Assembly: GCA_945870785.1 (NCBI GenBank)
Contig: CAMBTK010000008.1
Location: 1-48,240, forward strand
DNA length: 48,240 nt
Direction of reading: 5' to 3'
DNA from: Sulfurimonas crateris
Lineage (GTDB): Bacteria; Campylobacterota; Campylobacteria; Campylobacterales; Sulfurimonadaceae
Shown here: piece after piece, positions 1 through 48,240 of the stretch
Layout of the letters: every line of letters begins with the position of its first letter
How positions within the stretch are numbered: position 1 is the stretch's first letter
Position numbers and translations under genes: made by a program
The notes under the pieces: generated by a model
What the model saw: only the letters and a program-made list of their open reading frames with translations
What the model was told of the DNA's origin: nothing
Databases searched by the model: none

Positions 1-587
1 ACCATAAAAGAGATGATAAACGAGACACCCAAATCAACTATGCCAAGACCGACAAACATACCGCCAATTGTTGCAGTAACTACACCGCCAGCAACACCTT
101 CGAGAGTCTTTTTTGGAGAAGCTTCACTAAATGGCGTTTTTCCTATACTTTTACCAACAACGTATGCGCCAACATCAGTAAGAGCGACAACAACCAAGAG
201 CCAAAGAAGCGCTAAAGACCCATACTCTTGATACATCGAGAGGATAAATAGCATCCCAGCAGTAGGATACATAAATGGAAAGAAGTTTTTCCAAGAAAGA
301 TTTTTGTTAAAAGCGACTGCACCCGCATAAGCAACACCAGCAAGAACAAAAAGGTCATCACTATATGGATAAATCGCTGCAATTAGCCAAAGTCCTAAAG
401 CATAGTAGAGCAAATAATTGTTTTTCAAATTATAAAGAGCAAGAGCCTCTTTAAAAGCAATAATATACACGACGCCTAAAGCCGCCCACATAAGGAAAAA
501 ATTATCTATAACACCTATAAGAAGCACTGCAGCTACAAGAACTAATCCAGTTTTAACTCTCTCATTAGAAGTTGAAAATATACTCAT
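1..587 (-). CDS. cdsA: Phosphatidate cytidylyltransferase, C-terminus cut by window edge
   Basis: CdsA makes CDP-diacylglycerol from phosphatidic acid and CTP in the inner membrane, the branch point of phospholipid synthesis. About 195 residues are visible and the C-terminus lies beyond the left edge. I translated this frame by hand from an ATG at 585-587, which has an AAGGGA ribosome-binding site upstream. Several hydrophobic segments alternate with short loops. The later part has a family pattern: a TDVGAYVVGKSIGK stretch, then SPKKTLEG, then GGVV. These match the Asp-containing membrane loop and the S-P-K-K-T-x-E-G motif of CdsA. The C-terminal signature that would settle the family lies outside the window. 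The next gene in the same direction is the acidic 102-aa protein. Confidence 0.88.
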   Translation of the reverse strand, partial: MSIFSTSNERVKTGLVLVAAVLLIGVIDNFFLMWAALGVVYIIAFKEALALYNLKNNYLLYYALGLWLIAAIYPYSDDLFVLAGVAYAGAVAFNKNLSWKNFFPFMYPTAGMLFILSMYQEYGSLALLWLLVVVALTDVGAYVVGKSIGKTPFSEASPKKTLEGVAGGVVTATIGGMFVGLGIVDLGVSFIISFM

Positions 588-624
588 ATAAAATCCCTTG
601 TAAAAATGAAATGATTATAACCTA

Positions 625-933
625 TCACACTTTAATATCGAGTATGTGCAGTGGCTCCAATTGCTCTTCTTCCTCTTGCGGTTCTTTTTTCTCTTTTTTA
701 TTTCTGGCACTCTCTTGGTCTGCTTCATTTTTTTGATGCTCACGCTCTGCATCAACGGCATGGTTCTCCTCGGCGGGGCGTACTTCTATAACCTCAGTCT
801 CTTTTTCTTGAGCCGCTGCTTGTGCTGCCATATTTTGAAACTCTATACGGTTATTATGTGCATTATGGATAGAAGATACCGTAGCTGTTTGCTGATTTAC
901 ATAAATCGTATTTGCGACTAAACCTACTGCCAT
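625..933 (-). CDS. Acidic, charged hypothetical protein (102 aa)
   Basis: I do not recognise this protein. The first 35 residues are mixed and moderately hydrophobic, starting MAVGLVANTIYVNQQ. Residues about 40 to 92 are dominated by Glu, Lys, Gln and Arg with no hydrophobic core, so this part is probably disordered or coiled-coil. No signal peptide, cysteine pair or catalytic motif is visible. The ATG start follows a good GGGAGAT ribosome-binding site 5 bases upstream. It lies between the rqcH-like gene and cdsA on the same strand, 37 bases from cdsA. The opposite strand also shows an open frame, rich in Phe and Leu, which is the mirror of the Glu/Lys codons. The strong Shine-Dalgarno favours the minus strand. 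Confidence 0.75.
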   Translation of the reverse strand: MAVGLVANTIYVNQQTATVSSIHNAHNNRIEFQNMAAQAAAQEKETEVIEVRPAEENHAVDAEREHQKNEADQESARNKKEKKEPQEEEEQLEPLHILDIKV

Positions 934-949
934 CTTATCTCCCTTAATT

Positions 950-1051
950 TTACTTCGTTAGCTCAGGGCCAAAGAGGATAAACCACTGTGGCACTAAAGC
1001 TTGACACATTCGTCTCAGAAGTATCTGTTTTAACTCTTTATCTTGTGTCAA
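950..1051 (-). CDS. Possible 33-aa small protein between rqcH and the 102-aa gene
   Basis: A minus-strand frame starts at a TTG (1049-1051) that overlaps the last codons of the rqcH-like gene and ends at TAA 950-952. It encodes 33 residues with a protein-like composition: ILLRRMCQALVPQWFILFG in the middle and a PELTK end. An internal ATG would give a 19-residue version. No clear ribosome-binding site precedes the TTG, so expression would need coupling to rqcH. The stop lies 16 bases before the next start, leaving just enough room for that gene's Shine-Dalgarno. The spacing and the residue mix are the only support. It could equally be chance. Confidence 0.35.
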   Translation of the reverse strand: MTQDKELKQILLRRMCQALVPQWFILFGPELTK

Positions 1052-2363
1052 CTTCTATGGTTTTATACTTATTATAAAGTACATTGGCACCGCTTTGGAT
1101 TGTTACTTCTCTTCTAGGAGTATAATCGACCAAATAGCGGTCTTTCTCAAACATCGTAAAATCTACGCACAATCTTGCCGCGCCCTCTATAACGGATGCA
1201 GGAACATTTTGCTTATCTGTTGTAATGATTACGTGCGCTGATGGACGCTCCTTCATATGAATCCAAATATCTTTTGCACGAGCACTTTGAAGAAGTTCTA
1301 TGTTTCCTTTCTCGTTTTTTCCAAGGGCTACTTTATACCCCTCTATCCAAAATGTCTCAACAGAATCATTAGTTTTTATCTTTTTATTTTGTACTATTTT
1401 TGGAAATAAAAGCTGTATTTTTGCTATATCTTTTGCCTCTGTTACAGTATGAACAAAGAGCTTTATATGCTCTATTTTTGAGTCCAATGACGCTCTCTCT
1501 ATATGCATATGAGAAGCTCTTTGTTTTGCTTTTTTGCTTCTAGTAAAAAGAGAGTTTGCCATTAGCGCAGGAGTTGAGAACTCTTTATGAAGCTCTATTT
1601 TTTGCTTTTTTCCATCATAATCATCAAGCTCAACTACTCTTTGGTATGGACGAATTGAGTGCATATTAGAGAGAAGAAGATTTCCAAAATGGTTACATTT
1701 TTGCGCCTCTGCTTCTAGCTCATCTTCATCATCTAGCGTACTATATAGTTTTTCTAATTTTTTTAGTTTTTTGTTTAAGATAGAGATTTTCTGTTTTTTT
1801 AAAGAGGCTAGTTTTTCCCTCTCTTCTTGCTCATACTCATCATATAAAAACTGCTCAACATCTTCAAGGATATACTCCTTTGCTTCAAATGGTGCAGAAG
1901 GAACAGCTAGTAATTTTTGTCCAACCCTAACCTCTCTAAATGATGAAAAAAGGTCAACATGGCGCAGTGCCTCTAGCACTACTTCATTCTCGTCTAAGAT
2001 GATTACATTTGTATATTTTCCAGTAAATTCAAACTGCAAGTATGTAATCTCTTCTTTATAAGCAGAAGCAACTGAAGTTTTAAAACGAACTATTTTATCG
2101 CCACCAAAAAGTTCTACATTTATAATATTTGCACGATTAAATCGTTTTGCCAAGAGTACATCAAAAGGTGCATTATAGACCTTTGACCGAGCGTAAGAGG
2201 CGCATTTAAATATCTTAGAGTTAGAACGCGCCATCTCAAAGTAAAGCTCATCATCTCTATCAAAGGCAACCTTTATGATAGTGTCACTAACTCTGTAAAT
2301 TGATGAAATTTTTGTAAATTTTTGCAGAAGATTAAGAATCTGCTTTAGGTGTGATAGTTTCAT
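1038..2363 (-). CDS. rqcH: RqcH/NFACT-family ribosome quality control protein
   Basis: This NFACT-family protein (often labelled fibronectin-binding protein) corresponds to RqcH, which binds stalled 50S subunits and directs C-terminal Ala tailing of incomplete chains. The 441 residues start MKLSHLKQIL. An NFACT-N-like part covers about 1-170 and includes SSFREVRVGQKL. A Lys/Glu-rich coiled-coil section covers about 175-225. An NFACT-R (DUF814) domain at about 320-415 includes DIWIHMKERPSAHVII and VPASVIEGAARLC. The protein is shorter than the roughly 570-aa Firmicutes form, and this compact form is usual in Campylobacterota. It stands alone with its own ATG. Membership in the NFACT family is clear. 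The tailing activity is transferred from better-studied homologues. Confidence 0.85.
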   Translation of the reverse strand: MKLSHLKQILNLLQKFTKISSIYRVSDTIIKVAFDRDDELYFEMARSNSKIFKCASYARSKVYNAPFDVLLAKRFNRANIINVELFGGDKIVRFKTSVASAYKEEITYLQFEFTGKYTNVIILDENEVVLEALRHVDLFSSFREVRVGQKLLAVPSAPFEAKEYILEDVEQFLYDEYEQEEREKLASLKKQKISILNKKLKKLEKLYSTLDDEDELEAEAQKCNHFGNLLLSNMHSIRPYQRVVELDDYDGKKQKIELHKEFSTPALMANSLFTRSKKAKQRASHMHIERASLDSKIEHIKLFVHTVTEAKDIAKIQLLFPKIVQNKKIKTNDSVETFWIEGYKVALGKNEKGNIELLQSARAKDIWIHMKERPSAHVIITTDKQNVPASVIEGAARLCVDFTMFEKDRYLVDYTPRREVTIQSGANVLYNKYKTIEVDTR

Positions 2364-2390
2364 AATGTGATTTTATCATATATATAGAAA

Positions 2391-4382
2391 TTACCCCAGC
2401 ATAAGGCTCTCCATCTCTTTTGCGCACACAGGCTTATGATAATAAAAGCCTTGGATAGAATCAATACCGTTTTGAAGTAAAAACTCTTGTTCTTCTTGCG
2501 TCTCAACACCCTCTGCCAAAATATGTATGCCTAACTCTTTTGCTAAAAATATGATTGTTTTTACAATTATCTGATTTTTTGGCTCATTTTGTATATTTGT
2601 TACAAAAGATCTATCTATCTTTAGTTTGTCAATAGGAAGATTTTTTAAATACGAAAGAGATGAGTAACCTGTACCAAAATCATCCATAGAGATGTTAAAA
2701 CCAAGCTCTTTTAGCTCTTCTAAAAGTGCTATCGCCAATTTTGGATTTTCCAAGATGTAACTCTCTGTTATCTCAAGTTCCACCCACGAAGCCTTGCATC
2801 CACTCTCAAACAAGAGCTCTTTTAAAGTTTTTAAAAAATCAAGATGTGTTAGTTGTCTTATTGATACATTTATCGATACTCTACCATCAAAGACTCCTTG
2901 ATGATGCCATTTTTGTGCCATCTCAAAGCCACTCTTTAAGACAAAGTTTCCTACCTCTATAATCAAACCGCTCTTTTCAGCAAGAGGTATAAAAATGCTT
3001 GGAGGTATCATTTTGCCATCATGCTTCCATCGCAATAGTGCTTCAGTTCCAATAATTTTACCGCTAGTAGCGCTATTTTGAGCTTGATAGTATAATTCAA
3101 GTTCATCTTTTCCGATAGCATGTTTAAGGTTTGTAACCATTTTGGTATATGTAATAGCCTCTTTTTTAAACTTTGCATCATAAAAACTAAATCTATTTTT
3201 ACCCAATTTTTTTGCGTTGTACATAGCTGTATCTGCCGCTTGATACAACTCATCAACATTTTTTACATCATCTGGATAGCTGCAGACCCCAGAACTAGCT
3301 GTGATATATACATCTGTCATCTCTATTTTAAAAGGATTATTCAGCGTAGCATGAAGCTTTCGCATCAAGATGGTTATTACATCTATATTGTTTGAGTCTA
3401 TTACTATTGCAAATTCATCTCCACCGATACAAGCGATAAATACACTTGAGCCAAAGAGCTCTTTTAGGGTATTTGCTATCTCCAAGAGAAGCTTATCTCC
3501 AAAACGGTGACCATAAGAGTCATTGACTATTTTAAACTCATCCAAATCAAAAAGTATAAGTGAAAAAGGAAGGTTTTTTGTACATTTTTCACTAAGGAAT
3601 TCACTCAAACTAAGCCTATTTGGCAATGCAGTTACGTGGTTTATATGTGAAAGCTTATAAAATTTCTCTTTAGAGTCAAGCAAAAACTTCTCATACTCTT
3701 TTTGCTCAGTAATGTCTCTTACTATCCCAAATATCCCAAATACTTCATCATCATTATCTAAAAGAACTCCTCTTGTTGTTAAAAAAGCTCTCTCTTGCTT
3801 GTTTACAATATGTATCTCTTCTCTTGTTATGATTTTTTTATGATAAAGAAGCTTTTGTTCCTCTTCTTGAATATTTGCGGCTTCTTTTTGTGCAAAGAGA
3901 ATCTCGTCTCCTCTTCCTAAAATTTCATCTGGAAATATATTTAGCATATCTGAGGCACCATTGTTAAATAGTATATAATTTCCATCGAGATTTTTTGCAA
4001 AAATAGCCTCAGGAAGCCCATTTATTATCGTATTAAGAAGCTTTCCATGACGAGACAGCTCTGTTTGTGAGAACTTTATAGTCTCCTTGCTCTCACTAAG
4101 TTCCTCTTTTGTTTTTAAAAACGCTTTGCTCTCTTCAATATTTTTAGCATAATTTATATACATGGTATGAAAAAAATAATAACTTAATAAAAAAAGACCT
4201 ATAGTTGTAGTAAAAATAAAGAACCACCCTTTATATGTCTGTATGGCAGTAATGTCTTCTGCTTTTTCTACAATAAGTGCAACAGCCACATCAGATAATA
4301 CTATCCATAGAGCTCCTGCTATAAAATATATTATTGCTATAAGAAATGCATTTTTATAGCTCTTTATATCTTTTTTGTGCAT
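2391..4382 (-). CDS. Membrane PAS-GGDEF-EAL cyclic-di-GMP protein
   Basis: This 663-aa protein can in principle both make and degrade cyclic-di-GMP. Two membrane helices at about residues 12-38 and 52-75 bracket a short periplasmic loop. A coiled linker follows, then a PAS/PAC domain at about 112-230, ending in the typical IVRDITEQK. A GGDEF domain at about 245-400 has an intact GGDEF at 320-324 and no RxxD inhibitory site just upstream. An EAL domain at about 415-655 has EALLRW at 447-452, DDFGTGYSSL and EGVE, the motifs of active phosphodiesterases. Both catalytic halves look competent. The signal sensed by the PAS domain cannot be read from sequence. It has its own intergenic region and no operon partner. 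Confidence 0.93.
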   Translation of the reverse strand: MHKKDIKSYKNAFLIAIIYFIAGALWIVLSDVAVALIVEKAEDITAIQTYKGWFFIFTTTIGLFLLSYYFFHTMYINYAKNIEESKAFLKTKEELSESKETIKFSQTELSRHGKLLNTIINGLPEAIFAKNLDGNYILFNNGASDMLNIFPDEILGRGDEILFAQKEAANIQEEEQKLLYHKKIITREEIHIVNKQERAFLTTRGVLLDNDDEVFGIFGIVRDITEQKEYEKFLLDSKEKFYKLSHINHVTALPNRLSLSEFLSEKCTKNLPFSLILFDLDEFKIVNDSYGHRFGDKLLLEIANTLKELFGSSVFIACIGGDEFAIVIDSNNIDVITILMRKLHATLNNPFKIEMTDVYITASSGVCSYPDDVKNVDELYQAADTAMYNAKKLGKNRFSFYDAKFKKEAITYTKMVTNLKHAIGKDELELYYQAQNSATSGKIIGTEALLRWKHDGKMIPPSIFIPLAEKSGLIIEVGNFVLKSGFEMAQKWHHQGVFDGRVSINVSIRQLTHLDFLKTLKELLFESGCKASWVELEITESYILENPKLAIALLEELKELGFNISMDDFGTGYSSLSYLKNLPIDKLKIDRSFVTNIQNEPKNQIIVKTIIFLAKELGIHILAEGVETQEEQEFLLQNGIDSIQGFYYHKPVCAKEMESLMLG

Positions 4383-4556
4383 TTTGAATCTTTCTTTTTT
4401 GTGTTTTTAATTATACATAAAAAAGCGGATGCCTTGGGTATAGTTTAAGAATTAAAACAAAAATTAATTCTACTATTTAACATAATAAAATTTTGTATAT
4501 TAAAAAGTCTTCTATTAAGTATATATCATATACAATTGGTAAAAAAAGGAGATGCA
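4383..4556. promoter_or_regulatory. Divergent intergenic region with probable promoters
   Basis: This very AT-rich stretch separates the GGDEF-EAL gene (minus) from the 32-aa gene (plus). A TATACAAT-like box near 4528-4537, preceded by AT-rich sequence, is a plausible -10 for the plus-strand gene. On the minus side several TATA-like strings exist but none stands out. I see no operator palindrome. The call rests on position and composition. Confidence 0.35.
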
Positions 4557-4655
4557 ATGGCAAAAGGTAAAGATGTTCAAAAAGCGGTTAAGAAAAAGCC
4601 TGAGAAATCATTAAAAGAAAAACGTAGTGATAAGAAGGCGAAGAAATCTTCATAA
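4557..4655 (+). CDS. Lysine-rich 32-aa small protein
   Basis: This short gene encodes MAKGKDVQKAVKKKPEKSLK followed by EKRSDKKAKKSS, 32 residues with 14 lysines. It has an ideal ribosome-binding site (AAAGGAG, 5 bases before ATG), a convincing AT-rich promoter region and a terminator-like hairpin just downstream, so it looks like a real transcription unit. I recall very similar tiny basic proteins, MxKGKDxxKxxKKKP-like, annotated as hypothetical in many proteobacteria. I cannot verify that here. The charge suggests binding to nucleic acid or the ribosome, which is inference. It points away from the upstream GGDEF-EAL gene and converges with porB. Confidence 0.75.
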   Translation: MAKGKDVQKAVKKKPEKSLKEKRSDKKAKKSS

Positions 4656-4670
4656 ATAAAATAAAATAGA

Positions 4671-4700
4671 AGTTTTTTGACGCAAAAAGCGTCAAAAACT
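4671..4700. terminator. Bidirectional intrinsic terminator
   Basis: A hairpin with a GACGC/GCGTC core is extended by T/A pairs to about 12 base pairs around an AAAAA loop. Six T's flank it on one side and five A's on the other, so it has a T-tract in both directions. It sits between the convergent 32-aa gene (plus) and porB (minus), and its right edge touches the porB stop codon. It should end both transcripts. Confidence 0.75.
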
Positions 4701-5656
4701 TATACGCGTGACTCTTCGCGACGTTGTAAATACGCCCAATTAGAATCTACACGCTCTTGCCACTCTTTTATTAGATACTTATATTCATCTTTAAAAAGGT
4801 GTTTAAAACGCCCTTGAGCAGCTAGATACTCCTCAACAGGAATAACATTTTTAGGTCTGTAAGTGATGTTTAACTCTCTACCATCAATAATCTCATAAAG
4901 AGGAAATACTAAAGAGTCAGTAGATAAGTCGGTGATATGCATTGTATCTTTAGGATCAAATTTCCACTCCGTAGTACATGGTGAAATAGCATTGATAAAT
5001 ACAGGTCCATCTACTGAGAAACCATGTTGAATCTTTTTAACCATATCTTTCCATTTATTTGGAGCAACTTGAGCAGCGTATGGTATACCATGAGCAGCCA
5101 TGATAGATATCATATCTTTTTTATTTTTTTTCTCTCCATAACTTACACGGCCTGCTGGAGACGTAGTAGCTGATGAGCCAATTGGAGTTGAAGATGATCT
5201 TTGTCCACCTGTGTTAGCGTAAACTTCATTATCAAGAACAACGTGCATTATATTGTGCCCACGTTCCATACATCCAGAAATCCACTGAAAACCGATATCA
5301 TAAGATGCACCATCACCTGCAAAAGAGACAAATTTAGGATTACGATCTGGCTGTTTTAGGCGACCTTTTTTCTTTAGTGCTTTGTACATACTCTCAGCAC
5401 CTGCAACTGCAGTTGAACCGTTTTCAAATCCGATATGTATCCAAGAAGCATCCCACGAAGTATATGGATAAACAGCCGTACAAACCTCTAGACATCCAGT
5501 TGATGCCGATAGAATTAAATCATCATTTGTAGCGTTTAACACTTCACGAACAATAATAGAGTGTGCACAACCTGGACATAAAAGGTTAGCTCCTTCAAAA
5601 CGGTCAGCTGATGTTGAAAACTCTTTTAAGTTTTTTATATTTTTCATTTCGCTCAT
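4700..5656 (-). CDS. porB: Pyruvate:ferredoxin oxidoreductase, beta subunit
   Basis: The beta subunit binds thiamine diphosphate and an iron-sulfur cluster in pyruvate:acceptor oxidoreductase. In the reductive TCA cycle the same enzyme acts as pyruvate synthase, fixing CO2 onto acetyl-CoA. The motifs CPGCAHS near the N-terminus and SASTGCLEVC supply cluster cysteines. FAGDGASYDIG and DNEVYANTGGQRS form the ThDP/Mg2+ site. I start it at the ATG at 5654-5656 (MSEMKN), because AAGGAG lies 6 bases upstream. The longer frame to 5698 overlaps porA and has no such site. This gives 318 residues, normal for the family. It is the last gene of porG-D-A-B, 10 bases after porA, and is followed by the bidirectional terminator. 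Confidence 0.95.
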   Translation of the reverse strand: MSEMKNIKNLKEFSTSADRFEGANLLCPGCAHSIIVREVLNATNDDLILSASTGCLEVCTAVYPYTSWDASWIHIGFENGSTAVAGAESMYKALKKKGRLKQPDRNPKFVSFAGDGASYDIGFQWISGCMERGHNIMHVVLDNEVYANTGGQRSSSTPIGSSATTSPAGRVSYGEKKNKKDMISIMAAHGIPYAAQVAPNKWKDMVKKIQHGFSVDGPVFINAISPCTTEWKFDPKDTMHITDLSTDSLVFPLYEIIDGRELNITYRPKNVIPVEEYLAAQGRFKHLFKDEYKYLIKEWQERVDSNWAYLQRREESRV

Positions 5657-5666
5657 AGTTTTCTCC

Positions 5667-6890
5667 TTATAAATATGCCAGCTTCGGTCCACGAACACCG
5701 ATAAACTGTTGTAGTTGAGTAGTTACTTTACCAGCATCAACATTTACTTGTAGCTCTTTAAATAGAGACACTAAATGTGCTTTAGTTAAGTCACGTCCAC
5801 CAAGTCCATAAACATAACCAGAGAGAAGTGCTCTATTTGGTGTATTATAAAGTGAACCAGCTATTTCGTTAAATAACATTCCAGGCGCACCATTTGGAGA
5901 TGAGCGGTCAAGTGTTGCAATCGCTTTAACATCTTTTAAAGCTTCTGCGATTTGGAAGAATGGGAAAGGACGGATAACACGAATGCCTACAACACCAGCT
6001 TTGATTCCCTCTTTTCTCATCTCAGTTGCTACTTCACGAGCAGTTTCAACTGATGTACCCATACAAACCACACATACATCAGCATCATCCATATCGTACT
6101 TTTCAACGATATTATATTTACGTCCGCTTAGCTTTTCAAAACCATCAAATGCTGCTTGAATTTTTGGCATAACTTTTGTCATCAAATCATTATGTTGACG
6201 AGCTTTATGCTCAAAATGCCAATCTTCTTCAGTTTGTACACCATGTGTTACAGGATGTTCAAAATCAAGCATATCATTCATAGGTTTGTAATCACCTACA
6301 AAACCATAAGCTGTATCATCATCTAAAGTATGAACACCTTGTGCTGTATGAGAAGTCATAAAGCCATCTTGATGAACCATACACGGAAGTCTTACTTCAT
6401 GGTCTTCACTTACTTTAAACGCTATGAAATTTAAATCATAAGCATCTTGAGGGCAGTATGCATCAAGTTGTATCCAACCACTATCACGTCCTAAATACAT
6501 ATCTGAGTGATCGCCATTTACATTTAGTGGAGCAGCAAGTGCGCGGTTTACAACGTTTAAAACGATTGGAAGACGCATACCAGAAGCTTGGTAAAGTGTC
6601 TCAACCATTAGTGCAAAACCTTGAGATGATGTAGCAGTTGCAACACGACCACCAGCCGCAGCAGCGCCAATACAACCACTCATCGCAGCATGTTCAGACT
6701 CAACCATTACAAATTCGCCCTCAACATAACCATCTGCTAAAAACTGTGCATAACCTTCAACTATCGGGGTTGATGGAGTAATAGGGTAAGCTGCAACAAC
6801 GTCAATCTGACACTGTCTCATTGCTTGAGCAGCGGCAAAATTTCCATCCCATACTTCAATATCTCTTAATTCCATTTTGTCAAATGCCAT
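5667..6890 (-). CDS. porA: Pyruvate:ferredoxin oxidoreductase, alpha subunit
   Basis: The alpha subunit carries the pyrimidine-binding half of the ThDP site and the substrate pocket. It contains AAYPITPSTPIVE near residue 35, EHAAMSGCIGAAAAGGR and TATSSQGFALM. These are hallmarks of the POR/KGOR alpha family. The nearby PLNVNGDHSD and the 407-residue length fit the pyruvate enzyme of Campylobacterota. The ATG shares its A with the porD stop (TAATG), so translation is probably coupled. Together with porG, porD and porB it forms the four-subunit complex described in Helicobacter and Campylobacter, where a flavodoxin is the electron carrier. The carrier here cannot be read from this gene. Confidence 0.95.
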   Translation of the reverse strand: MAFDKMELRDIEVWDGNFAAAQAMRQCQIDVVAAYPITPSTPIVEGYAQFLADGYVEGEFVMVESEHAAMSGCIGAAAAGGRVATATSSQGFALMVETLYQASGMRLPIVLNVVNRALAAPLNVNGDHSDMYLGRDSGWIQLDAYCPQDAYDLNFIAFKVSEDHEVRLPCMVHQDGFMTSHTAQGVHTLDDDTAYGFVGDYKPMNDMLDFEHPVTHGVQTEEDWHFEHKARQHNDLMTKVMPKIQAAFDGFEKLSGRKYNIVEKYDMDDADVCVVCMGTSVETAREVATEMRKEGIKAGVVGIRVIRPFPFFQIAEALKDVKAIATLDRSSPNGAPGMLFNEIAGSLYNTPNRALLSGYVYGLGGRDLTKAHLVSLFKELQVNVDAGKVTTQLQQFIGVRGPKLAYL

Positions 6891-7285
6891 TACTCTTCCT
6901 TCTCATCTTTTTTAGGCCACGAAGCTATTTCCGTCTCTTCGTCTGCTTGTTCTGGGAACATTAAGAGTGATTTTGGGTTTGTAGGACAAACCTCAACACA
7001 TATTCCACACCCCTTACAGTGATCCATATCAACACCGATTAATTTTTTATCTCTTGCAATAATTGAAACATCTGGACAATAAATCCAGCAAAATTGACAA
7101 TCTATACAGTAGTCTTTGTTAAAAATTGGTTTAATTAATCTCCAATCGGCAACACTTGCAGTATAAGAACTACTTTGTGAATATGCGCGATCTTCTTGTT
7201 GTGTTCCTGCAATATCGTCTATTTTCCCGTCGAAAGTGCGAAGCATTGCTCCGATTTCAAACTCATCCCATCCTTTTTTTGCCAT
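6890..7285 (-). CDS. porD: Pyruvate:ferredoxin oxidoreductase, delta (2x4Fe-4S) subunit
   Basis: The delta subunit is a ferredoxin-like electron relay. Two 4Fe-4S motifs are visible, CIDCQFCWIYCP near residue 60 and CKGCGICVEVCP near residue 90, with an acidic Lys/Glu tail. I choose the ATG at 7283-7285 (MAKKGW, 131 aa), because AAGGAA lies about 8 bases upstream. The TTG two codons earlier would sit almost on top of that site. It starts 10 bases after porG ends and overlaps porA by one base, so the four subunits are probably made together. Confidence 0.94.
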   Translation of the reverse strand: MAKKGWDEFEIGAMLRTFDGKIDDIAGTQQEDRAYSQSSSYTASVADWRLIKPIFNKDYCIDCQFCWIYCPDVSIIARDKKLIGVDMDHCKGCGICVEVCPTNPKSLLMFPEQADEETEIASWPKKDEKEE

Positions 7286-7295
7286 AACCAATTCC

Positions 7296-7853
7296 TTACT
7301 TTACTTCGTCATATGCGCGCTGAATAGCAAACATATTTGCGTCAATAATTTTTTGTGGTAACTTCCCAAGAATTCTCTGCATACTCTCTTTAAAAAACTC
7401 TATATCATACATCCCAGAAATTTTCATAAATGCACCAAGCATTGGTGTATTTGGAATTGGACGACCAATAGTTTCATTGGCAATAGTTATACAGTCAACT
7501 GTATAAACTTCTTTGCCTTCTAGTTTAGGCTGAGCTTTAAGTAGTTCTTCTGTAGTTAAGTGAGTTGTAATAATATATTTTGTATTGTCTTTATGATTTA
7601 TCGTTACATCACTTGTAAAAACTAAGGCAGGATCGATAACAAAAACATAATCAGGTCTCATATATTTTTCATGATTCATAATTACTTTATCATCTACACG
7701 GTTGTAAGCCGTCATCGCTGCTCCACGTTTTGCAGATCCATAAAATGCAAACGCTTGTACATGCTTACCAGTTGTAGAAATAACATCCGCTAAACCCTTT
7801 GCACCAGTAACAGCGCCTTGTCCAGCACGACTATGCCATCTAATCTCTAGCAT
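7296..7853 (-). CDS. porG: Pyruvate:ferredoxin oxidoreductase, gamma subunit
   Basis: This is the first gene of the por operon. The gamma subunit binds the CoA side of the reaction. The protein opens LEIRWHSRAGQGAVTGAKGLA, whose G-Q-G-(A/G)-x-x-A pattern is typical of the family. PNTPMLGAFMKISG lies near the C-terminus. Length, 185 residues, is normal. AAGGAGAG lies 4 bases before the ATG. A good promoter is visible upstream at 7885-7912. H. pylori has the same order (gamma, delta, alpha, beta). Confidence 0.94.
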   Translation of the reverse strand: MLEIRWHSRAGQGAVTGAKGLADVISTTGKHVQAFAFYGSAKRGAAMTAYNRVDDKVIMNHEKYMRPDYVFVIDPALVFTSDVTINHKDNTKYIITTHLTTEELLKAQPKLEGKEVYTVDCITIANETIGRPIPNTPMLGAFMKISGMYDIEFFKESMQRILGKLPQKIIDANMFAIQRAYDEVK

Positions 7854-7884
7854 TAACTCTCCTTCTTTTTTATATAGAACCTAA

Positions 7885-7912
7885 ATTCTACTTTACCCCT
7901 TATTTTAGACAA
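7885..7912 (-). promoter_or_regulatory. Probable promoter of porGDAB
   Basis: Read on the minus strand, TTGTCT (7907-7912) and TAGAAT (7885-7890) are separated by 16 bases, close to the sigma-70 consensus. The predicted start of transcription lies about 25 bases before the porG ATG, leaving room for its Shine-Dalgarno. No inverted repeat overlaps it. Confidence 0.55.
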
Positions 7913-7969
7913 GTTGCTCTTAAAAAAAGCTTGAGGTTTTACTCTTTTGTGATAACTAAGAAAAGTGTG

Positions 7970-8608
7970 TTATTTTTTCCTATTTTGCAGATAAAGCGCT
8001 GCTTCTAGCGCATCATTTAATATAACATTTGTAAACTTTTTTAATGTCTCTAAATTATCATATCCACTCAATACTGCTATGGAATTTACATTGGCGTTTT
8101 TTGCAGCAATAAGGTCTAATTTTGTATCTCCAATCATCCATATTTCTCTATCTTTTGTATCCATTTTCTCCAAAGCTTTTAGGATAGGTTCAGCGTTAGG
8201 TTTTGGGTTTTGAACATCCTCTCTACCTATTAAAACTTCAAAGTACTGCATCAAATCAAAATGCTCCATCAATAGCTTGGAGTATTGTGCAGTTTTTGTC
8301 GTCACAATACCAAGCGTAGCGAACTCTTTAGCCAATAAAACGGCCTCTTGTGCATTCTTTAAAAGCTCTGTTTTTTGTGTTGAAATATCTCTGTAATGCT
8401 CTTTATAAGTTGCAACCAAATCCCAAATTTCTTTTGAATCTACCCCTAAATTTTCATACATAATATCAAGCGGATAACCTATGAGAGCTTTTATCTCTTC
8501 ATCTTTTTTACTCTCATACCCATGCCTATCAAACGAGTGATGAAATGACTCTAAAATAGCTTCCGTTGAGTCAATTAAAGTACCATCCAAATCAAATAAA
8601 ATTATCAC
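7970..8608 (-). CDS. HAD-family phosphatase, phosphoglycolate phosphatase-like
   Basis: This is a 212-aa haloacid dehalogenase hydrolase of the subclass I (Gph/PGP) type. Motif 1 is FDLDGTLIDS at the N-terminus, with Asp6 the likely nucleophile and Asp8 the acid/base. The TTKTAQYSK segment supplies motif 2 (Thr) and the following Lys. GREDVQNPKPNAEPIL carries motif 3, and MIGDTKLDLIAAK motif 4. The cap domain lies between motifs 1 and 2. Substrate is not certain: phosphoglycolate or pyrophosphate are possibilities in such proteins. The start is GTG at 8606-8608, one base after the TAA of the upstream binding-protein gene, suggesting translational coupling. Confidence 0.88.
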   Translation of the reverse strand: MIILFDLDGTLIDSTEAILESFHHSFDRHGYESKKDEEIKALIGYPLDIMYENLGVDSKEIWDLVATYKEHYRDISTQKTELLKNAQEAVLLAKEFATLGIVTTKTAQYSKLLMEHFDLMQYFEVLIGREDVQNPKPNAEPILKALEKMDTKDREIWMIGDTKLDLIAAKNANVNSIAVLSGYDNLETLKKFTNVILNDALEAALYLQNRKK

Positions 8609-8609
8609 A

Positions 8610-10106
8610 TTATTTCTCCCACTCTATATAATTATGCCAAATTCCACTTGGGCTTGATTTTACGTTTTTTATCTTTTTACTTACTGTTGTTATTGAGTTT
8701 GGAATGAATAAAAATAGATATGGATTCTCATCAGTTATTGTCTTAAACATCTTTTTCCAGACTAAAGACAACTCCTTAGAATCTATCATACTTTGAGAAT
8801 CTTCTATCATTTTGTTCATCTCAGCATTGTGGTATCCAACAAGATTAAATCCACCTTGCTTATCGCTATCACTATGCCAAAACATATATGGGTCAGGAGT
8901 AGGAGAGAGTCCCCATCCAAGGAGTACACTATCAAATTTATTTGGAAATACAACCATGTTTAAAAATGCTTGCCACTCCATCACTCTAAGAGTTACAACT
9001 ACTCCAGCCTCTTTTAGCTGATGCTGAAGTATTTGCGCGGCATAAGGTCTTGTATCACTTGAATTCGAGGTAGCAATCTCAAATGTAAATGGATTTGACT
9101 CATTGTATCCTGCCTCACGAAGAAGCTCTTTTGCTTTTTGAATATTTTGCTTAGGTGCTTTTACGTCTTCATTAAAAGCATTTGTTGCTGGAAGAAAAGG
9201 ACCAGTACAAACTTTGGCATGGTCAAAAAAAAGTATCTTTACCAACTCTTCTCTGTTAATTGCCAAAGAGAGCGCCTCTCTTACTTTTGGATTTTTAAAT
9301 TTCTCAATTCTTAAATTAAATCCCAGATAGGTATATGATTGAGATATATTTTCATAAATATCAAACTTATCAAAAAAGCTCTTATCTAACTGCCTCTCAT
9401 ACTGCATAGGTTCGATGCTTCCGATGTCAAGAGAACCTGATTTGAGCATCAAAAAACGAGTCATTGGATCGGCTATGATATGGAACGAGATTTCATCTAT
9501 CTTTGGGCGTCCCTCAAAATACTCATCAAATGCGCTTAAAACTATATTTTTAGAGTACTCTAACTGATGCAACTTGTATGCGCCTGTTCCTATTGGGTTT
9601 GTGTTAAAACTTGAGCTCATTAAATTTTGCTCATTTTGCAATAGATGTTGTGGCAAAACACCCATCATCCATGTCTCTAATGCCTTAAAATAGGCCTCTT
9701 TATATCTTACTCTTAGAGTTAATTCATCAACAACTTCAACACTCTCTACAAATCTAAAGTTAGAGCTGTATGGAGAACTTATCTTTGGTGAAATTAGCGT
9801 GTTGTATGTAAAGAGCACATCATTTGCACTAAACTTTTCTCCGTCATGCCACTTTACATTAGAGCGAAGTTTAAATAAAAGAGTTTTTTCATTTTCAAAG
9901 TAAAAACTCTCCGCCAAATCCCCCACTATTGTTGATAAATCTTTATCGTACTTTACAAGTCCGTTAAATATAAAACCGCTAATCTCTGATGAACTAGAAT
10001 CTGTTGCTAAGATAGGATTTAATCTCGATGGATTGGTAGATGTGGCTAAGTGAAGTGTTGATGCAAAAAGATGAAGCGATAAAATCAGAGGTAGTAAATA
10101 GCGCAA
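8610..10106 (-). CDS. ABC-type peptide (family 5) periplasmic binding protein
   Basis: This is a 498-aa solute-binding protein of the DppA/OppA family (SBP_bac_5). A signal peptide, MRYLLPLILSLHLFAS, is followed by the mature domain. Family signatures include NGLVKYD, KWHDGEKFSANDVLFTY near residue 85, NPIGTGAYKL, and NPKVREALSLAINREEL. No permease or ATPase genes adjoin, so it is an orphan binding protein in this window, although such genes may lie elsewhere. The start is a TTG at 10104-10106, chosen because the signal peptide follows directly. A strong -10 (TATAAT) ends only 19 bases upstream, implying a 5' leader of about a dozen bases. The HAD phosphatase follows with one base between. 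Confidence 0.87.
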   Translation of the reverse strand: MRYLLPLILSLHLFASTLHLATSTNPSRLNPILATDSSSSEISGFIFNGLVKYDKDLSTIVGDLAESFYFENEKTLLFKLRSNVKWHDGEKFSANDVLFTYNTLISPKISSPYSSNFRFVESVEVVDELTLRVRYKEAYFKALETWMMGVLPQHLLQNEQNLMSSSFNTNPIGTGAYKLHQLEYSKNIVLSAFDEYFEGRPKIDEISFHIIADPMTRFLMLKSGSLDIGSIEPMQYERQLDKSFFDKFDIYENISQSYTYLGFNLRIEKFKNPKVREALSLAINREELVKILFFDHAKVCTGPFLPATNAFNEDVKAPKQNIQKAKELLREAGYNESNPFTFEIATSNSSDTRPYAAQILQHQLKEAGVVVTLRVMEWQAFLNMVVFPNKFDSVLLGWGLSPTPDPYMFWHSDSDKQGGFNLVGYHNAEMNKMIEDSQSMIDSKELSLVWKKMFKTITDENPYLFLFIPNSITTVSKKIKNVKSSPSGIWHNYIEWEK

Positions 10107-10125
10107 AATTACTCTTTTTTGAGTG

Positions 10126-10134
10126 ATTATACCA
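10126..10134 (-). promoter_or_regulatory. Extended -10 promoter of the binding-protein gene
   Basis: On the minus strand TTGGTATAAT contains a perfect TATAAT (10126-10131) preceded by TGG. Transcription should begin near 10119, about 13 bases before the TTG start of the binding-protein gene. No obvious -35 was found in the AT-rich sequence upstream. Confidence 0.5.
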
Positions 10135-10178
10135 AAGTAAAATAGAGGGGAATGTTAATAAAAAGTTAGGAAAGGATA

Positions 10179-10202
10179 TTTCCAGTGCGCAATGCACTGA
10201 AA
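10179..10202 (-). terminator. Weak hairpin terminator after rpsI
   Basis: CAGTGC (10183-10188) and GCACTG (10194-10199) pair around a 5-base loop and the stem can be extended by T/A and G/T pairs. It lies 20-40 bases beyond the rpsI stop. The minus-strand tail after the hairpin is not T-rich, so it may terminate poorly or serve as an mRNA 3'-end stabiliser. Confidence 0.4.
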
Positions 10203-10219
10203 AATTGTTCTTGAAGCGA

Positions 10220-10609
10220 TTAACGCTTAGAGAACTGACGAGAACGACGAGCTTTGCGCTTGCCTGGCTTCTTACGTTCAACAACACGTGAATCACGAGT
10301 CATCATACCTTCAGGTTTTAGTATAGCTTTTAACTCTGGATTAAAACGTACTAATGCACGAGAAATTCCATGACGAAGAGCATCAGCTTGACCACCGAAA
10401 CCACCGCCTAAAACTGTAGCTACAATGTTTACTGATGTATCTTGTTTTGTTAGAGCAAGAGGTTGCTTAACACGAAGTTTTTTAGCCTCTAATCCGCCTA
10501 ACCATGCGTCTAATGAAAGACCATTGATTGTCATAGTTCCAGCACCTGGAGTTAACCATACTTTTGCGATTGACGCCTTACGACGACCTGTTGCATATAT
10601 TTTTTTCAT
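10220..10609 (-). CDS. rpsI: 30S ribosomal protein S9
   Basis: S9 contacts the P-site tRNA through its conserved C-terminal tail. The 129-aa sequence opens [19 protein letters not shown], contains [19 protein letters not shown], and ends [16 protein letters not shown] with the invariant terminal arginine. The ATG has AAGGA 7 bases upstream. It follows rplM by 10 bases, the usual L13-S9 pair. Confidence 0.98.
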
Positions 10610-10619
10610 ATAGTTATCC

Positions 10620-11042
10620 TTACTTTGCTAATTGTGCAGAGTGAGGATGTTCAGCACTTGCATAAATTTTTAATTTTTTAATCATTTTAGCACCAAGCTT
10701 AGTTTTAGGAAGCATACCGCGAGTAGCTAATTTGTAAAGCTTCTCTGGATTTTTCTCTAAAAGTTCAGTCATTTTAGTACTTTTAACACTACCGAAGTAG
10801 CCAGAGTATGAAAAATACTCTTTGTTAGCAATTTTACCAAGACCGTTGAATTTTGCTTTTGAAGCATTAACTACTACAACATAGTCTCCACAGTCGATAT
10901 TTGGAGTAAAACATGGCTTATTTTTACCGCGAAGTATAGTTGCTACTTCAGTAATAATACGACCAAAAGTTTTACCTTCAGCATCAATCAAAACCCATTT
11001 TTGATCGATTTGTTCAGGAGTTGCAATTTTCGTAAATTTCAT
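10620..11042 (-). CDS. rplM: 50S ribosomal protein L13
   Basis: L13 is an early-assembling 23S-binding protein. Visible family motifs are [40 protein letters not shown] and [21 protein letters not shown] start it at the ATG at 11040-11042 (MKFTKI, 140 aa) because AAAGG lies 7 bases upstream. The frame extends five codons to a TTG at 11057, but that would place the Shine-Dalgarno inside the coding region. It is the first gene of the rplM-rpsI pair. Confidence 0.97.
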
Positions 11043-11105
11043 TCTTGAACCTTTCAAGTAATTTTCTTAACATCAACATCTTTAGATGCCTGTTTAATTG
11101 GCGAA

Positions 11106-11111
11106 AGTATA
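11106..11111 (-). promoter_or_regulatory. Probable -10 box for rplM-rpsI
   Basis: TATACT on the minus strand lies about 63 bases upstream of the rplM ATG, in an AT-rich region. No good -35 is at the usual distance, which is common in Campylobacterota, where T-rich periodic sequence replaces it. Confidence 0.4.
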
Positions 11112-11169
11112 TCTTCTTTTGCTTACAAATAACTTAATTTATGGTTTTTTTAAGGTTTAGAGAGAGGGT

Positions 11170-11688
11170 TTATCGCCGTTGTTGAAAATCTTCATATTTT
11201 GGAACAATACGTTTGGCGTATAAAAAACGCTGTTTATAATATTGCTTATCTATCTTATCGTATTGAACTTTTTTACCTTTATATGAAGCATGAATTATTT
11301 TCCCATCTCCTGCATATATAGCTACATGTGATGGCGCTTTTTTATATGTACGATAGAAGAGTAAATCACCTACTTTTAAATCTTTAATATCTATTTTTTT
11401 GCCATATCTTGATTGCTCCGAGGCAGATCTTGGAAGAGTGATACCAAATTCTCCAAACACTTGCTGTGTAAAACCTGAGCAATCAGTCTTTTTATCGCCC
11501 TTGTTTCCAAACTTGTATTGGGTACCTAAAAACTCTTGTGCTTTTGACAATACTCTACTTGTCAATGGCTCTTGAATAATCATAGTTTCACTTATAGATG
11601 GAAACTCATAATCGTCATCACGCTGTATATCAGCAAAAACGGTTGTGTAAAGAAGAATGATAGCAACAGCAAAAAAACTTTTTATCAC
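11170..11688 (-). CDS. Secreted NlpC/P60 peptidoglycan endopeptidase
   Basis: A 172-aa periplasmic cysteine peptidase expected to cut peptide stems of peptidoglycan. A signal peptide occupies about residues 1-19, ending VFAD. The NlpC/P60 domain follows: TDCSGFTQ with Cys70, SHVAIYAG (His) and IIHASYKG (second His), the catalytic Cys-His-polar arrangement. LPRSASEQSRYG and DLKVGDLLFYR are also typical. The start is GTG at 11686-11688 with AAGGAGA upstream, giving a proper signal peptide. It lies 74 bases after addA and could be read through from it. Confidence 0.92.
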   Translation of the reverse strand: MIKSFFAVAIILLYTTVFADIQRDDDYEFPSISETMIIQEPLTSRVLSKAQEFLGTQYKFGNKGDKKTDCSGFTQQVFGEFGITLPRSASEQSRYGKKIDIKDLKVGDLLFYRTYKKAPSHVAIYAGDGKIIHASYKGKKVQYDKIDKQYYKQRFLYAKRIVPKYEDFQQRR

Positions 11689-11762
11689 TTATTCTCCTTC
11701 TACAAATTTGTGGGATTTTACTACTTGTTTTATAAAATTTAGGTTCAAGGTTTTAGTTAACT

Positions 11763-14474
11763 TTATACCTTGAAGACCTTAATCTCCTGCTCCAGTAGAT
11801 AAACTATATAGCCTTGAGCACTCTTTTTTGTAATCTCCTCAACTGCTCTTACATAAGAGCGTACCTGTTTAACGTGCTCATTCATATACAGATTTGAGCT
11901 CTTATAATCAACTATCTTATACCCTTCTTCACTCTCGACTAATAGGTCTATATATCTTAGAGAGTTTTTATAGCGAAGTGCTTTTTCTCTGTGACATACG
12001 CCATCAACTACAGAGATAAACTCATCACACTCAAGCAACATCTCTACTCTTTTTTGTATATCTTCTACCTCACTATCTTGTAGCAGTGCGCCATATTTGT
12101 TTATCATGCTATCTTTTGCGTGAGCTATATTTTTAGCTTTAAACTCTCCTAACATCTCAAGCATATAGTGCATCGCTATACCAAAGTTTATAGATACAAA
12201 ATCCTCTTCTTGTTCTTTTTCAAGCTCCAAAATATCACTTTGTGTTCCATAAAACAACTCTTGATACTCCAAGGCTTTAAACTCTGTTTTATTCTTTTTA
12301 TCTTTATACACACACTTTAAAATTCCATTTTTTTCTACTCTTAAATCTAAAATATCAAATATGGAATCTTTTGATTTTAAAACAACAACAAGACTCTCTC
12401 TTGCTCTTGTAAAGGCTACATAATGGGCATTTAAGCTATCTTCTACTTGTAGAGCCCTCTCTTTTAAAAGAGCTGTGGCGTAAGCCTCATCAACACTGTC
12501 TCTGCCTTTTATCCGCAGATAAACATTCTCCAATGTAAGTCCATCATACTCATAAATGATAGCGTCACGTGATGGCGGAGTTTTTGTAAGCCTATCCATC
12601 ACTATTACATGTTCATACTCTAACCCTTTTGATTTGTGTACAGTTAGTACTCGTACACCTCTAAGCTCCGAAGCAGCAGCACTTACATCCATCCTCTCAT
12701 ACTCAAAAAGTAGTGCTTCTACATCACTGTATCTTGATATAGCATCTAAAAATCTAAGCAAATTAAAGCTGTCGCTAAATAAGTTAAACTCTTTTATCGC
12801 TCCTTTAACTATATCCAAAAGAGCTACTCTATTAAAGTCAATTCTAGCAATGGGGCGGAATTTTTGCGAAATAAGAGCAAAGAAATTATGAGCATAGATA
12901 GCTTCACCAAAGTAGTGATACTTTAGATACTCTAAAAGGGCTTTGACACTATTTTGATTTATAAGTTTTGTAGTTGTCTCTGTTACGACTTCGATATTTT
13001 CTGCTTCTAGAACTTCTTTAACAGAACTGCCATCTCTATTTGTAGCACAAAGAATCGCTATCTCATCTATATCTGCTCCAAGCGCTAAAAGAGCCTTGAC
13101 TTGCGCAACAACCTCTTCTAAAACCTCATCATTTTGTACAACCTCAACATAGCCCTCGTTTGCCTCTTCTCTAAAGAGTTGTGGAGTGTAGTTTTTTATC
13201 TTATCCATAAAAACACTATTTACAAACGAGACTATCTCCCTTTGCGAGCGATAGTTTGTAAGTAGTTTTTCTACATGTGTAGAGTTCTCTTCTGCAACGC
13301 TTTGGAAAAGCGCGCTCACACCGCCACGAAATCTATATATAGACTGTTTAACATCTCCTACAAAAAAGAAGCTTCCATTTTCAAAAATCCCCTCTCCCGA
13401 TGTTATCTCATCAATAAGCGGTTTTAATATCTCATACTGCAATATGCTTGTATCTTGAAACTCATCCAAGAGAATATGCTCTATCTGCGCATCAAGCCTA
13501 AAGTATAAAAACTCACTATCATCGCCTAGAAGTTTTAAAATCTCATATACAAGATAGGTAACATCACTAAAACTAAGCTCACTATCATCCATATACAGCG
13601 CTTTTTTACTCTTTATATAAGTATCGACAAGCCCTTTTAGTGAATAAAAAAAGTTCTGCTCACGCGCTCTATTTTGGTTTTTTATGGCATCTTTTATCTT
13701 AAAGAGCAGCTCATCCATAAGAGGCGTGTAACACTTTGCAAAAGTTCTATAATCTAAGCTTTCTCTCTCTAGCCAAGCCTTTGTGCTAAGCTCTTCAAAG
13801 TCTTTTACTTCAACAGATTTTATCGCCGTACTTGAAGCCTTAGGCGAAGATATAACAATCTTTTTAAGCTCTGACATGTAAGAGAGAGCTTCTTCTTCAA
13901 AAGGCTCTACGCTCTGCTTTTTAAACTCTATATGTTTAAGTTCTGCAAACTTGATATAAAACTCATCCAAGAGCTCAAAGATATCACTAAGTCGTTTGTT
14001 AGAAGAGATTGAAAGGGATATAAGTATCTCTTTTTGATTTGCTACACTTACCTCTTTTAAAAAACGTGAGAGAAGTTTTAGCTCATGCTGGGAAGAGAAT
14101 GTTGAGAAATCTGGCATCAGTGAAGCATAAAGAGAGAATTTTCTAAGTATTTTTGTAAAAAAACTATCTATCGTCATTATCTTTGTATGTGAGTTTAAAA
14201 ACTCATCTAAAACCCTTTGACGATTCTCTAAAAGATACTCACGAGAAAGCTCTGTAACCCTTATAATCTCCTCTAGCTCTCCTCTATGCCCTAGCTCTTC
14301 AAGTGTTGCGATTATCCGCTCTTGCATCTCACTTGCGGCTTTGTTTGTAAACGTAAGCGCTAGTACTCTTGAAGATTTTGCTCCTAAAAACAGCAAACTA
14401 AGATAGCGAACAACAAGCATAAAAGTTTTTCCGCTTCCAGCACTCGCTTCGTAAGCTAGGTTATTTATAAGCAT
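11763..14474 (-). CDS. addA: AddA-type helicase-nuclease (UvrD-like, RecB-like)
   Basis: AddA is the helicase-nuclease subunit of AddAB, which processes double-strand ends for RecA-dependent repair. The 903-aa protein begins with Walker A (ASAGSGKT, Lys16). It has motif Ia LTFTNKAASEM, Walker B LLDEFQDTS, motif III VKQSIYRFRGG, motif IV NYRSQ, and motif V/VI VLTVHKSKGLE and YVAFTRARE. The C-terminal nuclease carries YIDLLVE then KIVDYKSSN, the D-...-D-x-K core. It is somewhat shorter than Bacillus AddA, as usual in Epsilonproteobacteria. ATG 14474 follows the stop of the VF530 gene with one base between, so translation is probably coupled. No strong Shine-Dalgarno is seen. Confidence 0.93.
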   Translation of the reverse strand: MLINNLAYEASAGSGKTFMLVVRYLSLLFLGAKSSRVLALTFTNKAASEMQERIIATLEELGHRGELEEIIRVTELSREYLLENRQRVLDEFLNSHTKIMTIDSFFTKILRKFSLYASLMPDFSTFSSQHELKLLSRFLKEVSVANQKEILISLSISSNKRLSDIFELLDEFYIKFAELKHIEFKKQSVEPFEEEALSYMSELKKIVISSPKASSTAIKSVEVKDFEELSTKAWLERESLDYRTFAKCYTPLMDELLFKIKDAIKNQNRAREQNFFYSLKGLVDTYIKSKKALYMDDSELSFSDVTYLVYEILKLLGDDSEFLYFRLDAQIEHILLDEFQDTSILQYEILKPLIDEITSGEGIFENGSFFFVGDVKQSIYRFRGGVSALFQSVAEENSTHVEKLLTNYRSQREIVSFVNSVFMDKIKNYTPQLFREEANEGYVEVVQNDEVLEEVVAQVKALLALGADIDEIAILCATNRDGSSVKEVLEAENIEVVTETTTKLINQNSVKALLEYLKYHYFGEAIYAHNFFALISQKFRPIARIDFNRVALLDIVKGAIKEFNLFSDSFNLLRFLDAISRYSDVEALLFEYERMDVSAAASELRGVRVLTVHKSKGLEYEHVIVMDRLTKTPPSRDAIIYEYDGLTLENVYLRIKGRDSVDEAYATALLKERALQVEDSLNAHYVAFTRARESLVVVLKSKDSIFDILDLRVEKNGILKCVYKDKKNKTEFKALEYQELFYGTQSDILELEKEQEEDFVSINFGIAMHYMLEMLGEFKAKNIAHAKDSMINKYGALLQDSEVEDIQKRVEMLLECDEFISVVDGVCHREKALRYKNSLRYIDLLVESEEGYKIVDYKSSNLYMNEHVKQVRSYVRAVEEITKKSAQGYIVYLLEQEIKVFKV

Positions 14475-14475
14475 C

Positions 14476-14709
14476 TTAGCTCTGCTTACCCATACTTTTT
14501 ATGTAAAGCTCTTCAACTTTTGCCCTAGCCCACGGTGTTTTTCTCAAAAACTTCAAACATGAGCTAATTGTTGGATTTATCAAAAAACATCTAATATCCA
14601 CTTTTGCACCCAGCTCTTTAAACCCGTAACGCTCAACTAAAGTCTCCAAAATATGCTGTAGTGTAACACCATGCAATGGGTTGTTTTTGTTTTTTTCTTC
14701 TTCGCTCAT
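14476..14709 (-). CDS. VF530/DUF2132 small DNA-binding protein
   Basis: This 77-aa protein fits the VF530 (DUF2132) family: NPLHGVTLQHILETLVERYG, then a segment like INPTISSCLKFLRKTPWAR and a short basic end. The Vibrio VF530 structure is an all-helical fold with reported DNA-binding character; that is family knowledge. Its ATG directly follows the TAG of addB, and its TAA is one base before the addA ATG. It therefore sits in a tight addB-VF530-addA arrangement, which suggests a link to DNA-end processing, though none is demonstrated. Confidence 0.85.
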   Translation of the reverse strand: MSEEEKNKNNPLHGVTLQHILETLVERYGFKELGAKVDIRCFLINPTISSCLKFLRKTPWARAKVEELYIKSMGKQS

Positions 14710-17055
14710 CTATTCCCTTTGACAAATAATTTTATATTCACAAAACTGGCAGTTTTTTATATCTTCACACTTAGTAAAGTTCACATGTTCTATGTTTAGC
14801 AAATCTTTTACATGTGACTCCAAGATAGATAGCTTTTCATTTAGTAGTGGCTCTGCTACTATCTTTGACTCTTTTAAATCATAGTATCCGCACTCTCTTA
14901 CTTGACCTAATGTTGAGGCAAGAAGGTAATAAAACTCTAGCTGGAAGTCTGTGGCTTCTGTGAAGTTTTTTAGAGTGTGTGTCGGATAAGCGCCTGTTTT
15001 ATAGTCAAGTACATATAGTTCATTATCTTTTTTATCTATCCTATCTATCTGACCATTTAAAACCATGCCGCCAAACTCTACGCTAAGGCTTTTTTCACAC
15101 TCCAAAACTCTATATCCATCAGCAAATCTCTCAATCTCACACTCAACAAAGAGGCTCATTCTTCTCTCTTGCATCTCCATAAGATAACGCTCTAGCTCAC
15201 TTTTGCCACATACAGATTTCATCTCTTTATGCAAATCTCTCTTTAACTCATCAAGGCTTTCATAAAAATCTCTTTTTATATAGAGTTGCTTTAGTGCCTC
15301 ATGCACAGCCAAGCCTATCTCATGCTCTTTTGGCATATCTTTTGGAATCTCATGATTTTTTAGTTGCATGATATAGCGGTAGTAGTATTTTCTCTTACAT
15401 GTAAGGAATGTTTTTAGTTTTGTAGCTGAGAGTGTTTTACCTTTAAAGCTATACTCTGATGAAATTTCTTCCTCTTCTTGTTTGTACGCTTTTGTTCTCT
15501 CAAATAGCAACGAAGCGTACTCTTGCTCGTCATGTATATTTTTCTCTTTAATATTTAACTGTTTTAAAAATCTTGAAGCACTGCTCTCTTTGGACTTTAC
15601 AAATCCGATAGCCACCTCTTTTGCTCCGTTTATTACCATCTCGTAGTAGTGTTTTTGCAGGTTTTCTCTATCACTCATAGTTGGAAGATTTGCCATCTCT
15701 CTTACTTGAGTGTTTAAGAACATATCTTTATCGCTTTTTTTTGGAACGTTTGAGTCATCAAAATCTACAATGATAAGTGCGTCAAAATTTACAGAGCGAG
15801 TCTCTAGCACTCCCATAAGGGTTATCTTTCCCCCTCTTACATCATCTAGCGTTCTTTTTGATAATCTCTGCATAAATAAGTTTATGACTGATTTTACACT
15901 CATCTCTCTCATAAAAGGCAAAATATTTTTGAAACTATAAAGCTCCTCATCGAAGACTTTTATCTCTTTTTTGCTCTTAAAACTCTCTTTGTACTCTTTT
16001 AAAAACTCTAAAACATCAACCTCTTTGCTCTTGTCGCTATATATAGAGCGCAGTTTTATATAAAACTCATCACCCTCTCTTTTGAGTCTTGCATAGTTCT
16101 CTTTTGAGTCTTGTTCTATGTACTTGCACGTTGCATTTAGTTTTTTATATATCTGTGTCTTGCCAAAAGATTCTCCCATTGCGAGGTTAAAGTTTAACTT
16201 CTCATCAAACACGCCAAGTATTTGGGCAAACTTCTCATCTGGCAAGATAACGGCTATATTTGCAGCTTTGTAGCCTTTCTTTATAAAATCATATATCTTT
16301 TTTTTAACAAATGCCGCTTGAAGAATTGGTTCACTAAAAGATTGACAAATTACGTTTTTGTTTTGGAAAATTTTCTCTTTTTCTACTATCTCTTTTTCAT
16401 TTAAAGAGATTTTATATCTATACCCGACTTCTAGCTCAATACCCAGTTCAGCAAACTTTGCTCTCATCTTTGAGTTAAATCTGCTTGTGCTAAATACGAG
16501 TTCAACACTGCAAAATTCGCAACACTTATGCAGAAGTTCAAACTCAAAATTTGTTAGATGACCATCTACTTGTAACTCTATACTTTTATGGCTCTTTGCA
16601 TACTCTGCATTGAAACTATATAATTTTGGAAGAAATATTTTATCAAGATACTTACGCTCATAGCATAGCTTCTCATATCTTTTATAAAGTTCTTGAAGAA
16701 TAGCTATATGCTCTTCAAACTCCGCATAGACATCTGAGCGCTCTAGCTCTTTTATATCATATAACTCTGCGCTAAGCTCTTGAAAAAATTTAAATATATA
16801 TGATGAATTTTTAGTAAATGTAAAGAAGTTTCGTTCTATTTGGAGGTTTTTAAAATCACTAAAGTCACTTGCTTCTAAGAGCAGAAGCACTCTGCTATCT
16901 TCATCAAGCGTCTTAAAATCCTTAACTATACATAGTCTTGATATAAAATCACTCATAGTGATAAAGTGCGGTAAAAAGAGGTTTTCACCCTCCAATTTTA
17001 GTTGTTCATGTCGCAAGGCACGAGCTGAAGGAAGTACTATTGTTTTGTTATTCAT
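14710..17055 (-). CDS. addB: AddB-type nuclease subunit with Fe-S cluster motif
   Basis: AddB is the partner nuclease of AddA. The 781-aa protein has a degenerate helicase-like body and a C-terminal PD-(D/E)xK nuclease: EIGLAVHEALKQLY, LNGQIDRIDKK with the catalytic Asp, and YVLDYKTGAYP with D-x-K. Four cysteines of an iron-sulfur staple are visible: one in FLTCKRKYYYRY and three in the end segment NCQFCEYKIICQ. Residues 4-12 (KTIVLPSAR) correspond to the pseudo-Walker start. It follows the fixH-like gene by 14 bases, so it may be transcribed with the cbb3 oxidase genes. Confidence 0.92.
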   Translation of the reverse strand: MNNKTIVLPSARALRHEQLKLEGENLFLPHFITMSDFISRLCIVKDFKTLDEDSRVLLLLEASDFSDFKNLQIERNFFTFTKNSSYIFKFFQELSAELYDIKELERSDVYAEFEEHIAILQELYKRYEKLCYERKYLDKIFLPKLYSFNAEYAKSHKSIELQVDGHLTNFEFELLHKCCEFCSVELVFSTSRFNSKMRAKFAELGIELEVGYRYKISLNEKEIVEKEKIFQNKNVICQSFSEPILQAAFVKKKIYDFIKKGYKAANIAVILPDEKFAQILGVFDEKLNFNLAMGESFGKTQIYKKLNATCKYIEQDSKENYARLKREGDEFYIKLRSIYSDKSKEVDVLEFLKEYKESFKSKKEIKVFDEELYSFKNILPFMREMSVKSVINLFMQRLSKRTLDDVRGGKITLMGVLETRSVNFDALIIVDFDDSNVPKKSDKDMFLNTQVREMANLPTMSDRENLQKHYYEMVINGAKEVAIGFVKSKESSASRFLKQLNIKEKNIHDEQEYASLLFERTKAYKQEEEEISSEYSFKGKTLSATKLKTFLTCKRKYYYRYIMQLKNHEIPKDMPKEHEIGLAVHEALKQLYIKRDFYESLDELKRDLHKEMKSVCGKSELERYLMEMQERRMSLFVECEIERFADGYRVLECEKSLSVEFGGMVLNGQIDRIDKKDNELYVLDYKTGAYPTHTLKNFTEATDFQLEFYYLLASTLGQVRECGYYDLKESKIVAEPLLNEKLSILESHVKDLLNIEHVNFTKCEDIKNCQFCEYKIICQRE

Positions 17056-17069
17056 GGCTTAATTATAGC

Positions 17070-17576
17070 CTAATACTCTACTATATTCATTCCTCTTGTA
17101 TCTGTTTTTATGTTGTAGTATCTGCTTAACTCTCCAACGCTAACTTTAGCCATAATATCCCATCTTCCATCTTCTGGAAGTGTCATCGCTTCAAATGTAT
17201 ATAGCCCATTTTCTACTTGATAACTATTTAGCTCTTGATCATTTTTATGAGTTGATGGTCTTGTTAACATTACTTTTATTGTTGCATCATTGATAGGGTT
17301 TGATTCTTTATCACTAACTCTATAAGCTATAACGCTCTTATCTTTTGTAAAAGTATCAGTTACATATTTGATGTTGTACTTCTTATCAAAATCTATTTTA
17401 GCGCTCAGCAGTTCATTGGCTTTTGCATCAGCCTCATGATAACCCATCATATAAGTATCGCTATTTTGAACTGGAAGCGTACTTGTAACTACTATCGTTG
17501 CTACACATGCACCAAATATAAAAATAATTGACGCAGCGATTGAATATGGCCAAATTCTGCCGTTATTTAGATTCAT
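17070..17576 (-). CDS. FixH-like (CcoH) oxidase maturation protein
   Basis: A 168-aa protein with one N-terminal membrane helix, about residues 9-31 (IWPYSIAASIIFIFGACVAT), followed by a periplasmic domain. The pattern of an N-terminal WP, then PVQNSDTYMMGY and a later beta-rich region ending GRWDIMAKV fits FixH/CcoH, needed for assembly of cbb3-type oxidases. Position near the end of the cco cluster strongly supports this. It overlaps the upstream TPM-like gene by 14 bases. The family match is by pattern and context only. Confidence 0.8.
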   Translation of the reverse strand: MNLNNGRIWPYSIAASIIFIFGACVATIVVTSTLPVQNSDTYMMGYHEADAKANELLSAKIDFDKKYNIKYVTDTFTKDKSVIAYRVSDKESNPINDATIKVMLTRPSTHKNDQELNSYQVENGLYTFEAMTLPEDGRWDIMAKVSVGELSRYYNIKTDTRGMNIVEY

Positions 17577-18267
17577 TTTTCTGCTTTCTTAAATATAGTT
17601 TTCTTTTTATGTAGAGAAATATACCATAGAGTATAAAACCGTAAAACAATACTTTTACAAAAAATATACTCTGTTGGTTTGCATTGCCAACTCCATTTTC
17701 AAGTACCACACCCTTACTCGCTGCGACCTGCTCTGCTATGTCTGCGTAACCGTTAAACATTGAGCCTGAGTATTTGCCTAGTACTTCCCCATCTTTTGCT
17801 TTTTGAGCTAAAAGAGGTATGATAGTCCCCCCATAACTGCTTAGTGTCTCTTTAAATGAGGCAAAGCTATTGCTGTAAAAAAGTGCAATTATAAATGCTT
17901 GAACTGGCGAAGCAACTGGGCTTAGTATCTGTTTTTTATCAAAATAGTTATATAAAGATGTCTCATTTGCTAAGATGTCTACTTTTGTATCTATCTCTGA
18001 AAATGTAAGCAAAATAGTTGGCGAATTGAACTCTTCTAAAAGCTCTTTTTCATACTCTACTATATTTTTAGAATCTGGCAATTTTTTAAGCATTACTAGT
18101 CTAAGAGAGATACCAGTCTTTTGGTAAAGCTCACTTCCTAGCTTTTCTATCTCAGCATCAAACGCTGGATTAAATATCAGTTCATCTTTATATAAATATT
18201 GTGCAACTAACGAGGAGTTAAAAAAAAGTGTGAGTATGAGGGCAATGAGCCCTCTTGAGTAGTTCAA
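17563..18267 (-). CDS. TPM-domain-like membrane protein in the cco cluster
   Basis: A 234-aa protein with a signal peptide (residues about 1-22, ending VAQY) and a C-terminal membrane helix (about 200-220, FFVKVLFYGFILYGIF) before a basic cytoplasmic tail. The periplasmic part begins with an alpha/beta pattern like the TPM/YgcG fold: ELYQKTGISLRLVML and ILLTFSEIDTKVDI. TPM proteins are thought to act as phosphatases or assembly factors. Here the position between ccoNOQP and the fixH-like gene suggests a role in oxidase assembly. The start is a TTG at 18265-18267 with AGGA 8 bases upstream, and the upstream peptide's stop lies in this site. Confidence 0.65.
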   Translation of the reverse strand: MNYSRGLIALILTLFFNSSLVAQYLYKDELIFNPAFDAEIEKLGSELYQKTGISLRLVMLKKLPDSKNIVEYEKELLEEFNSPTILLTFSEIDTKVDILANETSLYNYFDKKQILSPVASPVQAFIIALFYSNSFASFKETLSSYGGTIIPLLAQKAKDGEVLGKYSGSMFNGYADIAEQVAASKGVVLENGVGNANQQSIFFVKVLFYGFILYGIFLYIKRKLYLRKQKNESK

Positions 18268-18276
18268 TTTTTTTTC

Positions 18277-18366
18277 CTAACCAATATATAAATGGTTAGG
18301 TGTTAAAACTGCATAGAGTGTATAAAGAGCCATTAAAACTAAGCCCCATGAAATAATTTTTTCCAT
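18277..18366 (-). CDS. 29-aa predicted membrane peptide in the cco operon
   Basis: A short frame encodes MEKIISWGLVLMALYTLYAV followed by LTPNHLYIG: one membrane helix with a charged N-terminus. GGGTAGGAA precedes the ATG, it starts 11 bases after the DUF4006 stop, and it ends in the Shine-Dalgarno of the next gene. The packing and composition argue for a real gene, perhaps a small subunit or assembly peptide of the cbb3 oxidase (compare CcoS or CcoM). That role is inference. Confidence 0.68.
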   Translation of the reverse strand: MEKIISWGLVLMALYTLYAVLTPNHLYIG

Positions 18367-18376
18367 TTCCTACCCT

Positions 18377-18586
18377 TTACTTTACATCAACAACATGATC
18401 AGCAGCATTTGAGCCAATCATCTTGATAGATGCTTCATCTTTAATATCATAATAGTTTGCAGCACTTGTATGTTGAACATTGATAGCCCACATAGTAAGA
18501 CCCGCCAAAATTACAAGTAACAGAACTGTTGCAATTAACATGCCCGTTATCCCATCAATAGAGAATACGCTTCTATTTTCATTCAT
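18377..18586 (-). CDS. DUF4006 small membrane protein of the cbb3 cluster
   Basis: A 69-aa single-helix protein: SIDGITGMLIATVLLLVILA forms the helix (about 9-32), followed by a periplasmic or cytoplasmic tail with YYDIKDEASIKMIGSN. DUF4006 proteins are found directly after ccoP in Campylobacterota and are believed to be accessory to the oxidase. The spacing, 10 bases after ccoP, and AAGGAG before the ATG agree. Confidence 0.82.
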   Translation of the reverse strand: MNENRSVFSIDGITGMLIATVLLLVILAGLTMWAINVQHTSAANYYDIKDEASIKMIGSNAADHVVDVK

Positions 18587-18596
18587 AACCGACTCC

Positions 18597-19544
18597 TTAT
18601 TTGCTTATGTTAGTGATATATGCACCAACAGCTTCTTTTTGCTTATCGTTTAATCTATCAAACTTAGGCATAACACCTATCATACCTTTTTTACCGTGAG
18701 TAAGAACGTTTGTAACTAAAACAGTATCAAATTTACTGATATTTGGACCCATACTATCAACACCCATACCATCAGCACCATGACACATTACACAAGTTCC
18801 AGCAAATACTTCTGCACCTTCACCAGTCATACCATTTGCTACAAAGCGTGATACTAATTCTATCTCAGCATCTGTAATTGGAGCATAACCAGAATTTGCA
18901 TTCATAAGTCCATTGCGGTCAGGCATTGGCATTTCAAAACCAAGAAGCTTATTGTTTGAACCATTTTCTATAACATGCTTAACAGAAGCCGCATCAATTC
19001 TATGATTTAAGTTTGCTGCTTTTCCATCAATACCATCAGCATTGATACCGTGACAAACTTTACACTCTGCTAAGAATACAGACTCGCCCATCTCTACTAA
19101 TCTATCGCCAGTAATATCTTTATACTTAGCTTCAAATTTAGCATTATGAACTGCTGTATCTTCATTATACTCACCAATTTGAGAATATGCATTTACAGGG
19201 TAACCAATTGTCCAATACCACATACCCCAAACCATTGTAAGTAAAAACATAACAGCCCAACCAGTTGGCAGACTGTTTTTATATTCACCAATTCCATCCC
19301 AATTTTCATCGGCAAGATCACCAGTTGCACTATCAACTTGCATCTGACGAACATATTTAATTACAACAAAAACTGTAATTACAACTAGAGCAGCCGCACC
19401 TGTAATAGCTAATGCATTTACAATATCGCCACTAAGAATATCGGTTAAACTTTTGTTTCCACCACCAGTAAGCACCAGCGTGTACGCCGTAGCACCAAAC
19501 ATGATAGCAACAACAATAATTCCCCAAAGATAAAGCTTATTCAT
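18597..19544 (-). CDS. ccoP: cbb3-type cytochrome c oxidase diheme subunit III
   Basis: CcoP passes electrons from soluble cytochrome c to CcoO. The 315-aa protein has membrane helices at about 5-26, 43-64 and 94-115, then two cytochrome c domains. Heme sites are CKVCHG near residue 160 and CVMCHG near 250, with methionine ligands likely in EMPMPDRNGL and GVMPKFDRL. GGAGGGATAT precedes the ATG. Ten bases from ccoQ. Confidence 0.96.
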   Translation of the reverse strand: MNKLYLWGIIVVAIMFGATAYTLVLTGGGNKSLTDILSGDIVNALAITGAAALVVITVFVVIKYVRQMQVDSATGDLADENWDGIGEYKNSLPTGWAVMFLLTMVWGMWYWTIGYPVNAYSQIGEYNEDTAVHNAKFEAKYKDITGDRLVEMGESVFLAECKVCHGINADGIDGKAANLNHRIDAASVKHVIENGSNNKLLGFEMPMPDRNGLMNANSGYAPITDAEIELVSRFVANGMTGEGAEVFAGTCVMCHGADGMGVDSMGPNISKFDTVLVTNVLTHGKKGMIGVMPKFDRLNDKQKEAVGAYITNISK

Positions 19545-19553
19545 ATATCCCTC

Positions 19554-19757
19554 CTATTTCTCTTTCTCTTCAGATAGAGCCGACACTGGAGCATCGTCTA
19601 TATCATCTTTTAGTGCCATATTGCTATAACTCTCGTAGTCGACCCCATCAGCATCTCTTTTTTTTGTGTAGAGGTGATATATGTAACCATACAACACTAA
19701 CACAAGAAGAAATGTAAGTATAAAGTATCCATAAGCTTGAATTTCTGCAATATTCAC
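19554..19757 (-). CDS. ccoQ: cbb3-type oxidase small subunit CcoQ
   Basis: A 67-aa protein with one helix (about 8-29, AYGYFILTFLLVLVLYGYIY) followed by YTKKRDADGVDYESYSN, characteristic of CcoQ. It stabilises the oxidase complex. The start is GTG at 19755-19757 with AGGGG upstream, 9 bases after the ccoO stop. The C-terminal part is acidic. Confidence 0.9.
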   Translation of the reverse strand: MNIAEIQAYGYFILTFLLVLVLYGYIYHLYTKKRDADGVDYESYSNMALKDDIDDAPVSALSEEKEK

Positions 19758-19766
19758 TTCAAACCC

Positions 19767-20459
19767 CTACTTAAGGCTATTCATATATGCGATTAATGCA
19801 ACTATCTCAGGAATCTCACCACGACTAACAGCATCTTTTACATCTTGATCTTTCATATCCACTGCTACTGCTTTTGCTTCTTCAAGAGCAATTTCATGAG
19901 CTTCAGAAAGACTTTGAGCCATTTTTACATTTTTAACAGATCCATCTCTCATAGGAACATCTTGGTTATAAGGAACCGAGAAATGTTGAGCAACAGTTAG
20001 TTGTTCTGCATACACAGTGTCTATATCAGCTTTATTTGTAAATAACCACTTGTATGCTGGCATAATTGAGCCTGGAACAACGCTATGAGGATCTTTCATA
20101 TGATTTTCGTGCCAGTCAGTAGTTCTATAATTACCAACACGCATCAAATCTGGACCTGTTCTTTTTGAACCCCATAAGAATGGTCTATCATACGCATACT
20201 CACCACTTAATGAGTAGTGTCCATAACGGTCAGTCTCTGACTTAAACGGACGAACAAGCTGAGAGTGACAAGCATTACAACTGTTTTTAATATAAACGTG
20301 ACGACCAGCCAACTCTAAAGTAGAGTATGGAGCCGTACCGATTACTGGACGAGAAGCTTGAGCAAAGTTTGGAAGAATCTCAATCAAACCTGCAAAAGCA
20401 ATTGCTATAAACACACCTACCGCAAAAAAGAACGGATGTTTTTCTAACCAATGAAACAT
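19767..20459 (-). CDS. ccoO: cbb3-type cytochrome c oxidase monoheme subunit II
   Basis: CcoO carries one c-type heme between CcoP and CcoN. The 230-aa protein has an N-terminal helix (about 9-30) and NSCNACHSQLVRPF with Cys61, Cys64 and His65. The motif SIMPAYKWLF provides the axial methionine. RTGPDLMRVGNYRTTDWHENH is also strongly conserved in the family. Spacing to ccoN is 15 bases. Confidence 0.97.
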   Translation of the reverse strand: MFHWLEKHPFFFAVGVFIAIAFAGLIEILPNFAQASRPVIGTAPYSTLELAGRHVYIKNSCNACHSQLVRPFKSETDRYGHYSLSGEYAYDRPFLWGSKRTGPDLMRVGNYRTTDWHENHMKDPHSVVPGSIMPAYKWLFTNKADIDTVYAEQLTVAQHFSVPYNQDVPMRDGSVKNVKMAQSLSEAHEIALEEAKAVAVDMKDQDVKDAVSRGEIPEIVALIAYMNSLK

Positions 20460-20474
20460 ATTTTATCCTTTCAA

Positions 20475-21968
20475 TTAAGCGCCCATAGGCGATGCACTTT
20501 GTAACTCGCGCTCTTCAACAGGGCGAGAAGACATAGTTTTGTAGATGTTATAAGCAAACATCAAGAAACCAACTAGATATAAAAGTCCACCAACACCACG
20601 GATAGCATAGTAAGGGTGAAGTACAGTAACAGTATCAATAAATGAGTAAGCTAAATTACCAAACTCATCATGAGCACGCCACATCATACCTTGTGTAATA
20701 CCTGCAATCCACATAGAAGTAAAGTAGAGTACAACACCTAAAGTTTGAATCCAAAATTGTGCCGTCATAATCGCTTTAGAGTATATCTCACGTTTAAATA
20801 CACGAGGAGCCATATGGTACAGAGCTGCCATAATCATAAAGCCAACCCAACCAAGAACACCATCATGAACGTGACCAACAATCCAGTCAGTAAAGTGAGC
20901 AATAGCGTTAACAGATTTAATAGCTTGAATTGGTCCCTCTAACGTTGAGAACATATAGAAAGTTGAAGCTAAAATCATAAACTTAATCAATGGAGAAGCT
21001 GCAACTTGTTGCCACTCGCCCTTCATTGTAAGAAGCATATTTATAGCTGAACCCCATGATGGAAGAATCAGGATTATAGAGAAAATCGACCCCATAGTCT
21101 GCATCCAATCTGGAACAGTTGAGTATAGCAAGTGGTGTCCACCAGCCCATAAATAAACAAACATTAATCCCCAAAAAGAGAGTAGTGAAAGCTTATATGA
21201 GTAGATTGCCTGACCTGACTCTTTTGGTAAAAAGTAGTAAATCATAGCAACGATAGGCACTGTAAAACCAAATGCAACTGCATTATGACCATACCACCAC
21301 TGAACTAAAGCGTCATTTGTTCCTGCATACATCGATACAGAGTGATACCATGCACCAATGCCTGTCTCGCCTGCTGGTGAAGTAGCAAACATTGTAGGAA
21401 TTTCCATATTGTTAAATAGATAAAGCATCGCTATACCTAAGAAAGTTGCTATGTAGTACCAGACAGAGATATATAGTGATTTTTCACGGCGAATACCGAT
21501 AAGACCAAACATACTCATACCAAATAAAACCCAAACAACAACTACACCAATATCTATTGGCCACTCAAATTCAGCATACTCTTTTGAAGTTGTAACACCT
21601 GCAAAAAGTGAAAAAACTGCTGCAGCAACAACTGCTAAGTAGAGCCAAAAATGAAGCTTTCCTATAGTCATAAGTAACTTTGACTCTGCCATAGATACTT
21701 TTAAAACACGCTGACCTACATAATACCAAGTAGCGAAAACACCACTTAGAGTAAAGCCAAAGATTACTGCATCTGTATGCAGTGGACGAAGACGACTGAA
21801 GTTAGTATATTCAGCTAAATTATCACCAAGTATTAAGTTTAATCCTGGAAATGCAAGTTGAAATGCTAATATAACACCGATGAGCATACCAACAATTCCC
21901 AAAACAATGGTTGTAAGCATAAACATCTTAGCAATTGTGTAGTCGTACTCTAATGGACGATTTTCCAT
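20475..21968 (-). CDS. ccoN: cbb3-type cytochrome c oxidase catalytic subunit I
   Basis: CcoN is the heme b/b3-CuB core that reduces O2 and pumps protons, used under low oxygen. The 497-aa protein has about 12 membrane helices. Metal ligands visible are His64 in LRPLHTDAVIFGF (low-spin heme), WWYGHNAVAF (CuB), GGHHLLYSTVPDW (CuB) and GHVHDGVLGW (heme ligands). The first gene of ccoNOQP, with AAGGAGG 7 bases before the ATG. A 230-base intergenic region upstream carries a promoter and a palindrome. Confidence 0.98.
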   Translation of the reverse strand: MENRPLEYDYTIAKMFMLTTIVLGIVGMLIGVILAFQLAFPGLNLILGDNLAEYTNFSRLRPLHTDAVIFGFTLSGVFATWYYVGQRVLKVSMAESKLLMTIGKLHFWLYLAVVAAAVFSLFAGVTTSKEYAEFEWPIDIGVVVVWVLFGMSMFGLIGIRREKSLYISVWYYIATFLGIAMLYLFNNMEIPTMFATSPAGETGIGAWYHSVSMYAGTNDALVQWWYGHNAVAFGFTVPIVAMIYYFLPKESGQAIYSYKLSLLSFWGLMFVYLWAGGHHLLYSTVPDWMQTMGSIFSIILILPSWGSAINMLLTMKGEWQQVAASPLIKFMILASTFYMFSTLEGPIQAIKSVNAIAHFTDWIVGHVHDGVLGWVGFMIMAALYHMAPRVFKREIYSKAIMTAQFWIQTLGVVLYFTSMWIAGITQGMMWRAHDEFGNLAYSFIDTVTVLHPYYAIRGVGGLLYLVGFLMFAYNIYKTMSSRPVEERELQSASPMGA

Positions 21969-22053
21969 ATATAGCCTCCTTAAAGATTCAAAGTAATTAA
22001 GTTTAATTAACTCAAGCTAAATTTATTAAACTAATCAACTACGACATAGTAAC

Positions 22054-22078
22054 AGTATAAATGTTTAAGAATTCTTAA
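22054..22078 (-). promoter_or_regulatory. ccoN promoter with upstream 14-bp palindrome
   Basis: On the minus strand TATACT (22054-22059) is a good -10 about 90 bases before the ccoN ATG. TTAAGAATTCTTAA (22065-22078), a perfect 14-bp palindrome, lies just upstream and covers the -17 to -30 region, where a repressor or activator could compete with RNA polymerase. The palindrome and box are seen. Regulation is inference. Confidence 0.5.
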
Positions 22079-22198
22079 TTATTGCCAAAATTTTGACATT
22101 TTTTGCATTTTATCGTGCTCTTAACGTTGTATTAATAATAAAATGTTATGTCTTGAACTGTTTTGAAGAAAAAATGTGGATGGTATGGTGGAGCGTTC

Positions 22199-23344
22199 TT
22201 ATCTTTTAATTAAAGATAAGAACTCGTTGAAGATATATCTGCTCTCTTTTGGTCCAGGGCTAGATTCTGGATGGTGCTGAACAGAAAATATCGGAGAGTC
22301 GTTATACTTTAGACCCTCAATTGTGTTGTCAAATAGATTTACATGTGTTACCTCTGCAACTTCTATAATGTTGTCTGGAACATTATAGTTATGGTTTTGA
22401 GCGGTAATTTCAACTAATCCTGTTTTCATATTTTTTACAGGTTGGTTTCCACCATGATGTCCAAATTTTAGCTTAAAAGTATCATACCCATGCGCAATTG
22501 ATAAGAGTTGGTGCCCAAGACAGATTCCAAACATAGGAACTTTTGCCTCTATTAATTTTTTTATCTCTCTTTGCTCATCTTTTAGTACAAGCGGGTCTCC
22601 AGGGCCATTTGACAAAAATACTCCATCAATCTCTCTGTTGTTGTATCTTTTTATAAGCTCATCTCCACTAAAGTTATTTGGGATTACTTCAACGCCAATT
22701 TTTGCGCTTACTAGCTCATTTAAGATATTTGTTTTTACACCAAAATCAAGAACTACTATATTTGCTTCTGACTTTGGAGCTTTCTCAAACTTAAACTCTC
22801 TATTGCTATATGTTGATTGGGTATGTTTGTATGCAACTTTAGTACTTACTTGCTCTATATAGTTTACATGCTCTATTCTAGGACTGTTTTGTAAAATTTT
22901 CTTTAACTCATCTTTGTTGCTAATCTCTGTTGAAGCTATCATCATCATAGCACCCTCTTCTCTTAACATCTTAGTTAAGTATCTTGTGTCAATGTCACAA
23001 ATGCCCATAACATTTTGCTTTTTTAGAAAATCAGCAAGTGAACCCTCGGCTCTAAAGTTAGAGTATCTCTCTTGATATTTTCTAACTATCATCCCTTTGG
23101 CGTGTGCTGATGTACTCTCCATATCTTCACTGTTAACACCAACATTTCCAATCTCTGGCATAGTAAATGTAACAAACTGACCAGCATATGATGGATCAGA
23201 CATAATCTCTTGATAACCGCTCATTGAAACATTAAAAACAATTTCGCCAACAACAGTATCTTCTGCTCCGAAGCTGTTAGCCTCTAAAAAAGTTCCATTT
23301 TCAAGATAAATCCAAGCTCTTTTTTTTAATAGTTCCATAGCCAT
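22199..23344 (-). CDS. carA: Carbamoyl-phosphate synthase small subunit
   Basis: CarA is the glutaminase that feeds ammonia to CarB for arginine and pyrimidine synthesis. The 381-aa protein has the N-terminal domain (LENGTFLEANSFGAEDTVVG, VSMSGYQEIMSDPSYAGQ) and a class I amidotransferase domain with GICLGHQLLSIAHG (the catalytic Cys) and FSVQHHPESSPGP (His, Glu). The start is the ATG at 23342-23344, one base after the DUF507 stop, with GGAG in that gene's last codons. A second in-frame ATG follows two codons later. Confidence 0.97.
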   Translation of the reverse strand: MAMELLKKRAWIYLENGTFLEANSFGAEDTVVGEIVFNVSMSGYQEIMSDPSYAGQFVTFTMPEIGNVGVNSEDMESTSAHAKGMIVRKYQERYSNFRAEGSLADFLKKQNVMGICDIDTRYLTKMLREEGAMMMIASTEISNKDELKKILQNSPRIEHVNYIEQVSTKVAYKHTQSTYSNREFKFEKAPKSEANIVVLDFGVKTNILNELVSAKIGVEVIPNNFSGDELIKRYNNREIDGVFLSNGPGDPLVLKDEQREIKKLIEAKVPMFGICLGHQLLSIAHGYDTFKLKFGHHGGNQPVKNMKTGLVEITAQNHNYNVPDNIIEVAEVTHVNLFDNTIEGLKYNDSPIFSVQHHPESSPGPKESRYIFNEFLSLIKR

Positions 23345-23345
23345 T

Positions 23346-23897
23346 TTACTCCATACCTCTTCTAGTTAGCTCTTCTTTATAAATTTTCTCATACAAGATA
23401 TCAAACTCATCAGTTCCTGGAATATATCTTTTTTTGTATGTTTTAATCTTCTCCATAATAATATTATCGAGCTCAGAAGCCTCAGTAATAAATGAAGTAA
23501 TTGCATTGTAGATAATATTTTTTATACGATTTTCTGTTACATCGAAGTGAATTAAATCCTCTTCATACAGTTCATCAAGTATTTTATGAGAAACATCAGA
23601 ATAACGCTCTTCATAATTTAAAATAACACCAAATTCAGGAGCTAATTTTTTCTTTATCATGAAAAATAGTTGTCTCTCATCTACAAGATTAAACTCTATC
23701 TCCTCTTCATTTGCTTCACATATCTGGTGTGTCTTCTCTTCAAGTGCCATCTCTTGCTTAGCGTCATGTAGCAATATTTTTTCTGCCTCTTTTGCTATTG
23801 GCTCAAGACCTTTTGTCATTGTGACAACATCACTCTTATTTAAATCGATTGCAATCTTGCTAGCTATATGTGGAATAGTTTTAAGTGATATTTTCAT
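23346..23897 (-). CDS. DUF507 family protein, upstream of carA
   Basis: A 183-aa soluble, largely helical and acidic protein with DIATELxK-like start (KISLKTIPHIASKIAIDLNK) and conserved RYSDVSHKILDELYEEDLIHF, typical of DUF507, whose genes lie next to carA in Campylobacterota. No enzymatic motif or membrane segment is visible. AAGGT lies 6 bases before the ATG. It ends one base before carA, so the two are co-translated. Function unknown. Confidence 0.85.
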   Translation of the reverse strand: MKISLKTIPHIASKIAIDLNKSDVVTMTKGLEPIAKEAEKILLHDAKQEMALEEKTHQICEANEEEIEFNLVDERQLFFMIKKKLAPEFGVILNYEERYSDVSHKILDELYEEDLIHFDVTENRIKNIIYNAITSFITEASELDNIIMEKIKTYKKRYIPGTDEFDILYEKIYKEELTRRGME

Positions 23898-23961
23898 CCA
23901 GAGACCTTATATGTGTTAAAATAAATTTTGTAATTTTACAATAAGTAAGGTTAGTTTAGCA

Positions 23962-25833
23962 TTAGAGGGAACTTATTTTATCCTTTAAATAAAACTCTTC
24001 AAACTTATCTTTACTGAGTGGTTTTGAAAAATTGTACCCTTGCAATATGTCGCACTTTTCTTTTACTAAAAACTCTTTTTGCTCTTGAGTCTCTACACCT
24101 TCAGCAACAACACTTAGTCCCAAGTTTTTGGCAATATTTAGAATAGTTGTTACCATGTTCGCATCTTTTTTAGGGTTGTCTAATTCACTTATAAACGACT
24201 TATCTATCTTTAGCTCATCTATTGGTATCTGACGCAAATAGCTTAGGGACGAATAGCCTGTACCAAAATCATCCATTGAGAAACGAATACCGCATAACTT
24301 AGCCTTGTTCATTATCTCTATTAGTTTTTGAACATCTTCAGCGGCACTTGTCTCAGTCATCTCAAAAATCAGTTTTGCGCTTAGTGTAGGGTTAAGATAT
24401 TTGACACAAAGAGCAATGGAATCTTCAATAAATGTTTTGCTAAACATCTGTCTCATGCTTATATTTATAGAGAACTGATTTAAATATATCCCTTTTTTGT
24501 CCCATTCACTCAGTGTTTTAAAGCTCTCTTCCAATATATAGTATCCAAGTTCAATAATAAATCCTGTCTGCTCAGAAATTGGTATAAACTCATCTGGACC
24601 AACATTTCCTAACTGTTCATTATGCCATCTAACAAGCACTTCACACCCAATAATCTCACCATCTCTATTTACTTGTGGCTGATAATTCAGTGTAATCTCT
24701 CCCTTTTTTATAGCAAAACGCAAAAGTCTCTCCACTTCTAGCTTTCTCTCTACTCTAACTGAAAGTTCACTGTTAAAGAGTATCACTCCGTCTCTTCCTT
24801 TTGACTTTGCTTCATACATAGCAATGTCTGCCTCTTTTATGAGAGTATTAGCAGTTACTTTTGGATTATCAATAATACTCACTCCGATACTAGCACTGAT
24901 ATAGAGGTTATGTTCATCAATTATGTATGTCTGCTTTATTATGTCCAGAAGCTCTTGTGCGAACTCTTGTGCACTCTCTAGGCACTTTTGTTTATCTTCG
25001 TATGTAGAACTCAAGATGCAAAACTCATCTCCCCCGAGTCTTGATGCAGTTCCTTTGTTTACTTTAGATAGGTTACTCATTCTTTGAGCAACTTCGCTAA
25101 GCAGTTTATCTCCTATATCGTGTCCCAATGTGTCGTTAATTGTTTTAAAATGATCCAAATCTATTAAAAGTAGAAACATAAACTTGTTATCGCTTTTTTG
25201 CTTCTTTATCCCATCTTCAAGAAGTTCCACAAAATAGCGTCTGTTTCCAAGTTTTGTTAAGTAATCATGGTATGCTTGAAATTGATTTCTTTGAAGATAC
25301 CCATATGTATTTCTTGAGCCATAAAGAAGCACCCATGCAAGAACAATTGTAAGTATTGCTATGATGTATGAATAAAATTTTCCAATTAACAAAAGATAAA
25401 TTGTAATGGGAAGCATTGATGATGCTAATATAAAAATTGCCAGTTTTTTCTCAGAAACAAGAATAGTAGTAGCAACTACAGCAACACCGAGTTGAGTAAA
25501 GATAGCTAAATAATGAAGTTCAATATTATCACGCATCACATAAACAACAAACATAATTGTCCATGAAGAGAAGTAAAAAAATATAAAATAGCGTAACTTG
25601 TTAAGCCAAACCTCTTTTTCTTGAATAGTTAATATAGTCTCTGAATACTCTTTATATAATCTATATCCCCAATATGAAAGTGCTAGTACAAAAAGATACC
25701 ATAATGGTTCAATAACATAAGAAGAGTAGATAATTCCAAAAAATATATAAGATGTTGCAGTAGAAGCAAATAGGGCAATTAAGACTAAAATTTGTCTATG
25801 CATAAAATTATAAAAACTAATATTATTTAGCAT
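23962..25833 (-). CDS. Multi-helix membrane GGDEF-EAL cyclic-di-GMP protein
   Basis: A 623-aa regulator with six or so membrane helices in residues about 15-175, a MASE-like sensor region with no periplasmic PAS domain. The GGDEF domain (about 185-345) has an intact GGDEF at 267-271 and no RxxD inhibitory site. The EAL domain (about 365-615) has CEVLVRW in place of EAL, DDFGTGYSSLSYL and EGVET, which are compatible with activity. It differs from the first GGDEF-EAL protein by lacking a PAS domain. Its Shine-Dalgarno is weak (GAGAATTC). It stands alone between carA-DUF507 and motE. Confidence 0.92.
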   Translation of the reverse strand: MLNNISFYNFMHRQILVLIALFASTATSYIFFGIIYSSYVIEPLWYLFVLALSYWGYRLYKEYSETILTIQEKEVWLNKLRYFIFFYFSSWTIMFVVYVMRDNIELHYLAIFTQLGVAVVATTILVSEKKLAIFILASSMLPITIYLLLIGKFYSYIIAILTIVLAWVLLYGSRNTYGYLQRNQFQAYHDYLTKLGNRRYFVELLEDGIKKQKSDNKFMFLLLIDLDHFKTINDTLGHDIGDKLLSEVAQRMSNLSKVNKGTASRLGGDEFCILSSTYEDKQKCLESAQEFAQELLDIIKQTYIIDEHNLYISASIGVSIIDNPKVTANTLIKEADIAMYEAKSKGRDGVILFNSELSVRVERKLEVERLLRFAIKKGEITLNYQPQVNRDGEIIGCEVLVRWHNEQLGNVGPDEFIPISEQTGFIIELGYYILEESFKTLSEWDKKGIYLNQFSINISMRQMFSKTFIEDSIALCVKYLNPTLSAKLIFEMTETSAAEDVQKLIEIMNKAKLCGIRFSMDDFGTGYSSLSYLRQIPIDELKIDKSFISELDNPKKDANMVTTILNIAKNLGLSVVAEGVETQEQKEFLVKEKCDILQGYNFSKPLSKDKFEEFYLKDKISSL

Positions 25834-25894
25834 ATTGAATTCTCTACCTTTTTATCAACGAGGCATTATTCTAACTTATATTTCTTAAAAAAAA

Positions 25895-26407
25895 TCACTT
25901 TGCCAGAAGTAATGTAAGCTCTGAAGCCTTTTGTGCATCCATTTTACTCAAAATAGTTCCTATAGTTTTTGGTTTTAGAGATGATAAGATTGCGGCTGCT
26001 TCTAATGCGTCCATCTCAGATAAAACATTTGCTGCACTTGCCGCTTTCATCTTTGCAAAAGTTTCTGACATTTTTTGCATCTTAACATTTTTAATCTCTT
26101 CTAATACCTCTTCATTTTTTTGAAGCATCTGCTTAATGGACTCTTCTTTAGCACTTATCTCTTGAAGATTTTTTGTAACATTTTCTTCATCCTGTGATAC
26201 TTTTGCCTCTCTTTTTACCAAAAGTTCTTCCGTTGCTACTTTAAGTGCGCTAAGCGCCTGTTTTTGTTCATCTATTCTCTCAAGCTCTATAAGAAGTTCA
26301 CTTTTTCTTGCTTTAAAAATCTCTGTACACTCAAAGAGCTTATCGCTTGTTTCAAGTGCATTTAGTGTTGATATCGCTATAAGCGTTATTAAAAATATTT
26401 TTATCAT
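25895..26407 (-). CDS. MotE-like flagellar stator chaperone / MgtE-N domain protein
   Basis: A 170-aa secreted or anchored protein: a signal-like N-terminus (MIKIFLITLIAISTLNALE), a long coiled coil from about 30 to 110, and a C-terminal MgtE_N-like domain (about 112-168) with MDALEAAAILSSLKP and ILSKMDAQKASEL repeats. Such proteins (MotE) assist flagellar stators in Campylobacterota. Its ATG overlaps the fliJ stop by ATGA. Function is inferred from domain order and neighbour. Confidence 0.75.
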   Translation of the reverse strand: MIKIFLITLIAISTLNALETSDKLFECTEIFKARKSELLIELERIDEQKQALSALKVATEELLVKREAKVSQDEENVTKNLQEISAKEESIKQMLQKNEEVLEEIKNVKMQKMSETFAKMKAASAANVLSEMDALEAAAILSSLKPKTIGTILSKMDAQKASELTLLLAK

Positions 26408-26823
26408 CGTTTTTTTCCTGCATATGTCATTAGCGCTATCTCATCCAGCTCTTTTGCCTCTTTAGCACTTATCTTTTTTAACTCTGCTTTTATCTCTTGA
26501 AGCTCTAAGTATTGAAACTTTTCATACTCAATCATATCGGCTTTGAGTTGTATTTTTGCTTGAGTAACTTGGCTTTTGGCAAATGTTACCCAATCTCTAT
26601 TGTGCTTTATGACTCCTCGCTGGGACTCAAGGAGTGCTTTTGAAGCGAGCATTTCACTCATAGTTCCTTTTTGGGGAGAGTCAACATTTTTAAGAGAGTT
26701 ATAGGAGAGTTCGAGTGCAGTTGATGCGCTATTTAGGTTAACATTTGCTTTTTGCATAGCTTGTTCACTACGTTGCATAGCGCTTTTTTTAATTTTAACA
26801 AGTGGAGTAAATCTGCTTTTCAC
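26404..26823 (-). CDS. fliJ: FliJ-like flagellar export protein
   Basis: A 139-aa, highly helical coiled-coil protein, MKSRFTPLVKIKKSAMQRSE at the N-terminus, with an unbroken heptad pattern and many Lys/Glu/Ala, as in FliJ, the soluble component of the flagellar type III ATPase complex. It lies next to purA, like the H. pylori gene HP0256 next to HP0255 (purA). The start is GTG at 26821-26823. MotE-like follows with 4-base overlap. Confidence 0.78.
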   Translation of the reverse strand: MKSRFTPLVKIKKSAMQRSEQAMQKANVNLNSASTALELSYNSLKNVDSPQKGTMSEMLASKALLESQRGVIKHNRDWVTFAKSQVTQAKIQLKADMIEYEKFQYLELQEIKAELKKISAKEAKELDEIALMTYAGKKR

Positions 26824-26860
26824 GACTATCTGCTCCTATTTTGCCCTCTACTTAGAAGGC

Positions 26861-28120
<1,260 letters not shown>

Positions 28121-28969
28121 CTATTTTGCTTTTGTCTCTATAAGTACATCTGTGTAAATTGCAAAACCTACAGAGCTAAGCTCTAGATTTTTATATCTTC
28201 CGCCTCTAGCGTAAACCTCATTTTTATCAATAACTCTAAAAAACAGCTCATCATAATAGAGCATTTTTGCATAGTACATAGGCGCTAAAACACTATTTGG
28301 GCAACCTATTGCTCCGCATAAATTTTTCATCTTCTCAAGTTCAACTTTTATCTTTGGCGGAACAATCTCTAAAAGTTCATCAACCTGTTCTGGGTGTTGA
28401 AGATAGACAAGTTTTTCTAGCCAATCACTCTTTTGGGCTAAAAATTTCTCTATATTTGTATGTCTAAAATCATCTAAAGTCAAACCATCAAACATCTCCA
28501 CCAAGAGCTTAGGTATCATCATATTTGAGATTTGGATAAGAGGATAAACTTCTAAACTCTTGAAAATATCTATAGCGATATTTAGCACTGATGAGAGTTT
28601 GTCCTCTCCCATAAATTCAACCCCAATTTGAAACTGCTCATCTGTTGGATAACGAAAAACAGGTTGTATATAGAACCATTTTTTATGTTCTGTGTTTCTT
28701 CCAAGTCTCTTCTCTATGATTCTTACAACATCTATCGTGGAGTCTGCTCTTAGCGAGATTGAGTTATTTTTTTCATCATTTACTTTTATAAGCTCTTTAT
28801 CATTAGCGATGCTTTTATGTTGATGATATGAAAATATCGGTGTAACTATCTCTTCAAAACCTCTAGAGTACAAAATATCACTAGCAACTTTTTCAATCTC
28901 TCGCTTTATTTTAGCGCTACTTCCAAAGTAGAGTTTTGAGCCGCTAGGAATTTCATGTTCAAGTATCAT
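28121..28969 (-). CDS. hisZ: ATP phosphoribosyltransferase regulatory subunit-like protein
   Basis: A 282-aa class II aminoacyl-tRNA-synthetase-like protein without an anticodon-binding domain, as expected for HisZ, which activates the short form of HisG in histidine synthesis. LRADSTIDVVRII and FYIQPVFRYPTDEQFQIGVEFMG are motif 2-like. ARGGRYKNL near the C-terminus is the usual HisZ/HisRS motif (GGRYD in the synthetases). It is shorter than most HisZ. The ATG follows the aminotransferase stop directly. Confidence 0.78.
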   Translation of the reverse strand: MILEHEIPSGSKLYFGSSAKIKREIEKVASDILYSRGFEEIVTPIFSYHQHKSIANDKELIKVNDEKNNSISLRADSTIDVVRIIEKRLGRNTEHKKWFYIQPVFRYPTDEQFQIGVEFMGEDKLSSVLNIAIDIFKSLEVYPLIQISNMMIPKLLVEMFDGLTLDDFRHTNIEKFLAQKSDWLEKLVYLQHPEQVDELLEIVPPKIKVELEKMKNLCGAIGCPNSVLAPMYYAKMLYYDELFFRVIDKNEVYARGGRYKNLELSSVGFAIYTDVLIETKAK

Positions 28970-30082
28970 CTATCTGCCAACTCTAAAGTAGTTTTCATTA
29001 AAGACTCTGTTCGCCTCTCCGTTATACGCTCTGCGCCCAAGTTTAGCAAGTGCGAGTTCCACAGAGTTTACAACCCATGAAATTTCATAAGCTGGGATTA
29101 GTCCCATCTGATTTATACGGAAAATCTTTCCATCTAGGTGATCTTGTCCACCTGCAACATTTACACCAAAATCAGTTTTTAAAATTTTTCTAATTTTTGA
29201 TGCATCTTCATCATCGATGGTTGTCATAGATAACGCTGGAGTTTTTGGATATACATGCAGTCCGATTGCTCTAAGAGAAGCCATTACCGCCTCTGCTCTA
29301 GAAGCAGTATCTTCATATAATTTATCTAAACCGCCATTTCTCTCAATAGTCTCTAATATCTCTAAAAGCCCTATTGTAAGCGTTGTAGCAGCTGTCCATG
29401 CAGTAGTGTTTTTTCTTTGAGATTTTATCTCAGTTGCAAGATTAAAGTAGTATCCCTTGCCTTTGCCGATTTTCTCAATTGCTGCGTTACTAAGCCCTAG
29501 AATAGCAAGTCCTGGAGGAAGCATTAGTGCTTTTTGACTTCCAGCGATTAGACAATCTATATTTGTTATATCAATTTTCTCAACACCAACAGCTGTAATT
29601 CCATCAGCAATAACCATAATGTTTGGATTTATCTCTTTTACAGCCTTAGCTATTGCTTCAACTGGATGACGAAGTCCACCAGCAGACTCGCTTATTTGCA
29701 CTGCGATAGCGTCAATATTTGAGTTTTCTTTGATAGCTTTGATAACTTCTTCAACTGTTACTGCTGTATCCCACTCATTTTTTATCTCAACATTTCCAAG
29801 ACCATGAGCAGTTGCGATTTTTCCAAATCTCTCACCGAATTTACCTGAGTTTACATTTAAAAGCGTGTTATGAGTAAGATTTACAACAGCTGCTTCCATA
29901 GCGCCAGTTCCGCTTGATGAAAGCATTACAACCTCATCACTGCCAAAAAGTTTAAAGAGGTATTCTCTTGTCTTAAGAAAGATAGCTTCAAATTCAGGTG
30001 TACGATGGTGCATAGTCTCATCACTCATTGCATTACGAACATTTTGAGGTACAGGAGTCGGTCCAGGCGTGAAAAGTAACAT
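28970..30082 (-). CDS. Class V aminotransferase (serine-pyruvate/alanine-glyoxylate type)
   Basis: A PLP enzyme of 370 residues: FTPGPTPVPQNVR at the N-terminus, HHRTPEFEAI, SSSGTGAMEAAVVNL, DGITAVGVEKID and SQKALMLPPGLAI with the lysine that holds PLP. TVIRVNQMG-like end is RINQMGLIPAYEI. The family includes serine-pyruvate, alanine-glyoxylate and purine-related enzymes, so the substrate is open. Position before hisZ-purA may mean co-transcription but not a shared pathway. Confidence 0.88.
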   Translation of the reverse strand: MLLFTPGPTPVPQNVRNAMSDETMHHRTPEFEAIFLKTREYLFKLFGSDEVVMLSSSGTGAMEAAVVNLTHNTLLNVNSGKFGERFGKIATAHGLGNVEIKNEWDTAVTVEEVIKAIKENSNIDAIAVQISESAGGLRHPVEAIAKAVKEINPNIMVIADGITAVGVEKIDITNIDCLIAGSQKALMLPPGLAILGLSNAAIEKIGKGKGYYFNLATEIKSQRKNTTAWTAATTLTIGLLEILETIERNGGLDKLYEDTASRAEAVMASLRAIGLHVYPKTPALSMTTIDDEDASKIRKILKTDFGVNVAGGQDHLDGKIFRINQMGLIPAYEISWVVNSVELALAKLGRRAYNGEANRVFNENYFRVGR

Positions 30083-30161
30083 ATGAAAGTTCCTAATTTA
30101 TTATTAATTTAAAACCTCGCATTATATCTAAATAACATAAAGTGACTCTTTACTTTTATGC

Positions 30162-30167
30162 TAGAAT
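30162..30167 (+). promoter_or_regulatory. Probable -10 box for uppP
   Basis: TATGCTAGAAT contains a TAGAAT -10 with an extended TATGC element, about 42 bases before the uppP ATG. No clear -35 upstream. Confidence 0.4.
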
Positions 30168-30208
30168 TCCAATAAAAAACAGAAACTATAAGTTTATCAA
30201 GGGCATTA

Positions 30209-30979
30209 ATGACTATACTAGATTCGATAATTTTAGGTGCAATTGAAGGCTTTACAGAATTTTTACCCATCTCATCAACTGGACATCTTATAGTTGCTAG
30301 TGAGTTTTTAGGACTCGAACAAAATAGCATAAATAAAGCGTATGAAGTCATCATCCAGTTCTCTGCAATACTCGCGGTAATTTTTAACTACAAAGATAAG
30401 TTTAGTATCAAAAAAATAGATTTATGGATGAAGGTTTTTGTTGCATTTTTACCTTTAGCTATCATTGGTTTTATATTTTCTTCTCAAATAAAAGAGCTCT
30501 TTAGTATTCAAATAGTTGCTGTCATGTTTATCATCGGTGGGGTTATATTTTTAATTGTAGAGAAATTTTTTATATATGAGAATAAAAAAACCATTCATGA
30601 AGTAGAAGCCATTACGCTCAAACAGTCCATAATCATCGGCTTCGCTCAAGTTTTTGCACTAATCCCAGGAACTAGCAGAGCAGGTTCAACAATCATAGGC
30701 GCACTTCTTGTAGGATTGAGCAGAAAGGCAAGCGCTGAGTTTAGTTTTTTACTTGCTTTTCCTGTTATGGGAGCGGTTAGTGCCTATGATTTACTTAAGC
30801 ACTATAAAGATTTTAGTGAAGCAAATCTAATAGTTTTGGGCGTTGGTTTTGTTACATCATTTATAGTTGCTTATCTAAGTATAAAGCTATTTTTGAAGTT
30901 TTTAGAGAAGTTTACATTTGTCTTTTTTGGTGTTTATCGTATTATTTTTGGGGCAGCTTTACTTCTATTTTTCAACTAA
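30209..30979 (+). CDS. uppP: Undecaprenyl-diphosphatase
   Basis: UppP (BacA) recycles the lipid carrier undecaprenyl diphosphate for peptidoglycan and other envelope polymers. The 256-aa integral membrane protein has [19 protein letters not shown], containing the Glu/Glu and Ser residues of the active site, and [20 protein letters not shown]. About eight helices. AAGGG 5 bases before ATG. Divergent from the aminotransferase gene. Confidence 0.96.
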
Positions 30980-30985
30980 ATATTT

Positions 30986-31002
30986 TTGGTATAGTGTTTG
31001 CT
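30986..31002 (+). promoter_or_regulatory. Sigma-54-type promoter motif
   Basis: TTGG-TATAGTGTT-TTGCT like sequence: GG at 30988-30989 and GC at 31000-31001 are exactly ten bases apart, as in the -24/-12 elements (consensus YTGGCACGRNNNTTGCW). Twelve bases further lies the Shine-Dalgarno of the 30-aa frame. In Campylobacterota RpoN drives a flagellar regulon. Three of the lesser consensus positions differ. Confidence 0.5.
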
Positions 31003-31025
31003 TATGTTCTTCATAAGGAGACAAT

Positions 31026-31118
31026 ATGAAGACAATAGCTATTTACAAATCAAAACTCACTATATTTTTAGAGAATATAGAAACTACTATTTATAATTTA
31101 AGCGTAAAGTTTCTATAA
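31026..31118 (+). CDS. Possible 30-aa small protein behind a sigma-54-like promoter
   Basis: A short plus-strand frame encodes [20 protein letters not shown] followed by [16 protein letters not shown] lies 6 bases before the ATG and a sigma-54-like motif lies 40 bases upstream. It ends overlapping the last codons of rdgB by 6 bases on the opposite strand. Beta-like alternation, no membrane helix or signal peptide. I do not recognise it. Good start signals, but small size, keep confidence moderate. Confidence 0.5.
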
Positions 31119-31712
31119 AGTCTGAAGAATTATCTTCGCAAGGCTTAGAGCTTTAGCACGGTGAGATAGACTTTTTTTAATCTCATCATCCAACTCTGCA
31201 AGTGTTTTGTCATATCCAAGAGGGATAAACATCGGGTCATATCCAAAGCCGCCATTACCTCTAGCTTCTGCTATCACATCCCCATACATCCAACCATGAA
31301 CACTATACTCATACTTTGGTGTAACGATTGCAATTGCAGCAGTGTAGTGAGCTGGTGAACTCTTTACTCCGCTTTTTTTTACATCATCTATAAGTTTATT
31401 TAGGTTATCTTTGTCAGATGCACCCTTTGACGCGTATCTTGCACTATATATTCCAGGAGCTCCGCCTAATACATCAACGCTTATACCGCTGTCATCTGCT
31501 AAAACAACTACATCTTTATACTCATTTTTTTGACTAAGTGCCTTAAATACGGCTCTTGCCTTTATAAGTGCGTTTCCTTTAAAGCTATCGGCATCTTCTA
31601 TGATTTCAAACTCTTCTATCAACTCACTGTATGCTATTACTTCAAAATCTTTACAAAGTGCTTTAATCTCTTTTACTTTACCTTTGTTTGAAGTTGCCAA
31701 TATAAGTTTCAT
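31113..31712 (-). CDS. rdgB: XTP/dITP pyrophosphatase (RdgB/HAM1)
   Basis: Removes non-canonical purine nucleotides such as dITP and XTP. Family motifs are [37 protein letters not shown] and [13 protein letters not shown]; a late SHRAKAL is also typical. Three ATGs in a row start the frame (31718, 31715, 31712). AAGGA touches the first and is 6 bases before the third, so I start it at 31712 (199 aa). Convergent with the 30-aa frame. Confidence 0.96.
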
Positions 31713-31820
31713 CATCATTCCTTAGTATTTACTTTAAAGATACGCTTCTTTGCTTGGCAAAGTTTGCATAAACAATCTTTTTATTATAATTGCGAATTAT
31801 ATACTATATTAAGGTACACA

Positions 31821-33137
31821 ATGTTTAAAAAAGTCTTCCCACTCTCTGCAATTCTTTCGCTGAGATTTTTAGGTCTATTTTTAGTTCTACCAGTTATATC
31901 TATCTTTGCTTTAGAGCTTGAGGGCTCTACTCCTCTTCTTGTCGGTATCGTTGTTGGCGGTTATGCCCTTACTCAAGCAATTTTTCAAGTTCCTTTTGGA
32001 GCTATGAGCGATAAAATAGGACGAAAACCAACTCTTTTAGTAGGTCTTTTAATCTTTTTAGTTGGCTCTATCATGTGTGCTTATTCTACTGATATCTACA
32101 CGCTTATGATTGGTCGTTTCTTACAAGGTGCTGGAGCAATCGGTTCAGTAATTACTGCTATGATTTCTGATTTAGTTGCCGAAGAGATTCGTGGAAAAGC
32201 TATGGCTATCATGGGTGCTTCTATCGCTCTTAGTTTTGCTCTTGCTATGGGTCTTGGACCAGTTCTTGGTGCAAAATATGGTGTTGAGTTTCTCTTTATA
32301 TTAACAGCTGTTTTTGCTGTTCTTGCGATAATCTTACTCTTTACAAAGGTACCAACTCCTCCAAAGATTAAGCACACTTATCACGCAACTACAAAAACTT
32401 CAGACATTTTAAAAGACCCAAATCTTTTAAATATGATTATCATAAATGCAATGCAAAAAGGTCTTATGACTATCGCATTTGTTCTTATTCCTATCATCTT
32501 AACAAGTAGTGATTTTTCTTGGCAGAAATCTGATTTATACATGGCGTACCTTCCTGCTATGCTTTTTGGTCTTGCTGCTATGGGACCAGCTGCTGTTTTT
32601 GGCGAAAAACACAATAAACCAAAAGAGATATTTCTTCTCTCGATAGCCCTTTTTATAGCTTCGTTTCTAATTATGGGACTTACAATGTCAAGCACTGTTT
32701 TTGTTGTGGGTGTAGTTCTATTTTTTATCGCCTTTAACATGATGGAGCCTCTAGTTCAATCAATGATAACAAAGTTTGCTAAAGTTCATCAAAAAGGCGC
32801 AGCGCTTGGTATTTCAAATTCTATCGCCTATTTTGCTACATTTATAGGCGGGACATCTGCTGGTCTTCTTCTTGGCATAAGCGATAGAGAGACTATCGGT
32901 ATATCTGTTGGTGTGGTTGCTGTTTTATGGTTTTTATGGACACTAAGACTTCAAAATCCGACAAAATACTCTCATCTTTATCTACCTCAAGACGATGTGG
33001 ACACTCTAAAACTACAAAACCTAGAGAGTGCTCATATCGCTGAGTGGTATATAAACGACACTGAAAAACTTATCATCATTAAGTATGCAACAGGTGCTAT
33101 ACAAAAAGATGATCTAATATCTCAAATCTCTAAATAG
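31821..33137 (+). CDS. MFS transporter, YajR-like with C-terminal domain
   Basis: A 438-aa major facilitator with 12 helices in residues about 8-390. DHA1 motif A is GAMSDKIGRKPTLL and motif B LQGAGAIGSVITAMISDL. After the last helix a soluble C-terminal domain of about 65 residues (LQNLESAHIAEWYINDTEKL, then IIIKYATGAIQKDDLIS) resembles the YAM domain of YajR, which has a ferredoxin-like fold. Substrate unknown. Start is the ATG at 31821 (MFKKVFP) because AAGG is 7 bases upstream; the longer frame from 31764 has none. An ABC exporter gene follows after 8 bases. Confidence 0.85.
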   Translation: MFKKVFPLSAILSLRFLGLFLVLPVISIFALELEGSTPLLVGIVVGGYALTQAIFQVPFGAMSDKIGRKPTLLVGLLIFLVGSIMCAYSTDIYTLMIGRFLQGAGAIGSVITAMISDLVAEEIRGKAMAIMGASIALSFALAMGLGPVLGAKYGVEFLFILTAVFAVLAIILLFTKVPTPPKIKHTYHATTKTSDILKDPNLLNMIIINAMQKGLMTIAFVLIPIILTSSDFSWQKSDLYMAYLPAMLFGLAAMGPAAVFGEKHNKPKEIFLLSIALFIASFLIMGLTMSSTVFVVGVVLFFIAFNMMEPLVQSMITKFAKVHQKGAALGISNSIAYFATFIGGTSAGLLLGISDRETIGISVGVVAVLWFLWTLRLQNPTKYSHLYLPQDDVDTLKLQNLESAHIAEWYINDTEKLIIIKYATGAIQKDDLISQISK

Positions 33138-33145
33138 AGCCTTCT

Positions 33146-34915
33146 ATGAAAATAGAGCAAATTACCTTAAAGAGGCTTTTTGCTCTTATACTAAAGAAGA
33201 GACCTGCTCTTATTTATGGGCAACTTCTCACTCTTCTTGGCATACTAATAAGCATTCCCATACCTCTTATGCTTCCTGTTATGGTCGATGAGATTCTTCT
33301 AAATAAACCCGCTTTTTTTGTAAATAACATAGACTCTATATTTGGTGCAACAACTCCATTTTACTATATCGCTATTGTTACTTTTGGAGTTATCTTTTTA
33401 CGATTTATCTACTATATACTTGGTGTAATTACTACAAAAATATTTACTAAAATTTCAAAGCATGTAACCTTTATGATAAGAGCTGAACTACTTAATCACT
33501 TAAGAGTTACTTCCATGAATGAGTATGAAACAATCGGTAGCGGTGCGATTACTGCAAACCTAGTAACGGATGTAAACACACTCGATACCTTTATCATGAG
33601 TAGCGTAAGCCGCTTTGTTGCCTCTGTTTTAACGCTTGTTGCGGTTGGCGTAGTAATGATTGCAATTGACCCGATTTTAGGCTTCTTGATTTTAATTATT
33701 CAGCCCCTTATCATGCTTCTTAGTAAAAAAATGTCAAAAAAAGTTGGTGAACTAAAAAAAGAGGAGAATCAAAAAATTGAGACCTTTCAAAACAACACAG
33801 CAGAGACGTTAGAGCTCTTTGGACAGATAAAGGCTAGTAACAAAGAGTCATACTTCTTCTCAAACGCAATCAAAGATGCAAAAGAGATTCAGAGCGCTTC
33901 AAATGAGTATGGATATAAAAGTGTTGCTTATGAGAGATTTTCTTACACTCTCTTTTTAATTATATTTGAAATTTTACGTGCTTCTGGGCTTCTGCTGGTT
34001 GCGTATAGTGATTTGAGTATCGGTATGATGTTTGCGATGTTTGGATATATCTGGTTTATTATGACTCCTGTGCAAGATATTATCTCAATGCAGTATAGCT
34101 ATGCTTCTGCTTCTGGAGCGATTAAGCGTTTAAATAAAATTTTATCGTTACAAAAAGAGATTAGTGGGACGAAAAAAATAGACTCTAATCAAGTTGACAT
34201 ATCGATAAGTAACCTCTCTTTTTCATATACTGAAGAAAAAAATATACTAAAAGATATATCTTTAGAGATAAAAGCTGGTTCAAAAATTGCGCTTATTGGG
34301 GCTAGTGGAAGTGGAAAAACAACTTTAGCGCAGATAATATCAGGGTTTTATGAAAAAAGTGGCGGTTTGCTAAGATATAACGGCGAGAATAGCGAATATC
34401 TGGATAAAAGTTCAATAAGAGAGAAGATATTTTTAGTTCTTCAAATGCCCATACTTTTTAACTCTAACCTAAGATTTAATATCTCTATGGGCGATGAAGA
34501 TATAACTGATGAGCAGATACACAAAGCGTTAGAAATTGCTGAGTTAAAAGAGATGGTAGATGGTATGTCAAAGGGATTAGATACGATTGTAGGTCATCAT
34601 GGAATACGTCTCTCAGGCGGACAGCGCCAACGCTTAAGCATAGCTAGAATGATTATAGCGAACCCTAGCGTTGTGGTTTTTGATGAGTCAACCTCAGCAC
34701 TCGATGTTCACACAGAAGCAAAACTGCATGCATCGATAGTTCCACTCCTTAAAGATAAAACAGTCATCACAATTGCACATAGACTAAGCACTGTAAAAAA
34801 TGCAGATACTATCTATGTTTTGGATGCTGGTACAATTGTTCAAAGAGGAACACACGCAGAGCTAGAAGATGAAGAGGGGCATTACTTGGAGTTTATCAAG
34901 AATCAACTTCTATAA
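33146..34915 (+). CDS. ABC exporter, fused permease-ATPase (MsbA-like)
   Basis: A 589-aa half-transporter. Six membrane helices lie in residues 18-325. The ATP-binding domain (about 345-585) has GASGSGKTT (Walker A), QMPILF (Q-loop), LSGGQRQR (signature), VVVFDEST (Walker B) and AHRLST (H-loop), all intact. It forms a homodimer, or pairs with another half transporter. Substrate unknown: lipid, peptide or drug. Eight bases after the MFS gene, so likely an operon. Its last 20 bases overlap the end of the GH17-like gene on the other strand. Confidence 0.92.
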   Translation: MKIEQITLKRLFALILKKRPALIYGQLLTLLGILISIPIPLMLPVMVDEILLNKPAFFVNNIDSIFGATTPFYYIAIVTFGVIFLRFIYYILGVITTKIFTKISKHVTFMIRAELLNHLRVTSMNEYETIGSGAITANLVTDVNTLDTFIMSSVSRFVASVLTLVAVGVVMIAIDPILGFLILIIQPLIMLLSKKMSKKVGELKKEENQKIETFQNNTAETLELFGQIKASNKESYFFSNAIKDAKEIQSASNEYGYKSVAYERFSYTLFLIIFEILRASGLLLVAYSDLSIGMMFAMFGYIWFIMTPVQDIISMQYSYASASGAIKRLNKILSLQKEISGTKKIDSNQVDISISNLSFSYTEEKNILKDISLEIKAGSKIALIGASGSGKTTLAQIISGFYEKSGGLLRYNGENSEYLDKSSIREKIFLVLQMPILFNSNLRFNISMGDEDITDEQIHKALEIAELKEMVDGMSKGLDTIVGHHGIRLSGGQRQRLSIARMIIANPSVVVFDESTSALDVHTEAKLHASIVPLLKDKTVITIAHRLSTVKNADTIYVLDAGTIVQRGTHAELEDEEGHYLEFIKNQLL

Positions 34916-36812
34916 GCATATACAGTGTCGCTAAAAATGCTATCGCGCCGAGCGGTGTATTGCCTAAAACAATAGCTCCGATTGAGATTATTAAAGCAAA
35001 AGATAGAACCAATTTATCGTTTGTAAAATATCCAATAAGCGTTACCATTAAAGCTCCAACACCAAAATACCCAAGATAGATATAAAGCCCTAAAGAGTCT
35101 CTAATAGCGCAGAGAATAGATGATGATTTGTTGCCACACTCTAAAATAAGAGTACTATTTCTTAAAAATCCGTATTTCAGTGCCCAAAATAGAGCAAGAG
35201 AGAGGATGATATAAACTGTAACTTTCATTAGTTCTTTATATGAGATTCTTTTAGTTCCTGCATATAGCATATAAGCATATCCAAACGAGATTAAAACCCA
35301 TACGTTTGAAAATATATTTAGATAAGTCTCATTTATAAAAATAGCGATTGAACTTAATAAAATTATTGCAAAAACTGTTTTTTCAAATTTTCCAAAGAGA
35401 AGTTTTGTGTATGCTTTTCTATACAAAAACAGAAATGAGATAATAGAAATTGCAAAAATATAAACTTCAAAATTTCTATATCTTCCATCAAATGCAAGCG
35501 AGAGGTTTAAAATAGTAAGCAACAGAGATGAGATGTAAAAAAGAAGCATCAAAGAGGCATCTACGCCTCTTGTTTTTTGAGTTAATATATCTTTAACCTT
35601 AACTACATACGCGGCTCTATCTTGAGATATATATGCAAGTGTTAGATAGTAGATAAAAATATGAACACCGACTACAAAAGCTGCCCAGATAAACTCCCAG
35701 ACGTCCCTTACTGTAACTCTATATTGTTCAAGTGCGAGAGTAAAGAGAATGGCAAAAAGCGTGTTAAAGAGGTAAAAAAGTACTAAATTTCTTCTACTTA
35801 TATCTTGATTTCTTAGAAGTAATGAAAATAGCAATACTAGAGTGATTGAGCCAAACATCAAGAGTTTATAATTTGAAAAGTTTGAAACCTCGGCACTAAG
35901 AACTCCTTTATCGGCTCTATCTTTATCGAAAAGTCCCCAAAAGCCGCCAACTGCACCTTCACTCACTCTTTTCCAAGGCTGATCAAATGCCTCAATGATA
36001 TTGTAATCCCAACTGTTTTTATCTGCTAACTTAACAAACTCTCTTATAAATATGGCTTGATTTATCTTGCTTGGAAGAGCGTCTTCTCTCATTCTGCCCT
36101 CCGATGGCCAGCCTGTTTCTCCAATAAGGATATTTTTATCCCCTAAAAGAGCCTCTACTTCTCCTCTTACATCGGCTAAATGACCTATAGACTTTTCTAT
36201 ATTCATTGGATTGTCTTCCCAATAAGGCAAGATATGAATGGTTACGAAATCTGTAACTTCTTTGATTTTTGGATGTTTTACCCAAAATTCCCATACATCC
36301 GCGTAAGTTACTTTTGTGTTTGGAAGTGCAGCTTTAACCTGTTTTATATACTCTACTAATTGATTCTCGCTAGTATCACCACGAAGAAGAACCTCATTTC
36401 CTACAATTACCGCTTTTACTACATCTTCATTTGCTTTTACTAACTCTATGAGCTTGTTTATCTCTTTTTGAGTAATGATTTTATCACTGCTAACCCATGC
36501 ACCCATGTACATACTAAGCCCATTCTCTCTGGCTATTTTTGGAACTATCTCAAGGCCTAGAGTTGAGTATGTTCTTATGCATGATGTCTGTTTTGAGAGT
36601 AGCGCCAAATCACTTCTTACTAACTCTTCCGAAACTATCAAGCCATCTGAAAATGTGAGAGGAGATTCATCTTTTGAAAAAGGGGCGTAAGATATACATT
36701 GTAGTTTTGAGAATTTTTCATTACTCTGTTTTAAAGTAAAAACATTTCCGACTAAAAGCCAAAAAAGAACAATTGTAAAAATGCTTATAGTAAGTATTGA
36801 TATTTTTTTCAT
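34896..36812 (-). CDS. Membrane-anchored GH17-like glucan hydrolase/transferase
   Basis: A 638-aa protein: one N-terminal helix (about 4-26), an extracytoplasmic domain (about 38-320) and some ten helices from about 322 to 636. The soluble domain resembles glycoside hydrolase family 17 (beta-1,3-glucanases): VIVGNEVLLR with Glu140 as candidate acid/base and ILIGETGWPSEG with Glu232 as candidate nucleophile. Bacterial GH17 membrane proteins are reported in beta-glucan metabolism. Real substrate and direction (hydrolase or transglycosylase) unknown. No glycosyltransferase partner is adjacent. Reads towards, and overlaps, the ABC exporter gene. Confidence 0.82.
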   Translation of the reverse strand: MKKISILTISIFTIVLFWLLVGNVFTLKQSNEKFSKLQCISYAPFSKDESPLTFSDGLIVSEELVRSDLALLSKQTSCIRTYSTLGLEIVPKIARENGLSMYMGAWVSSDKIITQKEINKLIELVKANEDVVKAVIVGNEVLLRGDTSENQLVEYIKQVKAALPNTKVTYADVWEFWVKHPKIKEVTDFVTIHILPYWEDNPMNIEKSIGHLADVRGEVEALLGDKNILIGETGWPSEGRMREDALPSKINQAIFIREFVKLADKNSWDYNIIEAFDQPWKRVSEGAVGGFWGLFDKDRADKGVLSAEVSNFSNYKLLMFGSITLVLLFSLLLRNQDISRRNLVLFYLFNTLFAILFTLALEQYRVTVRDVWEFIWAAFVVGVHIFIYYLTLAYISQDRAAYVVKVKDILTQKTRGVDASLMLLFYISSLLLTILNLSLAFDGRYRNFEVYIFAISIISFLFLYRKAYTKLLFGKFEKTVFAIILLSSIAIFINETYLNIFSNVWVLISFGYAYMLYAGTKRISYKELMKVTVYIILSLALFWALKYGFLRNSTLILECGNKSSSILCAIRDSLGLYIYLGYFGVGALMVTLIGYFTNDKLVLSFALIISIGAIVLGNTPLGAIAFLATLYMLIEVDS

Positions 36813-36887
36813 AGATGATGTCTCTTATACTTTAAATTATAAGCGCAATAGTACTTAATTTTTTGATGATTTGTTTTTGAAGATTGT

Positions 36888-36907
36888 AGCCTCTTGAATA
36901 AGAGGCT
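36888..36907. terminator. Hairpin between infC and the GH17 gene
   Basis: AGCCTCTT and AAGAGGCT form a perfect 8-bp stem around GAAT. In the plus direction it is followed by CTATTTTTGTTT; in the minus direction, the direction of infC, the tail is not T-rich. It sits 50 bases after the infC stop and may still end or stabilise that transcript. Confidence 0.45.
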
Positions 36908-36958
36908 CTATTTTTGTTTCTATTAAAGAAAGTATTTTACTTTTCTAAAGAAAATTTT

Positions 36959-37477
36959 CTACTTTTGAGGAAGCACGTACATGTTGTAGTAACGGCCTTC
37001 AAACTTAGGCTCTTTATCCATTACTGCAACATCTTCTATCATAGCCCAAACGCGCAAAAGAACCTCTTTTGCTGATTCTGGGTTAGCCATTTCACGTCCT
37101 TTTAAAAATACACGAAACTTTACATGTTTGCCCTCTGATAAAAACTCTCTAGCATGTTTAACTTTATAGTTAATATCATTTTCAGCAATTTTTACAGAGA
37201 GTTTAATCTCTTTAACATCAATTTTTACTTGATTTTTCTTTTGCTCTTTGAGTTTTTTCTCTTCTTGGTATCTATACTTACCGTAATCCATAATCTTAGC
37301 AACAGGAGGGTTTGCATCTGGAGCAATAAGAACTAAATCTAAGCCTAAGGCATTTGCTCTCTCCATAGCTTCATCAGTTGAAATAATACCAAGAGATTCT
37401 GCTCCATCTACATTACAACGTAACTGCGATACACGGATATCGTCATTCATTATGACACGGTCGTTTTTTTTACTCAA
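36959..37477 (-). CDS. infC: Translation initiation factor IF-3
   Basis: IF-3 proofreads initiator tRNA and start codons on the 30S subunit. The 172-aa protein contains [13 protein letters not shown], the [19 protein letters not shown] motif and [18 protein letters not shown]. The start is a TTG (37475-37477) with GAGG 7 bases upstream, overlapping the thrS TGA. Many bacteria use a poor start (AUU) for IF-3 to let it regulate itself; UUG could act the same way. Unusually, rpmI and rplT do not follow. Confidence 0.97.
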
Positions 37478-39282
37478 AAATTTACCTCATTTATTTTAGT
37501 TTGTATAAGAGAGAGAAATTCACTCTCACTTAGATTGTATTGCTCTCTTGTTCTTCTGTCACGAATTGCAACACTCCGAGAAGCGACCTCTTCATCACCT
37601 ATGACTACAAGCATAGGTACTCTTGTTTTTTCCGCTGTTCTGACCCTTTTATTTAGAGAATCATTCTTAGAATAAATCTCACTATCAGCACCTAAATCCA
37701 TCAATTTATCAGATAACTCTTTCGCATAATCGTTGTGCGTAGCGGCAATTGGAACGATTGCAACTTGAGTCGGAGCGATAAACATTGGAAACTCTCCAGC
37801 GTAATGCTCTGTCAATATACCAATAAAACGCTCAAACGAACCTAAAATTGCTCTGTGAATCATAACTGGCTGAATTTTGTCATTATTCTCGCCGTTATAT
37901 TCTAGCTCAAATCTTGAAGGGAGGTTAAAGTCCAGTTGAATCGTACCACACTGCCACTCTCGCCCGATTGCATCAGTTATTTTTATGTCTATTTTAGGAC
38001 CATAAAAAGCTCCACCACCCTCATCTATCTCATAAACAAGGCTATTTTTATCCATTGCATTTTTTAATGCCTGTGTAGAAACTTCCCACACTGCATCATC
38101 TCCAACTGCTTTTTCTGGTTTAGTTGAGAGCATCATTTTATAATTAAATTCAAATGTTGACATGATTTTATCTACAAAATCAACAACCTCTATGATTTGT
38201 TCTTCAATTTGATCCGCTCTACAAAATATATGCGCATCATCTTGAGTAAATTCTCTAACACGGAAAAGTCCATGAAGAGCGCCTGTCATCTCGTGACGAT
38301 GAACTACACCATATTCAAAGTATTTTAAAGGTAAGTCTCTATATGAGTGGAGGTCTTCTTCATATATTTTAATATGTCCAACACAGTTCATAGGTTTTAC
38401 ACCAAACTCTATCTCATCTATGTTTGTAAAGTACATATTTTCGCCATAGTTTTGGTAATGTCCTGATGTTTTCCATAAGTCACTTCTAAGCATCTCTGGT
38501 CCACGTACAGGCTCATATCCGCGTTTACGGTGCGCTTTAAAAAGAAGCGATTCAAGTCTTGCACGAAGTCTTCCACCAGCTGGAAGCCAGATAGGAAATC
38601 CAGCTCCTACCTCTTCACGGAAAGTAAACATCTTCATCTCAGCACCAAGTTTACGGTGGTCTCTCTTCTCAGCCTCAGCCATCATGTCAAGGTATGACTT
38701 TAAAGCCTCTTTATCTGCAAATGCTATACCATATATACGAGTCAACATCTCATTTTTAGAGTCTCCTCCAAGATACGCACCTGCTATTTTAGTAAGTTTA
38801 AAATATCTTATAAGCCCTATATTTGGTAAGTGTGGACCACGACACAAATCTTCAAACTCACCTTGCTTATATATAGAAACTCTATCGCCAGGGATTCTTT
38901 GCATAACAAAAAGTTTTAGATGATCATCTTTAAACTTCTCTTTTGCCTCATCCATAGAAATCTCATATTTTTCTATTTCGTACTTCTTCTTAGCAAGAGA
39001 TAGCATCTCTTTTTCGATATTTTTTAAATCGCTTTCGCCTATTTCGCTAGAAGTTTTAAAGTCATAGTAAAAGCCCTCTTTTACATTTGGACCTACGAAA
39101 AATTTTGCATCTGGATAGAGTGATTTGATAGCTTGAGCCATAAGATGTGCTGTTGAGTGTCTTAAAACACTCAACGACTCTTCAGAATTATCAAGAAGAA
39201 TCTGCTCACCCTCAAATCCACACTCTTTTGCAGTTTGCATATCGATAATTTCACCATTATGTTTTATTGCTATTGCGTTCAA
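37474..39282 (-). CDS. thrS: Threonyl-tRNA synthetase
   Basis: A 602-aa class II synthetase. An N-terminal TGS-like part ([10 protein letters not shown]) precedes the editing domain ([30 protein letters not shown]), the catalytic core ([53 protein letters not shown]) and the anticodon domain (PTQVAIVPI). The start is a TTG at 39280-39282, AGGA about 12 bases upstream. TGA overlaps the infC start. Confidence 0.97.
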
Positions 39283-39304
39283 AATATATTATTCCTATCT
39301 TTTT

Positions 39305-40990
39305 TTAAAGTTCAGTTTTTAAAACTGCGCCGTTTGAAGCGTTTGAGACTAAAAGCTGATAACGCTTTAGCCATTTAGATTTAACCTCATTTTTGTAAGG
39401 TTTGTAGTTTGCTTTTCTTTTTGCTATCACATCATCGCTAACATTTAAGCGCAACAGATGCTTATCTGTATCTAGCTCTATCTCATCGCCATCTTCAATA
39501 AATGCAATCAAACCGCCCTCAGCAGCTTCAGGAGAGACGTGCCCGATACTAGCACCTTTTGTAGCGCCAGAGAAGCGCCCATCAGTTATAAGAGCTACAC
39601 TCTCCCCTAGCCCCATTCCTTGAATAAGTGCAGTAGGAGCAAGCATCTCTTGCATACCTGGTCCGCCTTTTGGGCCTTCGTAACGGATAACTACAACATT
39701 ACCAGGCTTTACTTTATGTTGCATAATACCCGTAATAGCTTCTGGCTGAGAGTTAAAACAGATTGCAGTACCTTTAAACTGTCTCATATTTAGCTCAATT
39801 CCAGCAGTTTTTACAACTGCACCCTCAGTTGCCAAGTTTCCAAAAAGGATAGAGAGTCCGCCAACTTGAGAGTAAGCATTTTCATTTCTATGGATAATCT
39901 CTTCATTTAAAATCTTAACATCCGCTATTCTTTCACCTAATGTTTCACCAGTTACAGTAGGGTTATCAAGGTAAAGAAGTCCGCCTCTTCTGCTTATCTC
40001 TTTCATAACCGCATTAACACCACCAGCCTTATCTATATCATCCATATGAACGGTTGTTAATGATGGGGATATTTTAGCGATATGAGCAACATTGTCAGCT
40101 ATCTCATTGATTTTTTCAATCTTATACTCAACACCAGCTTCTCTTGCTATCGCTAACATGTGAAGAACAGTATTTGAACTTCCACCCATTGCCATGTCCA
40201 CAACAAATGCGTTATGAATAGCTTTTTCATTTAGTACATTTTTTAAATTATATTTGCTATCATCAGCTTTTGCCATCTCAACGATTCTCTTAGCTGCCTC
40301 CTTAACCATCTCAATACGCTTTGGAGTCATAGCCAATACAGTACCGTTTCCAGGAAGTGCAATCCCCATAGCTTCACATAATGTGTTCATAGAGTTTGCT
40401 GTAAACATACCAGAGCAACTTCCACCAGATGGACATGCGTTGCACTCTATATCGTAAAGTTCTTCATCTGTTATTTTTCCCTCAGCGTGTTCACCTACCG
40501 CTTCAAATGCAGTTGCCAAATCTATAGGTGTACCATCTTTTTTGTGCCCTGCTGCCATTGGACCGCCTGAGACAAAAACAGTAGGAACGTTTACGCGAAG
40601 TGCGCCCATAATCATACCTGGGACAATCTTGTCACAATTTGGAATACAAATCAGTGCATCAAGTTTGTGTGCGTTCATAACAGTCTCGATAGAGTCAGCA
40701 ATAATTTCACGTGAAGGAAGAGAATAAAGCATACCATCATGCCCCATAGCGATACCATCATCAACACCAATAGTGTTAAATACAAATGGAACTCCACCAG
40801 CCTCACGAATTGCCGCTTTAACTATTTCGCCATATTCGTGTAAAAAGAAATGTCCTGGGATAATGTCTATATAGCTGTTCGCTATTCCGATAAACGGTTT
40901 ATCAAAATCTTCATCTTTTAACCCTGTAGCACGGAGTAGTGAGCGGTGCGGAGCTTTATCAAACCCTTTTTTTATAGTATCACTTCTCAT
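39305..40990 (-). CDS. ilvD: Dihydroxy-acid dehydratase
   Basis: IlvD is an Fe-S dehydratase in valine, leucine and isoleucine synthesis. The 561-aa protein has the cluster motifs [12 protein letters not shown] and [18 protein letters not shown], and C-terminal [23 protein letters not shown] 40990 with AAGGATTTTA upstream. It stands before the tRNA cluster, divergently. TAA stop 22 bases before thrS. Confidence 0.97.
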
Positions 40991-41071
40991 TAAAATCCTT
41001 TGTTTTATAATTGTTGTTTTTCATTATTGATGCGATTATAACATTATTTCTATTTTTTTTTATAAAAACAC

Positions 41072-41100
41072 TTTACAAACAAAAATAAAGTGGCTATAAT
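41072..41100 (+). promoter_or_regulatory. Strong promoter of the tRNA cluster
   Basis: TTTACA (41072-41077) and TATAAT (41095-41100) with a 17-base spacer form the best sigma-70 promoter in the window. TSS expected near 41107. Fits a stable-RNA operon. Confidence 0.75.
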
Positions 41101-41106
41101 TCCGCT

Positions 41107-41132
41107 CACTTAAAAATTAAGTGTGTTTTTTT
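41107..41132 (+). other. Hairpin plus T-run in the tRNA leader
   Basis: CACTTAA and TTAAGTG form a 7-bp stem around AAA and are followed by TGTTTTTTT, directly before tRNA-Gly. It looks like an intrinsic terminator but lies at the very 5' end of the transcript and so may instead be a processing or stability element. Confidence 0.45.
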
Positions 41133-41207
41133 GCGGGAATAGCTCAGTGGTAGAGCACAACCTTGCCAAGGTTGGGGTCGCGAGTTCGAACCTCGTTTCC
41201 CGCTCCA
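41133..41207 (+). tRNA. tRNA-Gly (anticodon GCC)
   Basis: GCGGGAA pairs with TTCCCGC to form the acceptor stem, the anticodon loop is TTGCCAA with GCC, the T-loop is TTCGAAC, and CCA is encoded. First of four tRNAs in a row. Confidence 0.97.
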
Positions 41208-41255
41208 TAAATATAAAATATAAATAAAGATATCCGATATCTTGAAAAAACCCAT

Positions 41256-41342
41256 GCCCGGGTGGTGAAATCGGTAGACACAAGGGATTTAAAATCCCTC
41301 GCTCGTAAGGGTGTGCCGGTTCAAGTCCGGCTTCGGGCACCA
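41256..41342 (+). tRNA. tRNA-Leu (anticodon TAA)
   Basis: A class II tRNA with a long variable arm. GCCCGGG pairs with TTCGGGC; the anticodon stem GGGAT/ATCCC holds the TAA anticodon; T-loop TTCAAGT; CCA encoded. Length 87. Confidence 0.96.
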
Positions 41343-41366
41343 TTGTTATAAATTTTTGTTGAAACT

Positions 41367-41440
41367 GGTGCCATCGCCAAGTGGTAAGGCCGCAGCCTGC
41401 AAAGCTGCTATCCCCAGTTCAAATCTGGGTGGCACCTCCA
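41367..41440 (+). tRNA. tRNA-Cys (anticodon GCA)
   Basis: GGTGCCA and TGGCACC close the acceptor stem, GCAGC/GCTGC holds an anticodon loop CTGCAAA with GCA, T-loop TTCAAAT, and CCA is encoded. Length 74. Confidence 0.96.
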
Positions 41441-41471
41441 AAATTTTATGATAACTTCTTTTTACAAACGT

Positions 41472-41560
41472 GGATCTTTGGCTGAGTTGGTCGATAGCAC
41501 CGGTCTTGAAAACCGGCGAGGGTTATACCTCCCAGAGTTCGAATCTCTGAGGGTCCACCA
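41472..41560 (+). tRNA. tRNA-Ser (anticodon TGA), likely integration site
   Basis: A class II tRNA: GGATCTT pairs with AGGGTCC (with wobbles), CCGGT/ACCGG holds the TGA anticodon, the long variable arm is GAGGGTTATACCTCC, T-loop TTCGAAT, CCA encoded. Unlike neighbouring sequence the region after it is AT-rich and carries mobile-like genes, so its 3' end is the probable attachment site. Confidence 0.96.
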
Positions 41561-41777
41561 CTTTTAAACCCCTAAAACAAGCACTTTTAATTTTTAATCT
41601 AAACGATATAATCTTCTTAAGAAAAATATGGTTCCCACCTTGGTTCCCACTTTTTTTGGAATTAATAGGAAATTTCCATAATACTATCTTTTAAATTGTC
41701 CATTCAACGCATGTATGATAATCTGATTTTTACAATCCTAAAGACACTATAAGCTTTGCACTATAAGTCTATAAATT
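41540..41777. other. Probable attachment region with two direct-repeat pairs
   Basis: From the 3' end of tRNA-Ser to the 449-aa gene no tRNA or gene is visible. TGGTTCCCAC occurs at 41629-41638 and 41641-41650, and CACTATAAG at 41745-41753 and 41759-41767. GGAAATTTCC (41668-41677) is a short palindrome. Pairs of short repeats next to an attachment site are common for integrase or excisionase binding. That role is inference, and no second copy of the tRNA end is in the window. Confidence 0.4.
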
Positions 41778-43127
41778 CTATATTTCTTTTACATAGGCAT
41801 CTTTTTTTGCATTCAATTCATCTTCAGTAATGGAAAAAATTGGGATGCTTGGTATTCTGTCCCACATTCCTGTTATCTCTATTGCTTCTGAACCAGCAAT
41901 TAGTTCTTTATATTTTTCATCTTCTATATACTCTCGCATTAGCTTATAGACTTTTTCTATTTTATCACTTTTACTCAATTCCAGATGTTTTTTATTTTTA
42001 CTTTTGGCTACTTTACCACTTCTTAAATACTGATTGTGTACATCAGAGATACCACAGGCAAGTGAAACTTCAATATGAAGAGTTAGCTTAGTATAATCAT
42101 CATCTTTTTTTAGCTTTTTTTCATATATATTTTCAATATATTTATAAAGGTCATAAATATATATTGCATCAGCAAAATCTTTTTTCGAAATATTCTTCTT
42201 TTTTTGACTTTTTGGCTCTTTTGCATCTATAAGAAATTCCCCAAATATTTCTAAAGGACTTTGCACGATGCTTTTATTAGTATCAAAATCATCTTTAATT
42301 TTAGAAATATAAGCTATAAGCTCTTTCTTACTCAAATTAAGATTAACAGGAATATTTACTACTTTTTCATTTTTAAATTTTAATGTGGGTGCAGAATAGC
42401 TGATTTTAGCTTGAGGCAATTTGTATACAGTTCTTATTATGTTCAAATCTTGTAAAAAATCTTTATCCAGTATTTCCAAAGGCATATCTTTAGATAAAGC
42501 GGTTAGTTTTTGCTCCCCAGATTTTTTATCTTTACAATAAGTAGCATACTTCCATGGGGTTTGCATAATATCATCAATTCTCTTTTCGGCTTCATCTGTA
42601 TCAATTGGTTCGAAATATTGAACTTTTAAATCATTTCTTGCATCATAACCTTGCTTGCTACAAATATATAAATTTTGTGTATCGACTAAATATGAAATAA
42701 GCTTCCATAATCCTATATGCTCCACATCAAGATCAAAATCAAATATTTTTATATCATTTAGTGTAACATTAGAATCATCAATTTCAAAAAACGAATCATC
42801 TTCAGATGACTTATTGCTTTCCTCTAAAAAACCACCATATCCTAAATTAATCGAATCTCTATAAAAATCAGTCAAATTTAATGTATCAAAATATTCTTCT
42901 AAATTTTCTTTGTATTGCTTTGCTCTTTCAAAATGTTTTTTAACTTTTTCATTTCTTTGCGATAGCTCATAAGCCAATACATATGTATACTCATAATCTA
43001 AAACATTCTCCATATTAATATAAAAAATATCATACCTCTTAGGTCTTTTTTTATATACTTCATCACCAATACATTCGTCAAATAATGCCGATAACTCTTC
43101 TAATACTTTTCTTTCTTGCTCAGTCAT
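41778..43127 (-). CDS. Unknown 449-aa protein at the island edge
   Basis: I do not recognise this protein. It is acidic, soluble and probably mostly helical. Noticeable parts are an N-terminal helical section (EQERKVLEELSALFDECIG), an acidic middle (about 100-125, SSEDDSFFEIDDS), and a charged Lys/Glu C-terminal half. No signal peptide or membrane helix, and no recombinase Tyr or Ser motif that I can see, so it is not an obvious integrase. It reads towards the tRNA and is divergent from the HTH gene with 214 bases between. The start lacks a clear Shine-Dalgarno (GATAAACTTTATAT before ATG). Confidence 0.78.
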   Translation of the reverse strand: MTEQERKVLEELSALFDECIGDEVYKKRPKRYDIFYINMENVLDYEYTYVLAYELSQRNEKVKKHFERAKQYKENLEEYFDTLNLTDFYRDSINLGYGGFLEESNKSSEDDSFFEIDDSNVTLNDIKIFDFDLDVEHIGLWKLISYLVDTQNLYICSKQGYDARNDLKVQYFEPIDTDEAEKRIDDIMQTPWKYATYCKDKKSGEQKLTALSKDMPLEILDKDFLQDLNIIRTVYKLPQAKISYSAPTLKFKNEKVVNIPVNLNLSKKELIAYISKIKDDFDTNKSIVQSPLEIFGEFLIDAKEPKSQKKKNISKKDFADAIYIYDLYKYIENIYEKKLKKDDDYTKLTLHIEVSLACGISDVHNQYLRSGKVAKSKNKKHLELSKSDKIEKVYKLMREYIEDEKYKELIAGSEAIEITGMWDRIPSIPIFSITEDELNAKKDAYVKEI

Positions 43128-43341
43128 ATATAAAGTTTATCACAATAATAGTAAAAATCTAAAATCCACATTATCAAAATAACCAAATTATATGGCTTCG
43201 GAAAATTTTAAATGTTTTTTTTACGAAAAAAAAAGAAGACATGTTTCATATTATTCTATGGTGCAGAAGTAAAAAGAGCTCATTAACTTGCTCCTGCATT
43301 AAAAAGAAATCGATTTCTAAATTTAAAACAAGGACAAAAAA
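43128..43341. promoter_or_regulatory. Divergent control region with a 14-bp palindrome
   Basis: AT-rich region between the 449-aa gene and the HTH gene. AGAAATCGATTTCT (43305-43318) is a perfect palindrome 24 bases before the HTH ATG, a candidate operator. TGCAG...CTGCA and GAGC...GCTC repeats lie at about 43262-43298. No strong sigma-70 promoter can be fixed. Operator use is inference. Confidence 0.5.
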
Positions 43342-43578
43342 ATGTCAGAAAATTTGGAAAAAGTAAATTTTGTAGAAACTTATGCAAAATTAACAAAAAG
43401 ATGGTTGTCACCTGATGATTTAGAAAAAGAATATGGCTTTAGCAAAAGCACTCAAAGTAAAATGCGCATGCAAAGCTCAAATTCAACAATACCTTTTTCA
43501 AAGGTTGGCGGTAAATATATTAGATATGACAGAGTTGCTATAGATAAATGGCTCGAAGAACACCAAATGCGAGGTTAA
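43342..43578 (+). CDS. AlpA/excisionase-like helix-turn-helix protein
   Basis: A 78-aa protein of the MerR/AlpA-like helix-turn-helix group: LSPDDLEKEYGFSKSTQSKM is the likely HTH, followed by the wing-like IPFSKVGGKYIRYDRVAIDK and WLEEH. Such proteins act as excisionase or activator in phages and islands, for example P4-like AlpA. AAGGA lies 8 bases before the ATG. It leads the plus-strand set: the 48-aa gene begins 2 bases after its stop. Confidence 0.82.
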   Translation: MSENLEKVNFVETYAKLTKRWLSPDDLEKEYGFSKSTQSKMRMQSSNSTIPFSKVGGKYIRYDRVAIDKWLEEHQMRG

Positions 43579-43580
43579 AG

Positions 43581-43727
43581 ATGAATGATAATAATGGTTA
43601 TCGTCCTGCTCTGGCAGTAAATAACAAGCAGCAGCGTTACAGTAACCTATCGAAAAAAGTTGGCGATGGAATTTTCTTCACTATTGATGAAATTAATAAA
43701 AAAGAAATCAAAAGAGGTAAATTATGA
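43581..43727 (+). CDS. 48-aa unknown protein between HTH and helicase
   Basis: A short frame starting MNDNNGYRPALAVNNKQQRY, with GDGIFFTIDEINKKE in the second half. Start follows GAGGTTAAAG, and the stop overlaps the helicase ATG (ATGA), so translation is coupled. No match known to me. The length, start site and overlap make it a likely gene. Too short for domain assignment. Confidence 0.65.
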   Translation: MNDNNGYRPALAVNNKQQRYSNLSKKVGDGIFFTIDEINKKEIKRGKL

Positions 43728-45301
43728 GTAACTATACAAATATTTCATATGAATATGAAGATGATATCTTCGCAGATGAAATTAAAGACTCTACTAAAAA
43801 TTCAAATGACAATATGGTTCAAAGGGAAATGGAAGATTTAGAGAATCTTGATGAAAATCTTAATGTAAATATAGAAAAACAAAAGATGGAAGTTTTGTCA
43901 ACGGATATTATTTGTGATGGCAGTGGTTTTCAAAATCTTATAGAAAAAGATGATACATTAGAACCACCACCTGATTTTTCAAAATATAAATTCAACAACT
44001 TCAGAGTTTCTGATAATGAGTACCTTATTAAATTAGAAAAAGCTGGTGGTGCATTGATTATGTTTGATGATGGAGAGTTGATGTTGAGATCATCACCAGA
44101 TGCAGATTTTAAAAAAGTCACTGAAGAAAAAGCTAGCAGAGTTATAAGCAAACTAATAGGAGAATTTATTACAGTAGGGAGAGGGACAAAGGATAGACCA
44201 CCTGAGATTAAGTATGAAGATTTAATGTTGGTTTCCACTGATGATATTGATACTGGTATTATGGAAGAGTTTTATAAAAAGGGTAACACATATGTGATGA
44301 ACAAGTTTAAACCCACTGAAGCTTTGTTGCTAGATAAAGATACGCCTTATAAAAAGCCAACATACTCCTTGAAGCTAATAGCACACTTAGTGAATTACAA
44401 TGAAGAGCGCTTTCATTATATTATGAATTGGTTAGCTTACATGTTTGTGTTTTTGAGCAAATCACAGGTTGCCGTTGTCCTTAGAGGGGTACAAGGTAGT
44501 GGTAAAGGGGTGTTTTTTAACCTTGTCTCATTGTTATTTGGTAAAGAATATTGTTTTACAGTGGGGAACAAAACTATTAAATCGCAGTTTCTTGGTAGTG
44601 TATTTGAGTTTAAACTTTTTATCAATATCAACGAGATGTCTCATGATATAAAATCTAATAAAGAGAATAAGAACTCTTTAAAAGAACTTGTGACAGATTC
44701 AGAATTTGCAGGTGAAAAAAAGTATGAGAACATCTCTAAACCAATTAAACTAACTGCGCAAATATTGATAACTTCAAACGAGGCATATATTCTTGAAATA
44801 GAACCAGAGGATAGAAGATACACTGTATTTTCTACAGCTGGAAATATATCAAACGAAGAGTGTAACTTTTTTGGATTTGGAGATTTTAAAGTTCTAAAGA
44901 AACAACTAGAATTTGAGCTGCCAAATTTAGCATTATACCTGAAAAACTATCCTATAGATACGAACCTTGCGAACAAAGCACTCAATACATATGAAAAAAA
45001 AGCTTTAGTCAAAGGAACAAATGATAGATTTAAATTGTTTATCAATGCTCTTTTGACTCAAGATATAGAGTATTTAGAGCCGCTAAAAGCAAAGAATCCT
45101 ATTGTATATGCAAATATGATTTCAGGATTTAAAAAAGGAAGAATCTATCAAAGAGATATGTTGCCTGCTTTTATTGCAATGAATCCTAGTGATTTTGCTA
45201 TGTCTACACAAGCATTGCTTGACAAGCTTGAGATATATGAACCAACAAAATTTTCAAGAGACCTAAGAAAAAAATCTAGCGAATACTACTTTAACCTATA
45301 G
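43724..45301 (+). CDS. SF3/D5-type replicative helicase (DUF5906-like)
   Basis: A 525-aa protein whose middle is a superfamily 3 helicase of the phage D5/P4 kind. Walker A is GVQGSGKG at 255-262 with Lys261, Walker B-like LFININEM with Glu304, and motif C ILITSNE with Asn352. A proceeding N-terminal region of 150 residues (about 95-170 with LIKLEKAGGALIMFDDGELM) is not a recognisable primase: no clear primase catalytic motif is visible. The C-terminal 150 residues are helical and basic. In this family the helicase is joined to a primase or polymerase, as in the NrS-1 phage of a related deep-sea genus. The 4-base overlap with the 48-aa gene suggests coupling. Ends in a terminator-like hairpin. 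Confidence 0.87.
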   Translation: MSNYTNISYEYEDDIFADEIKDSTKNSNDNMVQREMEDLENLDENLNVNIEKQKMEVLSTDIICDGSGFQNLIEKDDTLEPPPDFSKYKFNNFRVSDNEYLIKLEKAGGALIMFDDGELMLRSSPDADFKKVTEEKASRVISKLIGEFITVGRGTKDRPPEIKYEDLMLVSTDDIDTGIMEEFYKKGNTYVMNKFKPTEALLLDKDTPYKKPTYSLKLIAHLVNYNEERFHYIMNWLAYMFVFLSKSQVAVVLRGVQGSGKGVFFNLVSLLFGKEYCFTVGNKTIKSQFLGSVFEFKLFININEMSHDIKSNKENKNSLKELVTDSEFAGEKKYENISKPIKLTAQILITSNEAYILEIEPEDRRYTVFSTAGNISNEECNFFGFGDFKVLKKQLEFELPNLALYLKNYPIDTNLANKALNTYEKKALVKGTNDRFKLFINALLTQDIEYLEPLKAKNPIVYANMISGFKKGRIYQRDMLPAFIAMNPSDFAMSTQALLDKLEIYEPTKFSRDLRKKSSEYYFNL

Positions 45302-45305
45302 AATG

Positions 45306-45329
45306 GCTTTAGACTTAATTGTCTAAAGC
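45306..45329 (+). terminator. Hairpin between helicase and the 350-aa gene
   Basis: GCTTTAGAC and GTCTAAAGC make a perfect 9-bp stem around TTAATT, 5 bases after the helicase stop. The tail TATTTTAATT is T-rich but interrupted, so it may terminate part of the transcripts and lower expression of the genes that follow. Confidence 0.6.
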
Positions 45330-45369
45330 TATTTTAATTACAAAAAATAAACACATAAGGAGTAACAAA

Positions 45370-46422
45370 ATGGTTATAACGCCATATGATAATAGCTTTA
45401 AGCTATGTGAGCATTGGTTCGTCAATGCAAAAAACAATCTTCTTAATGAAGAAATATTAAATTTACAAGTCTTCAGTCATGGGGGATTTCCTAGAACTTT
45501 TCAAATAGTTAAAACGCTTATTAAAACTATTATGAAAGAACAGCAAGAGGAAATTCTTGAAGATAGCAACGACTGTTTTGCAACGAGATTATATTCAGTA
45601 TATTTTACATGGACAACAAACATATCAGATATTAGCTATGAACAAAACAGGAATATAATTTTAGTAACACTACATACACCTGATTTTCTTGAAATTCATA
45701 GACCTATTTTATGTGTTTCACTCAAGGATTATTCTCTTGATCTAAACAGTAGATTTAGAAAAACCCCTCTAAATGAGGAATTTTTAAATAAGCTCGTAAA
45801 TGGCTTAGCACATGATTTAGCAAAACCTGAACTAAGTGAAGTTGAACAATATACGATTTATATCAAGCAACTACCATTAATGGAGCTAATGAAAAATAAA
45901 GAGTATCAAAAAATTGGACACTACATTTATAAAACTATCATTAGAGAACCCTACCATCAAATACTTATAGACACTGAATATAGCTCAAAAAAGTATTGTT
46001 TTCAAAATTTAATTCTTGATGATATTAAAATGTTTGTAAATGAAAAAGTTTTGTTAGCTAGATTGTCTATTATTATATACAGACTATCTTTTTTAGAGTT
46101 TGACAAAGATATATCTGCTATCACTAAATTTTTTAGTCAAAAACTTGCATTAGGAGATAGTGAAAATCTATATTTGGATCATTTAAACTTCATAAGTAGA
46201 GATTTAAACAGTACTTCAAGTTGCAGCGCTTATGATTTGAGATACTTAGAGTCAAAACAAATAGCAAAGGCAAAAGAGATTATCAAAAACCAAAAAAACA
46301 GATATGGAGATGAACCTGAATTTGAATTTGATAGAGAAGCGATATATGAAGCAACATACCTTTCTCATGGAAACATCGAGCAACTAATTCAAATGGAGGT
46401 ACTTAACCATGGCACAAACTGA
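45370..46422 (+). CDS. Unknown 350-aa island protein
   Basis: I do not recognise this protein. Start chosen at the ATG 45370-45372 (MVITPYDNSFKL) because AAGGAG is 7 bases upstream; the frame could extend to 45319. It is soluble and alpha/beta, with SHGGFPRTFQIVKTLI near the N-terminus, LHTPDFLEIHRPILCVSLKD (residues about 105-125) and an acidic helical C-terminus. No signal, membrane helix or known catalytic motif. It lies between the helicase and the pseudo-helicase and overlaps the latter by 14 bases, so these two are made together. A replication accessory role is inference. Confidence 0.75.
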   Translation: MVITPYDNSFKLCEHWFVNAKNNLLNEEILNLQVFSHGGFPRTFQIVKTLIKTIMKEQQEEILEDSNDCFATRLYSVYFTWTTNISDISYEQNRNIILVTLHTPDFLEIHRPILCVSLKDYSLDLNSRFRKTPLNEEFLNKLVNGLAHDLAKPELSEVEQYTIYIKQLPLMELMKNKEYQKIGHYIYKTIIREPYHQILIDTEYSSKKYCFQNLILDDIKMFVNEKVLLARLSIIIYRLSFLEFDKDISAITKFFSQKLALGDSENLYLDHLNFISRDLNSTSSCSAYDLRYLESKQIAKAKEIIKNQKNRYGDEPEFEFDREAIYEATYLSHGNIEQLIQMEVLNHGTN

Positions 46423-48106
46423 ATCAAACTGGTTTATCGATATTTGTGATGACATCATATTCATGCTAGATAACAATGAGTTTAACTACACAAATAGTAC
46501 CATTTATAATAGTTTAATAGTAGAGCTTTTCAAAGATTGTGTAAACTTTACTATTTCTTACAATAATCAAGAATACAATCCTGAGAAATTTTTTGATAGT
46601 TACACACAAGAAGAATTATTAGCTCTTGATATTTTCAAAGCTTTGCTTCGAGAAAGTCGTGAACTTATGGATATAGATATAAATAATTCAGATGATATAG
46701 CTCTTCTGGAATCTTATTTCAATAAAATCGCTTTAACTCTTGATAATGCTACATCTGCTCAAGCGGTTCAAGCTTATAACTCAACACATTTTCCCATGGC
46801 ATCAATTTCAACTGATGCAAATAGCAATTACAAAAAAATCATCAAAGCCCATGAAAAATGGCTTGGTGATTTGGCTCTTATAACGCAACAGCAAAAAAAA
46901 ATAGAACTGGAGCAAAACTTTCTTTATCAAAAAGATATTGACATAAAAAATAGAATTGCTGACAATCACCATAGAACAGTTAATTTACTATGTAATCAAG
47001 ACTTAAAAATATGGAAAGATCAAAATAACAAACTTTACTATAGGCAAAAAGCATTTGAAAAAGAGCAAAAAGTCAGTAAAAATGAGATGGGTGATATTAT
47101 AAATTTTCATCCCAATATATATGACTCTACAAATGATGTTCAAGTCATAGAAGCAGATTATATAATAGTTTCATTATTGCCTACAGTGCGAAAAAATATC
47201 TTCAACCCATTTTCTAATAATGAGTTTATATTTATTTCCAATAACCTATATGATAGAAATACTTTTGAATATACGGAATTATTAAAAAAGAGATTAGTTC
47301 ATGTACGCATTAATCAACTACAACTAGAGATTATGAATCTTAAATCACAACTACACTATTCACAAGCATATTATCAACAGACATCAAACCAGATTATTCA
47401 TAAAGAGCATGAGTTACAATGGCTAAGAGGCTCATTAATTGTCAAAGAGAAAAGCTTTATAGAAGAGTATTTGAGATTAGTTTTTCAAAATGAAAAAGAG
47501 TTTTATTTTTTTATATTTTGGTTAAGTAATTTCTTTTGGACTTTAAGTAAGTCCAATATAGCAGTTATTTTAATAGGAGATAGTGAAACAACAGATATTT
47601 TGGTTGAGTACATTATCAAACCAATCTTCATAAATAACAAAAAATATATGGGTACTATTACAAATGATTCCCTATTAAAAGAAAGTAACGATAATAAGCT
47701 ACTTGAAGATAAAATCTTTTTTCATATCAATAATCTTGGTGCTAAAACAGATTTAAGAAGAGTAAGTAAACTGTTAAGAAATATTGTGAAACCAAACCAT
47801 ATAACTCCTTTTCAAGCATGGGATAATGATGAACCATATATTTACGGCGAATTACTTGTAACATCTGAAAAAGAAAATCCGTACAGCTATTTAAAGAGTA
47901 TTTTTAGTAGTTGTTCTGTACTTAGAGTAAAAAGCATGGATACAATTTTAGATAAACTTAATATGGAATATTCTCAATTTGATAAGAGTATAGCTGATGA
48001 TCTAAATAACTTCGTTAATAAATTAGTAGATTACAGCCAATGCAATAAACTACCCGTTGTGATTAATACTGATGAAAAGTCTTATTTGCACACTATAATG
48101 GCCTGA
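46409..48106 (+). CDS. Degenerate SF3-helicase-like protein (catalytic residues lost), possibly truncated
   Basis: A 565-aa protein; the first 340 residues are unrecognised, with coiled-coil sections (about 150-185 and 305-350). Residues about 368-520 resemble the helicase encoded two genes upstream. FWLSNFFWTLSKSNIAVILIG matches NWLAYMFVFLSKSQVAVVLRG in about half the positions. The ATPase residues are gone: Lys261 of the helicase corresponds to Asp396, Glu304 to Asn442 and Asn352 to Glu487. The chain ends about 90 residues before the matching end of the helicase, at a TGA where an IS3-type element may begin. GGAGG is 9 bases before the ATG, and the frame is fully open, so it is probably expressed. 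Likely a non-catalytic partner of the helicase. Confidence 0.8.
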   Translation: MAQTESNWFIDICDDIIFMLDNNEFNYTNSTIYNSLIVELFKDCVNFTISYNNQEYNPEKFFDSYTQEELLALDIFKALLRESRELMDIDINNSDDIALLESYFNKIALTLDNATSAQAVQAYNSTHFPMASISTDANSNYKKIIKAHEKWLGDLALITQQQKKIELEQNFLYQKDIDIKNRIADNHHRTVNLLCNQDLKIWKDQNNKLYYRQKAFEKEQKVSKNEMGDIINFHPNIYDSTNDVQVIEADYIIVSLLPTVRKNIFNPFSNNEFIFISNNLYDRNTFEYTELLKKRLVHVRINQLQLEIMNLKSQLHYSQAYYQQTSNQIIHKEHELQWLRGSLIVKEKSFIEEYLRLVFQNEKEFYFFIFWLSNFFWTLSKSNIAVILIGDSETTDILVEYIIKPIFINNKKYMGTITNDSLLKESNDNKLLEDKIFFHINNLGAKTDLRRVSKLLRNIVKPNHITPFQAWDNDEPYIYGELLVTSEKENPYSYLKSIFSSCSVLRVKSMDTILDKLNMEYSQFDKSIADDLNNFVNKLVDYSQCNKLPVVINTDEKSYLHTIMA

Positions 48107-48240
48107 AAAATCAAGACAACTTTTCAGCTTAATTAATTTCCACCTCTAGTTGCTACTTTATACTACACTTTTTAAATATTCAAGATAGAGATTCATTGGT
48201 TTTTGATAACCTATGCTTGAATGAAATCTCTTAAAATTAT
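48104..48240 (-). mobile_element. IS3-family insertion sequence, one end only
   Basis: The right edge of the window holds the 3' end of an IS3-type transposase gene and its flank. The other end is outside, so the inverted repeat cannot be compared. I place the boundary tentatively at 48104, where TGAAAAATC begins, because IS3-family ends start with TG and lie some 50 bases from the transposase stop. The stop codon of the 565-aa gene would then be the first bases of the element. TGAAAA...TTTTCA (48104-48127) can also form a small hairpin. Confidence 0.5.
48158..48240 (-). CDS. IS3-family transposase (OrfB), C-terminal fragment
   Basis: The minus strand of the last 83 bases encodes FKRFHSSIGYQKPMNLYLEY then LKSVV and a TAA. 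RxHSSxGYxxPxxxY is the conserved C-terminal end of IS3-family integrase-type transposases. The rest lies beyond the window. It is read towards the 565-aa gene. Confidence 0.82.
   Translation of the reverse strand, partial: NFKRFHSSIGYQKPMNLYLEYLKSVV

Follow-up and report, generated by a model that had tools for sequence, protein, structure and literature searches.

The distal end of the analysed window, a stretch of 48,240 nucleotides from Sulfurimonas crateris, very probably represents the attL-side part of an integrative element that a tyrosine integrase put into the 3' end of a tRNA-Ser(TGA) gene, leaving the tRNA whole. This judgement includes the right part and the excision, replication and helper steps proposed below. 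Insertions of this type, at a serine tRNA gene end, are common; here, a normal replication helicase is paired with a conserved, apparently inactive copy.

The att architecture at tRNA-Ser(TGA)

A cluster of tRNA-Gly, -Leu(TAA), -Cys and -Ser(TGA) genes spans positions 41133-41560 (ARAGORN) and is conserved in relatives. Its last member (41472-41560, plus strand) is the insertion target and remains intact on the attL side. The first-pass annotation had described a switch to AT-rich genes after this cluster and a genomic island with the layout of an integrative element at the tRNA-Ser 3' end. Both descriptions hold: past 41560 the gene content changes as claimed and the G+C content is 0.28-0.31, versus 0.32-0.39 upstream (2-kb windows), and the AT-rich block differs between relatives. 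Since the window covers contig C8 completely, in a MAG of 82 contigs (88.6% complete), nothing to its right is readable, and it was in relatives that the suggested checks for a direct repeat, a tyrosine recombinase and sites lacking the insert gave the predicted outcome.

The last 22 bp of the tRNA (41539-41560, plus strand) form the att identity block. Starting 69 bp past tRNA-Ser, we found a doubled motif with a 12-bp period, TGGTTCCCACCTTGGTTCCCAC (41629-41650, plus strand), a candidate integrase arm-type site of attL; 16 of 5000 shuffles were as good. Among 135 genomes of the genus, all nine matches to the doubled GGTTCCC motif, from five genomes, lie beside tRNA-Ser 3' ends. This stretch translates as VGTKVGT on the minus strand and was initially read as the C-terminal stub of an integrase, a reading we rejected because the repeat keeps a constant distance to tRNA-Ser 3' ends, flanks the elements on either side, and takes other motif sequences in other elements.

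G140, a complete genome, carries the 22-bp tRNA-Ser 3' end a second time, 20.46 kb downstream; a tyrosine integrase gene lies directly inside this repeat. The displaced fragment (attR) is also present in G111, G189 and G150, the closest att relatives, which share the doubled GGTTCCC motif and whose attR copy adjoins one clade of 376-378-aa tyrosine integrases. Comparing 18 elements at the tRNA-Ser site, we found element-specific motifs common to attL and attR (none of 20,000 permutations was as good); the absence of a shared long motif in six of the 18 counts against the integrative-element reading. In that comparison, only one of three further tRNA 3'-end copies of G189 was paired with the tRNA copy (C143, whose motif had already been noticed beforehand), and G111 has a second 3'-end copy on another contig.

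Doubled, co-oriented motifs flanking the crossover were also described for the attP of HE-PICIs and proposed as possible integrase arm sites (PMC10111431). The arrangement on both crossover sides is alike, whereas the motif sequences differ, each element type at one tRNA having its own here, and the HE-PICI site, as given there, is prophage late genes instead of tRNA-Ser. By the Islander definition as outlined in PMC4383910, tRNA-integrated islands resemble our element in the intact tRNA at one end and, in relatives, in the displaced tRNA 3' fragment and tyrosine integrase at the other. Our case differs in that this assembly contains neither attR nor the integrase, and in that the relatives' integrase lies at the end opposite the tRNA.

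In the incomplete MAG itself, a 20-mer of the tRNA-Ser 3' end matched once (up to 3 mismatches allowed), and neither attR nor a further copy of the arm motif was found. The island part seen held no integrase, and none of six PF00589 matches in the genome was close to the expected clade (best 28% to the G189 integrase; 29% over most of the length to that of G111). Because the assembly is incomplete, the absence of attR and of a close integrase is not decisive. We infer that attR lies in the missing right part along with the gene for an integrase of the G111/G189/G150 clade; this enzyme would bind the doubled GGTTCCC motif via its arm domain.

If the block were ordinary AT-rich chromosomal DNA following the tRNA cluster, the failure to find attR and integrase in this genome would be expected. 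This explanation is contradicted, and we regard it as hardly tenable: the att motif is confined to tRNA-Ser att sites, the corresponding block of G164 is located elsewhere, and close relatives have other genes at the same place. The first gene of the island, P0001, follows tRNA-Ser in 5 of the 37 tRNA-Ser loci examined, a sporadic presence as in tRNA islands. G095, G064 and G101 share a nearly identical tRNA cluster (412-415 identities in 432-434 aligned bases) followed by different genes; in these relatives lacking the insert the site is otherwise occupied. Given both observations, the island genes are not a constant neighbour of tRNA-Ser in all relatives.

Genes of the attL side

P0001 (41778-43127, minus strand, 449 aa) had been called an orphan. 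It matches no known family, its profile gave no meaningful match in the PDB, and comparison with the profile of longer degenerate SF3 proteins yielded nothing. However, it belongs to a family whose members are located at att edges or beside integrases, and in L069 and L077 its homologues overlap the integrase gene by 4 nt. P0001 may therefore be an accessory that aids integration or excision. In PICMIs, iolg overlaps int by ATGA and is needed for excision (PMC10803314); the overlap in L069 and L077 resembles this by gene layout alone.

P0002 (43342-43578, plus strand, 78 aa), proposed to be an AlpA-like regulator, is indeed HTH_17/AlpA-like, though its HTH_17 match (E 2.4e-5, 24.9 bits) lies below the cut-off of 27. 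It could act as an excision factor or switch. A 48-aa ORF follows (43581-43727, plus strand), for which a search found no known relative. It contains YRPALAV, resembling the tmRNA tag of some relatives; the genome's own tag is ANNTNYRPAYAVA (own tmRNA, L078), and we take the resemblance as coincidence.

P0003 (43724-45301, plus strand, 525 aa) is an SF3 helicase, as had been suggested. It matches DUF5906 with 54.1 bits (cut-off 27.6), VapE-like families match too, and three SF3 motifs are intact (Walker A GVQGSGKG, Walker B ININE, sensor 1 SNE). The P0003 family matches the helicase domain of the phage NrS-1 primase-polymerase (PDB 6K9C/6K9E; PMC7102993; profile E 2.6e-48, 30% identity). Compared with the NrS-1 protein as described there, P0003 is without the Prim/Pol part.

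P0005 (45370-46422, plus strand, 350 aa) has no Pfam match, and its sole relative found is in G164 (79% identity). The idea that P0005 is the detached N-terminus of the longer degenerate SF3s was rejected, the profile comparison giving no match (E 0.36). The P0003-P0005-P0004 block recurs in G164 with 87.5% identity over 4.4 kb, at another location and with other integrases, which speaks for mobility. A point against the proposed explanation is that Rad52, encoded near the block in G164, was not found in our genome. A search for relatives in viral_contigs and plasmids returned none.

After excision, the circle would be replicated by P0003 together with P0005 and P0004. By description, this resembles CCPol-MP-Cch2 of SCCmec, a three-gene operon for element replication whose helicase binds its origin; the abstract of that work (PMC7581432) describes no degenerate helicase paralogue. 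Structure predictions failed for P0001 (four sequences, pLDDT 33) and P0005 (one sequence, pLDDT 34) and were not used further, so the steps proposed for P0001, replication and P0004 are drawn from location and sequence only.

At 48094 the assembly stops inside an IS (48094-48240, strand not assigned), so the far end of the island is missing. The first 147 bp of the IS, its left end, also close contig C61, in which the same TATAATGGCC... sequence interrupts a PAS-domain gene, and the opposite IS end opens contig C21. An IS had been announced among the island genes; we presume it to be IS3-like.

The degenerate SF3 paralogue P0004

P0004 (46409-48093, plus strand) is cut by the IS. The ORF as read, 46409-48106, encodes 565 aa, whereas the uncut relative in G164 has 670 aa. 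Together with P0005 it had been listed among further unknowns; both lack Pfam matches, but P0004 is recognizable as an SF3 paralogue. It has GDSETTDI, HINNL and SEK at the positions of Walker A, Walker B and sensor 1, which sets it apart from the NrS-1 protein as well, and is related to SF3 helicases by descent only.

The loss of all three ATPase motifs and the IS insertion would suit a mere decaying helicase duplicate. Between species, however, dN/dS is 0.20 for the protein as a whole and 0.11 for its ATPase-like part, pointing to purifying selection. Moreover, 14 motor-less SF3 proteins of the family, P0004 included, form one clade with frames intact as a rule (the short G176 was left out of motif-free trees), and additional degenerate SF3s occur in other families. 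Decay is largely contradicted by these results, and we consider it very improbable. Because the IS cuts P0004 here, however, the element may no longer be functional in this copy, which counts against our main reading. Titles and abstract openings of published literature yielded no description of a degenerate SF3.

Judged from location and sequence, P0004 might be a non-motor subunit, for example an origin-binding or adaptor protein, joined to a motor: the active SF3 here, and elsewhere a coupling ATPase of the TraG/TrwB type that is fused to it. A TraG/TrwB-like domain is fused to a degenerate SF3 in G111, G149 and G538. Speculatively, Campylobacterota-type integrative elements may carry an old, single-origin family of motor-less SF3s that serve as an origin-binding or adaptor platform on the kept SF3 fold. 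The motor coupled to them would be swappable, being supplied in trans by an active SF3 in the window and G164, and in cis by a conjugative coupling ATPase in G111, G149, G140 and G538.

Mode of spread and implications

To spread, the element would need a helper phage or a conjugative element. The same fusions, and the presence of both TraG and Replic_Relax in the complete element of G140, would suit an integrative mobilizable element transferred with a conjugative helper. Against this, the 6.5 kb seen hold no relaxase or coupling protein, and the part seen of G189, whose att type is the same, includes a split SF3 but gave no TraG match. We regard such transfer as plausible, if somewhat short of probable.

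A phage satellite of the PICI/PICMI kind would carry int, AlpA and a DUF5906 primase/helicase and be packaged by a helper phage. AlpA and DUF5906, marker families of PICIs and PICMIs (PMC10803314, PMC10111431), are found together here as AlpA and a DUF5906 replication protein are in PICMIs, with no int in the part seen; this part also holds no capsid gene, and the att motif is doubled as in HE-PICIs. Yet no packaging or capsid-remodelling gene was seen in it, and the elements of relatives bear T4SS-coupling-type ATPases, Replic_Relax and AbiE-type genes, not phage genes. In addition, PICMIs as presented in PMC10803314 (PICMI115, about 6 kb) are located at fis in Vibrionaceae, whereas our island lies at tRNA-Ser, without a known int or helper. 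A satellite is possible, but we doubt it.

In this genus, tRNA-Ser(TGA) emerges as a repeatedly used integration site, and from the element-specific arm motifs the integrase expected in an incomplete element can be predicted. With P0001, a candidate for a new accessory factor of tyrosine integrases is at hand. How small integrative elements initiate replication or transfer when the helicase is inactive is a question posed by the conserved clade of motor-less SF3s and by its fusion to a transfer ATPase. If motors on such a protein are interchangeable, one targeting protein could direct replication or DNA transfer.

Gene content and variability of the island

The abrupt switch to AT-rich genes of unknown function that the first-pass annotation had described after the tRNA cluster is confirmed by tRNA gene calls, by a fall in G+C downstream of the cluster and by the reading frames found there. 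The last of the four tRNA genes just before the island ends at 41560. To its right are five main ORFs: P0001 (449 aa, minus strand), P0002 (78 aa, AlpA/HTH_17-like), P0003 (525 aa, DUF5906/VapE-like SF3), P0005 (350 aa) and P0004, whose 3' end lies within IS sequence (565 aa versus 670 aa for its counterpart in the relative G164). A further ORF of 48 aa (43581-43727), between alpA and the SF3 gene, begins with NDNNGYRPALAV, resembling the tmRNA tag ANNTNYRPALAVA of some relatives; the tag of the window's own genome is ANNTNYRPAYAVA, and the likeness is probably a coincidence.

The source genome comprises 82 contigs (completeness 88.6%), of which C8 is the window in full. The IS, which we take to be IS3-like from its transposase reading, starts at 48094 and fills the final 147 bp. 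These were found again at the end of contig C61, while the other end of the IS forms the start of C21. That copy splits a PAS-domain signalling gene, named from its ORF reading, between the two contigs (L010 10500-10664, L011 1-150).

Comparison with relatives revealed that the island genes are not constant beside tRNA-Ser. P0001 follows the tRNA in 5 of 37 loci (the window, G140, G111, G189 and G105), and different genes occupy this position in G095, G064 and G101, the tRNA clusters of which match the window's as closely as that of G111 does (412-415 identities over 432-435 bases). The P0003-P0005-P0004 block recurs in G164 with 87.5% identity over 4.4 kb, downstream of two integrase genes and flanked by MITE-like repeats; no tRNA was found in the 20-kb stretch around it. 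These near-identical repeats of ~190 bp (L033 10366-10554 and 15655-15845) have 24-bp inverted ends, are mutually inverted and bracket the block. Further copies of their ends occur on the same contig.

Attachment site and candidate arm motifs

Among 135 genomes from the genus, 107 contained a match to the 22-mer at the 3' end of tRNA-Ser, and at least 17 of the 107 had it two or three times on the same strand and contig within 40 kb (at most 1 mismatch). We re-read the 37 genomes with a tRNA-Ser locus together with their repeats. For 8 of the 25 repeat copies, an integrase HMM matched no more than 300 bp inward of the repeat; this HMM started from one G164 integrase, which makes misses likely. 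A direct repeat of the tRNA 3' end and a tyrosine integrase had been expected to the right, and the complete genome of the relative G140 displays both: a distance of 20.46 kb separates its two 22-mer copies, and a PF00589 integrase lies just inward of the far one (attR). The reading as an island at tRNA-Ser is supported, its far end lying beyond the contig.

At 41629-41650, 69 bp past tRNA-Ser, the window carries a direct repeat of period 12, the length of which was reached by 16 of 5000 dinucleotide shuffles. The composite pattern of this repeat (at most 1 mismatch) was detected at nine places in 5 of 135 genomes, all less than 200 bp from a tRNA-Ser 3' end (reversed control: 0): in the window, at attL and, as two overlapping copies, attR of G189, at attL and attR of G111, at attL of G031, and twice at attR of G150. 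At all three attR sites with the pattern, an integrase of a single clade (78-84% identical) adjoins or lies within ~1.6 kb; in G189 a 413-aa ORF separates motif and integrase. Summed over 18 elements, including the G189 pair, which was picked with its motif already seen, the longest strings common to the attL and attR flanks reached 278 (permutation mean 166; none of 20,000 as high). Shared strings measured at least 12 nt in 11 elements, 11 nt in one and at most 10 nt in six, so not every element shows a shared candidate arm motif.

A TTGCTACCC-type motif is common to four other elements, at the tRNA-Ser loci of G133, G141, G172 and G161 (L149, L152-L153, L146, L155), whose integrases are 67-89% identical. 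Judged from these four, the type of candidate arm motif tracks the integrase clade. For HE-PICI satellites, a doubled motif like the window's is also described (excerpt of PMC10111431). None of the six integrases of the window's genome falls near the predicted clade, full-length matches reaching at most 28% with the integrase of G189 and 29% with that of G111. Near one end of contig C48 of this genome (L008 967-2046 and contig end) sits a second integrase, of 359 aa. Contig C53 (L079) closes with the tRNA-Asn 3' end and flanking sequence, whose reverse complement makes up the final bases of C48, with a doubled motif of its own, AGCTACCATA twice. This is probably a second island, at tRNA-Asn.

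SF3 proteins with and without ATPase motifs

P0003 is nearest to the helicase part of the phage NrS-1 primase and retains Walker A, Walker B and sensor 1. For P0004, we obtained no match in Pfam, NCBIfam, PADLOC or, above noise, PHROG. Iterated HMMs tied it to P0003 along the entire SF3 region, and all three ATPase motifs are lost. A search of 228 family genomes (21 with a match; one protein, from L068, added by hand) gave 29 SF3-like proteins with readable motifs, kept in 15 and lost in 14. In a tree built without the motif columns and with three phage outgroups, a single split (100/99; 100% of 200 bootstraps) set the 14 degenerate proteins, three of them on long branches, apart from all others; the grouping persisted without outgroups (98%). 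Partial motifs are present in the early-branching degenerate proteins of G087 (L193 8501-10042) and G063 (L040 9072-10514), possible intermediates of motif loss.

Between the window and G164, dN/dS (NG86) was 0.13 for P0003 and 0.27 for P0005; P0004 had a value of 0.20 overall and of 0.11 within its ATPase-like part. Loss of the motor in P0004 therefore does not equal loss of function. Within the same chain as the degenerate SF3, G111 and G149 encode a TrwB/TraG-type (T4SS coupling-protein) ATPase, and TraG HMM matches showed the same fusion in G140 and G538 (fusions at L065 4849-7677, L068 12075-14918 and in L247). At class level, 18 of 397 genomes had SF3 matches; among these, those of G472, G417, G555, G468 and G538 are also degenerate, those of G475, G426 and G513 keep the Walker A GK and have lost other motifs, and those of G465, G275, G533, G231 and G259 look active.

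P0001 and the kind of element

The family-level search (228 genomes) turned up P0001 homologues in 13 genomes and the class-level search (397 genomes) in 9, the two sets overlapping. In a context survey that set aside the matches in G189:C145 and G164:C4, a homologue stood no more than 500 bp from the 3' end of a tRNA gene in G000 (the window's genome), G140, G111, G189, G105, G049, G084, G110 and G538. It immediately adjoined the integrase gene in G132, G021 (4-nt overlap in both), G164, G327 and G519, and lay farther from it in G136, G149, G142 and, as a second copy, G164. The short flanks in G551, G493, G533 and two Aliarcobacter MAG contigs held neither integrase nor tRNA. Since a gene of PICMI satellites that overlaps int by ATGA is required for excision (excerpt of PMC10803314), we propose by analogy that P0001 may be an integrase or excision accessory.

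The relatives' elements combine, in varying sets, the integrase, P0001, AlpA, a 125-170-aa protein, an SF3-like protein, a YagK/G2P-like Rep, DUF932, Gp157 and Rad52. By itself, the part of the island within the window does not discriminate between spread by phage and spread by conjugation. Islands of this kind are already known; the points of interest are the motor-less SF3 clade and P0001.

Follow-up and report, generated by a model that had tools for sequence, protein, structure and literature searches.

Small DNA viruses, phage satellites and plasmids typically use SF3 rings as their motors, and the locus described here raises the question of what an SF3 protein might do for a mobile element after its motor parts have been lost. 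The window, which means the whole stretch of DNA analyzed, is a 48,240-base contig (C8) in a draft Sulfurimonas crateris genome of 1.73 Mb and 82 contigs. Near its end it encodes an intact SF3 helicase and a relative lacking the catalytic residues, and both reading frames lie at the positions given in the original prediction, which regarded them as a helicase duplicated and disarmed within one island:

43724..45301, + strand: active-type SF3 helicase, 525 aa (PF19263, E 2.9e-14, DUF5906)
46409..48106, + strand: motor-dead SF3 protein, 565 aa as called

The answer favored here, with a probability of roughly 50%, is that the 565-aa protein belongs, though cut short by an insertion sequence, to an old clade of motor-dead SF3 proteins in integrative elements of Campylobacterales, where it serves as a non-motor replication accessory.

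Integrative Element and Its Probable Edge

A tRNA gene is the probable integration edge of the element. Past position 41560 the G+C content drops from about 38% to 28–31%, and the gene content becomes that of an integrative element, comprising a 449-aa protein, an AlpA-like helix-turn-helix (HTH) protein, the 525-aa helicase, a 367-aa middle protein and the 565-aa protein.

41472..41560, + strand: tRNA-Ser(tga), last in a Gly-Leu-Cys-Ser cluster (ARAGORN)
41778..43127, - strand: 449-aa protein, family unassigned (c21), beside the tRNA edge
43342..43578, + strand: 78-aa AlpA/excisionase-like helix-turn-helix protein (phrog_66, E 1.8e-5; HTH_17, E 2.4e-5)
45319..46422, + strand: middle protein, 367 aa as called

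In another genome of the genus Sulfurimonas (G111, locus L073), a dead-SF3 element occupies the same tRNA cluster, beside ilvD-thrS-infC. Relatives of c21 likewise adjoin a tRNA edge in L073 and L078, while Pfam and NCBIfam models gave zero matches to the 449-aa protein itself; the HTH_17 match of the 78-aa protein falls slightly short of the Pfam cut-off. As for the middle protein, the start in Sulfurimonas sp. BM502 matches its Met18, so the true start is probably at about 45370. Two other loci have a relative of it downstream of the active helicase; no sequence relative was found in the PDB, and its structure model was unusable (pLDDT 37). The idea that it might represent the N-terminal part of the long dead forms, split off as a separate gene, was rejected, as hmmsearch and hhalign showed no similarity. 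P4- and PICI-type phage satellites are marked by an integrase, att sites and genes for helper-phage packaging or interference. The BM502 locus carries an integrase and no gene related to a helper phage was identified; the window's contig stops inside the element.

Truncation by an Insertion Sequence

Sulfurimonas sp. BM502 (G164; PPDH01000003, L091) possesses the same three genes (helicase, middle and dead protein) in the same order with 88% DNA identity, and its dead orthologue is 670 aa long. The similarity of the window to this orthologue ends at 48093, and an insertion sequence (IS) begins there:

48094..48240, + strand: end of an IS3-family insertion sequence interrupting the dead gene; the contig ends inside the IS

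The 565-aa frame therefore consists of 561–562 native residues and 3–4 IS codons. An identical copy of the terminal 147 bp of the window contig closes contig C61, and contig C21 leaves this repeat from its opposite end and shows the same terminal sequence. Related IS copies are present in other genomes; in G142, a copy about 1.3 kb long carries a gene for a 401-aa protein that scores 293 bits against an IS3 transposase model. The Tail domain, which is present in the 670-aa BM502 orthologue and in the rest of the clade, was thus removed from the window copy, and the dead protein of this strain is probably impaired without it; the remainder of the gene was not found elsewhere in the window's genome, which is 88.6% complete.

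Homology and Lost Catalytic Residues

The predicted relationship between the two proteins was confirmed at several levels. BLASTP aligns the 565-aa with the 525-aa protein (E 8e-7), a tblastn search of its own genome with the 565-aa protein recovers the helicase gene (E 6.5e-6), and profile–profile comparison of dead with active proteins by hhalign gives a probability of 100 and an E of 5.5e-51 over 411 columns, which establishes common descent of the dead protein with SF3 helicases. Since the alignment spans residues 185–654 of the full-length dead protein and 96–514 of the helicase, nearly the whole helicase is covered. What is new in the dead protein is limited to roughly its first 180 residues, for which no relative was detected outside the clade. 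The original prediction had considered the N-terminal 340 residues new, which is right for about the first 180 and wrong for residues 185–340, as the homologous region extends from about residue 185 onward and takes in a Head domain ahead of the SF3 body. The regions and sites concerned are:

46961..47308, + strand: Head-domain region, residues 185–300 of the dead protein, aligning with the helicases and the C-terminal region (CTR) of NrS-1 phage polymerase (hhalign E 5.5e-51; model versus NrS-1 CTR, Z 12.1)
47453..48043, + strand: dead SF3/AAA+ domain, residues 349–545 (alignments, structure model, dN/dS 0.116)
47576..47599, + strand: Walker A remnant GDSETTDI replacing GxQGxGKG (motif tables)
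47807..47836, + strand: DNA-binding ('KN') hairpin site PFQAWDNDEP, Lys lost (motif table; role of the Lys from NrS-1, PMC7102993)
47903..47911, + strand: arginine-finger site, FSS replacing DRR (motif tables; role from NrS-1, PMC7102993)

All three predicted substitutions are as described: in an ungapped reading that starts at the conserved Gly, K261 of the helicase corresponds to D396 (GVQGSGK to GDSETTD), E304 to N442 and N352 to E487. The equal spacing of 91 residues between the P-loop Lys and motif C Asn positions, which had been put forward together with them, is arithmetically correct but depends on compensating indels in the gapped alignment. Two losses can be added to the three, namely the Arg-Arg finger and the Lys of the DNA hairpin, for which the window protein has Ala at the K525 column (NrS-1 numbering). 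The dead protein of the window therefore lacks the Walker A GxxxxGK, the Walker B acidic pair, the motif C Asn, the arginine finger(s) and the hairpin Lys of an active SF3 helicase, and the 525-aa helicase retains Walker A as GVQGSGKG together with E304, N352, the hairpin Lys and the Arg-Arg finger. PF19263 does not match the window's dead protein (cut-off 27.6 bits), and two distant dead members (G440 and G510) exceed this cut-off.

Relationship to the NrS-1 Polymerase Ring

A structure model was built for the BM502 orthologue (670 aa) with middling confidence (mean pLDDT 66), and its best match is the CTR of the NrS-1 polymerase (Z 11.8–12.1, 358–367 residues); the Z 12.1 match covers 367 residues, placing model residues 184–669 on residues 304–718 of the NrS-1 chain. 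Foldseek relates the same model to the NrS-1 CTR with E 1.9e-7, and by sequence the dead-protein profile finds the NrS-1 CTR at E 1.4e-7 and the active helicases find NrS-1 at E 1.6e-60. Judged by this model, the nearest solved fold to the dead protein is the C-terminal ring of the NrS-1 phage polymerase, of the order Head, helicase, Tail. The dead protein descends from this type of ring helicase with Head, AAA+ SF3 body and Tail. The NrS-1 CTR forms a hexameric ring of these three parts, in which K453A abolishes NTPase activity and each of K453A, K525A, R555A and R556A loses unwinding, while the polymerase without Tail is a monomer, the Tail being required for hexamers (PMC7102993).

Extent and Motif Loss of the Motor-Dead Clade

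The motor-dead clade was traced to some 25 loci, spread over four families of Campylobacterales that include the window's own family and that of Sulfurospirillum diekertiae, by genome alignment searches that scored a few candidates per genome and a contig scan with one peptide pattern; four of the dead loci (L159, L139, L132 and L142) were added by later searches. Searches of plasmids, phages and IMG/VR viral contigs with the 670-aa protein, the 565-aa protein or alignment A2 found no relatives. In a maximum-likelihood tree built with the catalytic columns removed, a single branch with support of 100/99.6 splits 20 dead from 18 intact proteins, and the same split is seen in all 200 bootstrap trees sampled. 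As far as this tree can tell, the dead clade is old and has a single origin. The dead protein of the window is hence not a disarmed copy of its neighbor, contrary to the supposed duplication within the island, and the pair represents two old lineages brought together. The original interpretation was half right, in that a catalytically dead relative does stand beside an intact one, but a broad and old family was mistaken for a local pair.

Motor residues are missing across the whole clade. Every one of the 18 intact rows retains K453, K525, R555 and R556 (NrS-1 numbering), while none of the 21 dead rows has the second Walker A Gly, R555 or the motif C Asn, and R556 is gone from 20 of them. The hairpin Lys is lost in 19 dead rows and retained in two, and the Walker B Glu is still present in three. 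No homologue with an intact Walker A, which the original prediction had named as evidence against itself, occurs within the clade: the consensus is broken in every member (21/21), although Lys still stands at its column in six. The loss thus combines a fixed core, made up of the Walker A Gly, the sensor Asn and the arginine fingers, with a remainder that varies. Gly390 and the GDxExT pattern that follows it are conserved in the main dead branch, which might indicate a rebuilt nucleotide site that still binds or hydrolyzes NTP. Such a cryptic ATPase is, however, highly improbable, as the Walker B Glu, the sensor Asn and both arginine fingers are jointly lost in most members, and in NrS-1 the exchange K453A is by itself sufficient to abolish NTPase activity (PMC7102993).

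Selection on the Dead Proteins

Between the window and BM502, dN/dS is 0.116 for the dead SF3 domain and 0.20 for the whole dead protein, and the corresponding values for the active protein are 0.093 and 0.13. The dead domain of this pair is under purifying selection. Five other dead pairs have dN/dS of 0.27–0.41, above the 0.06–0.14 of two active pairs, in which dS is saturated, and constraint is therefore weaker in the dead gene than in active helicases. This difference would suit a relic, that is, a gene slowly decaying in elements that no longer need an SF3 helicase, as would the variation of motif loss among members, the IS-cut window copy and a Sulfurospirillum-family copy (G334, L075), a fragment of 265 aa with an IS3-type gene pair downstream of it. 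Slow decay is nevertheless unlikely, given the low ratio in the window/BM502 domain, dead reading frames that stay open over 450–970 aa across four bacterial families, and ten residues that are invariant in the main branch of the clade (W202, F265, E272, N284, G390, K404, D434, K435, G480 and T485). The motor parts are lost yet selection persists, so the dead protein probably retains a function for its element that needs no motor.

Pairing and Gene Neighborhood

The pair as a general system is not supported: dead and active proteins share one locus only in the window and BM502. For most members of the clade, no other SF3 protein was found in the same element. Among the 16 dead-bearing genomes searched with PF19263, nine of the 14 besides these two gave no match; in four the dead protein itself was the sole match, and G527 has an active copy elsewhere. 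Both kinds are also present in G140, about 850 kb apart. These distributions bear on the proposed mixed rings, which would combine the dead protein, as a regulatory or structural subunit like the inactive ones of some eukaryotic AAA+ rings, with the active helicase encoded in its operon. The helicase–middle–dead trio has been kept together in window and BM502, and the two proteins have Head and body in common, as well as the Tail in BM502; however, there is a single paired lineage, the tree separates the two proteins deeply, nine other dead-bearing genomes have no DUF5906 match, and the window's dead copy has no Tail, the part on which hexamer formation of NrS-1 depends (PMC7102993). Mixed rings are possible for BM502 and quite unlikely as the general role.

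The neighbors of dead and active genes differ. Genes for DUF932, Gp157-like and Rad52-like proteins are found in 12 of 17 dead-only loci. Eleven of the 17, versus none of 12 active-only loci, have a small HTH gene (c7), whereas a primase pair (c5) is absent from all 17 dead-only loci and adjoins eight of the 12 active genes. As the loci are related by descent, Fisher tests on these neighbors overstate significance, and the counts should be read as a pattern rather than as independent tests. Six dead loci carry c9, an HUH-type replication protein of the YagK/YfjJ family with HxH in 8/8 members, and six others carry c8, the two never sharing a dead locus; c8 may accordingly replace c9 as initiator. 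One or the other is also present in three intact loci (L030, L031 and L069), so that the association with HUH extends beyond dead proteins. In G140 and G011, the same backbone is found in elements that encode a relative of the middle protein and contain an SF1 (RecD2/PIF1-like) helicase gene, which suggests that helicases are exchangeable within this backbone.

Potential Role in the Element

The non-motor accessory favored above can be outlined as follows. The dead protein would form an oligomeric Head–body–Tail scaffold, perhaps a ring, on element DNA, beside an HUH-type initiator of the YagK/YfjJ family or its apparent substitute, and could help to position replication and recombination proteins such as the Gp157-like and Rad52-like proteins and a host helicase. 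Unwinding would be left to another enzyme, which in the window and BM502 could be the active relative. Loss of the hairpin Lys, as read from the alignments, argues against ordinary gripping of single-stranded DNA by the dead proteins. In its more specific form, the proposal is that the clade gave up the motor and now provides a motorless scaffold, possibly ring-shaped, or a helicase loader to integrative elements whose replication is started by an HUH nickase and which use another helicase, one lineage having been paired with an active relative; this form is put forward tentatively.

The loss of motor residues and DNA hairpin while fold and selection persist would also suit a regulator, which binds the origin or partners without unwinding and thereby limits copy number or blocks related elements and NrS-1-type phages, and phages of the same hosts do use a related active ring (NrS-1). 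Against such a regulator or interference factor, which is rather unlikely, speak the lack of any match to the defense-system models of PADLOC, the position of the dead gene among recombination and replication genes, where a replication gene would stand, and the fact that the dead protein is often the only SF3 protein of its element and has no partner of its own to inhibit.

A motor-dead branch kept by selection in four families would mean that the ring body is useful apart from unwinding. The clade would also provide a natural separation-of-function series, as some members retain the Walker A Lys and others only the Walker B Glu. The original idea, which concerned one odd pair within an island, now concerns a whole family, and with it comes the question of which helicase replicates these elements.

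Comparison with Known Systems

The NrS-1 polymerase CTR (PDB 6k9c, 6k9e and 6lrb; PMC7102993) resembles the dead clade in the Head–SF3–Tail order across residues 304–718 and in hosts belonging to the Campylobacterota. NrS-1, however, hydrolyzes NTPs and unwinds DNA, and the dead clade has the residues for neither; moreover, NrS-1 is fused to a Prim/Pol domain, whereas the N-terminal part of the dead clade is unrelated to it. The SaPI5 primase-helicase (PDB 7ola and 7om0) and PriRep1 (7pds) are likewise SF3 ring helicases of mobile elements (Z 9.0, 8.9 and 6.1), but they are active helicases with a primase and only distant kin of the dead protein. The Pfam DUF5906/VapE-like helicases, with the C-terminus of P4-type primases, are the home family of the window's 525-aa helicase, while their models fail to recognize its dead companion. 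ATPase-dead members of a ring-forming family that are retained for structure are familiar from the inactive AAA+ subunits of, for example, ORC. Dead subunits of the ORC type share mixed rings with active paralogues, whereas for most dead SF3 proteins no active relative was found in the genome. As originally stated, no such system appears to have been described: no paper on this family or on other inactivated SF3 families was found in the openly accessible literature searched. SF3 ring helicases themselves are well known; what is new is an SF3 branch without a motor.

Genes accompanying the dead SF3 relatives

The gene between the active SF3 helicase and its relative with broken motor motifs (dead SF3) encodes a protein of family c48, which is likely to start at an ATG at about 45370 rather than at the TTG at 45319.
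Window 45319-46422: middle protein, family c48
A c48 member follows the active helicase in loci L030 and L069, and in L068 c48 is reduced to a 55-aa remnant. Two elements combine the backbone of the dead-SF3 integrative elements with a middle-protein relative and an SF1 helicase, while an SF3 gene is absent from both within the stretch read.
L122 4289-5671: RecD2/PIF1-like SF1 helicase
L123 10351-11736: RecD2/PIF1-like SF1 helicase

Among dead-SF3 loci, two putative replication proteins never occur together in one locus: c8, for which no Pfam match was found, and the YagK/YfjJ-type c9, in which an HUH motif is present.
L028, L064-L068: c8
L029, L073, L074, L076-L078: c9

Insertion sites and distribution

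Dead-SF3 elements adjoin the tmRNA gene, which has integrases beside it, in two genomes, and some of the remaining elements adjoin tRNA genes instead.
L029 4952-5328: tmRNA site with adjoining dead-SF3 element
L068 11550-11925: tmRNA site with adjoining dead-SF3 element
The single genome G149 holds three dead-SF3 loci (contigs C7, C28 and C38), as well as an additional SF3-like ORF with likewise broken motifs on contig C10 (L089). Sulfurospirillum-like element genes were also found at L094, on a contig assigned to a Bacteroidia MAG and probably misbinned.

The contig of the window breaks inside an IS3-family element.
Window 48094-48240: IS3-family element, terminal part
The same element splits a PAS-kinase gene of this genome, with the halves on contigs C61 and C21 and apparently a 3-bp target repeat (AGA) at the insertion.

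At the tRNA edge lies a protein of family c21, for which no relatives were found in Pfam or NCBIfam.
Window 41778-43127: c21 protein
The window copy is shorter (449 aa) than those elsewhere (637-664 aa). In the window, L073 and L078, c21 occupies the tRNA edge, the usual place of an integrase.
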